Origin: a virus
IMG/VR virus record: IMGVR_UViG_3300031918_000089
Coordinates: 1 to 35,885 of that record
Reading direction: 5' to 3' (one strand)
Length of the DNA stretch: 35,885 bases
Part shown: positions 1 to 35,885 of the stretch, piece after piece
How positions within the stretch are numbered: the stretch's first letter is position 1
Layout: every line of letters starts with the position of its first letter
Notes under the pieces: model-generated
What the model was told of the DNA's origin: nothing
Seen by the model: the letters and a program-made list of their open reading frames with translations, nothing else
Database searches by the model: none
Made by a program: the position numbers and the translations under genes

Positions 1-36
1 CCTTCATGGAGCACGCCACTATCATAACATCTTCAA

Positions 37-513
37 TTACTCAGCGTCGGGTGTCTGAGGAACGTCTGCGGCTTCGACTTCGACAGGCTGTGCTCCGAAG
101 AGTTTCAGTGTCTTGATACCAACAACACGCGGCTCAGTGGATGTATCGGAATCAAGTACGACGTGTGTAGCAGTAACGAACACGATTGTGTAGATACTGG
201 CAACGTCTCTGAGTCCACCACCACGCTTAATGGTGATCTTGTTACCGATGGTCAGATCGAGTGTAGCAGAACCGGAATTCTCTTCGATGAGTGCTTCGAA
301 GTCGTACATAGCGAAAGCCTCAGCGCCCATTTTCAGCTTGAGTGCTGTCTCAATGGCGTCCATGTTGACTGCATCAGGATCATATGCCTGACCTGCGACG
401 GGTGCATGAATCGCTCTGAGCAAGGTAGAATAGGGTGTTTTGGTTTCCTGAGAAAGTTTCTTGAGACTAAGTGTCTCGTTGGCAAGTGCAGTAGAAATAG
501 TGTCTCTGTTCAT
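37..513 (-). CDS. Hypothetical early protein, possible DNA-binding (HTH-like N-terminus)
   Basis: 158 aa, function not recognised. The ATG at 513 follows a strong AGGAGG with 8 nt spacing. Residues about 16-35 (SLKKLSQETKTPYSTLLRAI) look like a helix-turn-helix. A YDPDAVN stretch follows, then a beta-rich C-terminal half (residues about 85-140) and an acidic tail. The order of elements matches the 206-aa protein at 34017-34637: LK...Q, a basic helix, P..G..YD...N, then a beta segment with (V/I)T.(T/S)HV. I infer that the two are distant paralogues. The gene has its own promoter at 574-602 and a hairpin-bearing leader, so it is the start of a transcription unit. An early regulator is plausible but unproven. 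Confidence 0.8.
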   Translation of the reverse strand: MNRDTISTALANETLSLKKLSQETKTPYSTLLRAIHAPVAGQAYDPDAVNMDAIETALKLKMGAEAFAMYDFEALIEENSGSATLDLTIGNKITIKRGGGLRDVASIYTIVFVTATHVVLDSDTSTEPRVVGIKTLKLFGAQPVEVEAADVPQTPDAE

Positions 514-537
514 GTTTTTATCCTCCTGATAATGTGT

Positions 538-557
538 GTTGCATAGAGTGCAACTCT
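538..557 (-). promoter_or_regulatory. Two mutually exclusive leader hairpins upstream of the 37-513 gene
   Basis: GTTGCA/TGCAAC (538-543 with 549-554, 5-nt loop) overlaps AGAGT/ACTCT (545-549 with 553-557, 3-nt loop). Both lie in the roughly 50-nt 5' leader between the predicted start site (about 567) and the ribosome binding site. They could be an operator palindrome or an RNA switch. Only the repeats are directly visible. Confidence 0.45.
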
Positions 558-573
558 CTTTTCATCTAAGACA

Positions 574-602
574 ATTATATCATACAATGTAGGGAAGTAC
601 AA
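574..602 (-). promoter_or_regulatory. Sigma-A-type promoter with TG-extended -10
   Basis: On the - strand: TTGTAC at 602-597, a 17-nt spacer, then TATAAT at 579-574, preceded by TGA (TGn extended -10). The predicted start site is near 567. It drives the gene at 37-513 and, if the window is circular, the genes that follow across the junction. Confidence 0.8.
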
Positions 603-629
603 GCCTTTTTCAATCAATTCACATAATTT

Positions 630-902
630 TTATTTCACCTCCGTGTAGAATGCAGGGTAGTAGCCTTGCTCATAACTACAGTTGTAGTATGTAAACGATT
701 GTACGTATGTCTCAAATGATCCACCTTGAGCAATAAGATCATTGTACCCTGTTAGTTCATGTGTAGTACCAAACATGTTAAACGGCATCATTTTACATCC
801 ATCCATGTATACAGGCACTAGGATACTGTGCAGTTGTTTTGCCTGTGCTTTACTGATACGTGTGTATTCTTTACCGTTGTGATGGATCTCATAGTTATGC
901 AT
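630..902 (-). CDS. Hypothetical phage protein
   Basis: 90 aa, MHNYEIHHNGKEYTRISKAQ at the N-terminus. I chose the ATG at 902 because GGAGG lies 7 nt upstream; longer in-frame starts lack such a site. It has an aromatic/polar composition and an acidic C-terminus, and no known domain is recognisable. It sits in a run of tightly packed small - strand genes (902 to 2473) with ATGA-type overlaps, typical of phage early accessory genes. About 115 bp separate it from the next gene, which has its own promoter. Confidence 0.75.
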   Translation of the reverse strand: MHNYEIHHNGKEYTRISKAQAKQLHSILVPVYMDGCKMMPFNMFGTTHELTGYNDLIAQGGSFETYVQSFTYYNCSYEQGYYPAFYTEVK

Positions 903-903
903 G

Positions 904-999
904 TTAACGCCTCCGATTGAGTTTATCAAGTATCTTGAGTAGATACCATACTGCTAGGAACACTAAGGACATCAATAGTAGCAATGTGAACCCGTTCAT
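904..999 (-). CDS. Small single-pass membrane protein (31 aa)
   Basis: 31 aa. The start overlaps the stop of the upstream gene (ATGA), and GAGGTG lies upstream. A hydrophobic segment (residues about 3-20, rich in Leu, Val, Phe, Ala) is followed by a basic end (LNRRR), as in a one-helix membrane peptide with a cytoplasmic basic tail. The gene is only 96 nt long, so standard ORF cut-offs miss it. Its position, overlap, ribosome binding site and coherent membrane pattern support it. Function unknown. Confidence 0.6.
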   Translation of the reverse strand: MNGFTLLLLMSLVFLAVWYLLKILDKLNRRR

Positions 1000-1199
1000 G
1001 TCTTCACCTCATCAAATGCAAACCGTACACCGAAACACCAATATACTTTCGTCTCTGGTATGTGTATTTCAGTAACACAGTACAGAGGCACTGTTAACCG
1101 TTTCATTTCACGCGTTGTATACAATTCATTTGCTACCAGAAAATGTTTAGGGCATGTTCTTCTCTGGTCAAATTCAGGTCTCACTTGAAAATACTTCAT
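996..1199 (-). CDS. Hypothetical phage protein
   Basis: 67 aa, beginning MKYFQVRPEFDQRR and ending with a YWCFGVRFAFDE motif. I recognise this layout (a Q-V-+-P-E-x-D start, an NELYT motif, and a final aromatic FG.RF) as common in small proteins of Bacillota phages, but no function is known to me. The start overlaps the preceding gene's stop by 4 nt (ATGA), with GAGGTG upstream. It is translationally coupled to both neighbours. Confidence 0.75.
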   Translation of the reverse strand: MKYFQVRPEFDQRRTCPKHFLVANELYTTREMKRLTVPLYCVTEIHIPETKVYWCFGVRFAFDEVKT

Positions 1200-1333
1200 T
1201 TGAACACCTCATCAATTTTCTGTGTATCAGTGGTACAAAGACCATGTTCATCCATACGTACAAACGATGCTTTACATTCTGCCATCTTGTTATACGTGCA
1301 TCCGTAGTTGTGACATTCTACCAGTGTCTTCAT
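1196..1333 (-). CDS. Small Cys-rich protein, DUF1540-like
   Basis: 45 aa from the ATG at 1333, with GAGG about 11 nt upstream. The cysteine pattern VECHNYGC..N....CKA...........C resembles the DUF1540 family of small, probably metal-binding proteins (resemblance by eye only). The reading frame stays open to a TTG at 1426, which would give 76 aa overlapping the upstream gene by 11 nt but has no visible ribosome binding site. The true start is therefore unsure. It overlaps the next gene by 4 nt. Confidence 0.6.
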   Translation of the reverse strand: MKTLVECHNYGCTYNKMAECKASFVRMDEHGLCTTDTQKIDEVFK

Positions 1334-1415
1334 GAGTGTATTATCCTCACTTTCTATATTAATATTACCAATCACTGATACAGTACTATGAGCACTGTAC
1401 CAGTTGTTGATACTA

Positions 1416-1700
1416 TTACATTTCAACAGAGCAGTTATATGATGGTGTAATAAGCATAAACATCAGGACGCCTGTATCAGTGTCTGTATACTGAAATCCT
1501 GCCGTGAAGATATTCACGTTATGAGTGACTATCTTGAGATCTGTACCCTTATGATCATAGCACAAGTTACGACAGTAGCTGAATGTTTCATCTTTCGCTT
1601 TACTGTGTTTGCCGTACACCTGATTCAGGGATGTAGCAGTAGATTTTTTCCACATAGGAATTTTCTCAATAGCATTTTTTTTCTGTTTGGTAATAGTCAT
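1416..1700 (-). CDS. Hypothetical phage protein
   Basis: 94 aa. The ATG at 1700 is preceded by GAGGT at 6 nt. The N-terminus is basic, followed by Y.KHSKAK..TFSYCRNLC, then a beta-rich segment (KIVTHNVNIFTAGF) and a hydrophobic strand near the C-terminus. It looks like a compact alpha/beta fold. The motif set resembles unnamed small proteins of other Bacillota phages. Function unknown. Confidence 0.7.
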   Translation of the reverse strand: MTITKQKKNAIEKIPMWKKSTATSLNQVYGKHSKAKDETFSYCRNLCYDHKGTDLKIVTHNVNIFTAGFQYTDTDTGVLMFMLITPSYNCSVEM

Positions 1701-1709
1701 GTTTCTACC

Positions 1710-1988
1710 TCATACTTTCTTTTGATAGTTGTGAAAATAAGACCATGGCTGATAGTTATGTTCCTGTATCATACCAGTAGTTCCTAGCTTGTGAAGTGTA
1801 TCATGCCGCAGTGAATAACAATCGTTATCTGGATCACGGTATATCAGAATAGTCTCACTGATCTCATTATGCATGATTCTATATCCTAGTGATAACATTT
1901 CTACGGCAGTCTTATATGAGACTATCTTTCTATTCATCCTGTACCATCCTTTACTGTGTAAGACCGTGCGCTTACACTCGCATGTCAT
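1710..1988 (-). CDS. Hypothetical phage protein
   Basis: 92 aa from the ATG at 1988, two bases after the upstream stop, with a weak GAAGAG site. An internal ATG at 1937 (75 aa, MNRKIVSYKTA...) has a better AAAGGATGG site and is a serious alternative. The core MNRKIVSYKTAVEMLSLGYR looks like a helical start followed by beta strands. No family is recognised. Confidence 0.65.
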   Translation of the reverse strand: MTCECKRTVLHSKGWYRMNRKIVSYKTAVEMLSLGYRIMHNEISETILIYRDPDNDCYSLRHDTLHKLGTTGMIQEHNYQPWSYFHNYQKKV

Positions 1989-1990
1989 AA

Positions 1991-2473
1991 TTACTCTTCG
2001 GTTTTGACTACGGGATCAATACCAATTGCCATGTATGCATCATACTGGTCACGTACTGTATAGAAGTATGCATTTGGCTTGACGTCCTGACCGTGCTCAG
2101 TGAGGAACGATATCATTTCGGCTTTCTTTGCGTCCTGTACAGCTTGTGCTCTGTCTGATTCTATTTGTTCAACGCGTGCCGTCTCTGTGTACTGTTTGGA
2201 CAACTCAGTGTTTTCACGTACTAGTTTGTAAGTGTAAATGTGAATATCAGTGACGCGTACACCATCGGTGTAGTTGTTATCAGTAGTTCCAATGTTAATC
2301 ATTGACGGGACGCGCCCATCAGGTGTAAACGTGCTGTGTTCATTCAGTTTGTTTGACCAGTCAGGGAAATAGTTCAAATTCTGATGGGTGTTTTCGTGCT
2401 CACTGCATTCACTATATGCATTGTCACCATCAAATTGAATACCACACTTTTCACATACATAAACGTTCTTCAT
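1991..2473 (-). CDS. Hypothetical protein with N-terminal zinc-finger-like motif
   Basis: 160 aa. Residues 7-30 contain CEKC...C..HE..H, a CxxC plus C/H arrangement suggesting a zinc-binding knuckle. Residues about 85-125 are rich in Glu/Gln/Ala/Lys and probably form a long helix or coiled coil. The C-terminus is acidic. The ATG at 2473 has only a weak GTAGGT-type site, and a perfect 7-bp hairpin (2490-2506) sits just upstream, which may control translation. It is the first gene of the small-gene run and follows the repeat-rich gap 2474-2782. Confidence 0.7.
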   Translation of the reverse strand: MKNVYVCEKCGIQFDGDNAYSECSEHENTHQNLNYFPDWSNKLNEHSTFTPDGRVPSMINIGTTDNNYTDGVRVTDIHIYTYKLVRENTELSKQYTETARVEQIESDRAQAVQDAKKAEMISFLTEHGQDVKPNAYFYTVRDQYDAYMAIGIDPVVKTEE

Positions 2474-2489
2474 ACCATACCTACTTTCT

Positions 2490-2506
2490 CATTGCTCATA
2501 GCAATG
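2490..2506 (-). promoter_or_regulatory. Hairpin just upstream of a ribosome binding site
   Basis: Perfect 7-bp inverted repeat CATTGCT-ATG-AGCAATG, ending about 16 nt before the start codon at 2473. It could mask or present the weak ribosome binding site, or serve as a protein operator. Confidence 0.45.
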
Positions 2507-2542
2507 CCCGACATACTGTGTACCATTCCTATCCTGTACCTA

Positions 2543-2571
2543 TTCTATACTCTATCCTTTCTATACTCTAT
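2543..2571. repeat. 13-bp direct repeat, 16-bp period
   Basis: TTCTATACTCTAT occurs at 2543-2555 and 2559-2571. Related CTAT/TACC words flank it (2515-2600), so the tract reads as a degenerate tandem array. It could be a binding site for a replication or regulatory protein, or a purine-rich leader on the - strand. Confidence 0.5.
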
Positions 2572-2597
2572 TTACCATGTACTATCAACTACCTATA

Positions 2598-2642
2598 TTA
2601 TACTACAAGTGCATCCATTAGTGTAGCCAAATCGACGGTCAT
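2598..2642 (-). CDS. Possible 14-aa leader peptide
   Basis: MTVDLATLMDALVV followed by TAA, with AGAGGTG 4-5 nt before the ATG at 2642. Its stop overlaps a TATAAT box. The ribosome binding site is good but the length is so short that it may be chance. No attenuator is obvious after it. Confidence 0.25.
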   Translation of the reverse strand: MTVDLATLMDALVV

Positions 2643-2782
2643 TTTACACCTCTTTTTTGTGCATAATGCACTCATCCAATGAGTGATATGAGGTGATGAG
2701 CGCTATGCCTGCACATCGCACTGAGAAATTTTTTTCAGTTCGTAACCTATTTAGTCCTAGTAGTAGAAGATGCATCGAGCAT

Positions 2783-2817
2783 AAAAAAAAAATAGCCTCC
2801 CATTACTGAGAGACCAT
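2783..2817 (-). terminator. Intrinsic terminator overlapping the end of the 2803-3138 gene
   Basis: On the - strand a 10-bp stem (2817-2808 with 2801-2792, including G-U pairs) with a 6-nt loop is followed by nine Us (2791-2783). The upper arm encodes the last codons (MVS) of the gene, so the terminator is built into the coding end and would make that gene monocistronic. Confidence 0.85.
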
Positions 2818-3138
2818 TTTGAAAATATAGTCACCAACGCTGATGTACAAACAGGCTGTCTTAGTATGGTACACGCCATCCTCATCTGCTAGACCATTAC
2901 CACACTTTTCCCATGTACGCCCTAGAGTCATCATATCAAGGTATATAGGACTCCTACTAAGATACTCGATTAGTGAAGCCTTCAACTCTTTCAATGTACC
3001 AGAGTACCCCATTCCCGCAAGCGCAGACAGGATATCCCTGTCTTCAATACCCCGAAGAATCAGTACTCTATACACCCACTTTCCTAGTAACAACAGTGCT
3101 TCACAGTGCTTACTTAGTATGATACGTTCTACTTCCAC
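2803..3138 (-). CDS. Hypothetical solo gene at the early/late divide
   Basis: 111 aa from a GTG at 3138; the ribosome binding site is weak. The N-terminal half is hydrophobic/helical (CEALLLLGKWVYRVLILRG); the middle (DILSALAGMGYSGTLKELKA) is alpha-helical. No known domain is recognised. It is the only gene between the divergent control region and a strong terminator, so it is transcribed alone and opposite to the terminase operon. That placement is common for regulators of the early/late switch, but the sequence itself shows no clear DNA-binding motif. Confidence 0.65.
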   Translation of the reverse strand: MEVERIILSKHCEALLLLGKWVYRVLILRGIEDRDILSALAGMGYSGTLKELKASLIEYLSRSPIYLDMMTLGRTWEKCGNGLADEDGVYHTKTACLYISVGDYIFKMVSQ

Positions 3139-3179
3139 ATAAACACACCAACTTTCTTTACCTTATTCTTCTAAAAGTG

Positions 3180-3208
3180 TTGACATACTCCCCCATCTAG
3201 TATATACT
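3180..3208 (+). promoter_or_regulatory. Late-operon promoter (TTGACA-N17-TATACT)
   Basis: TTGACA at 3180-3185, a 17-nt spacer and TATACT at 3203-3208. The predicted start is near 3215, giving a leader of about 100 nt before the small terminase gene. Unlike the three early promoters, it lacks the TG extension. It is the only good + strand promoter I see before the structural genes. Confidence 0.8.
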
Positions 3209-3237
3209 ATGGGTAAGAGAATGTCAATAGATATAAA

Positions 3238-3286
3238 AAGTATTATTTTTTGAAACTGATTCAGTTAGTTCCAGAACTAAATACTT
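3238..3286 (+). promoter_or_regulatory. Structured leader of the late operon (three-way junction)
   Basis: AAGTATT/AATACTT (3238-3244 with 3280-3286) closes two hairpins: AACTG-ATT-CAGTT (3254-3266) and TTAGTT-CCAG-AACTAA (3265-3280). The hairpins share two bases. It lies between promoter 3180 and the ribosome binding site AAAGGAG. It may be an RNA control element, or the palindromes may be operators. Confidence 0.5.
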
Positions 3287-3313
3287 ATTTTAATGTAAAG
3301 GAGCGTAACTAGT

Positions 3314-3832
3314 ATGCAGTGTATCATATGCAATCACGAAAAGGTAGCGGAAATTGAAGAAGCGTTACTGTGCCGTAACTGGGGAGATAGTAAGATCACA
3401 CTCGAAAGCATTGCTGAAGAGTATCACGTTGATGTACGCTCCCTACAGGTACACAGTGTAATGCACCTTCCTGTACAGAACGTCACTGGTGGTACAGAAA
3501 GCATCACTGAGAAGATCAAACTCAATGAAGCAGAGATTCTCAGACAGGTAGCCAGTGAGTACTTCATTACTCTGCGTAATGTAGGGCAGAAGGTCAACAA
3601 CATTGTTAACAGCAATGATCCGAGTATGTCAGTACAATTGAAAACTCCCCTAGTGGAATTATACTTAGGTTGTGGTAGTAAGATCAGAGAATCAGTCGAA
3701 GGTCTTATTAAACTCAACCAGTCTGCAAATGGTGAAGCCAATACTGGTCTGAATGCTTTAGCACAATTGGTATCCAACTTCCGTAATCCACCTAAAGATA
3801 ATGATGATGATACCATACCCGACGGTGAGTAA
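3314..3832 (+). CDS. terS: Terminase small subunit
   Basis: 172 aa. The small terminase recognises viral DNA and hands it to the large subunit for packaging. The N-terminus has a CIICNHEK metal-binding-like knuckle (C3, C6, H8), then a helix-turn-helix region (residues about 29-52, ITLESIAEEYHVDVRSLQVH) with a following H..H pattern. The middle (about 60-125) is helical and probably mediates oligomerisation; the C-terminal tail is acidic. AAAGGAG lies upstream of the ATG. It is placed two bases before the large subunit and opens the late operon. The family assignment rests on this position and layout; the Cys/His knuckle is seen in some Bacillota phage small terminases. Confidence 0.8.
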   Translation: MQCIICNHEKVAEIEEALLCRNWGDSKITLESIAEEYHVDVRSLQVHSVMHLPVQNVTGGTESITEKIKLNEAEILRQVASEYFITLRNVGQKVNNIVNSNDPSMSVQLKTPLVELYLGCGSKIRESVEGLIKLNQSANGEANTGLNALAQLVSNFRNPPKDNDDDTIPDGE

Positions 3833-3834
3833 TT

Positions 3835-5061
3835 ATGGCAATCGTATGGGGCAAGTTTTCTGCTAAAGCACTTGATTTTATCCAGAACAGTAATGCAAGA
3901 CTAAACATTCTTCATGGTAGTGTGCGATCGTCGAAGACAGTCAACGTCGATGTTCGTTGGTTAACATATCTGCTAGATGGCCCTCCTGGTGATCTGTTCA
4001 TGATAGGCAAGACGGTCGCTACACTACAACGTAACGTACTGAATGACATCTTTGACCTAGCAGGACCGAAGAACTACAAATGGATTGACAAACAAAAAGG
4101 AGAACTTAGACTCTTTCATCGTAGGATATACGTGATTGGTGCTAACAACGAAGAATCTGAAAGCAAGATACGTGGTGCTACAATAGCAGGTGCGTACTGT
4201 GATGAGGCAAACCTCTATCCAGAAGTCTTCTTTAGTCAGCTAATGGCACGTATGTCTATCGCAGATGCTAAGTGTTTCATAACACTCAATCCAGACAGCC
4301 CTTACCACTGGTTCTATACCAACTACTTGATGAACGATGAGATCATCAACAAGAAGGTATGGCATTTCACTATGGACGACAATCCTAATCTTGATCCTGA
4401 GTACGTGAAGACACTCAAACAGATGTACACTGGTGTTTTCTATCGAAGGTTTATACTAGGTGAGTGGTGTGTAGCTGATGGAATGATCTACGACATGTTC
4501 GACGAAAAGCGGCATGTCAAAGTCTTGTCACCTGATGAACAATTGCATGTAGCAAGGTACATTATCGGTTGCGATTATGGTACATCTACTGTAATGTCAT
4601 GGAGTAAGATAGCAATTATGCTTGATGGTTCATATCATAAGGTGCAAGAGTACTATTACGATGCAGTAGAGAGCAGACGTCAGAAGACTGATAAAGAATT
4701 CGGTGACGATTTCGATCTATTCATTAAAGACATACCATATGGTAGACTACACGCTATCTATTGCGATCCATCAGCATCCTCATGGAAAGCTGAACTACGA
4801 TCAAGACAGTATAGGGTACAGGATGCCGATAATGACGTCATAAATGGTATTCGATTCATGGGTAGTGAACTGGGAAAGACGAACTACACTATGGATCTCT
4901 CCTGTGTTAATTCAAGAAGAGAGTATAGCAACTACTGTTGGGATGAGAAAGCACAAGTCATGGGTATTGACAAGCCTATAAAAACTAATGATCATGCCTG
5001 TGATAGCGATCGATATGCAATATACACATACGGACAGAATAGTAAAGGAGGAACTTACTAA
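3835..5061 (+). CDS. terL: Terminase large subunit (packaging ATPase/nuclease)
   Basis: 408 aa. It pumps DNA into the procapsid and cuts concatemers. ATPase: Walker A GSVRSSKT (28-35), Walker B YCDEA (121-125) and coupling motif TLNPDSP (150-156). RNase H-fold nuclease: D247 in GCDYGTS, D311 in YCDPSASSW, and acidic residues near D386/D390 (DHACDSDRYA). Both domains appear intact and the length is normal. The Walker A has the SSKT form of the PBSX/SPP1-like branch. The stop overlaps the portal start (TAATG), so the two are translationally coupled. Confidence 0.95.
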   Translation: MAIVWGKFSAKALDFIQNSNARLNILHGSVRSSKTVNVDVRWLTYLLDGPPGDLFMIGKTVATLQRNVLNDIFDLAGPKNYKWIDKQKGELRLFHRRIYVIGANNEESESKIRGATIAGAYCDEANLYPEVFFSQLMARMSIADAKCFITLNPDSPYHWFYTNYLMNDEIINKKVWHFTMDDNPNLDPEYVKTLKQMYTGVFYRRFILGEWCVADGMIYDMFDEKRHVKVLSPDEQLHVARYIIGCDYGTSTVMSWSKIAIMLDGSYHKVQEYYYDAVESRRQKTDKEFGDDFDLFIKDIPYGRLHAIYCDPSASSWKAELRSRQYRVQDADNDVINGIRFMGSELGKTNYTMDLSCVNSRREYSNYCWDEKAQVMGIDKPIKTNDHACDSDRYAIYTYGQNSKGGTY

Positions 5062-6587
5062 TGTATCCATATAGTATCGGAAGTCTGAATGAAAAGTACG
5101 ATTGCATGTTGCATGACTTAGACTGGTTGAAGGATGGTCAGGCATTTCCTCCTGCCTCACAAAGAGAACGCATAAAGCGCTACAAAGAGAATGAAATGCT
5201 CTTCGAAGGAAACCACTTTGGTATTCAGGAAACTCTATATCAGCAAGCGGCTACAAGGATCACAAGAGTAATAGGGAACTTTGAGAGCATGATATCCTTT
5301 CCTGTGCTCCTTAACTATCAGCGCTTGATGTCATTGAAGACTGCCGATCTCGTGTGTGGTGAACATCCTAGTATCAGTACTACAACTGATGAGAATCAGA
5401 AGTTAATTAACACAGCAAGACGTAAGAGTAACTTTGACGAGAAGCTGTACAGTACTGCTATTGATCTTTCCAGAATGGGTGACTCCATATGGCGTTGGTT
5501 CATTGATGCGAAGACTAAGAAAAAGAACTTTACTGTGTGGTCTCCTATGGAGTGGTTTCCTATTGTATCAAACGACGGTACTAACACTATTACTCATCAA
5601 GTTCTTGCATGGGTAGAGACATCTAAAGATGGTATATTCTATCTCAAGGCTCAGGTACACATTGATGGCAGTTACTCTGAATATGTATTTGAGTATAATG
5701 GTAGTAACAATGGTAGTGGCGATGGTACACTAGGTAAACAGATATCAGGACCGACTGTAGTACCAACTGGTTATGAAGATAATGCAGTTCAGAACATCAA
5801 GGCGTTTGGTACTAGCAGTCATATATTCGGCTATGACGATTACGATCAGATTGACAGTATACTAGTTGAACTGATGGTAAGAGTAGCACAGATAAGTAAC
5901 ATCTTAGACCAACATGCTGATCCATCGCTATACGGTCCTTCTACACTATTAGAGATGGATGAGAAGACTGGCAAGTTATGCTTCAAGAAGGGTAAGTATT
6001 ACGCACTTAACCCTAATGACCTCCCACCTGAGTACCTTACATGGGATGGTAAAATAGATTCTGCATTCAAGGAATGTGAAATGCTAGTTAACCATCTGTA
6101 CATACTCAGTGAAATGGGTGCGGCATTACTAGGCAGTGGAGAAGGTAGCACTGGACAGGCAATCAGTGGTACAGCAATGCGGTTTAAGATGGTCAATCCC
6201 CTTGCTAAAGTTCGGAGAGTTAGTAATAGCATGACAAGTGCTGTTATTACACTCTTCGAACAACTTACAGGAATTGACGCTGACACGATAAGTGTCGAAT
6301 GGAAAGATGGTTTACCTGACGATCCTAAAGAAACACTTGAGAATGCTAATCTGGCTACTAAGGGTAGACAGTTGATGCCTTCAAGAGAAGCGATCGTTAA
6401 GTTCTTCGATAAGACACTGGAAGAAGCTGATAAGTGGTTGGAATTAGTAGCAGAAGAACCTCCTATTAAACCAATGACCAATGCAGTTACTACAGTGAAT
6501 CCTAGGAAGAGGGGAAGTGAACTTGGTTTCTCGGATGTCAGTAAACCTAAAGAACAATCCGCAACGCCCGCGAAGGACGATCAGTGA
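5061..6587 (+). CDS. Portal protein (SPP1 gp6-like)
   Basis: 508 aa. It forms the dodecameric ring at one capsid vertex through which DNA passes. The N-terminal helical region (RIKRYKENEMLFEGNHFG) and the following RVIGNFESMISFPVLLNYQR and LKTADLVCGEHPS match portal proteins of Bacillota siphophages. The middle contains the clip/stem region; the helix with GSTGQAISGTAMRFKM near residue 370-385 is typical of the crown-facing segment. The C-terminal tail is polar and basic. AAAGGAGG is upstream, and the start overlaps the terminase stop by one base. Confidence 0.9.
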   Translation: MYPYSIGSLNEKYDCMLHDLDWLKDGQAFPPASQRERIKRYKENEMLFEGNHFGIQETLYQQAATRITRVIGNFESMISFPVLLNYQRLMSLKTADLVCGEHPSISTTTDENQKLINTARRKSNFDEKLYSTAIDLSRMGDSIWRWFIDAKTKKKNFTVWSPMEWFPIVSNDGTNTITHQVLAWVETSKDGIFYLKAQVHIDGSYSEYVFEYNGSNNGSGDGTLGKQISGPTVVPTGYEDNAVQNIKAFGTSSHIFGYDDYDQIDSILVELMVRVAQISNILDQHADPSLYGPSTLLEMDEKTGKLCFKKGKYYALNPNDLPPEYLTWDGKIDSAFKECEMLVNHLYILSEMGAALLGSGEGSTGQAISGTAMRFKMVNPLAKVRRVSNSMTSAVITLFEQLTGIDADTISVEWKDGLPDDPKETLENANLATKGRQLMPSREAIVKFFDKTLEEADKWLELVAEEPPIKPMTNAVTTVNPRKRGSELGFSDVSKPKEQSATPAKDDQ

Positions 6588-6618
6588 ACAGTAACACTAA
6601 ATACTGAGGAGGGTCAAT

Positions 6619-7149
6619 ATGTCTATTAGAAAAATCTTAAAGAAAGCCTTAACTCCTGAACTATTCGCACAGGTTGAGTTGGAACTCGGAGAAGACTACG
6701 ACGTAGCTTATGTTCCTCAGAAACGTTTGAGTGATGTAATCAAACAGCGTAACGAACTCCGTGAACAGCTTAATCCCGACGATGATGGTGAAGGTGATGA
6801 GGACAAAGCACCTGCTACTCCTAAGACAGCAAAAGTCAAAGGACTTACTCCTGAAGAGATTCAGGCAAAGGTTGACGCGGAAGTAGCAAAGGTGGAACAG
6901 CGGTACGCAGTTACCGAAAAATTGCGCGAAGCAAAGGTCAGGAATCCGAAGTTACTCCTAAAGGAACTGGATTTGACTAAGGATATTGACGAACAAGTAG
7001 CCGCATGGAAGTTGAGTGATCCGTACATGTTCGACATTACGACACCTGCTGAACCACCTGCTGGCACAGGAAAAGATGGTGGTAAACCGGCATTACCGGA
7101 TTCTACCATGAGTGACGAGGACTACTACAAGTCTATTATGCCTAAATGA
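6619..7149 (+). CDS. Capsid scaffolding protein
   Basis: 176 aa, between portal and major capsid genes, the standard place for a scaffold. It is highly charged, with a long predicted helix/coiled coil at residues about 75-110 (EIQAKVDAEVAKVEQRYAVT), an acidic low-complexity stretch (about 50-60, DDDGEGDEDK), and a Pro/Gly-rich linker before the conserved-looking C-terminal DEDYYKSIMPK. No protease motif, so the scaffold probably exits or is cleaved by host enzymes. GGAGGG precedes the ATG. Confidence 0.85.
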   Translation: MSIRKILKKALTPELFAQVELELGEDYDVAYVPQKRLSDVIKQRNELREQLNPDDDGEGDEDKAPATPKTAKVKGLTPEEIQAKVDAEVAKVEQRYAVTEKLREAKVRNPKLLLKELDLTKDIDEQVAAWKLSDPYMFDITTPAEPPAGTGKDGGKPALPDSTMSDEDYYKSIMPK

Positions 7150-7167
7150 TGAAGGGAGACAATAACA

Positions 7168-8280
7168 ATGGCAAACACATTCAATAACATTCAGTTGATT
7201 GCAAGAGAACTTCTTCCTCGACTGATAAACAACTTGATCATGCCTAACCTGATGTACCGTGATTACTCTGCTGAGTTTGCAAAAGAGGGTAATACAATTC
7301 AGGTCGAAGTGCCACCTGTATTTGAAGGCAAGACCTTCAACAGAGCAAACGGTGTTGAGATCCAGAATATCGCCCTCGGTACAGTTCCTGTAACACTCGA
7401 CAAGATTGCCGACGTTACAGTTGAAATGACCGCTGAGGAAATGGTAACAAACGTCAGCGCAACTCGCAGAGCCGCTATCCTTGATGGTATGGCTATTGCA
7501 CTTGCTGAGAAGATCAATGCAGAGTGCATGGCACTCTACAAAGACATTCCGTACTTCGTTGGTACAGCAGGAACTACTCCTGACTCTCTCACTGACTTCG
7601 CCGATGCTCGTAAGATGCTGACTCATCACAAAGTGCCTCTGGCAGGACGTGTTGCAGTATGGGACGAGAACGCTGATGCTAAGTTCGTTGTACTTGACGG
7701 TCTCGTCAAGGTATCCGATGCCGGTACTGCTACTGCCCTTCGTGATGGTGAGATCGGTCGTGTGTTTGGTATCACCAACTACACTACTCAGACCGTTCCT
7801 ACACACACAACTGGCGCGGCAGGTGTTCCTGCTGTTGACCTCGTTGCTAACTACGCTGTTGGTGCTATGTCACTCCATGTTGACGGTCTTACAGCGGCAT
7901 TCAAGGTCGGTGATCTCTTTACCATCGCAGGTATCACCTCCACTTCTTTCGTTGTAACATCTGCATCCGCGCTCTCTACAGCGGATCAGGACATCGGCAT
8001 TTATCCTCCCCTTCCTGCCATCGTTCTCAACGATGCACTGATTACTGTAATCGCAAGTCATGTTGCGAACATGGTATTCAACAAGAATGCCTTTGCATTC
8101 GTAACACGTCCTATGCAGTTACCGTCTGATAAGAGTGCCTACTTCACCTCTTACAACGGTATCGGACTCAGAGTCGTAGAAGGCTACGACCAGAAGTACA
8201 AGAAGAATACAATCTCCATCGACATCCTGTATGGCATGAAGACTGTATTCCCCGAACTCGCTACGATCGTACTGGGTTAA
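7168..8280 (+). CDS. Major capsid protein (P22 coat-like)
   Basis: 370 aa. The N-terminal pattern (LIARELLPRLINNLIMPNLMYRDYS then GNTIQVEVPPVF and LDKIADVTVEMTAEE) fits the P22 coat protein family, an HK97-type fold. Residues about 210-285 (GAMSLHVDGLTAAFKVGDLFTIAG and after) look like an inserted beta-rich I-domain, as in P22. The end (RPMQLPSDKSAYFTSYNGIGLRV and the LYGMKTVFPEL tail) is typical of this family. GC and codon choice are richer than in neighbours (many C-ending codons), as expected for a very highly expressed gene. A GGGAG ribosome binding site is present. Confidence 0.93.
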   Translation: MANTFNNIQLIARELLPRLINNLIMPNLMYRDYSAEFAKEGNTIQVEVPPVFEGKTFNRANGVEIQNIALGTVPVTLDKIADVTVEMTAEEMVTNVSATRRAAILDGMAIALAEKINAECMALYKDIPYFVGTAGTTPDSLTDFADARKMLTHHKVPLAGRVAVWDENADAKFVVLDGLVKVSDAGTATALRDGEIGRVFGITNYTTQTVPTHTTGAAGVPAVDLVANYAVGAMSLHVDGLTAAFKVGDLFTIAGITSTSFVVTSASALSTADQDIGIYPPLPAIVLNDALITVIASHVANMVFNKNAFAFVTRPMQLPSDKSAYFTSYNGIGLRVVEGYDQKYKKNTISIDILYGMKTVFPELATIVLG

Positions 8281-8301
8281 TAGAAGGAGAGGAGAAGCAA
8301 C

Positions 8302-8760
8302 ATGAGTATTATTGTTAACACGAATAGTTATATAACTGTACTGGAGGCTGATGCTCTTGTTGCTTCACTTTATATTTCTACTGATCCATCCAGAGTAGCG
8401 TGGAATGCTCTTGAAGACGCGGATAAGGGTGTACTCCTTGTTCGCAGTCTTAAAGAACTTGAACGATTGAGAGTCACTGGCTGTAAGACAGACATTACAC
8501 AAGTGCTCGCCTTTCCTAGAAATGCTAACACTGTAGTACCTGACCTCGTGAAAGAAGCGCAGGTAGTTAACGCTCTTGCCATTCTTACTACAGCTAGTAG
8601 CGTAACTGGAAGTCCTGTATCTCGTGGAGTGTCTTCATATAGCATTGATGATCTATCGGAGACGTTCGCAAAAGGCGCTGAGGTTACATTGCTAGTAACT
8701 AGTAGTGAGGCTCGTAGAATGATGTGGGTGTGGACTAGCGGAGGCTTTGATATCATATGA
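8302..8760 (+). CDS. Head-tail adaptor (gp15/DnaT-like family)
   Basis: 152 aa, directly after the major capsid gene, where the first neck protein is expected. The sequence is mostly helical, with the pattern SYITVLEADALVASLYIS..., a central LKELERLRVTG, and A(F)PRN...VPDLVKEAQVVNALAIL. This layout matches the phage adaptor family often labelled 'DnaT-like ssDNA-binding' in databases, a misleading label here given the context. It probably binds the portal as the first connector ring. AAGGAGAGGAG is upstream; its end overlaps the next gene by 4 nt. Confidence 0.75.
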   Translation: MSIIVNTNSYITVLEADALVASLYISTDPSRVAWNALEDADKGVLLVRSLKELERLRVTGCKTDITQVLAFPRNANTVVPDLVKEAQVVNALAILTTASSVTGSPVSRGVSSYSIDDLSETFAKGAEVTLLVTSSEARRMMWVWTSGGFDII

Positions 8761-9044
8761 TACCAGATTACTACCATCAGACAGCTTCATTGGAAGTATC
8801 TACTGATAGTACAGACGTTAATGGTAACACTATCTTTGAGAGTCCAGTTTCTATAGCGTGTAGAAGCAAGCAGAAATTGCAGAATGTTATCTCGCCAGAT
8901 GGAAACATTGTCACAACAGGATGGGTTATCACTACTAGTGCTATCGTAAAAGCAGGTGATCGTATAAACGGCAGACCTGTAGTAGGTGTATCAGACTATG
9001 TTAGTGCAGGTGGAATAGTCGTTGGCAAGAAGGTGTTAGCATGA
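8757..9044 (+). CDS. Head closure / head-tail joining protein
   Basis: 95 aa, second gene of the neck set. It is mostly beta, with YYHQTASLEVSTDSTDVNGN and a C-terminal DRINGRPVVGVSDYVSAGG that resembles small stopper proteins. Order and size (adaptor, stopper, gp10-like, tail terminator) fit the SPP1/HK97-type neck. It overlaps both neighbours by 4 nt. The assignment is mainly by synteny. Confidence 0.65.
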   Translation: MIPDYYHQTASLEVSTDSTDVNGNTIFESPVSIACRSKQKLQNVISPDGNIVTTGWVITTSAIVKAGDRINGRPVVGVSDYVSAGGIVVGKKVLA

Positions 9045-9424
9045 AGGTAACTATCAGTTCTAACATTGGACTCGCACAGCGTAAACTAGTAGCCTTTGAT
9101 AAGAAGTTGAAGACTGCACCTGCTAACATCTATGCACGCTTTGGCAAAATTGTAATAGCACAAGCACATCGTGAAGTGCCATATGATACTGGTAGGTTAA
9201 TGAAGGGTACTGAATTTGTTACTCGTAAGCATCGTGGTAGTGTAGAGGTTCAATTTAGGTCTAGTGCAGTTAATCCTAAGACGGGAAACAATTATGCATT
9301 AGATCAACATGAGAATATCAAGTACAAGCATCTTATTGGAAGAAAAGCACACTACTTATCTGATCCTATACGAGTGAATACACCTTGGTTAACATCAACG
9401 TTAGAGAGGTACATTAAACTATGA
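9041..9424 (+). CDS. HK97 gp10-like neck/tail completion protein
   Basis: 127 aa. It has a helical N-terminal half (AQRKLVAFDKKLKTAPANIY), then the signature VPYDTGRLMKGTEF and a beta segment with VEVQFRSSAVNP..GNNYALDQHE, as in the HK97 gp10 family. In siphophages this protein helps join the head to the tail, or completes the tail before joining. It overlaps the next gene by 4 nt. Confidence 0.8.
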   Translation: MKVTISSNIGLAQRKLVAFDKKLKTAPANIYARFGKIVIAQAHREVPYDTGRLMKGTEFVTRKHRGSVEVQFRSSAVNPKTGNNYALDQHENIKYKHLIGRKAHYLSDPIRVNTPWLTSTLERYIKL

Positions 9425-9780
9425 ATCTACTTGATAATCTTACTACAGCCGTATCTGCTCTATCGTTGACTATCAAGCAGGGTGCAATGCCTGACAAGCC
9501 TGATGATTGTGTGTGCATGATTCTATCAAACGGAGAGTCTTCTGTAAAGTACTTTGGGATGCCTACTGTCATAGCGTATCCGAAGATCAAGGTGCTTGTC
9601 AGAGCCTCAACATATGAGACCTCGCGAACCACCATCATTGCCATGAGAGAGATCTTCAAGACTTACCGCGATTCTGCTGTACTAGGATGCATAGTAATCG
9701 GTGACATTGAGGATCTAGGGGATGATGATAATAACAGAAGAACATTTGTCCTTGAGTTAAAATTAATTACGGAGGAGTAA
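9421..9780 (+). CDS. Tail terminator / phage minor capsid protein family (PF12691-like)
   Basis: 119 aa with an alpha/beta layout: helix at the N-terminus, PDDCVCMILSNG, YPKIKVLVRAST, then a helix and GCIVIGDIEDLGDDDNNRRTFVLELKL. This resembles the 'minor capsid protein' family of Bacillota phages, and the position just before the major tail gene is that of the tail terminator that stops tube growth. The role is taken from synteny. Confidence 0.7.
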   Translation: MNLLDNLTTAVSALSLTIKQGAMPDKPDDCVCMILSNGESSVKYFGMPTVIAYPKIKVLVRASTYETSRTTIIAMREIFKTYRDSAVLGCIVIGDIEDLGDDDNNRRTFVLELKLITEE

Positions 9781-9786
9781 AATACT

Positions 9787-10476
9787 ATGGCAGAAAAAGC
9801 ATTTACTGGTTTAACAGCCGCTATGAAGACAGGCGCGTATCCTACTGGTGTTACCATTGGATACATCAGTGGCGTTGATCTTACTCTTGAAACTGCTATC
9901 ATCGAGATTCTCTCGTTTGGTATGCAGTACAAAGAGAAGTTACCGTCTGTCAAGAACTGGTCTGCATCATTCGATGGCACATGTGCTTTCGCAGTTGGTG
10001 GCAGTCAGGAGACTATCTACAACGCTTTCAAGAATTCCACATCACTCGTCTTTGGTATCTTCCTTGATGATACTACGTACTTTGAGGGTACAGCATTCAT
10101 TAAGGATCTCAAGATCAGTGCAAAGCCGGATGATAAGATCTCTCTGAGTGGTTCACTTGAAGGTTCTGGTGCTATCATCCTGAATATCCCCGGCACTGCG
10201 GCTGATCTTACATTTGCATGTGTTGATCACGCTACAGCAGGAGCAACAAGCATTGCTACAGTCGCTCCTACTCTGACTGGTGGAAACAGCTACATGTACT
10301 GTATCAATGGCGGATTACCTGCTGTTGGCACTAAACTCACTGGTGTAGCAGGATGGGCATCCTATGCTCTCTTATCACCAATACCTTGTGTAAATGGTGC
10401 TCGTGTATCGCTTGCTGAGGTCTCTACTGGTGATGTTGTTGTTAAGCGCGGTCAGGCTATTGCAGTCATAACCTAA
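9787..10476 (+). CDS. Major tail (tube) protein with extra C-terminal domain
   Basis: 229 aa. The N-terminal 130 residues carry the tail-tube pattern (LSFGMQYKEKLPSVKNWSAS, then a GTAFIKDLKIS strand and SLSGSLEGSGAI). About 95 additional residues follow (from about AADLTFACV), beta-rich, with CINGGLPAVGTKL and VVKRGQAIAVIT; I infer an exposed add-on domain on the tube surface. GGAGGAG precedes the ATG. A strong hairpin follows the gene (10485-10514), which may raise its mRNA level over the downstream genes. Confidence 0.88.
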   Translation: MAEKAFTGLTAAMKTGAYPTGVTIGYISGVDLTLETAIIEILSFGMQYKEKLPSVKNWSASFDGTCAFAVGGSQETIYNAFKNSTSLVFGIFLDDTTYFEGTAFIKDLKISAKPDDKISLSGSLEGSGAIILNIPGTAADLTFACVDHATAGATSIATVAPTLTGGNSYMYCINGGLPAVGTKLTGVAGWASYALLSPIPCVNGARVSLAEVSTGDVVVKRGQAIAVIT

Positions 10477-10484
10477 TTCATCTG

Positions 10485-10514
10485 GTAGGGGCGTTCTGAG
10501 TAGGACGCTCCTAC
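10485..10514 (+). promoter_or_regulatory. Strong hairpin after the major tail gene
   Basis: GTAGGGGCGT (10485-10494) pairs with ACGCTCCTAC (10505-10514), 10 bp with one G-U and a 10-nt loop. There is no U-run, so it is not a classical terminator. It is more likely an mRNA-stabilising or partial attenuating hairpin between the abundant tube protein and the low-copy chaperones. Confidence 0.6.
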
Positions 10515-10550
10515 TCTACTTTGAAAAATATAACATCGGAGGGCAATATT

Positions 10551-10889
10551 ATGAAAATTACATTTAAGGGTACTGAGTATGACATGGGTACTAACCTCAG
10601 AGTCGCGTATGAAGTTCAGGCTGACTTCAATCACAAGCCGTATCAGGAGATCTTTGCAGGTATCAATACCAGTAAGATCGAAGATCAGGTACGTGTACTC
10701 TATGCCTCTTTCCGGTCGAAGAACAAGGGAGTTGTCACATACAAGGAGTTCCTTGATGAACTGCTTGACAACTGGGCACTTCATGATGTTATGGCTTTAA
10801 TCAATGATCTCATTGAGGGTATCACATTTAATGGTATGACACCTGAGCAGATTGAGAAGATACAGGCGAAAGCAGACGGAAAAAACTAA
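10551..10889 (+). CDS. Tail assembly chaperone, short form (gpG-like)
   Basis: 112 aa from the ATG at 10551, which has GGAGGG at 7 nt; an upstream TTG at 10521 lacks one. Sequence MKITFKGTEYDMGTNLRVAY... with a helical second half. It binds the tape measure during tail assembly in known siphophages. It ends GGA AAA AAC TAA, so the stop lies directly after a slippery heptamer (10880-10886). The frame just downstream is one base back (-1) and open to 11230. This is the hallmark of the G/GT chaperone pair. Confidence 0.85.
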   Translation: MKITFKGTEYDMGTNLRVAYEVQADFNHKPYQEIFAGINTSKIEDQVRVLYASFRSKNKGVVTYKEFLDELLDNWALHDVMALINDLIEGITFNGMTPEQIEKIQAKADGKN

Positions 10890-11230
10890 CAGCAACTCCT
10901 TTGACGTGGTACGGTCTGTTCAAGCAAGGTGCTCAAATTGGTCTACTACCTGATCAAGTGTTAGACCTTGATCTATGGCAATTCAACGCAGTAGTTGATG
11001 GATATCAAGAGAGTATACTTGATCAGACCGTTATCGCAGTACAATCAGGGTATTGGAGTTGCTACTGGAATATGAATCCTGATGCAAAGACTCTGCAAGA
11101 AGTAATACGTTCCTATACACATCCAAACGAAATAGCAGAAGAAAAGGACGTTCAACCCGACATAAATCAGTTTGTCGCTAGGACTCAACTATTTGAGGGG
11201 AGTGAACATAGTGTCAACACAATATATTAA
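10551..11230 (+). CDS. Tail assembly chaperone, -1 frameshift fusion (gpGT-like)
   Basis: A -1 shift on A AAA AAC (10880-10886) reads past the TAA into the frame that ends at 11230. The product is 112 + 114 = 226 aa. The extension continues LTATPLTWYGLFKQGAQIGL... through TVIAVQSGYWSCYWNMNPDA to LFEGSEHSVNTIY. The downstream frame has no ribosome binding site of its own, only a TTG at 10901. Position between tube protein and tape measure is the canonical place. The GT extension recruits tube subunits in lambda; the same is inferred here. It overlaps the tape measure start by 20 nt. Confidence 0.85.
10880..10886 (+). promoter_or_regulatory. Programmed -1 ribosomal frameshift site (A AAA AAC)
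   Basis: Perfect X XXY YYZ heptamer aligned to the 0 frame and directly followed by the TAA stop. The -1 frame is open for 115 codons. No clear downstream pseudoknot is visible to me. Confidence 0.88.
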
Positions 11231-14200
11231 CTATGTGTTTACAGGCAACACTACATCTCTTGATTCCTCAGTACTGAGATCACAGAAGATGTTCACTGAT
11301 TTAACTAACAGTACAAACAGATCGACCAGTATGTTGGGTATAGGCGTTAATAAAATTTCGTCTGCTATGAATGGTCTTCTTATGACCGCTAGAGTGCTTA
11401 CAGGGGTATTTGCCTCTGGAGCATTCCTAGGTTCGGCTATAAACAAGAGCATGAACTTCATTGAAACTATTAATATGTTTCAAGTATCTATGAAGGACAC
11501 CATTGGTGTTGCACAAGAATTTCAGGATACTATGTCAGAAAAGTTTGGTCTTGATCCTCAAGTACTAATGAAAGCACAAGCAGAGTTTAATCTTCTTACT
11601 GGATCAATGGGAGTTGTAACAGAGACTTCTAGCAAAATGTCAGAAGGTCTTACTAAGGTTGGTGTTGATATTGCTTCATTATGGAACATTGATGTTGATG
11701 TAGCAATGGGTAAACTAGCTTCTGGTATGGTAGGTTACTCAAGAGCACTTAGAGACGTTGGTATTGATGTATCTGTTAATGCACTTAAATTCGAGGCTCA
11801 AAGTCAGGGGATTACTGCTAATATAAATACCATGTCACAAGCCACTAAGATGCAATTGCGTTATGCCGCTATCGTAAGACAAGCTAATGCGGCTATTGGT
11901 GACTTCTCAAGAACAATCGAACAACCTGCTAACCAGTCAAGAATACTCGGAGAGCAGATGGATATGGTGTCTCGTCATATTGGAGATATCTTCTTACCTA
12001 CTGTAGCGGCTGTTCTTCCTTACTTGAATGCTTTTGCTATGGTACTTAACACAGCACTAAAAGCCTTAGCAGTATTTGCAGGGTACACTGGTCTTGAAGA
12101 CTCAGCTATCGCTAATGCTGATCTTTCGAATGGCATGGCAGACTTTGGTGACGAAGCTGATTCTGCCGCTACTGGTGTTGGTAAAGTAGCTAAAGAAGTT
12201 GACAATCTTATGACTGGTATGGATGAATTACACAAGATTGCCTTACCTACAGCTAGTAGTGGTTCTGGAAGTGGTGGAACTGGTAGCGATTATACTATTA
12301 AGATTCCCGAAGTTGATAATAGTATGGAACAGACTACCATGCGTGCTATTGCAATGGCTAAGGATATTCAAGATGCTTTCATGGCTATTGATTTTAGTAG
12401 ACTGATAACATCCTTCTTTGACTTTAAGTTTTCACTAGGTAACGTTACGCAATTAGGTAAAGACTTCTACAGTTATGTATTACAACCTTTCGCATCATGG
12501 TCTATCGGAACTGGTATACCATTATTCTTTGACGCCATGACCACATTCAATTTGACTGTAGTACCTGCATTAAGTAAATATATGCCTACACTTGGTAAGT
12601 TTAATACTGAATTCCTACAACCTATTGGAGAGTGGACTCTAGGTACTGCACTTCCTTCTCTATTCACTGATTTTGGTAACTTCCTTACTAAGATACAACC
12701 TAATGTAGACGATATAGTAGGAAGTCTAGGAGACTTTTGGACTGGATTCCTCAAGCCTATTGGTAACTGGGTAGTGGATACAGGAGTGCCCGGCACACTT
12801 GATGCTATTGCTATCTTTATGACTGGTATTGATCCAGTCATTGACGTAGTAGCAGATGGTCTGAAAAAAGCATGGGATAGTTTCTTTGAACCAATAGCCA
12901 CATGGACTGTTACTACTGCTCTTCCTACTGTTGCTACATGGTTCGCAGATGTTGGTGACTTCCTAGTGAAAAATCCAGACTTTGCAGGATCACTTTCTAA
13001 TATAGTAGCAACACTTGTTATCTTGAAGGGTGTATCATTAGTAGTTACTGGTGGTATGGCATTCATAGAATTCATAAAAGGACTAGCGGCAGTTAAGGGC
13101 ATAGCTAGTATAATTGAACTCTTCAAGAGTATGGGTAAGTTAGGAAAGATAGATGTTGGTAGTGTCATTCCTAAGACTACTACTGCATCTGGAACACCTA
13201 ATACAATCACAAGTAGTTACATTACATCAGCATACGTTACTACAGCTTTTGTCACCACAATGTATGTAACTACTATGATAGGTGGTAATAATAGTGGGAT
13301 ACCATCAGCAGGTAGTCCATCTACTGGTACACCTGCTTTACCTTCTGGTAATGCCGCTACTGGTGCACTTCCTTCTGGTTCAAGTAGCGTACCAGTAGTT
13401 CCTGTACAGCCATACAGACAGTGGAATGGTTTTCCTACTACTCAAGATCAGCTACCGTCCGGTAAGTATGAACTGCCATCTGGTGAAGCATACAAGCCTA
13501 GTTCTACTAATCCTGCTGATATGAAGGATGTAACACCAAAGAGCAGTAGTGGAGTTCTTAATGCTATACTAGGTTTTGTATCTACTAACCTACCTAAGAT
13601 AGCGTTAGCAGGAGAGTTTGCGGGTTTGGCTACACTAACAGGTGATGTGCATCATATATCACAGTCAAAACTCGGAGATACTAGTAGTAGTGCATACACA
13701 GATGGAGCATCAATACAGGGATTCTTTAATTCCAACTTTGCTACCAACTTCTGGAATGGTCTTACAGCACTTACTGCTCCTAAAGATACTGGTACTTCTG
13801 GCAGTGCTCCAACTTCAATGAACTCTGCAAGTGGCTCATATGCGGATGAGAAACAGCAAGAGATACAGGCTAAGAACACTGAGGAAGTAGCCAAAGCCGC
13901 TAGAACACAAGAAATACTCAAAGCGGCTATGAATGGTACACTAGCTGAGTTAGCACCATACAACAGTGGTGTTAACACTCAGACTAAGGTCTTTGAAGAC
14001 TTACGGTCACAGATGGATCGAAACTTACAGATCACTAATCTCTTAACTGGTGGTAGTGGTACATTAAGTGGTTCACTCTTTGACCTAGGTGGTAAGACTG
14101 ATGAAGTAACTGGTGGTTTCAACTTCCTCAAGGGTGGCGCGGATTCTGCTAGTAAGGGTATTGAAGGAACTCATACAACAATGACTACACTTCTTCTTCC

Positions 14201-14939
14201 CACTATGAAGGGTGCAAAGACTACCATTGATGATTCTACTTTCGGAATGACTACTGCATTCGGTAACATGTCCACTAACGCTTCTCAACATGCTCTACTT
14301 ACATCCGGTGCGTTAGGGAGACTTGGTACTGATAGCAAGACGAACTTATCAACATGGGGAACTAGTGTTAGCACAAATGCTAAGAGCGCCGCTACCTCCA
14401 TGTTCGATCATACAAATACTGGTGTTAGGGATACAACTCCTCTCTACTCTCAGTTCGCTAATAGCATAACTGGTAAGATGCTAGTGACTGCTTCTAATGT
14501 AAGATCAGCTATGATCTCTATCGTAAGAAGTATCTCATTCCTTCCTACCTCTACTGCACCAGAAGTGGTTGCTACTTCTATGAACCGCCTGTATACTAAT
14601 GTAATTGATCATCTTCCTATGTTTGCAGGTGGTGGTATCTTCAATAAGGCTACAGCAGGTATCGTTGGTGAAGCAGGAGCAGAAGCTGTTATCCCACTAT
14701 CGCAAGGGAAATTGCAGAAGTACTTCGCTCCTATCATGCAGGGAACTGGCAATCAGGATGCTCTAGTAGCTAAGGTCGCAAGTGCTGTAGTCTCTGGTTT
14801 CTCTACTGCTCTACAGAATCAAGCACAGACAGAACGTCCTACAGTAGTTAATCTTGATGGTAAGGTGATCTACTCTAATCAGCAAAAGGTTGCCGCTAAA
14901 CGTGGTATCGACTTTGGAATGGGGGTATTTGCAAAATGA
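11211..14939 (+). CDS. Tail tape measure protein
   Basis: 1242 aa from the GTG at 11211 (GAGGGGAG about 8 nt upstream; the longer TTG start lacks one). It sets tail length and is threaded through the tube. The N-terminal 330 residues are helical, with the phage-tail core (LTGVFASGAFLGSAINKSMN, KFGLDPQVLMKAQAEF, KLASGMVGYSRALRDVGIDV). A Gly/Ser linker follows (about 345-360), then four 45-residue repeats (419-598). Next come a threonine-rich pentad stretch (670-689) and a Pro/Gly/Ser region with LPSG motifs. The C-terminus has the family signature AGGGIFNKATAGIVGEAGAE followed by AVIPL. At about 1.5 Angstrom per residue the tail would be roughly 185 nm (inference). Confidence 0.95.
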   Translation: MSTQYINYVFTGNTTSLDSSVLRSQKMFTDLTNSTNRSTSMLGIGVNKISSAMNGLLMTARVLTGVFASGAFLGSAINKSMNFIETINMFQVSMKDTIGVAQEFQDTMSEKFGLDPQVLMKAQAEFNLLTGSMGVVTETSSKMSEGLTKVGVDIASLWNIDVDVAMGKLASGMVGYSRALRDVGIDVSVNALKFEAQSQGITANINTMSQATKMQLRYAAIVRQANAAIGDFSRTIEQPANQSRILGEQMDMVSRHIGDIFLPTVAAVLPYLNAFAMVLNTALKALAVFAGYTGLEDSAIANADLSNGMADFGDEADSAATGVGKVAKEVDNLMTGMDELHKIALPTASSGSGSGGTGSDYTIKIPEVDNSMEQTTMRAIAMAKDIQDAFMAIDFSRLITSFFDFKFSLGNVTQLGKDFYSYVLQPFASWSIGTGIPLFFDAMTTFNLTVVPALSKYMPTLGKFNTEFLQPIGEWTLGTALPSLFTDFGNFLTKIQPNVDDIVGSLGDFWTGFLKPIGNWVVDTGVPGTLDAIAIFMTGIDPVIDVVADGLKKAWDSFFEPIATWTVTTALPTVATWFADVGDFLVKNPDFAGSLSNIVATLVILKGVSLVVTGGMAFIEFIKGLAAVKGIASIIELFKSMGKLGKIDVGSVIPKTTTASGTPNTITSSYITSAYVTTAFVTTMYVTTMIGGNNSGIPSAGSPSTGTPALPSGNAATGALPSGSSSVPVVPVQPYRQWNGFPTTQDQLPSGKYELPSGEAYKPSSTNPADMKDVTPKSSSGVLNAILGFVSTNLPKIALAGEFAGLATLTGDVHHISQSKLGDTSSSAYTDGASIQGFFNSNFATNFWNGLTALTAPKDTGTSGSAPTSMNSASGSYADEKQQEIQAKNTEEVAKAARTQEILKAAMNGTLAELAPYNSGVNTQTKVFEDLRSQMDRNLQITNLLTGGSGTLSGSLFDLGGKTDEVTGGFNFLKGGADSASKGIEGTHTTMTTLLLPTMKGAKTTIDDSTFGMTTAFGNMSTNASQHALLTSGALGRLGTDSKTNLSTWGTSVSTNAKSAATSMFDHTNTGVRDTTPLYSQFANSITGKMLVTASNVRSAMISIVRSISFLPTSTAPEVVATSMNRLYTNVIDHLPMFAGGGIFNKATAGIVGEAGAEAVIPLSQGKLQKYFAPIMQGTGNQDALVAKVASAVVSGFSTALQNQAQTERPTVVNLDGKVIYSNQQKVAAKRGIDFGMGVFAK
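12465..13004 (+). repeat. Four tandem 45-residue (135-nt) repeats in the tape measure gene
   Basis: Units start at 12465, 12600, 12735 and 12870 (residues 419, 464, 509, 554), each exactly 45 codons. Shared pattern: F..x(F/V)L.P(I/F)..W....(A/G)(L/V)P near the start of each unit, as in FLQPIGEWTLGTALP and FLKPIGNWVVDTGVP. The DNA has diverged, so the repeat is old or under protein-level selection. Confidence 0.85.
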
Positions 14940-15319
14940 TTGGTAATGGTATCATAAAGATCAATGGAGTAGTACTTCCATATCCAAACAACGATCTAAA
15001 CTTTAAGAGACAACAGTTTGTTGACAGCACACGTAACGCTCTAGGTAAAGTGGTTGCTCAAAAGATCAACCGTCGCATACTCAAGATTGACTCTCTTCAA
15101 TGGGATTTCTTAACAGCAAGTGTATGGAGATCTATACAGGTTGAGATAGAGAAACTTGAAGGTGACATGGAGATATGGGATAACCTATCAGGTGCATTCG
15201 TCACTCTCAAGGTATACTGGGGTGATGAAGAAGCTACTCCGCACAAAGCTAACATGGAGACTGGTGAGATACTTGAGTATGTTAATTGTAAGTGTAACAT
15301 TATTGACATGGGGTATTGA
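14936..15319 (+). CDS. Distal tail protein-like (small tail tip adaptor)
   Basis: 127 aa, starting with a 4-nt overlap (ATGA) on the tape measure stop. It is beta-rich: MIGNGIIKINGVVLPYPNNDLN, then QKINRRILKIDSLQWDFLTASVW, and a C-terminal EILEYVNCKCNIIDMGY. Location directly after the tape measure is that of the distal tail (Dit) ring, although it is shorter than classical Dit and lacks the galectin extension. It would link the tube to the hub encoded next. Confidence 0.65.
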   Translation: MIGNGIIKINGVVLPYPNNDLNFKRQQFVDSTRNALGKVVAQKINRRILKIDSLQWDFLTASVWRSIQVEIEKLEGDMEIWDNLSGAFVTLKVYWGDEEATPHKANMETGEILEYVNCKCNIIDMGY

Positions 15320-15321
15320 AG

Positions 15322-17124
15322 ATGGAAACTACATCTGCCAACTACAAAACTGATATAGAGAAGAAACTCAGAAACTTCTCTTACATCAAGATTATTATAA
15401 ACATGGCTGATCCTACTACAGCGGATACCAATACCACTGTAGACAATGATCATGCTTATTTCTCGGATGTAACTACTACTGATAAAGCACTGAATACCTC
15501 TAATACTTACGCAACAATGGAGCATAACAGACTTGTGTTGGATGGAACACAAGTCTGCCCTCCTGAGATTGGTGATCCTATTGATTTATATCAAGGGTAT
15601 GTAAGTTCTAGTATCAGTGATGCGTCTGGTAGCTTTCCAATATCTCCTAAGATCACTACTACATTCCCTTCCCTTGTACACTTTGCCGCCTTATCATTCG
15701 CCTTTGATGTAGCAACTGAATGTTACCCTTCTGATTTACAGATTATATCATACAATGGTGTAACTGTAGTAGAAGATATAACATGCCATCCTACTTCTTC
15801 TAAATTCATAACACCACTAGGAGTACCTTCCAGTGGGTATTGCGACAAGATTGAGGTTATCTTCAAAACAATGGTCACTCCACACCGTAGAGCAAGGATG
15901 GCATATATGGTGTTTGGACTCATGAAGGAATGGACAGATAGTACGATAACTACATCTACATTAAAGAGAGAGACAGATTTACTTAATTCAGTCCTACCAG
16001 TACACACTTTAGAGTTTACTAGCATTGACGTAAACAAGGAATACAATCTAGACAATCCTACTGGTATGTGGCAGTATATTGAGCAACTTCAACCTATCAC
16101 AATCCTGTATGGATATCAGTTGGATAGTGGCATTGTAGAATGGGTAACAGGTGGGCATATTTTTACTAATGGTGAAATGACATCTGAGTCCTCTGGTGCA
16201 CTTTCTACTATCACTTTCTTCGGAGAGTCATTACTGGAACAGTTGAAGACTACGTACTACAAGGGTGTGTATAGTGTCGCTCCTGTGTCCTTATACACTT
16301 TAGCACAGAATGTTCTTACCTTTGCTAACTTACCTGCATTATCTGATGGCAGTTCAGCTTACTACATCGATCCATCTCTATCAACGATTATGACATCATG
16401 TCCTCTTCCTGAGAAGCAAGTGAACGAATTACTTCAATTGATTGCAAATGCAGGAAGATGCGTACTCTACACAGACAGGGATGGTAGGATTAACATCAGG
16501 CACATTGATGAGACATTAGTTGACTTTACTCTTGACTTTGATAACATGAAGACTATTCCGAAAGTCAACAAGATACCTGCTCTCCTATCAGTATCTACCT
16601 CGTATGTCTCACTAAAGGTTGAAGCAACTACTTCCTCTATGATACGCTCAGATTTTAGTCTTACAACAAATACTCAATACACACTAGCGTATGGTAGTGA
16701 AGCAGTTGGTAGTTCTTATACCGTAACTGGAACTTTGGTCGTAGTAGGTGCTCCTGTGTATTATGCACACTCTTGTGTTATAACACTCAATGGCATTGGT
16801 ACACTTGAGGTACTAGGATACAAGATCAACAGATCAGAAATACCTACTAAACTAATGGTAGGTGCAGTAGGTTATGATTGTCCTATGGCAAATGAGTTGA
16901 TCAATAACCTCGCGGACGCTACCGCTTATGCCTCATGGGTGTCTTCAATTCTGTCACGAAGTAATGAATATGCACTAACTGATAGAGGCTACCCCGAACT
17001 TGATACACTTGATACGATCAATGTACAAACACTTTTCTCTGCTAGTATTGAAGCCACTGTTGTAAAGCATAAACTAATGTATAATGGTGCTCTGTCTGCT
17101 GAAACAACAGTACTCTCGAAATGA
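15322..17124 (+). CDS. Baseplate hub / tail tip protein (Tal-like)
   Basis: 600 aa from the ATG at 15322, with GGGG upstream and 2 bases after the previous stop. The N-terminal 230 residues are beta-rich. The middle (LYTLAQNVLTFANLPAL..., then KQVNELLQLIANAGRCVLYTDRDGRINI at about 370-400) resembles the hub fold of gp27/Tal-like proteins, where that RDGRI(N) strand is common. No peptidase motif is visible, so it is probably structural only. It sits between the Dit-like protein and the fibre genes. Confidence 0.75.
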   Translation: METTSANYKTDIEKKLRNFSYIKIIINMADPTTADTNTTVDNDHAYFSDVTTTDKALNTSNTYATMEHNRLVLDGTQVCPPEIGDPIDLYQGYVSSSISDASGSFPISPKITTTFPSLVHFAALSFAFDVATECYPSDLQIISYNGVTVVEDITCHPTSSKFITPLGVPSSGYCDKIEVIFKTMVTPHRRARMAYMVFGLMKEWTDSTITTSTLKRETDLLNSVLPVHTLEFTSIDVNKEYNLDNPTGMWQYIEQLQPITILYGYQLDSGIVEWVTGGHIFTNGEMTSESSGALSTITFFGESLLEQLKTTYYKGVYSVAPVSLYTLAQNVLTFANLPALSDGSSAYYIDPSLSTIMTSCPLPEKQVNELLQLIANAGRCVLYTDRDGRINIRHIDETLVDFTLDFDNMKTIPKVNKIPALLSVSTSYVSLKVEATTSSMIRSDFSLTTNTQYTLAYGSEAVGSSYTVTGTLVVVGAPVYYAHSCVITLNGIGTLEVLGYKINRSEIPTKLMVGAVGYDCPMANELINNLADATAYASWVSSILSRSNEYALTDRGYPELDTLDTINVQTLFSASIEATVVKHKLMYNGALSAETTVLSK

Positions 17125-17133
17125 GGTGATCTA

Positions 17134-17574
17134 ATGGCATGGACAACACCAATCACTGATAGAACATTAGCAGATATTGAGTATGCTATTACTCATCAGG
17201 ATGCAGTACTAGACCTGAAAGGTGCATGGAATATATCAGACATCAATCGTATTATTGACAACACGGACTATCTTAAAACGCAACTTAATAACTACGGTTA
17301 CTTCTTTCCATATACTACTCTTACGCATCTAGTGGAGACTGACTTTCCATTCGATGCTAGTTTCGTTACAGTATTGAAGACTAATGTTATCTCAATGGTA
17401 GATGCTTTTTACAAGCAGGGCAATCCTACTATCGTTATTAACACTAATCCTACATACACTATGGCAAATAGCATTGAGATCAACCTACAGAGCACACTGG
17501 ATTTACTCACGTTGCTACCTCAGAGTTTCAGGCGTTGTGGTACATTCTCTTGTGGTACAGACTTTAGATTATAA
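17134..17574 (+). CDS. Baseplate/tail-tip protein, upper baseplate type
   Basis: 146 aa, MAWTTPITDRTLADIEYAI... with ISDINRIIDNTDYLKTQLNNYG. The W.TP.TDRT.AD start and the DINRI..N..YL motif recur in small baseplate-region proteins of Bacillota phages. The rest is helical, with a C-terminal Thr/Cys-rich end. GAGGTGAT precedes the start. The exact role is unknown; a structural link between hub and fibre is inferred. Confidence 0.65.
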   Translation: MAWTTPITDRTLADIEYAITHQDAVLDLKGAWNISDINRIIDNTDYLKTQLNNYGYFFPYTTLTHLVETDFPFDASFVTVLKTNVISMVDAFYKQGNPTIVINTNPTYTMANSIEINLQSTLDLLTLLPQSFRRCGTFSCGTDFRL

Positions 17575-17585
17575 GGAGGAATTGC

Positions 17586-18044
17586 ATGGCTTACGTAAAG
17601 ACCAACTGGTCAGATAAGGTAGTATCAACACCTAACAAATACAGAGACCAAAATAATGTTCCTTATACTTTCACACCAGATGAAGGTGTAGTAACTAGTG
17701 CAGGTACTCCTGTTAGTGCAGGTAATCTCAACAAGATAGAGAGTGGACTATATGATGCATCTGTTCTACTTGATGCTGTTGTTGGTATTAAAACTGTTAC
17801 ACTATCTACTGCATGGTCAGGAACTTCTGCACCATATACTCAAGTAGTAACAGTCTCTGGCGTGACGGCTAATGATGAGCCAATTATATCACCAATATAT
17901 AGTTCAACTCTTGCTACTGCATTACTAGAAAAAGATGCATGGTCTATGGTTAACAAAGCAGTAACAGGAACAGACTCAATTACTTTTACATGCTTTGAAG
18001 ATAAGCCTGTTACTGCAATCACTGTTCAAGTAAAGGGGGTGTAA
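17586..18044 (+). CDS. Tail fibre / baseplate protein (N-terminal attachment type)
   Basis: 152 aa. The first 50 residues contain NKYRDQNNVPYTFTPDEG and AGTPVSAGNLNKIESGLYDA, a recognisable tail-fibre attachment motif (GTP..A.NLN.(I/M)E.G) in Gram-positive phages. The C-terminal half (KTVTLSTAWSGTSAPYTQVV) is a beta-sandwich-like domain also seen in fibres. AAGGAGG precedes it. It probably anchors the receptor-binding protein that follows. Confidence 0.75.
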   Translation: MAYVKTNWSDKVVSTPNKYRDQNNVPYTFTPDEGVVTSAGTPVSAGNLNKIESGLYDASVLLDAVVGIKTVTLSTAWSGTSAPYTQVVTVSGVTANDEPIISPIYSSTLATALLEKDAWSMVNKAVTGTDSITFTCFEDKPVTAITVQVKGV

Positions 18045-18047
18045 CCT

Positions 18048-19142
18048 TTGGGAAATGCAATACTAATGGGAAATGGTGGTAGCGCTCAGTTTATTAAGGG
18101 AAGGAAGATACTGGAAGTAGCAGACATCAGTTCTAATACACCTATGTTATTCTGCGGTGATTACGGTTACTCATGGTCTGGTGCAGTATTAAGTATCTTT
18201 CGTCTACATTATAGTAAAAGAACGTATACCTTGTTAGGCACTGTCACTCCAATAGCCTCTAAAGTTATACTTACTGCTTTCGCTACACCTGATAATAGTA
18301 GAGTATACCTTGTAATAGGTACTACCTCATCCACTGCACCTTACTATTTAGCAGAAATAAACGTTTCTGCTAGAACTTCAATAACACGAGTAACTAGTGC
18401 ATCTAACTTAGTTGGAATATTGTATGCTAATGACACCTATATCTATTACAGTGATGGTACAAATATGTATAAAGCATTAGTAGCTACTTTTGCTACAGTA
18501 ACGTCTCTTTCAGGTGGTGCATCGGATTCTGAATTGTACGATACTAATACAAGACAGTTATCACCAGATGGAAATACACTACTATTTTGTCAAGTGTTTA
18601 GAAATAACTGGACTTATACAACCTTTAACTTAACCACCTTAGTTCGTACTACTATGTATAGATCACCCGGTGATACTAATCAGCGTATCTCTGGTGGAGT
18701 GTTTATTGATAACACTTACGCATACATCCTTGGAACTTATCAAGGTTATGGGGCTAGAACATTATATAAATGCTTACTATCAACTGGTGCAACAATAGCC
18801 ACATGGTACAGTATTTCATCTTTGACTAATGTATGTGATTCACCAATAAGCGTTTCGTCATTATCTTTTGATTCTTTGTTTATGCTAGATGCTAAGAACT
18901 CTGAAATGTATATAAAAGTGACTACCAGTGCAACTCCACTGGAAGGTGTACTTCTGTGCATTGATATCACTACCATGAACATAGTAGACATTATTACCCT
19001 AGGAAAAGCAATTGGTGCATCTTCATACTCTCTTGGGAATCCATATGTTCAATCCTCATTCTCCAACTATGGAAAACCAACCTCTGTACTCTATGTTTAT
19101 GACAGTCAACTTATGAAAACTAAAGTTATATTAAGAAAGTGA
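18048..19142 (+). CDS. Putative receptor-binding / fibre protein (beta-propeller-like)
   Basis: 364 aa from a TTG at 18048 behind AAAGGGGGTG. The sequence is all-beta, with repeating strands and turns such as GDYGYSWSGAVLSIFRL, TPDNSRVYLVIG, NDTYIYYSDGTNMY and LSPDGNTLLFCQVF. These recur roughly every 45-50 residues and suggest a beta-propeller. No enzymatic motif is seen. Gene position after the attachment protein and before the lysis genes points to host-surface recognition. Lower conservation would be expected here than in its neighbours. Confidence 0.6.
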   Translation: MGNAILMGNGGSAQFIKGRKILEVADISSNTPMLFCGDYGYSWSGAVLSIFRLHYSKRTYTLLGTVTPIASKVILTAFATPDNSRVYLVIGTTSSTAPYYLAEINVSARTSITRVTSASNLVGILYANDTYIYYSDGTNMYKALVATFATVTSLSGGASDSELYDTNTRQLSPDGNTLLFCQVFRNNWTYTTFNLTTLVRTTMYRSPGDTNQRISGGVFIDNTYAYILGTYQGYGARTLYKCLLSTGATIATWYSISSLTNVCDSPISVSSLSFDSLFMLDAKNSEMYIKVTTSATPLEGVLLCIDITTMNIVDIITLGKAIGASSYSLGNPYVQSSFSNYGKPTSVLYVYDSQLMKTKVILRK

Positions 19143-19150
19143 GGTTCATT

Positions 19151-19477
19151 ATGATCTTTTTAAAAATAGACTCTGATAACAAGGTTACTACAATTTACTA
19201 CTACCCATTTGATTTGGAGTATGGTTTGCATCAAACTGAGGAGGAACTACTCTCTGTAGGTTACTTAGTAGATAGTATACCTGATCCGGAAGTTCGTGAC
19301 AACTACGCTCCTACACTATATTATAACCCTGTTGAAAAGACATTTTATTACGTCTATACTCAAATTAACGTACCCGTAATAGAACCAACTACTTCTGATC
19401 TAGCCGCAACACAGACAGTGATTATGGAAGTACTCGCTACTATGTGTGAAGGTTTAATCACTAATGGACTAATGTAA
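19151..19477 (+). CDS. XkdW-like small tail protein
   Basis: 108 aa from the ATG at 19151 (GAGGT upstream). MIFLKIDSDNKVTTIYYYPFDLEYGL... with a VEKTFYYVYT strand, then a TTSDLAATQTVIMEVLATMCEGLIT helix. It resembles the small XkdW-type proteins found downstream of fibre genes; the C-terminal helix probably packs against fibres. The role is unknown. Confidence 0.55.
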   Translation: MIFLKIDSDNKVTTIYYYPFDLEYGLHQTEEELLSVGYLVDSIPDPEVRDNYAPTLYYNPVEKTFYYVYTQINVPVIEPTTSDLAATQTVIMEVLATMCEGLITNGLM

Positions 19478-19491
19478 GAAGGGAGATTAAC

Positions 19492-19623
19492 ATGGTTGAG
19501 ATGTATGTAAGACTAGTCAGAGAGGGGAGGCGTGTACTTGAAGACTTTGAAGGTAACACAATCCCACTCGTACCCGAACGGTATCGGTCGCAGGTTGCAG
19601 AGATCATTAATGCTGTTGCTTGA
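19492..19623 (+). CDS. CD1375-like small protein, copy 1
   Basis: 43 aa: MVEMYVRLVREGRRVLEDFE..., then VPERYRSQVAEIINAV. This fits the CD1375 family of very short phage proteins (MVEMYV.L...G.R.....VPE..R..V). GAAGGGAG lies 6 nt before the ATG. It is too short for the usual ORF cut-off. It is followed by a second, related copy at 19655, suggesting duplication. Function unknown; the family lies between tail and lysis genes. Confidence 0.75.
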   Translation: MVEMYVRLVREGRRVLEDFEGNTIPLVPERYRSQVAEIINAVA

Positions 19624-19654
19624 CGTAATTAAGTTTTTGCTGAAAGGAGGAAGT

Positions 19655-19816
19655 ATGATTATGATTGACATGTATGTAGCTTTGGTCATTGCGAAACGCA
19701 GAACACTCGTTCCTGATTCTGGTGTTGTTCTTGTTCCTGCAAGATATCAGGATGCAGTAAGAGTTGAGTTGAGAGCACTGGGATTGGACGATGCAGGAGA
19801 TCCCCTTGTAGTGTAA
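19655..19816 (+). CDS. CD1375-like small protein, copy 2
   Basis: 53 aa from the ATG at 19655 (AAAGGAGG only 4 nt away); the second ATG at 19661 (10 nt) would align it exactly with copy 1 (MIDMYVALV against MVEMYVRLV). It has a VPARYQDAVRVELRALGLDD end that extends past copy 1. The two copies share the MYV.LV..(R).....VP.RY...V skeleton. Confidence 0.7.
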   Translation: MIMIDMYVALVIAKRRTLVPDSGVVLVPARYQDAVRVELRALGLDDAGDPLVV

Positions 19817-19870
19817 GGAGACATATGGTGTATATTAGGAGTCCTACTATACCTAACAGGGGGATTGGTT

Positions 19871-20185
19871 ATGAGCGAAAATGAAGTCGCGTCTCTTACT
19901 CGTAAACTAGACGATATTAATGATATTGTTATAGCTATTAGTGAGAGACTAAAAGATTTACCAGAAATGAAAGTTACTGTTAGCGATCATGATAAGAAGC
20001 TAATAGCAATGGACTACGAGAACAGACAATTTAGACAGCACTGTAAAGATGTGCAATTATCTAAAGAGGAGTTCAATAAGAGAACTGCCATAAACTGGGG
20101 TAATGTAAAGACCACGATAATAGGAACTGTTATATCAGGTCTGCTTATGTTATTACTAGGACTATACTTAGGCAATGTCTTTTAA
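19871..20185 (+). CDS. XhlA-like holin-associated membrane protein
   Basis: 104 aa from the ATG at 19871, with AGGGGG upstream. A charged helical/coiled-coil domain (residues 5-75) ends in one C-terminal membrane segment (TTIIGTVISGLLMLLLGLYLG). This is the XhlA/haemolysin layout found next to holins in Bacillus-type phages, where it helps the holin disrupt the membrane. It sits just upstream of the holin and endolysin. Confidence 0.7.
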   Translation: MSENEVASLTRKLDDINDIVIAISERLKDLPEMKVTVSDHDKKLIAMDYENRQFRQHCKDVQLSKEEFNKRTAINWGNVKTTIIGTVISGLLMLLLGLYLGNVF

Positions 20186-20203
20186 TACAAAGGAGGGCGA
20201 AAC

Positions 20204-20401
20204 ATGACACAGAAAAGATGGTACTCTAAAATCTCATGGGTAGCAGTCGTATCCATTATCATGCTTGTAATGAGCAATTATGGTATCTATGATATGATTG
20301 GCATGACATCTACAGTCTTCAAGAGTCTCGTTGACCTTGTTTTTGTAGTGTTAGCATCGGTTGGTATCTTCAATAATCCAACCAGTAAGGAGAATTGGTA
20401 A
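20204..20401 (+). CDS. Holin (phi-LC3-like)
   Basis: 65 aa with two membrane segments (residues about 9-27, WVAVVSIIMLVMSNYG; and about 40-57, SLVDLVFVVLASVGI) separated by a short loop, and the C-terminal signature GIFNNPTSKENW close to the phi-LC3 family (GI..(D/N)PT....W). It forms membrane holes to time lysis. A strong AAAGGAGG site. Its stop overlaps the endolysin start by one base. Confidence 0.88.
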   Translation: MTQKRWYSKISWVAVVSIIMLVMSNYGIYDMIGMTSTVFKSLVDLVFVVLASVGIFNNPTSKENW

Positions 20402-21216
20402 TGCTTACGAACCTATCATTAGTCGAGTTTGGTATCTCGTGTCTCGGCACTGGTTACGTTTATGGAACTAATGGTCAGATGTGTACTGCCAAACTCATTG
20501 AAGCGAAGAGACTGCAATACAAGGATATTGCAGGTTCTTCCTTCTTCGATGGTAACAATGGTAAGACATACGCTGACCGCTGTAAGCGTTGGATTGGACA
20601 CATGGTTCGTGACTGTTCTGGTCTTATTGACGAACCTCTCGGAGTTGACAAATCTGCGCATGGTTACTACTTAGAGAGCACTAAGAAAGGTGCTATTACA
20701 CAAGAACCGGAAGTGCTCGGTGTATTACTCTTTATGATGAACTCCGAAGGTCATGTATTCCATGTGGGTATGTATGTAGGTAATGGTGATGCTATAGAAT
20801 CCCGTGGAGTTGACTATGGTGTCGTCAGAACTAAACTAACAGAGCGTAAGTGGACACACTACGGTTTCTGTTCTATAGTTGACTATGGTGCAAAGGAGAG
20901 TGACGAAGTGCTTAAAATCGGATCAAAAGGAGACGCAGTAAACGCTCTAAAAGTAAGTTTGAATACTATTGGTTATCAACTGCCATATGATGGTAACTTC
21001 GATCAGGCTCTGGCTGATGTAATCAGCTACGAGCAGGGTAAGAATGGTCTTGAAGTAACAGGTACGTATACTGATCAGTTTGCTCTCAGACTGGCTGAGT
21101 TGATTTACAACAAGAGTCAGGCTAAGAATACACCGGAGAACATCAAGTACATTGCAGAAGCAAACAAGTATAAGAATGCTCTTGCTTCTATCAGTGCAAT
21201 TGTTAAGCAGTATTGA
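20401..21216 (+). CDS. Endolysin: NlpC/P60 peptidase plus peptidoglycan-binding domain
   Basis: 271 aa from the ATG at 20401 (TAATG overlap with the holin). Residues about 5-155 form an NlpC/P60-type cysteine peptidase: catalytic Cys72 in RDCSGL, His121 in GHVFHVGMYVG, and a C-terminal WTHYGF. It cleaves peptide stems of the cell wall. Residues about 161-220 (LKIGSKGDAVNALKVSLNTIG to LRLAELIYN) are a PG_binding_1 repeat. The C-terminal helix (about 225-271) is of unknown role. It is the last gene of the late operon. Confidence 0.92.
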   Translation: MLTNLSLVEFGISCLGTGYVYGTNGQMCTAKLIEAKRLQYKDIAGSSFFDGNNGKTYADRCKRWIGHMVRDCSGLIDEPLGVDKSAHGYYLESTKKGAITQEPEVLGVLLFMMNSEGHVFHVGMYVGNGDAIESRGVDYGVVRTKLTERKWTHYGFCSIVDYGAKESDEVLKIGSKGDAVNALKVSLNTIGYQLPYDGNFDQALADVISYEQGKNGLEVTGTYTDQFALRLAELIYNKSQAKNTPENIKYIAEANKYKNALASISAIVKQY

Positions 21217-21233
21217 TCTCAGATCACTACAAC

Positions 21234-21271
21234 AAAAAAGAGAAGCATGTGAGTGCTTCCCTTTTTTTTTT
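21234..21271. terminator. Bidirectional intrinsic terminator between converging operons
   Basis: GAAGCA (21242-21247), loop TGTGAG, TGCTTC (21254-21259), flanked by an A-run (21234-21239) and a T-run (21262-21271), which extend the stem with one mismatch. It works as a terminator for the + strand late operon (ends 21216) and, by its A/T symmetry, for the - strand run that ends at 21270. Confidence 0.88.
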
Positions 21272-21464
21272 ATTCCTCTGTAGTATATTTATTTACCACA
21301 TAGCAAGTTGCGTCAACCTTTACATTCATTAGTGTCAGTTTAACAATAGGAAAGCATTTTGGCTCTACTATAAGTGTTAATCCCACTACATTCTGCATCT
21401 CGTGACCATCAATAAAGACTTTACCTCTTCCCTGTTCATCCAGTTTGATAGCTACTTCACTCAT
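21270..21464 (-). CDS. Hypothetical phage protein
   Basis: 64 aa, MSEVAIKLDEQGRGKVFIDG... then EMQNVVGLTLIVEP. It looks like a small beta-sandwich with the pattern (I/V).+D..G.GKVFIDG, which I have seen in small Bacillota phage proteins of unknown function. GAGGAAT precedes the ATG, which overlaps the previous gene's stop by 4 nt. It is the last gene of the - strand run and its stop abuts the terminator. Confidence 0.75.
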   Translation of the reverse strand: MSEVAIKLDEQGRGKVFIDGHEMQNVVGLTLIVEPKCFPIVKLTLMNVKVDATCYVVNKYTTEE

Positions 21465-21871
21465 TTTCTATTCCTCAAATAGTATCGCAGATGCAGATAA
21501 GCATCCTTTGTGTGCTCTGTGCACTCCTTGCCAGTAATCTGTTTCAGTAGTATGAAGTTATCATCAAGACCACCACTGTACTTCTTCTTATCAGCACCCT
21601 GTATGATAGGTGTAATCTCTACCATTTGACACCAGAGTTTAATTACTCCTATAACCTCCACTGGATAAAAGGTATTGAATGATAGACTCTTTGCTTTATC
21701 AGGGTAAAGTGCAAAGCGTTCTAGTATTACTACTGTAGGTTCTAGTGTCTCTAACATCACATACATATCAGTAAGAGACTCTGGAATTGTACCACCTTTT
21801 ATCTCCTTAGTAACATCGTCGTAGAACACCCACCCTGTACTATTTCCGGGATCTAATGCTATAATCTTCAT
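21461..21871 (-). CDS. RuvC-like Holliday junction resolvase / RNase H-fold nuclease
   Basis: 136 aa. Motifs: D7 in IIALDPGNSTGW, E51 in TVVILERFAL, D123 in HTKDAYLHL, the acidic triad of the RuvC fold. Such phage nucleases resolve branched DNA before packaging. The fold is short but complete. GGAGGG precedes the ATG; it overlaps its downstream neighbour by 4 nt. It may work with the recombination genes at 31132-32845. Confidence 0.8.
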   Translation of the reverse strand: MKIIALDPGNSTGWVFYDDVTKEIKGGTIPESLTDMYVMLETLEPTVVILERFALYPDKAKSLSFNTFYPVEVIGVIKLWCQMVEITPIIQGADKKKYSGGLDDNFILLKQITGKECTEHTKDAYLHLRYYLRNRK

Positions 21872-22079
21872 AATGATCCCTCCCTAGACTACAGTAATGC
21901 TCAAAAAAATACTCTACATGCCTCTCATACTTAACTGTCCTACAATCATGATCACACTTACAGTAATCACAGTACCATCTTCCTGCACATGACCTATACA
22001 TACTAAAGATACTCTTTAGAATATACTCAGCAATAGGTTTGACATAGTACTGATATTTAGTTAACTTCTCAGGATTCAT
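21840..22079 (-). CDS. Hypothetical Cys/His-rich protein
   Basis: 79 aa from the ATG at 22079, with GGAGG 6 nt upstream. The central stretch WYCDYCKCDHDCRTVKYERH contains five Cys/His candidates for zinc binding, followed by FFEHYC. It may be a small zinc-binding protein. The frame stays open upstream but has no ribosome binding site there. It overlaps both neighbours (11 and 32 nt). Confidence 0.7.
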   Translation of the reverse strand: MNPEKLTKYQYYVKPIAEYILKSIFSMYRSCAGRWYCDYCKCDHDCRTVKYERHVEYFFEHYCSLGRDHYEDYSIRSRK

Positions 22080-22386
22080 TGTGCGCCTCCATGTAGATAA
22101 CCTTCTTATTATGCTTCTTAGCATATGCTATCTCAGATCTAGTACTGTCACCCATGTAATCACCTTTGTTTATTACATAGATAGCATCAGACATATCAAT
22201 CTTTCGCTTATGCATATCATCCAACATAATCTTCTGTTCCTCAGTGAAGACATCACCAGAATGACCGAAGCATCCAACGGAAATTACTAGGAAGCCATTG
22301 AGTGTCAAGTCCTTCTGTGCGCTCATAAACTCTTCCTTAAACCTAGTACTTCCACACAACGTTATAATCTTATACTTACCAATCAT
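22069..22386 (-). CDS. Deoxyribosyltransferase-like / DUF4406-like protein
   Basis: 105 aa, MIGKYKIITLCGSTRFKEEF... with a Rossmann-like CGSTRF loop, DAIYVINKGDYMGDSTRSEI and AYAKKHNKKVIYME. This is the nucleoside 2-deoxyribosyltransferase superfamily / DUF4406 pattern: N-terminal strand-loop, then D.(I/V)....(G)D(Y)......E(I/L)..A...K. A role in nucleotide metabolism is plausible; no substrate can be read. It follows the dATP/dGTP diphosphohydrolase-like gene with a 4-nt overlap. Confidence 0.75.
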   Translation of the reverse strand: MIGKYKIITLCGSTRFKEEFMSAQKDLTLNGFLVISVGCFGHSGDVFTEEQKIMLDDMHKRKIDMSDAIYVINKGDYMGDSTRSEIAYAKKHNKKVIYMEAHNES

Positions 22387-22859
22387 TTGTCCTGTACCTC
22401 CATCTTCTGAAACTCAATTAGAAATGACACATTACACGCTATGTGATCTATATGTAGAAAACCAGACTCAGCATCTACACTATTCGGATCACGAAGATAC
22501 TCGCATAGATGTCTCATAAGAGCATCCTTATATCTCCATGCCTCTACTGTCTTCCAGTTATCAGGGTCACCATACTTATCTACACCATAACCACGTATTC
22601 TAGCTACTGCTTCAATTAGTGAAGGTGGTACTAGTGACATGCGAAGTTTTCCTTCATCGCTCTTTGCCCCCCACTTACCTTCTACTTTAGTAGCATACTC
22701 TTTGTTAACGAAGTCATTAGCTAGTTTCTTTGATAGTGCGTTAGCATTTGATACAGCCTCATCAATAGTCTCCATACCTAGTATACCTTTTAAGGCGTCT
22801 GTTGTATCAACCGTAGGTCTTTTATTCTTCCTCTTACCATTAGAAAGATAGAATGGCAT
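22383..22859 (-). CDS. dATP/dGTP diphosphohydrolase-like (DUF5664)
   Basis: 158 aa. The C-terminal 100 residues have the family signature: WGAKSDEGKLRMSLVPPSLI, then EAVARIRGYGVDKYG and the segment around DAESGFLHIDHIACNVSFLI. Related to MazG-like all-alpha pyrophosphatases (PF18909). It would remove or rebalance purine deoxynucleotides during phage replication. It overlaps the SNF2 helicase stop by 20 nt; AAAGGAGG upstream. The first 50 residues are variable. Confidence 0.8.
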   Translation of the reverse strand: MPFYLSNGKRKNKRPTVDTTDALKGILGMETIDEAVSNANALSKKLANDFVNKEYATKVEGKWGAKSDEGKLRMSLVPPSLIEAVARIRGYGVDKYGDPDNWKTVEAWRYKDALMRHLCEYLRDPNSVDAESGFLHIDHIACNVSFLIEFQKMEVQDK

Positions 22860-24330
22860 GTATATCTTCCTCCTTTAATCTTACTTTGCGTCCAACGTAT
22901 ATATCTACTGTCTTAGGGTATTGTAGATAGAACACTTCTACAGCACTAGTCTGACCTAGCCTACAGAGTCTATCCTCAGCTTGTGTGTTGTTACTAGGCG
23001 ACCAATCCTTGTCTATAAAGATTGCAGTATCACACACAGATTGTAGACCATCAATTCCTGTTCCTGCACTTCCTATTGTTCCTACAAAGACCTGTATACC
23101 ACCTTTAACGAACGCATCTATTGAGTCAGTACGTTCGTCCGATGTCATTTTTCCGGTGTATGAAGTAACTGATACATCGAGTTTCTTGCAATGTTTAACA
23201 AGTTCTTCTACAGTACTACGGAAGTGACTGAACACCACTATTCTCTTATCAGGGTTATCTATTGCTAGATCACTGATATAGTCAAACTTAGGGTTCTCAC
23301 AATCAGGTATATACAAAGCAGGATTAGCAGTCACCTGTTGTAATCTAAGAAAGTGTACTGCCGCATTCTGTATTGTCATTTCCTTTGGTAGTTCATCAAA
23401 GAGTAACTTAACAGCATCCTTGTACAGCTTCGTTTGTGCTTTGCACATTTCAAGGTTTACAGGATACACAGCCTTAGCAGGAAGGTCTTTTAGTACCTCT
23501 TGCTTTGTGTGTCGTATTACCCTGTAGTCTGTTAGCTTCTTCAATACACTACGCATGTTCTCATTTTTAGTAAGTCCCATTGGCATAGTACCAAAGATGT
23601 CAGTAACAGTAGTGCAGAACATAGACACAAATCTCCAATAGCTGTCTCCTACCAACTTATGATCTAACCAGTCAAAGATACTCCACATATCATCTGGCAT
23701 ATTCATGATAGGTGTTCCTGTTAGAGCAAACTTGTACATAGCAGGTATGCTCTTTAAGCCTTTAGTCCTCTTAGCATCCCTGTTCTTTATACGGTGTGCT
23801 TCATCTGCTATTACACAATCCCAGTGTACACCTCTTAGCATTTCAGCATACCGTACTACTGCAAGTTTCTCATAGTTAATTACTACTACCTGTGTATCAG
23901 GGTATACTTCCTTTGGCGTAATGACTACCCTCCTTTCTGGACACCACTCAGCAAACTGATTCTTCCAGTGTGGCATTACACTCTTAGGGCACACAACTAG
24001 TATCCTCTTGATACCTAGTAGTCTACATGCTTCTATCGCCTCAGCAGTCTTGCCTAGTCCCATATCATTAGCATTCAGCATCGTCTTCATACGTATCATT
24101 TCCAGTACGTCTGTAACTTGATAATCCCTGAACTTCGGGTTAACCGCGAATGCGCGGAAGTCTATAGTCCTGTCTTCAATAGGAAGGTTAAGTGCTAACC
24201 TCAACGCTATCGTATCAGGTGCTGTGTAGTTGTGTGGACTCTTTTTTATGAGTTTACAGCGTTCAGCGAACTCATAGTCGTCGGTAAAAATTTCAAGTTT
24301 TCCACTAGAGTTAACTCTTGATTCAAGCAT
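22840..24330 (-). CDS. SNF2-type DEAD/H helicase
   Basis: 496 aa from the ATG at 24330 (AAGGAG at 5 nt; the longer frame start lacks one). Helicase superfamily 2 motifs: I NANDMGLGKTAEA (GKT 93-95), II DEAH (176-179), III ALTGTP (202-207), VI QAEDRLCRLGQ (450-460). The compact SNF2 domain of many phages. It probably remodels protein-DNA complexes or branched DNA during replication or recombination. Its start lies inside the last 85 nt of the DNA polymerase gene. Confidence 0.92.
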   Translation of the reverse strand: MLESRVNSSGKLEIFTDDYEFAERCKLIKKSPHNYTAPDTIALRLALNLPIEDRTIDFRAFAVNPKFRDYQVTDVLEMIRMKTMLNANDMGLGKTAEAIEACRLLGIKRILVVCPKSVMPHWKNQFAEWCPERRVVITPKEVYPDTQVVVINYEKLAVVRYAEMLRGVHWDCVIADEAHRIKNRDAKRTKGLKSIPAMYKFALTGTPIMNMPDDMWSIFDWLDHKLVGDSYWRFVSMFCTTVTDIFGTMPMGLTKNENMRSVLKKLTDYRVIRHTKQEVLKDLPAKAVYPVNLEMCKAQTKLYKDAVKLLFDELPKEMTIQNAAVHFLRLQQVTANPALYIPDCENPKFDYISDLAIDNPDKRIVVFSHFRSTVEELVKHCKKLDVSVTSYTGKMTSDERTDSIDAFVKGGIQVFVGTIGSAGTGIDGLQSVCDTAIFIDKDWSPSNNTQAEDRLCRLGQTSAVEVFYLQYPKTVDIYVGRKVRLKEEDIHAILSF

Positions 24331-26438
24331 GTGTACTCCTTCATTTCCCCCCACTTATACCCTGTCTCGACATCTGCCTTGAAGGGGACAGTAAGGTCTG
24401 GTATGTAACGTGTAGGAATCTCCGCCATGATTCTGCATCCTTCTACAGCTACAGCATCTATGATCTCAGGGATGTCAATTATTTCCAACACGATACTATC
24501 ATGTACTGTTATGATAATCTTTACATAGTCTTGAAGACCTACTGCGTCAATCCAGTCTTGAAGATCTAGTATGGACATAACAGTGCAATCACTTGCTACA
24601 GACTGTACAGGCATATTGATAAACTCATTCTGAATGTGATACAGATTCTCATTTGTTAACACAAAGTGTCTTCTACGTCCGAATAGACTAATGCACTCTT
24701 CTCCCCTAGCGGCTTTGCGTCTCTGCTCTGCTAAGTATCTGACAAGAGTAGGCATTGGCTGATACCATCGTCTTATAAGACTCTGTGCCTCTGTGATTGA
24801 TATACCAAACGATGCTGACAATCTTCCTGCTCCTACACCAAACGGCACACCAAAGTTAATTTCCTTTACTCTAGTACGCTCTTCTTTGGTGTATTCAGCA
24901 CCGAACATATCAGTAGCGACTGAACTATGTAAATCTCTACCTTCTCTATAGATTGCTTCTAAGTAAGGCTCTTTACTCAACACAGTAAGTACACGTAGTT
25001 CTGCCTGAGAGTAATCGAATTGCAGTAACTTGTACCCTGCCTTTGGTATGAAGAGATTCTTAATCGTTTTGTCTCGTGGTATGTTCTGCATGTTAGGATT
25101 GTTACTTGAGAGTCTACCTGTCTCAGTACCATGTAAGTTATAGCTACAGCGGATACGCCCGTCTCTACCCATAACTTTCATTATACCATTCACGTATGTG
25201 TCAAGCTGTTTGTTGAACTTACGTGACACCATAAGAGCATCAAGGAACTTAGTACCTATAGCGTGCTCAGTATCAGCAGGAGTAACGCGTGAATGCACTT
25301 CATCTAAGAGCATCGTAATACTCTCTTCATCCGTACTAGATATTGCATGACCTACGGCTCTCTCAAGCAACCACTTCAACTGCTTAGGACTCTTGATGTT
25401 AAACTCTCTCGGTACTTGTTTAGCACCAGACTGCTGTGTGTATACTACAGGATTCCATATCTGAGCAACCAGTTCGTCTACATGCTTCTGTGCCTCTTCC
25501 AGATCGTCAATCAGCCTGTTTGCAAGTACAGGCAGATAATTACAGTCTGTCATGACGCCATTCATTTCTACCCTAGCGTAGACATTACTAGCCTTGATCA
25601 ACTTGCGGTATATGAACTCAGAACGTGGATCAGCTAGTCTCTTCAATGTGGGTAGTAGTCGTCTGGTAGCAATGCAATCCTTTAGCATGTATGGTATAAG
25701 CGTAGCAATCGGAATAAGGTCGTAAGTAAAGTTTTCCAGTGTAACCTTATGTTCACGACACCACTGCTTCTTAAATGCTTCCAGTTCATCATCCCATCTA
25801 GGTGCTTGTAGATACAGTACGCCTAGGTCTTTTAATTTATGTGTACCCTTCTTTTCATTGATACCAGTGTAATGAAGCAATCCTACATCCTCATCAACTC
25901 GTGCATCAATATCGTTCATATACTTCAAACGGCTGACATCAAACTTACCATTCGCCCACACCCACGTTATTGAAGGAGATTTTAACAACTCGCGCATTGC
26001 GGAAATGGTGCGCTCTGTAAATACAGTAAAGGCTACAGCTTCGTTATCTGAGTATGCAAATCCAATCGACAGCAATCGATTACCTTCGAACGCTAGGTAT
26101 TTAGACTCGATATCACACCCTATGATACTGTCAACAGCTAGGTCAGGCAACCTAGCAATCCACTCCAATGTTTCTTCCTCTGTTTGCGCTGTGTGCCCTA
26201 CTAGGTTATTCCAGTCCCATGTTGACTCATTACCGTTCGATGCAGAATAGTTGAGCAGTGCTTCACCAAACTTTTCGAGTATCATCATGTTAAAGCGTAG
26301 TACCTTGAGAGTAGGTACATACATCGTGTTAGTGTTAACGTCAATCTTAAACCACACCTCAGAGTTGGATGTCTCTACTACCTTACGGTCACTAGGGAAG
26401 TCCGGTGCTATTGCTTTTACTAAATCTTTTAGAATCAT
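24246..26438 (-). CDS. DNA polymerase, family A, with 3'-5' exonuclease
   Basis: 730 aa. Exonuclease motifs: D109 and E111 (GCDIESK), N163 and D167 (ANGKFD), Y250 and D254 (YMLKD), so proofreading looks intact. Polymerase: GRLSSNNPNMQNIPR, motif A D475 (DYSQAELR), motif B R521..K525...F529...F533, motif C H646-D647-S648. Phe533 stands where E. coli Pol I has Tyr766; Ser648 stands where Pol I has Glu883. No 5' nuclease domain. The last 28 residues beyond the usual end (YKWGEMKEY) overlap the SNF2 gene. Start overlaps the small upstream gene (ATGA). It is the replicative polymerase. Confidence 0.95.
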   Translation of the reverse strand: MILKDLVKAIAPDFPSDRKVVETSNSEVWFKIDVNTNTMYVPTLKVLRFNMMILEKFGEALLNYSASNGNESTWDWNNLVGHTAQTEEETLEWIARLPDLAVDSIIGCDIESKYLAFEGNRLLSIGFAYSDNEAVAFTVFTERTISAMRELLKSPSITWVWANGKFDVSRLKYMNDIDARVDEDVGLLHYTGINEKKGTHKLKDLGVLYLQAPRWDDELEAFKKQWCREHKVTLENFTYDLIPIATLIPYMLKDCIATRRLLPTLKRLADPRSEFIYRKLIKASNVYARVEMNGVMTDCNYLPVLANRLIDDLEEAQKHVDELVAQIWNPVVYTQQSGAKQVPREFNIKSPKQLKWLLERAVGHAISSTDEESITMLLDEVHSRVTPADTEHAIGTKFLDALMVSRKFNKQLDTYVNGIMKVMGRDGRIRCSYNLHGTETGRLSSNNPNMQNIPRDKTIKNLFIPKAGYKLLQFDYSQAELRVLTVLSKEPYLEAIYREGRDLHSSVATDMFGAEYTKEERTRVKEINFGVPFGVGAGRLSASFGISITEAQSLIRRWYQPMPTLVRYLAEQRRKAARGEECISLFGRRRHFVLTNENLYHIQNEFINMPVQSVASDCTVMSILDLQDWIDAVGLQDYVKIIITVHDSIVLEIIDIPEIIDAVAVEGCRIMAEIPTRYIPDLTVPFKADVETGYKWGEMKEYTCLNQELTLVENLKFLPTTMSSLNAVNS

Positions 26439-26566
26439 TTCCTTTTACTCCTTATTAGAAAATCCATGTAGTCTTTTCCAAAGAGACGAGATAACGACCA
26501 GTCGTGTATCACTGCACCCAGTACATAGGAAATTATTCCTACTACTATTAAGAGGAAGATTCGCAT
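26435..26566 (-). CDS. Small membrane protein (43 aa)
   Basis: 43 aa: MRIFLLIVVGIISYVLGAVI then a polar, basic C-terminus ending SKRK. The first 20 residues are a membrane helix or signal anchor. GAGGAGG lies upstream; its stop overlaps the polymerase start (ATGA), so the two are coupled. Too short for the usual ORF cut-off. Function unknown. Confidence 0.65.
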   Translation of the reverse strand: MRIFLLIVVGIISYVLGAVIHDWSLSRLFGKDYMDFLIRSKRK

Positions 26567-27030
26567 TCAAGATCCTCCTCTCGTGGCAAGTAGCACTTTG
26601 TGGATTCAGATGGTACAGCAAAAGGAAAGTCAATGTGCTCTTTGCTGTTAGCATTAGTAAACCACGTAACACCATTGTCGTTAGTAAAGATCTTTGCATC
26701 AATCATGTACGCAGTGCAGTTATCATGCAATTCTCTAAACACGGAAGAGCAACGAAGATTCTGTTGCATATAAGGAGTACCCTCATATGTCATTACGTCA
26801 ATCCACTCATCATCCTCACCAGTAAGCGGTGTGAGTGGTTTGAAATTTACCAGACGTGTAAACATATGCAGTGCATAGTTTCCTGTTGAGCCAGTATGCC
26901 CCTGACTCGCAAACATTTGTATGAGATTAAGTACCTCATTGTTCATTTCCTCTTGCATTGCCTTTGCATCATCATCGCAATACTTCATAAGTAATGTTGC
27001 TTCTTTTCTAGCGTGTGTTATCAAACTCAT
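26548..27030 (-). CDS. Conserved phage protein of unknown function
   Basis: 160 aa. A helical N-terminus (KEATLLMKYCDDDAKAMQEEM, then VLNLIQMFASQGHTGSTGNY) leads to FTRLVNFKPLTPLTGEDDEW and QQNLRCSSVFRE, a pattern I recognise from unnamed proteins widespread in Bacillota and other phages (FxxL.NF.PLTPLTG.DDEW, then QN.RCS.VF). No enzymatic motif. The acidic C-terminus has extra Glu/Ser. AGGAGG upstream; start coupled to 27027-27200. Confidence 0.75.
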   Translation of the reverse strand: MSLITHARKEATLLMKYCDDDAKAMQEEMNNEVLNLIQMFASQGHTGSTGNYALHMFTRLVNFKPLTPLTGEDDEWIDVMTYEGTPYMQQNLRCSSVFRELHDNCTAYMIDAKIFTNDNGVTWFTNANSKEHIDFPFAVPSESTKCYLPREEDLECESSS

Positions 27031-27200
27031 GTTATTATTCCTCCTAATTTTTCTAGTGCATCACTCATGCTGTAACCATCTATACCGTAACTCTTACCAC
27101 TCTTCATGTAGATTATACATCTTCTAGCTAGAGTATTGTTCTCTATGCTAGAGACATCCTCTGGATTAATTAGTATCTTTCCGAACTGCACCATTCGCAT
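27027..27200 (-). CDS. Hypothetical small protein (57 aa)
   Basis: 57 aa: MRMVQFGKILINPEDVSSIE..., with IIYMKSGKSYGIDGYS and a final helix DALEKLGG. It looks like a small beta-strand plus helix fold. AGGTGGAG precedes the ATG; the stop overlaps the next gene's start by 3 nt (ATGA) and the ATG abuts the previous gene's end. It is too short for common cut-offs but fully fills the gap between its neighbours. Confidence 0.7.
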   Translation of the reverse strand: MRMVQFGKILINPEDVSSIENNTLARRCIIYMKSGKSYGIDGYSMSDALEKLGGIIT

Positions 27201-27461
27201 TTACTCCACCTCTTGAGGTTTTACTCTTACTTTCAGGTATTGTAGTAACTGCTGTGTACCCCTGAAAGCACTCGTGCTCACTCCCATTACTGCTCCTGCT
27301 ATCACAAGCTGTTTATAAAGGTCTTGCATATACCAACGATCCACATTGATCAACTCACGTACCATCTTAATGCTAACTACACCCGATTGAAGAGCAATCT
27401 CCAATACAGGATACTCGTTGAGTATGCTGTCCACGACTTTAGTATCTAATACTACACTCAT
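27201..27461 (-). CDS. Winged-helix-like small protein
   Basis: 86 aa. The middle (SGVVSIKMVRELINVDRWYMQDLYKQLVIAGAVMGV then SAFRGTQQLL) resembles the winged helix found at the C-terminus of FtsK and of some primases, including residues 820-885 of its upstream neighbour. It could be a DNA-binding partner of the primase-helicase. AGGAGG precedes the ATG. Only pattern-level evidence; no family assigned. Confidence 0.65.
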   Translation of the reverse strand: MSVVLDTKVVDSILNEYPVLEIALQSGVVSIKMVRELINVDRWYMQDLYKQLVIAGAVMGVSTSAFRGTQQLLQYLKVRVKPQEVE

Positions 27462-27475
27462 ATTATTACTTCCTC

Positions 27476-30157
27476 CTAATCATCTGGATTCATTTCTTTT
27501 GCCATGTCAATAAGAATCTTGTCAGGTGAATATGCTCCACTACCAGTTACTCTTAGCAATCCTCTTCTTAGTAGTTCACTTATAATCTTTGATGCTTCAA
27601 GCTGATCTATTCCTAGGATTTCTCTTACCTGACCACCTCTGAACATGTTACTGGAAAGAAGAATCTTCAATGCAGGATTAGTAGCACAGAGTGCCTTGAT
27701 AAACACTGTATTCTCCTTGCGCTGACGTTGTGATCTTTTGTATTCATTCATGAAGCCCTTGTAGTCCATTGTCTTCTTATCATATGTCATACGTAAGAAC
27801 TCTTCTGCCATATGCACATCAGTTTCAGAAAGTACCACGTTACCACCAAACACTTGACCTCTGAGTCCAGAGAATGCTACTGATAACCGTATGATCTTCT
27901 CATGTACTGCTACACCTACGACTAGTGGTCCTCCACCATAATCTTTATCTAAGTCCTTACTACACTTGACAACTGCATCATCCACTTCTTTCGTTATGAT
28001 GATTCCTTCCTTTGGTACTGACCACATAGTAGTTATCATGTCAGCCCATTGAGTAGTAGGTAAGAAAGGTGTATTAGGAATTCCTTCCAATGTCTCTACG
28101 TCTTCTCTGGCGGCTGTAAGTACGAGATCAAAACGCGCCTGATCTTCTACTACTGGTATAAACTCTACGAAAGCACCGTATCCTTTCCAATAGAAGTCTT
28201 CAAGATTCCTACCAGATCGAGGATTGGACATCCAGATGAGTCTAGTACGTGCTCTTGCTTCACCTTTAGCTATCTTGTTTATCGTAACAGCACCTGATGA
28301 TCTAGTAGCACTCAGTTCCTTAATATCATCAATCTCTAGTCCAGATGCTTCATCAATAAGCAGTAGACCTTTGTCATTCATCGGTATAGCACCCCATGTA
28401 ATTACCCATGAGTCACCAAACTTCTGAACACCACCAATGATACCAGTACGCCTAGCGTTCTCACCATTGATGTATGTCCCCATTCTGATAGTCTTGACAA
28501 ATCTCTGTGCCATCTGTGATTTACCAGTACGGGTATCACCGATTACCATTGTATCAAGCCAACCTTTTAGTATACCATTACGCCATGTGATCTCAGTACA
28601 ACTGAGGTACGTGAGTGCAATAGCACCAAAGAGATCAGGTCTTCCCTCAATACCCAGTGCAGACTTCCAGATGTCATAGTGCTTCTCTAGCAATACAGCG
28701 GCTGATTCCACACCCTCTGCTAACTGCTGAAAGTATGCAATACTAACATCCATATCACCAATGTATGAATTACTAACTGGTTCTGCTTTTCGTATAACAT
28801 AGTAATTCTGTTGATTACGTGGGTCTGTTACTCTGCACGCTTCGAAGTTGTAATGCACTGTTGGCACTAGTCGATTCTCTTCGTATACAAAGATACCGTA
28901 TCTGTTCTCGAATGTTCCATCATCCAGACCGTCTAGGAATGAAGCACTCTCCTGAAATAATATCTTTTGTACATTGACGAATGAAGCAGGTTCAGCAGTG
29001 ATTGATTTACATCCAAAGATTTTTCTAACGTAGCTGTCTTGTACTGAATCATTAGCATCCACAAATTGAAGAAGTTGTCTCGGGTCTACGTCGATCTCCA
29101 TCGGCACTCGACTTAGACCTACTGCACACGGTCGTGAACAGTGCACGTCCTTGCATACTATCTTCAATTTACTAGGTACTGTGTATGTCTTAGGGTCTGC
29201 TCCAATAACACTCATACCCTCTAACTTTACCCACATATTAAGGTGCTCTACATGTTCACTTCGTCCTAATGATGTGACGTCCACTTCATCATACTTAGTA
29301 CTCGTTGGTTGCGATGTTTCTAGTACAGTAAATTGCTCTACGTTAATATTCTGGTATTTTACCCAGTAGTCAGTAAAGTCCTTCTCTGGTAGTTTGATCT
29401 CAATTATCTTTGATGCAATACCAAAGAGCATTTGCTTGTAGTTCTTTACTAATCTATATCCTGTAGGATCAGTATCAAGCATCAGGTATACTACTTTATC
29501 CTTGAAGAGGAAGAACTCTTGACTAGGAATGTTAGCACCACCTGTACCTGTTACTGCGTTGATACCCTGTGATCTCGCTACTAGTGTATCCTTTTCACCT
29601 TCTACTATGTAGATAGCTTCTTTTTCAAAGGCTTCATAAGGATAGAACCGTGTTTCTCCTAATCCCGTTAGTTGTACGATCTTTGTGTTACTCTCCCCTG
29701 ATATTCGTCTGTGTGGCGGAAGATACTTCCTGATGTTAACACACATACCTGTTCTTGAGTACACTGGTATTGTTATTCTAAGATCTTCAAATCCTAAGTG
29801 TGCCTGTTTAATCATATCATCTGTAATGCCAAACTCGTTTAGTACCTTTACTTCACTGGGTCTACTGAGTAGTGCCTGTTCTAGCTTCTCAATGTCTGAT
29901 ACTGTTGGAAATGGTAGTTTACCTTTTTGTTCCCACTTGTCATATGCTTTCTTTGCAGTAGTACTAGATACGTCATACATGTGTTCTAGGAACTGCACAG
30001 CACCTCCACCAAAGCCACAACCATGACAGAACCATTGCTCTGTCTTGCTGTTGACTGTGAATGAAGGTGTAGAATCACTATGAGAAGGAAAGGGACAACT
30101 AGCGTATAACTGATCTCCATCCGTTCTTGAATAGTTTACGAATTGATCATAGATCAT
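27476..30157 (-). CDS. Primase-helicase fusion: CHC2 zinc finger, Toprim and MCM-like AAA+
   Basis: 893 aa from the ATG at 30157 (GAGGGGG 6 nt upstream; longer starts lack one). CHC2-type zinc finger C21/H26...C44/C47 binds template DNA; Toprim EGEKD (186-190) with DTD (228-230) makes primers. After a 300-aa linker region lies an AAA+ ATPase: Walker A GDTRTGKS (540-547), Walker B LLLIDEA (599-604), sensor-1 N645 in MSNPR. The block ATRSSGAVTINKIAKG between B and sensor 1 is the MCM presensor-type pattern. A C-terminal winged helix follows (about 820-885). It likely is the replicative helicase-primase and substitutes for DnaB/DnaG-type proteins. Confidence 0.92.
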   Translation of the reverse strand: MIYDQFVNYSRTDGDQLYASCPFPSHSDSTPSFTVNSKTEQWFCHGCGFGGGAVQFLEHMYDVSSTTAKKAYDKWEQKGKLPFPTVSDIEKLEQALLSRPSEVKVLNEFGITDDMIKQAHLGFEDLRITIPVYSRTGMCVNIRKYLPPHRRISGESNTKIVQLTGLGETRFYPYEAFEKEAIYIVEGEKDTLVARSQGINAVTGTGGANIPSQEFFLFKDKVVYLMLDTDPTGYRLVKNYKQMLFGIASKIIEIKLPEKDFTDYWVKYQNINVEQFTVLETSQPTSTKYDEVDVTSLGRSEHVEHLNMWVKLEGMSVIGADPKTYTVPSKLKIVCKDVHCSRPCAVGLSRVPMEIDVDPRQLLQFVDANDSVQDSYVRKIFGCKSITAEPASFVNVQKILFQESASFLDGLDDGTFENRYGIFVYEENRLVPTVHYNFEACRVTDPRNQQNYYVIRKAEPVSNSYIGDMDVSIAYFQQLAEGVESAAVLLEKHYDIWKSALGIEGRPDLFGAIALTYLSCTEITWRNGILKGWLDTMVIGDTRTGKSQMAQRFVKTIRMGTYINGENARRTGIIGGVQKFGDSWVITWGAIPMNDKGLLLIDEASGLEIDDIKELSATRSSGAVTINKIAKGEARARTRLIWMSNPRSGRNLEDFYWKGYGAFVEFIPVVEDQARFDLVLTAAREDVETLEGIPNTPFLPTTQWADMITTMWSVPKEGIIITKEVDDAVVKCSKDLDKDYGGGPLVVGVAVHEKIIRLSVAFSGLRGQVFGGNVVLSETDVHMAEEFLRMTYDKKTMDYKGFMNEYKRSQRQRKENTVFIKALCATNPALKILLSSNMFRGGQVREILGIDQLEASKIISELLRRGLLRVTGSGAYSPDKILIDMAKEMNPDD

Positions 30158-30189
30158 GTTACGCCCCCTCAACTGCTTATTTAACAGAC

Positions 30190-30271
30190 AAGTACTCACG
30201 TACTCTCTTTAGCTACATGATGTAGCAAGTGCCTCACTCAATGGAGACGGAGAATGAGTACGTGAGTACTT
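30190..30271 (-). repeat. 16-bp perfect inverted repeat enclosing a nested hairpin
   Basis: AAGTACTCACGTACTC (30190-30205) pairs perfectly with GAGTACGTGAGTACTT (30256-30271). The loop carries GCTACA-TGA-TGTAGC (30212-30226). It fills most of the 140-bp gap between the ssDNA-binding gene (ends 30298) and primase-helicase (starts 30157). No U-run, so not a plain terminator. Possible roles: origin/iteron element or mRNA control structure. Each arm itself has two GAGTAC/GTACTC words. Confidence 0.75.
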
Positions 30272-30297
30272 TTGTTACTGTTTAATTACCGGAACAA

Positions 30298-30648
30298 TCA
30301 GCAAGCGTATACTTTGGTGATGCGGTTTTGGATCTCACCCTGATACTCTTCCTGTGTAACCTTAGCACGAACCATCTGTCCTTCCAGTTCCTTGACATCA
30401 AGGTCGAAGTCACCAGTGGTATCGAAGCCAATTGCGGCAAGCAGTTCTCTGAGACGGAACAGGCAGTTCTCCTGCAAGATGTAGTTGTTGAAGATCGTGG
30501 TCTTCGTCTCTTCTTCCTGATACTGGACAACGATCATGTTCTTACCAGTAGAAGCCATCTTCTCCTCTGCCTTCTTGATTGTGAGAATGTACATTCCCTC
30601 AGCAAGTGGTGTTCTTTCAGGGATGCTTGAGAAATTCAGATTAACCAT
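30298..30648 (-). CDS. Putative ssDNA-binding protein (DUF669-like)
   Basis: 116 aa, MVNLNFSSIPERTPLAEGMY then ILTIKKAEEKMASTGKNMIVVQYQ and RAKVTQEEYQGEIQNRITKVY. The GxYxLxIxxAEEKxASTGKxM pattern and the closing strand (GEIQNRITKVY) fit DUF669/gp2.5-like single-strand-binding OB folds common in Bacillota phages. It lies between the RecA-like ATPase and the primase-helicase, as expected for a replication/recombination SSB. AGGAGG precedes the ATG. No acidic C-terminal tail is present. Confidence 0.7.
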   Translation of the reverse strand: MVNLNFSSIPERTPLAEGMYILTIKKAEEKMASTGKNMIVVQYQEEETKTTIFNNYILQENCLFRLRELLAAIGFDTTGDFDLDVKELEGQMVRAKVTQEEYQGEIQNRITKVYAC

Positions 30649-31131
30649 AAGATTTTCCTCCTGTGTTGCGCCTCTTTAATCACTATGAATGTCGGGCGAT
30701 CCCACTCTAGCGTTTTATATCTTAATGCTATAGCATCTTGATAACTGGTAGAAGGACTAGGGAGCAGAGTGCATCAATCGTATTATTAACTTGTATTTGA
30801 TGGTCAACGCAATCCCATCTGGTAACTTATACTGCCTCTGCTAGGCTACTGTATACTGTAGATGCATTTCGATAGCCCTTTTGTATAACAAGACGAGTAC
30901 TGAGTTGCTAAGACTTCCACCTAGCTTTGTGGTTTGGTAGTTACCGATCTAACTCACAAGAGTATTTTATGCTACCACTAGCCTCGCTAGTGCTTTTCAG
31001 CTATAGTAGCAACCTTACGGATTTGTTTCCACACACTATTACTTCACTGTATTAACCACACGGGAATTTTAGGACTGCTTTCCGTCTTTCTGTGCAGTGA
31101 AGTTCATTTGCTCAGTACTCGTCTAATTACT
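30649..31131 (-). ncRNA. Candidate large structured RNA (gene-free 483-bp stretch)
   Basis: No ORF on either strand. Helices on the - strand: P1, a 14-bp perfect helix (31124-31111 with 30904-30891) extended outward to 20 positions with two G-U pairs and one mismatch; P2 9 bp (31103-31095 with 31049-31041); P3 about 7 bp inside P2; P4 5 bp (31010-31006 with 30975-30971) enclosing a GAAA-loop hairpin and a 6-7-bp hairpin; hairpins at 30963-30952, 30945-30936 and 30932-30917. A second domain has stems at 30878-30843, 30842-30836/30769-30763, 30819-30799, a 12-bp palindrome (30736-30725) and GGGATCGCCC (30703-30694). Immediately follows the ATPase stop, precedes the SSB gene. Wobble pairs favour the - strand. 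I cannot assign a known class; ROOL- or GOLLD-like phage RNAs are possible, as is a replication origin. Confidence 0.5.
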
Positions 31132-31878
31132 TTACTGACCTGAGATAGCTTGCCACAACTTGATGAATGTAGGATCAAAGATAGTAGCATCCAGTTTGAG
31201 TCTTGACTTTGCCTGATACTTCTTCTTTGATACTGTGTCCATGCAGTACTTACCTGACATATCGCTGTACATATGTCCTACGATGTCAAAGTACTTACCA
31301 ACCTCACCTGCTAGTTTACCCATAATTAGTGGTAAACCTTTGGTGATCCCTGACTTCTCGTCAGTGTAGAACTGTTCATGCATTGTACAGATGAATGTAA
31401 TTGGTGCATCTGTAAATGCCTGTATTGACAACTTGTTGAGATCACTGATAGCGCCCCAGTCCTGAATCTGTATGTTATCTCTGAATGTTAATCCAGTACC
31501 TAACTTACCGATTGCTTTTCTCTTCTCCTGCTGTATGTCCCAGTTCAACTCTGACCATGTGTCAATAGCAATAGCTTCGAACGGCTTTGTGATCTCTTTA
31601 CCTAAGTACTTAGACCACGCTACAGGATCATTCTTCTGTACCATCTTGTAGATATCATCAAGGTCTTTAAAGCTATCCATGAGGATTGGTACGATGTTAC
31701 CCGTCATACTCTTAGGTAACTGACGGAGTGTCTTGAAACCATTATCAACATCAACTGCTAGTGTATACAGGCATTCTCCTGTAGTTCCTACGAAGTGTGT
31801 TTTGCCACACCCCGGCTCACCATACGCTAGTATATTCAGATTCATTGTCTTGAGATCATCCAGATTGATTAGCTTCAT
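31132..31878 (-). CDS. RecA-like phage ATPase (AAA_24 / Sak4-like)
   Basis: 248 aa. Walker A GEPGCGKT (20-27), a Walker B-like strand in FEAIAIDTWSELNW, and a sensor strand ITFICTMHEQ. The single-domain RecA-like core without a hexameric helicase extension fits the phage AAA_24 ATPases, some of which (Sak4) anneal single strands or load recombinase. It follows the Cas4-like nuclease. Own strong promoter at 31901-31929 with a leader of about 16 nt and GGAGG before the ATG. Confidence 0.85.
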   Translation of the reverse strand: MKLINLDDLKTMNLNILAYGEPGCGKTHFVGTTGECLYTLAVDVDNGFKTLRQLPKSMTGNIVPILMDSFKDLDDIYKMVQKNDPVAWSKYLGKEITKPFEAIAIDTWSELNWDIQQEKRKAIGKLGTGLTFRDNIQIQDWGAISDLNKLSIQAFTDAPITFICTMHEQFYTDEKSGITKGLPLIMGKLAGEVGKYFDIVGHMYSDMSGKYCMDTVSKKKYQAKSRLKLDATIFDPTFIKLWQAISGQ

Positions 31879-31900
31879 GCACTACCTCCACTACTAGATT

Positions 31901-31929
31901 ATTATACCATACGTGATGTCAATTGTCAA
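31901..31929 (-). promoter_or_regulatory. Consensus promoter TTGACA-N17-TGG-TATAAT
   Basis: TTGACA at 31929-31924, TATAAT at 31906-31901, 17-nt spacer, with a TGG just before the -10 (extended). A perfect match to the vegetative promoter. The predicted start near 31894 gives a very short leader to the ATG at 31878. It drives the recombination-replication run from the RecA-like ATPase on. Confidence 0.9.
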
Positions 31930-31972
31930 TATATAAGTTCGATATAATAAAACTTTTTTTTCTGATTATCTA

Positions 31973-32845
31973 TCAGTCGTCCAGAGCAAGCGACTCGTAC
32001 TGTACGGCTTTTTCATCCAGATGGTCTACATCACGGATGTAGTATTCCTCTGCAAAGCGATCCATTAGTGCAGTGGTATCAACATTTGAATACTGCACAT
32101 CTTCGCATATGGTAGAGAATGAACACATCTGGCACTTCATCATTGACGGTTCTGGAAGAAGGTCAACTCCTATTCCTTCAATGATACTATTGCATGTCAT
32201 GAACAATCCTTTGATGAAGTTACACTGATTCTCATCCGAGTACTTGCACACTGTGCGCTGTATCTCAAACTTCTTCTGTACCTTCTTAACTTCATTCATG
32301 ATGATACCACCAACGGTATACTTGTTCTCTGTACCATTCATCTTCTTAACAAGTTCTGTGAGAGCAATGTAGTATACTCGTGGCTGTTCGTCCATCTTCA
32401 TTAAGAATGGACTCTTAAAGGATTTAGCTGACTTGTGCTCAAATCCCCATACTTCATTGGTCTCTTTATCTACTGCGATCATGTCGATGCTTCCGCAAAG
32501 CGCGACGTCTGGTATCATGTCTTCAATCTTAAAGCCGTACTCAACATCGACTATCAAGTACTGATCAAAGTCATTCTGCAACACAGTGTCGTAATACCCT
32601 GTGAGCATGTTCGTGATCACTCGTACTTCCAGTTCATCAGTGAGAGTATTGGTGATCATGGTCATGACCTTCTCAATGGTAGCGCCTAGGTACAGTGCAT
32701 GTAAGCACTCATGGAAGAACGTACCGAACCGTAGTGCCGTAGGCTGTACTTTAGGACTCAGCTTGATAGCGTTTCTGCTACCATACTGCCACTGTCTTCC
32801 ACATGTCCTGCGCTGTTTGATCTCTGATACATCAATTCTTATCAT
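31973..32845 (-). CDS. Cas4-like PD-(D/E)XK nuclease with Fe-S cysteines
   Basis: 290 aa from the ATG at 32845 (AAGGAG upstream). PD-(D/E)XK motifs: H45 in FGTFFHECLH, D121 in GSIDMIA, E136-x-K138 in FEHKSAK, Q154 in QPRVYY. Four cysteines, C15 plus C238, C241, C247 (KCQMCSFSTIC), match the 4Fe-4S cluster of Cas4/AddB nucleases. It likely resects DNA ends for recombination with the RecA-like ATPase and SSB that follow. No CRISPR array or other cas gene is present. Confidence 0.85.
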   Translation of the reverse strand: MIRIDVSEIKQRRTCGRQWQYGSRNAIKLSPKVQPTALRFGTFFHECLHALYLGATIEKVMTMITNTLTDELEVRVITNMLTGYYDTVLQNDFDQYLIVDVEYGFKIEDMIPDVALCGSIDMIAVDKETNEVWGFEHKSAKSFKSPFLMKMDEQPRVYYIALTELVKKMNGTENKYTVGGIIMNEVKKVQKKFEIQRTVCKYSDENQCNFIKGLFMTCNSIIEGIGVDLLPEPSMMKCQMCSFSTICEDVQYSNVDTTALMDRFAEEYYIRDVDHLDEKAVQYESLALDD

Positions 32846-32847
32846 CG

Positions 32848-32997
32848 TTACACTCCTTCGCAATTTAAGTAATCATCTGTAGGTGACATGCTAGAGCATA
32901 CTATTTTTCCTGTTATGTCACACATTGTGTCACCATCACCAATGTACTGACCATTAGGACAAGTGAAGCAATCTTTAACCTTCTTCTTCTTCGCCAT
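32848..32997 (-). CDS. Small Cys-rich protein (49 aa)
   Basis: 49 aa starting MAKKKKVKDCFTCPNGQYIG, with Cys at 10, 13, 26, 34 and 46. A CxxC knuckle plus further cysteines suggests a zinc ribbon. GGAGG precedes the ATG; the stop lies 2 nt before the nuclease start. Too short for the usual ORF cut-off. Function unknown. Confidence 0.7.
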   Translation of the reverse strand: MAKKKKVKDCFTCPNGQYIGDGDTMCDITGKIVCSSMSPTDDYLNCEGV

Positions 32998-32998
32998 G

Positions 32999-33169
32999 TT
33001 AGAATACCTCCACATAGAGCACATAATTAAGAATAACCTGATAAACTTCTGCTCTGCAATCTGCCGCTGTATGATATCCTTGATACTTCTTAGATCTATA
33101 ATATTTCCCGACTATACTCTTGATCGGAGCACCATGCTTGTAGTCATAAAGGATCTCACTGTCTGACAT
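32999..33169 (-). CDS. Small hypothetical protein (56 aa)
   Basis: 56 aa: MSDSEILYDYKHGAPIKSIV, then GKYYRSKKYQGYHTAADCRA and a final EVYQVILNYVLYVEVF. A basic/aromatic small protein with an amphipathic C-terminal helix. It overlaps the upstream gene's end by 14 nt and ends one base before the next start region. GAGG precedes the ATG. Not recognised. Confidence 0.6.
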   Translation of the reverse strand: MSDSEILYDYKHGAPIKSIVGKYYRSKKYQGYHTAADCRAEVYQVILNYVLYVEVF

Positions 33170-33347
33170 CTTCAATGTTCCTCAGCACAGTATCAACAGT
33201 GTGCTTTGCCCTTTCCATCGCAGTCTTTCTAGGAAGGTTATCATTGTTGAAGTACTTAGCACAGATCATGCTGTAGATTAAATGCACTGGCACTTCCTCT
33301 TCCTTGTACTTTGTTACTGCACTGATTAGTTCTTCACCCATGTCCAT
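33156..33347 (-). CDS. Hypothetical small helical protein
   Basis: 63 aa from the ATG at 33347 (AAGGAG at 7 nt; the longer frame lacks one). MDMGEELISAVTKYKEEEVP then HLIYSMICAKYFNN and an amphipathic helix. All-helical. It overlaps its neighbours by 14 nt on both sides. Function unknown. Confidence 0.65.
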   Translation of the reverse strand: MDMGEELISAVTKYKEEEVPVHLIYSMICAKYFNNDNLPRKTAMERAKHTVDTVLRNIEDVRQ

Positions 33348-33561
33348 GCAACTTCTCCTTCTGCTCTGGTATGGCAACATACTTAACAAATGGTGTATCG
33401 AGATACCAGTAGCCATCTGTACTCTTCGTGATCTCACATGATCTCTCATGTTTCAATAAGTAACGTGCATCCTTGAGTGCCGCGTAACCATTCTTTGCCT
33501 CAAGTACCAGTACTGGCTTAGTGGAACTCTCAGTAGAATAGATTTCGTAGTTCCTCAGCAT
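33334..33561 (-). CDS. Hypothetical small protein
   Basis: 75 aa: MLRNYEIYSTESSTKPVLVL, EAKNGYAALKDARYLLKHE, then GYWYLDTPFVKYVAIPEQ. An alpha/beta layout. AAGGGAGAG precedes the ATG at 33561. Not recognised. Confidence 0.65.
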   Translation of the reverse strand: MLRNYEIYSTESSTKPVLVLEAKNGYAALKDARYLLKHERSCEITKSTDGYWYLDTPFVKYVAIPEQKEKLHGHG

Positions 33562-33565
33562 TATT

Positions 33566-33709
33566 TTACTCTCCCTTCTTTATATCGACTCTTATAATTG
33601 TACCGCATTCATAGACTTTGATCTTACCATCAGGACTATCAAGACGCTTTACCAGACCACTCTCAATAGTCTCTATAGCTTTGTTCACCCATACCCAGTT
33701 AACTGTCAT
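33566..33709 (-). CDS. Small hypothetical protein (47 aa)
   Basis: 47 aa: MTVNWVWVNKAIETIESGLV, then KRLDSPDGKIKVYECGTIIR with a VDIKKGE end. It reads as a helix and two strands. Its start overlaps the preceding small gene by 11 nt and its stop is 4 nt before the next start. The ribosome binding site is weak (GGTGAT). Supported by tight packing in the operon. Confidence 0.5.
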   Translation of the reverse strand: MTVNWVWVNKAIETIESGLVKRLDSPDGKIKVYECGTIIRVDIKKGE

Positions 33710-33866
33710 CCGATATCACCACTCTCATTATTAGCATACAGGAATTAGTGGAAGTGTTAATTGACTTTTCTGATACTAGTTCTAGTAAAGCTACGGCATC
33801 ACTGTCTAGTGTCATTGGAAAGATATTTTCATCATCACACCCTATCAGACGTACTATCACTCTCAA
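33699..33866 (-). CDS. Small phage protein with GCDD motif (about 55 aa)
   Basis: 55 aa if it starts at the TTG at 33866 (AAGGGTGG about 9 nt away); GTG at 33860 is an alternative. Sequence VIVRLIGCDDENIFPMTLDSDAVALLELV... with SCMLIMRV at the end. The pattern (V/I)...GCDD.....MTL...E..LL..(V/A)...S, then C..M.(I/V), recurs in small phage proteins of unknown function. It overlaps the upstream gene by about 30 nt. Confidence 0.55.
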   Translation of the reverse strand: MRVIVRLIGCDDENIFPMTLDSDAVALLELVSEKSINTSTNSCMLIMRVVISDDS

Positions 33867-34017
33867 TCTTCAGCACCACCCTTACTGCGTCTCTTACCAC
33901 GTTCTGACATGTGTTATTCATTGTCACGCCACTCTTATGTATAGCGCAGTTTCTACAGTGCGTAAACTCACACTCGCAGAAAGCATTTAGAATAACTCTT
34001 GCTTCTTTGTCCTCCAT
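33835..34017 (-). CDS. Cys-rich small protein
   Basis: 60 aa, MEDKEARVILNAFCECEFTH then CRNCAIHKSGVTMNNTCQN. The six Cys/His in the first 37 residues look like a small zinc-binding fold. The start overlaps the preceding gene's stop by one base (TAATG). Not recognised. Confidence 0.65.
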   Translation of the reverse strand: MEDKEARVILNAFCECEFTHCRNCAIHKSGVTMNNTCQNVVRDAVRVVLKIESDSTSDRV

Positions 34018-34637
34018 TACTCTACCTCCACCAGTCTAGCGTCTATCTCCACCTCTGGTACAGGGAGAGTAACATCTTCTGATACTTCAAGGATAATCCT
34101 TACTACTTCATTTGAATTGATCGTCCAGTTGCTCAGTACTCTGAGATCAGGGCCGCCATCAACAAGAAAGCACACATGAGAATCTGTAATGTACACTACT
34201 TCCATCGTGTGCTCTTCACCTTTCAGCGTAACATGCTCTCCCATTACGAACTGTTCCCTTCTCATTGGTATCTTACTACCAGTAGAGAGTGTTACTTTAT
34301 CCTGTCTCACCTTGTTGCGTCTACGATCTGACTTGATAGAAACCTTATCAGCTTCTATAGCTTTGAGTGTCAGATCACGCATGTTACCATAACCCATGTC
34401 CACGTCAAGACGTCTCTGAAAGAAGAACCCTACTGACTCGTAGTTAAACACGCGTGCATCATATATCTCACCTTCACGCGGCTGTTTTGCTACTGTATAT
34501 ACTCTCACCGGATTGATCCCCATGACTTGTGCGTATGCTTTAAGCGTAGGTGGTGAATCAATCACACCTTCATCTATCAGAGCATCTATAGCGTCAGTCA
34601 GGTCATTGTGGTAGTCACCTGAATAGTATCTAAGCAT
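34017..34637 (-). CDS. Hypothetical early protein, paralogue of the 37-513 product
   Basis: 206 aa. The N-terminal region (residues about 30-70: TLKAYAQVMGINPVRVYTVA, then KQPREGEIYDARVFNYESV) matches in pattern LK...Q.......R..... P..G..YD...N.... in the 158-aa protein at 37-513. The C-terminal beta segment (EHTMEVVYITDSHVCFLVDG) also aligns. I infer a duplicated family with an HTH-like domain, a YD...N element and a beta domain. Own promoter (34665-34693), GGAGG before the ATG. The length difference is an insertion in the middle. Function unknown. Confidence 0.8.
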   Translation of the reverse strand: MLRYYSGDYHNDLTDAIDALIDEGVIDSPPTLKAYAQVMGINPVRVYTVAKQPREGEIYDARVFNYESVGFFFQRRLDVDMGYGNMRDLTLKAIEADKVSIKSDRRRNKVRQDKVTLSTGSKIPMRREQFVMGEHVTLKGEEHTMEVVYITDSHVCFLVDGGPDLRVLSNWTINSNEVVRIILEVSEDVTLPVPEVEIDARLVEVE

Positions 34638-34664
34638 TATCTACATCCTCCACTTTTTAATTTC

Positions 34665-34693
34665 ATTGTAACATAACATTGTAGCAAAGTCAA
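34665..34693 (-). promoter_or_regulatory. Promoter TTGACT-N17-TGT-TACAAT
   Basis: TTGACT at 34693-34688, 17-nt spacer, TACAAT at 34670-34665 with TGT extension. Start near 34658, short leader with GGAGG before the ATG at 34637. One of three - strand promoters sharing the TATG-n-TA(T/C)AAT element. Confidence 0.8.
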
Positions 34694-34714
34694 TACCTTT
34701 TCTGATTACTTTTT

Positions 34715-35179
34715 TTAATACTCGTGGTAATCCTTATGTCGATTACGCCATATAGGTTCATAGTGTGAAAGCCATTGACTAGCTTCATCTACTGTTAGAT
34801 CGTTTTGTGATATAGGTCTCCGCCATCCAAAAGAATTGCATATTCCACATATAAAATTAAACTGCGCTACTGTACATGGTGGCTCTGGTATCTCAGAAAA
34901 ATTAAGGTGTATACCTTTGAATACTCTGTTCTCTGTTGACTGTCCTGTTCTTATTACAGTACGAGTACGCCATAATCCGTGATCCCATGACACTTTAGCA
35001 TAACTGTAGTCTGGTCTCTCCTGTCTACTGGTAGTAGCGTATACCTTTGGCTCTGGCTTCTTATTCATGATACGATCCAGTGCCTCTTGTGCGGCTATCT
35101 TCTCAGCAGGTGTGGATGCACGATCCACAATAACTCGCCTTAGTGTTTTTGCCACTCTCTCAGATCGTGCATCCATCAT
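34715..35179 (-). CDS. Hypothetical protein, DUF2786-like N-terminus
   Basis: 154 aa. Residues 5-40 (ERVAKTLRRVIVDRASTPAE then KIAAQEALDRIMNKK) resemble the helical DUF2786 repeat (asTpaE...Aa.eA..LM.K). The rest has Trp/His-rich strands and a C-terminal helix. GGAGG precedes the ATG at 35179. Function unknown; the resemblance is by eye. Confidence 0.65.
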   Translation of the reverse strand: MMDARSERVAKTLRRVIVDRASTPAEKIAAQEALDRIMNKKPEPKVYATTSRQERPDYSYAKVSWDHGLWRTRTVIRTGQSTENRVFKGIHLNFSEIPEPPCTVAQFNFICGICNSFGWRRPISQNDLTVDEASQWLSHYEPIWRNRHKDYHEY

Positions 35180-35180
35180 C

Positions 35181-35378
35181 TTATTCCTCCGTTATTTTTT
35201 TCTCAGGCATTACAGGGTAGTGCATCCAGAACACGTAGATATCAGGATAGTCTCGTACTGATTGAAAGTTTCTACCACCATAACAATGTACATAGTCGAA
35301 TGCTAATACCTCTTCAAGATAGTTTGCATCCTCTTCGGTAGGCGGCTGTTCACTGTTTATGTAAATCTTCTCGTTCAT
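35181..35378 (-). CDS. Hypothetical small acidic protein
   Basis: 65 aa from the ATG at 35378 (GGAGGTGG upstream): MNEKIYINSEQPPTEEDANY, then FDYVHCYGGRNFQ and an aromatic VFWMHYPVMPEKK. It overlaps the upstream gene's end by 29 nt. Not recognised. Confidence 0.65.
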   Translation of the reverse strand: MNEKIYINSEQPPTEEDANYLEEVLAFDYVHCYGGRNFQSVRDYPDIYVFWMHYPVMPEKKITEE

Positions 35379-35661
35379 TCATACCACCTCCCTCTTCGAG
35401 TTTCTGGACTAACATAATTATACTCAAATGATTGAGCAATGATGCTCTGCCTGTAGAAGTCTCCTTACACAAGTCATTCAGGAAGTGGCAGATACCTTGT
35501 AGGATTTCTCCTGCCTCTCCATCAGAGTAGTTCATCATGTGCCCTTCACCATTGTCTGTAATGGAGAAGATTACTTTTCCATTAATCGCTTCCTCTGCTG
35601 TCTTCTGTACTCCTTTGATGTCAAACTGTGAATCAAACTCTTTTTTACTTTCCTGACTCAT
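35350..35661 (-). CDS. Hypothetical protein
   Basis: 103 aa from the ATG at 35661 (AAGGAGG upstream), overlapping the preceding stop by one base (TAATG). MSQESKKEFDSQFDIKGVQK, then KVIFSITDNGEGHMMNYSDG and a helical LQGICHFLNDLCKE. An alpha/beta fold with an acidic tail; not recognised. Confidence 0.65.
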   Translation of the reverse strand: MSQESKKEFDSQFDIKGVQKTAEEAINGKVIFSITDNGEGHMMNYSDGEAGEILQGICHFLNDLCKETSTGRASLLNHLSIIMLVQKLEEGGGMNEREDLHKQ

Positions 35662-35879
35662 TACTGCACCCTCCTTCCGAATGGGATGTATGGACACCCC
35701 TTTGTTCCTAGTGGAAGTGGTCTGATCTCATACCTCCACTTGTACGCATCTTTTCTTCCTACTGCTTCTATTAGTTGATTGACTGCATCTTCTTGTGATA
35801 CACCGTAGATACCTCTTCTCCACTTATGTGTAATTCTGTTGTACACTCCGAAGCGTGTACTCTCTGCATACTTCTTCAT
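35661..35879 (-). CDS. Hypothetical protein at the window end
   Basis: 72 aa, MKKYAESTRFGVYNRITHKW then RRGIYGVSQEDAVNQLIEAV and a basic C-terminus. The ATG at 35879 is 6 nt from the window end, so its ribosome binding site is cut off. If position 35885 joins position 1, the leader reads GAAGG-N6-ATG, a fitting site. Not recognised. Confidence 0.65.
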   Translation of the reverse strand: MKKYAESTRFGVYNRITHKWRRGIYGVSQEDAVNQLIEAVGRKDAYKWRYEIRPLPLGTKGCPYIPFGRRVQ

Positions 35880-35885
35880 GTAACG

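What the first reader, a model, noticed from the sequence alone, without database searches (positions are those of the whole stretch)
30649..31131. Large structured RNA candidate between the RecA-like ATPase and SSB genes
In a genome where genes overlap or abut, 483 bp without an ORF is exceptional. The - strand folds into a domain closed by a 14-bp perfect helix (31124-31111 with 30904-30891) that extends to 20 positions through two G-U pairs and one mismatch. Inside are a 9-bp helix, a GAAA-capped hairpin in a three-way junction, and three short hairpins. G-U pairs replace Watson-Crick pairs at three places on the - strand (two in P1, one at 30843/30878), where the + strand would have A-C mismatches. 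One inner helix fits the + strand better. The start lies directly after the ATPase stop. Size and phage setting recall ROOL/GOLLD-type RNAs, but I cannot match a consensus.
Basis: partly seen in the sequence, partly recalled or inferred. Interest (0 to 1): 0.9.

Follow-up and report, generated by a model that had tools for sequence, protein, structure and literature searches.

The report
New phage structured RNA family
The gap next to a phage single-strand-DNA-binding-protein gene encodes a real folded RNA of about 244 bases; seven otherwise unrelated phages carry versions of it among their tRNA genes with matched base-pair changes, it belongs to no catalogued RNA family, and what it does is not yet known.

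Summary
The RNA covers 30886-31129 (244 nt), not 483 bp; the rest (30649-30885) folds no better than shuffled sequence. An exact 18-base search from its interior found seven homologues in other IMG/VR phages, plus a contig almost identical to the window. The eight distinct RNAs share five helices: 24 of 30 base pairs show compensatory changes and 99% of cells pair, against 30-42% in slid controls. The 14-bp closing helix is one of these helices. All seven distant homologues lie among phage tRNA genes: 30 of 30 detected tRNAs are on the RNA's strand, some 0-10 nt away. Little else is shared between these loci. No Rfam family matches, so it is not ROOL or GOLLD by that test, although it lives in the same kind of place. 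It was not found in cultured phages. Every copy ends in a hairpin with the geometry of a tRNA T-arm. Best guess: a stable RNA cut out of tRNA-type transcripts that acts on tRNAs or translation. The family is near certain; the function is inference.

The parts
30886..31129 (-). The RNA (244 nt, P1 to P1)
   Evidence: Homology to L070-L074, L076, L077; covariance model hit 120.9 bits at 30908-31049 (window was in the seed)
31111..31129 (-). P1 closing helix, 5' arm (perfect core 31111-31124)
   Evidence: Inverted repeat; all 8 aligned P1 pairs show compensatory changes in 6 sequences
30886..30904 (-). P1 closing helix, 3' arm (perfect core 30891-30904)
   Evidence: As for the 5' arm
31104..31108 (-). 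J1/2, AAUGA (A/U-UGA in homologues)
   Evidence: UGA invariant in all 8 (A7)
31095..31103 (-). P2 5' arm ACUUCACUG
   Evidence: 8 of 9 pairs with compensatory changes, 100% of cells paired
31041..31049 (-). P2 3' arm CAGUGAAGU
   Evidence: As for the 5' arm
31050..31094 (-). P2 loop with variable sub-domain (GAC...GUCCUAAAAUUCCC...GUGGUUAA)
   Evidence: Alignment A6; length varies widely between homologues
31010..31040 (-). Core AAUAGU-GUG-UGGAAACAAAUCCGUAAGGUUG; GUG (31032-31034) is P4 5' arm
   Evidence: Conserved block (A8). GGAAACAAAUCCGUAAGG is invariant by selection; the rest is not
30929..30931 (-). P4 3' arm CAC
   Evidence: CAG/CUG, CUG/CAG, GUG/CAC and AGG/CCU among the 8 sequences
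30971..31010 (-). P5, variable hairpin (GCUAC/GUAGC)
   Evidence: Sequence differs in every homologue, pairing seen by eye only
30939..30954 (-). P6 hairpin AGUUA/UAACU
   Evidence: Compensatory GAGUU to GAAUU in L077; 97.5% of cells paired; RNAalifold predicts it
30908..30924 (-). P7, T-arm-like hairpin CUAGG-UGGAAGU-CUUAG
   Evidence: 5 bp, closing G-C, 7-nt loop UNNRANN, exactly one in each of 8 RNAs; 4 of 5 pairs with compensatory changes
31901..31929 (-). Likely operon promoter, TTGACA-17-TATAAT with TG
   Evidence: 12 of 12 consensus match, nearest candidate upstream; none inside the RNA

Best explanation
SHOWN by comparison: window 30886-31129 (-) encodes a member of a conserved structured noncoding RNA family of phages, with covarying helices P1, P2, P4, P6 and P7. 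Members are normally encoded among tRNA genes, on the same strand. No Rfam family matches. INFERRED: it is a trans-acting stable RNA, not a cis element of one gene. In tRNA islands it is released from the tRNA precursor by the enzymes that trim the adjoining tRNAs. In the window phage it is part of the Sak4-like ATPase / SSB / primase-helicase transcript, and its unusually long P1 (14 perfect pairs) protects its ends and could serve as a double-strand cleavage site that frees it. INFERRED, weaker: because it travels with tRNA genes and ends in a T-arm-like hairpin (P7), with a second UGGAA motif after P4, it works on tRNAs or translation, for example by binding tRNA elbows or acting as a tRNA decoy. 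My separate estimates: real RNA family 0.97; trans-acting excised RNA 0.65; tRNA-directed function 0.3. The confidence below is for family plus trans-acting excised RNA.
For: Homologues beyond the selected 18-mer (local blastn E 1e-7 to 1e-19). Covariation: A7, 30 pairs, 24 with changes on both sides, 99.1% paired vs 69% in shuffles and 30-42% when slid; on unedited MAFFT alignment A8, 8 of 13 pairs, 99% vs 80% and 22-50%. RNAalifold predicts P6 and P7 on unedited A8, and P1, P2, P6 and P7 on the curated A7. Setting: 30 of 30 strict ARAGORN tRNAs on the RNA's strand; flanking tRNA gaps of 2 and 6 nt (L072), 1 and 7 nt (L077), 0 nt downstream (L070), measured to the ends of the extracted stretches. 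Apart from the RNA and tRNAs, only the TROVE gene region of L072/L076 aligns between the loci. One copy per phage record. Promoter upstream, none inside. P7 geometry in all 8.
Against: No transcript data for any member. In the window there is no tRNA nearby, and excision is only inferred. L072 and L077 alone do not fold clearly better than shuffles (z -1.0, -1.4), so the fold may need tertiary contacts or a protein. Two of eight RNA-bearing records carry a Ro60-like protein close by, which may point to another role. Only 8 sequences, chosen by one exact 18-mer, and P1/P2 strands in A7 were extracted by hand.
Confidence: 0.62

Rival explanations
1. ROOL/GOLLD-like RNA: a phage tRNA-island RNA that assembles into homo-oligomeric particles.
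For: Same habitat: phages, tRNA islands (PMC12286853). Multi-branched, closed by a terminal helix.
Against: No match to any Rfam family, those two included. Shorter (188-320 nt against more than 800 for many GOLLD). No kissing loops tested.
Confidence: 0.15
2. Phage Y RNA: partner of a Ro60/Rsr (TROVE) protein, acting as tether, gate or tRNA mimic in RNA quality control.
For: TROVE proteins 1-2 kb from the RNA in L072 and L076. P1 joins the two ends. Bacterial Y RNAs are described as tRNA mimics and reported in mycobacteriophages; a Listeria phage has abundant RNAs near an Rsr-like gene (PMC12282133).
Against: No TROVE match in the window or in the other five RNA-bearing records, three of which are 110-160 kb, although most may be incomplete. 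Regions around the Ro gene of five cultured phages and the first 70 kb of Listeria phage P100 lack the RNA. Rfam has no hit.
Confidence: 0.15
3. Cis element of the ATPase-SSB operon: an RNA processing or translation-control stem for SSB; a second 16-bp hairpin flanks SSB on the other side and shares GAGTAC(G)TGAG.
For: Position directly upstream of SSB; 16-bp hairpin at 30190-30271, z -5.9; shared core occurs in 0.5% of random pairs. T7 has RNase III sites in intergenic regions (PMC9135205).
Against: The homologues are among tRNA genes, not upstream of SSB. The relatives with the same operon lack the RNA. P1 sequence is free to vary, so the shared core is probably chance. It may still be a by-function in this phage.
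Confidence: 0.08
4. DNA-level feature: replication origin, binding site or MITE-like insertion with terminal inverted repeats.
For: Terminal inverted repeat; both strands fold equally well.
Against: Compensatory changes in P2, P4, P6 and P7, conserved loops and a constant strand relative to tRNAs. The repeat-pair search in genomes found only an unrelated Acidimicrobiia repeat.
Confidence: 0.02

Closest known systems
ROOL and GOLLD RNAs
   Same: Structured noncoding RNA of phages, commonly in tRNA islands, function unknown (PMC12286853)
   Different: No sequence or model match; smaller; different conserved core
Bacterial Y RNAs (Yrl, Ro60/Rsr partners)
   Same: Ends paired in a terminal stem; reported tRNA resemblance; a Ro-like gene lies nearby in 2 of 8
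   Different: No Rfam match; no Ro gene seen in 6 of 8 records; larger and multi-branched
tRNA-elbow-binding RNAs with T-loop pairs (RNase P specificity domain, T-box stem I; own knowledge)
   Same: T-loop-type hairpin P7 and a second UGGAA motif
   Different: No Rfam match; no evidence that the two motifs interlock; no 5' leader position before aminoacylation genes

Membership tests
ROOL / GOLLD (Rfam) | Match to the Rfam covariance model | tested here: not met
   No ROOL or GOLLD match for the window, L070-L074, L076 or L077
ROOL / GOLLD (Rfam) | Encoded in phages, often near tRNA islands | tested here: met
   7 of 7 distant homologues have tRNA genes within 532 nt on the same strand; the window itself has none
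ROOL / GOLLD (Rfam) | Homo-oligomeric RNA cage | not testable with these tools
   Needs native mass measurement or cryo-EM
Bacterial Y RNA | Match to an Rfam Y RNA model | tested here: not met
Bacterial Y RNA | Encoded with a Ro60/Rsr (TROVE) protein | tested here: inconclusive
   TROVE in 2 of 8 RNA-bearing phages (G003, G007), close to the RNA; none in the other six records, some fragments
Bacterial Y RNA | Binds Ro | not testable with these tools
   Needs a binding assay
Conserved structured RNA (generic) | Compensatory base-pair changes in homologues above controls | tested here: met
Group I/II intron, RNase P, tmRNA, tRNA, riboswitch | Match to Rfam model or ARAGORN | tested here: not met
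   all four aligned ATPase proteins end normally before the gap, so no host exon is interrupted

The most novel reading that the evidence does not exclude
A previously undescribed class of phage RNA that travels with tRNA genes and uses T-loop-type hairpins to grip tRNAs, protecting or redirecting them during infection (for example against host tRNA-cutting defences).
Probability: 0.2. Interest if true: 0.95.

Novelty: categorically new. Interest (0 to 1): 0.82.

Why it matters
A phage RNA class with this much covariation, absent from Rfam 15, is a new piece of basic phage biology. Its placement in tRNA islands puts it beside ROOL and GOLLD, whose functions are open questions, and suggests that such islands carry more than tRNAs. 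The single-copy, compact form (188-320 nt) makes it easier to study than those larger RNAs. Caveat: large published lists of candidate RNAs (for example PMC8040213) could not be checked sequence by sequence, so an unnamed earlier sighting is possible.

Tried and rejected
ROOL/GOLLD and any other Rfam family: no match. Same-synteny relatives (L010-L013, L056): no RNA there, so no covariation test was possible on that route. MITE or transposon: the paired-repeat pattern in 84,980 genomes hit only an unrelated Acidimicrobiia repeat. RNase III processing stems around SSB: my leading idea until, demoted once homologues appeared in tRNA islands. tRNA remnant: no tRNA by ARAGORN, even relaxed. BLAST of the RNA, of homologues and of a consensus against phage records, and of the RNA against plasmids: only chance hits. 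A model search of 296 genomes of one bacterial phylum (that of an Acidimicrobiia MAG) found nothing, uninformative without a positive control. Y RNA: partial support only.

Full report
What was claimed and what is there. The 14-bp perfect inverted repeat and its extension are in the sequence as described. Folding separates two halves: 30880-31135 folds far better than dinucleotide shuffles on both strands (z -5.1 and -5.4), whereas 30649-30885 does not (z -0.8 and +0.8). The strand cannot be told from folding energy.

Same-operon relatives do not help. A second IMG/VR contig is nearly identical (10 differences in 19.9 kb, none in the RNA). The next phages with the same order PDDEXK - ATPase - SSB - primase-helicase are at 52-57% identity in the primase-helicase (L010-L013), with L056 more distant. 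None carries the RNA. Their corresponding gap holds small ORFs (L011), a tRNA gene plus a short leader (L013), a transporter-like ORF, a tRNA-like sequence and a leader (L056), or only the leader (L012). This spot therefore seems to take small RNA cargo.

The homologues. An exact search of 2.9 million viral contigs for an 18-base stretch inside the domain, GGAAACAAATCCGTAAGG, returned nine contigs. One is the near-identical contig and one (L075) a chance hit. Seven are true homologues whose similarity runs far beyond the 18-mer, local blastn E 1e-7 to 1e-19. The extracted stretches are 188-320 nt.

Structure. The eight sequences share: closing helix P1; a UGA-containing joint; 9-bp P2 with a large variable loop; the conserved core; a 3-bp P4; a variable hairpin P5; hairpin P6; and a 5-bp hairpin P7 with a loop beginning UGGAA. 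On the hand-extracted alignment A7, 24 of 30 pairs have compensatory changes, 99.1% of 224 cells pair (shuffles 69%, slid 30-42%), and the covariation score is 0.777 against 0.216. P1 and P2 strands in A7 were chosen by eye as complementary, which inflates those two helices. On A8, an unedited MAFFT alignment of the 3' core, P4, P6 and P7 alone give 8 of 13 pairs with compensatory changes and 99% paired against 80% shuffled and 22-50% slid. P4 is CAG/CUG, CUG/CAG, GUG/CAC or AGG/CCU in different phages. RNAalifold predicts P6 and P7 from A8 and also P1 and P2 from A7; it does not predict P4. The 18-mer is invariant by selection and is not evidence. L072 and L077 alone fold little better than shuffles, so it was comparison and not energy that revealed the family.

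Setting. All seven distant homologues lie among tRNA genes, and 30 of 30 tRNAs found by strict ARAGORN are on the RNA's strand. In L072 the extracted stretch lies 2 and 6 nt from tRNA-Arg and tRNA-Leu; in L077 it lies 1 and 7 nt from two tRNA-Ser genes; in L070 it directly abuts a tRNA-Met. Beyond the RNA and tRNAs, only the TROVE gene region of L072/L076 aligns between the loci at the DNA level. Each phage record has one copy. The window phage is the exception: no tRNA, the RNA inside a replication operon with one perfect consensus promoter upstream of the ATPase, and the longest P1.

Known families. Rfam 15 gives no match for the RNA in the window beyond noise, in L070-L074, L076 and L077 at gathering level, in L077/L074 at E<=0.5, or for L072 at E<=10 beyond two noise hits. 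Cultured phages show no match by BLAST. Regions around the Ro gene of five cultured phages and the first 70 kb of Listeria phage P100 give no model hit. ROOL and GOLLD share the habitat (PMC12286853). Two of the eight phages encode a Ro60-like TROVE protein near the RNA, which keeps a Y RNA reading open.

Function. P7 has the geometry of a tRNA T-arm in all eight: 5 bp, closing G-C, 7-nt loop UNNRANN, exactly one per RNA. A second UGGAA follows P4. Linked T-loops are used by RNase P, T-boxes and the ribosomal L1 stalk to hold tRNA elbows (own knowledge). With the tRNA-island setting, the most economical inference is a stable RNA, freed from the precursor by tRNA-trimming enzymes or via P1, that acts on tRNAs or translation. 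This is inference; no transcript or binding data exist here.

Limits. Eight sequences, one selection motif, no expression data, incomplete contigs. Published candidate lists such as PMC8040213 could not be searched by sequence.

Noticed in passing
window 30190-30271 (-): A 16-bp perfect hairpin with a small three-way interior between SSB and the primase-helicase (z -5.9); relatives L012 and L013 have terminator-like hairpins there instead. Its arms share GAGTAC(G)TGAG with P1, possibly by chance.
   Followed up: partly
L012 2915-2978, L013 5458-5524, L056 4608-4696: A conserved leader directly upstream of the SSB gene, GUCGAmGGACnnUAAnC then a hairpin with changing stem sequence then CGGAARG; absent from the window. 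Possibly a regulatory element of the SSB gene.
   Followed up: partly
L072 2117-3760 and L076 1956-3653: Ro60-like TROVE/vWA proteins beside the tRNA island that carries the RNA.
   Followed up: partly
L011 4262-4360, L013 5183-5300, L056 4534-4600: tRNA-like sequences with normal-looking T-arms that ARAGORN does not accept as tRNAs, around the ATPase and SSB genes of the window's relatives.
   Followed up: no
window 32848-33024 (-): Small Cys-containing ORF similar to L072 6490-6350 (38% identity, E 1e-8), upstream of the RNA in both phages.
   Followed up: no
L077 1507-1890: Spo0A C-terminal domain protein inside the tRNA island, suggesting a spore-forming host.
   Followed up: no
L072 8770-8833 (-): Hammerhead type II ribozyme match just over the Rfam threshold.
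   Followed up: no
L056 3716-4504: Membrane transporter-like ORF between ATPase and SSB; by eye resembles a queuosine-precursor transporter, not tested.
   Followed up: no
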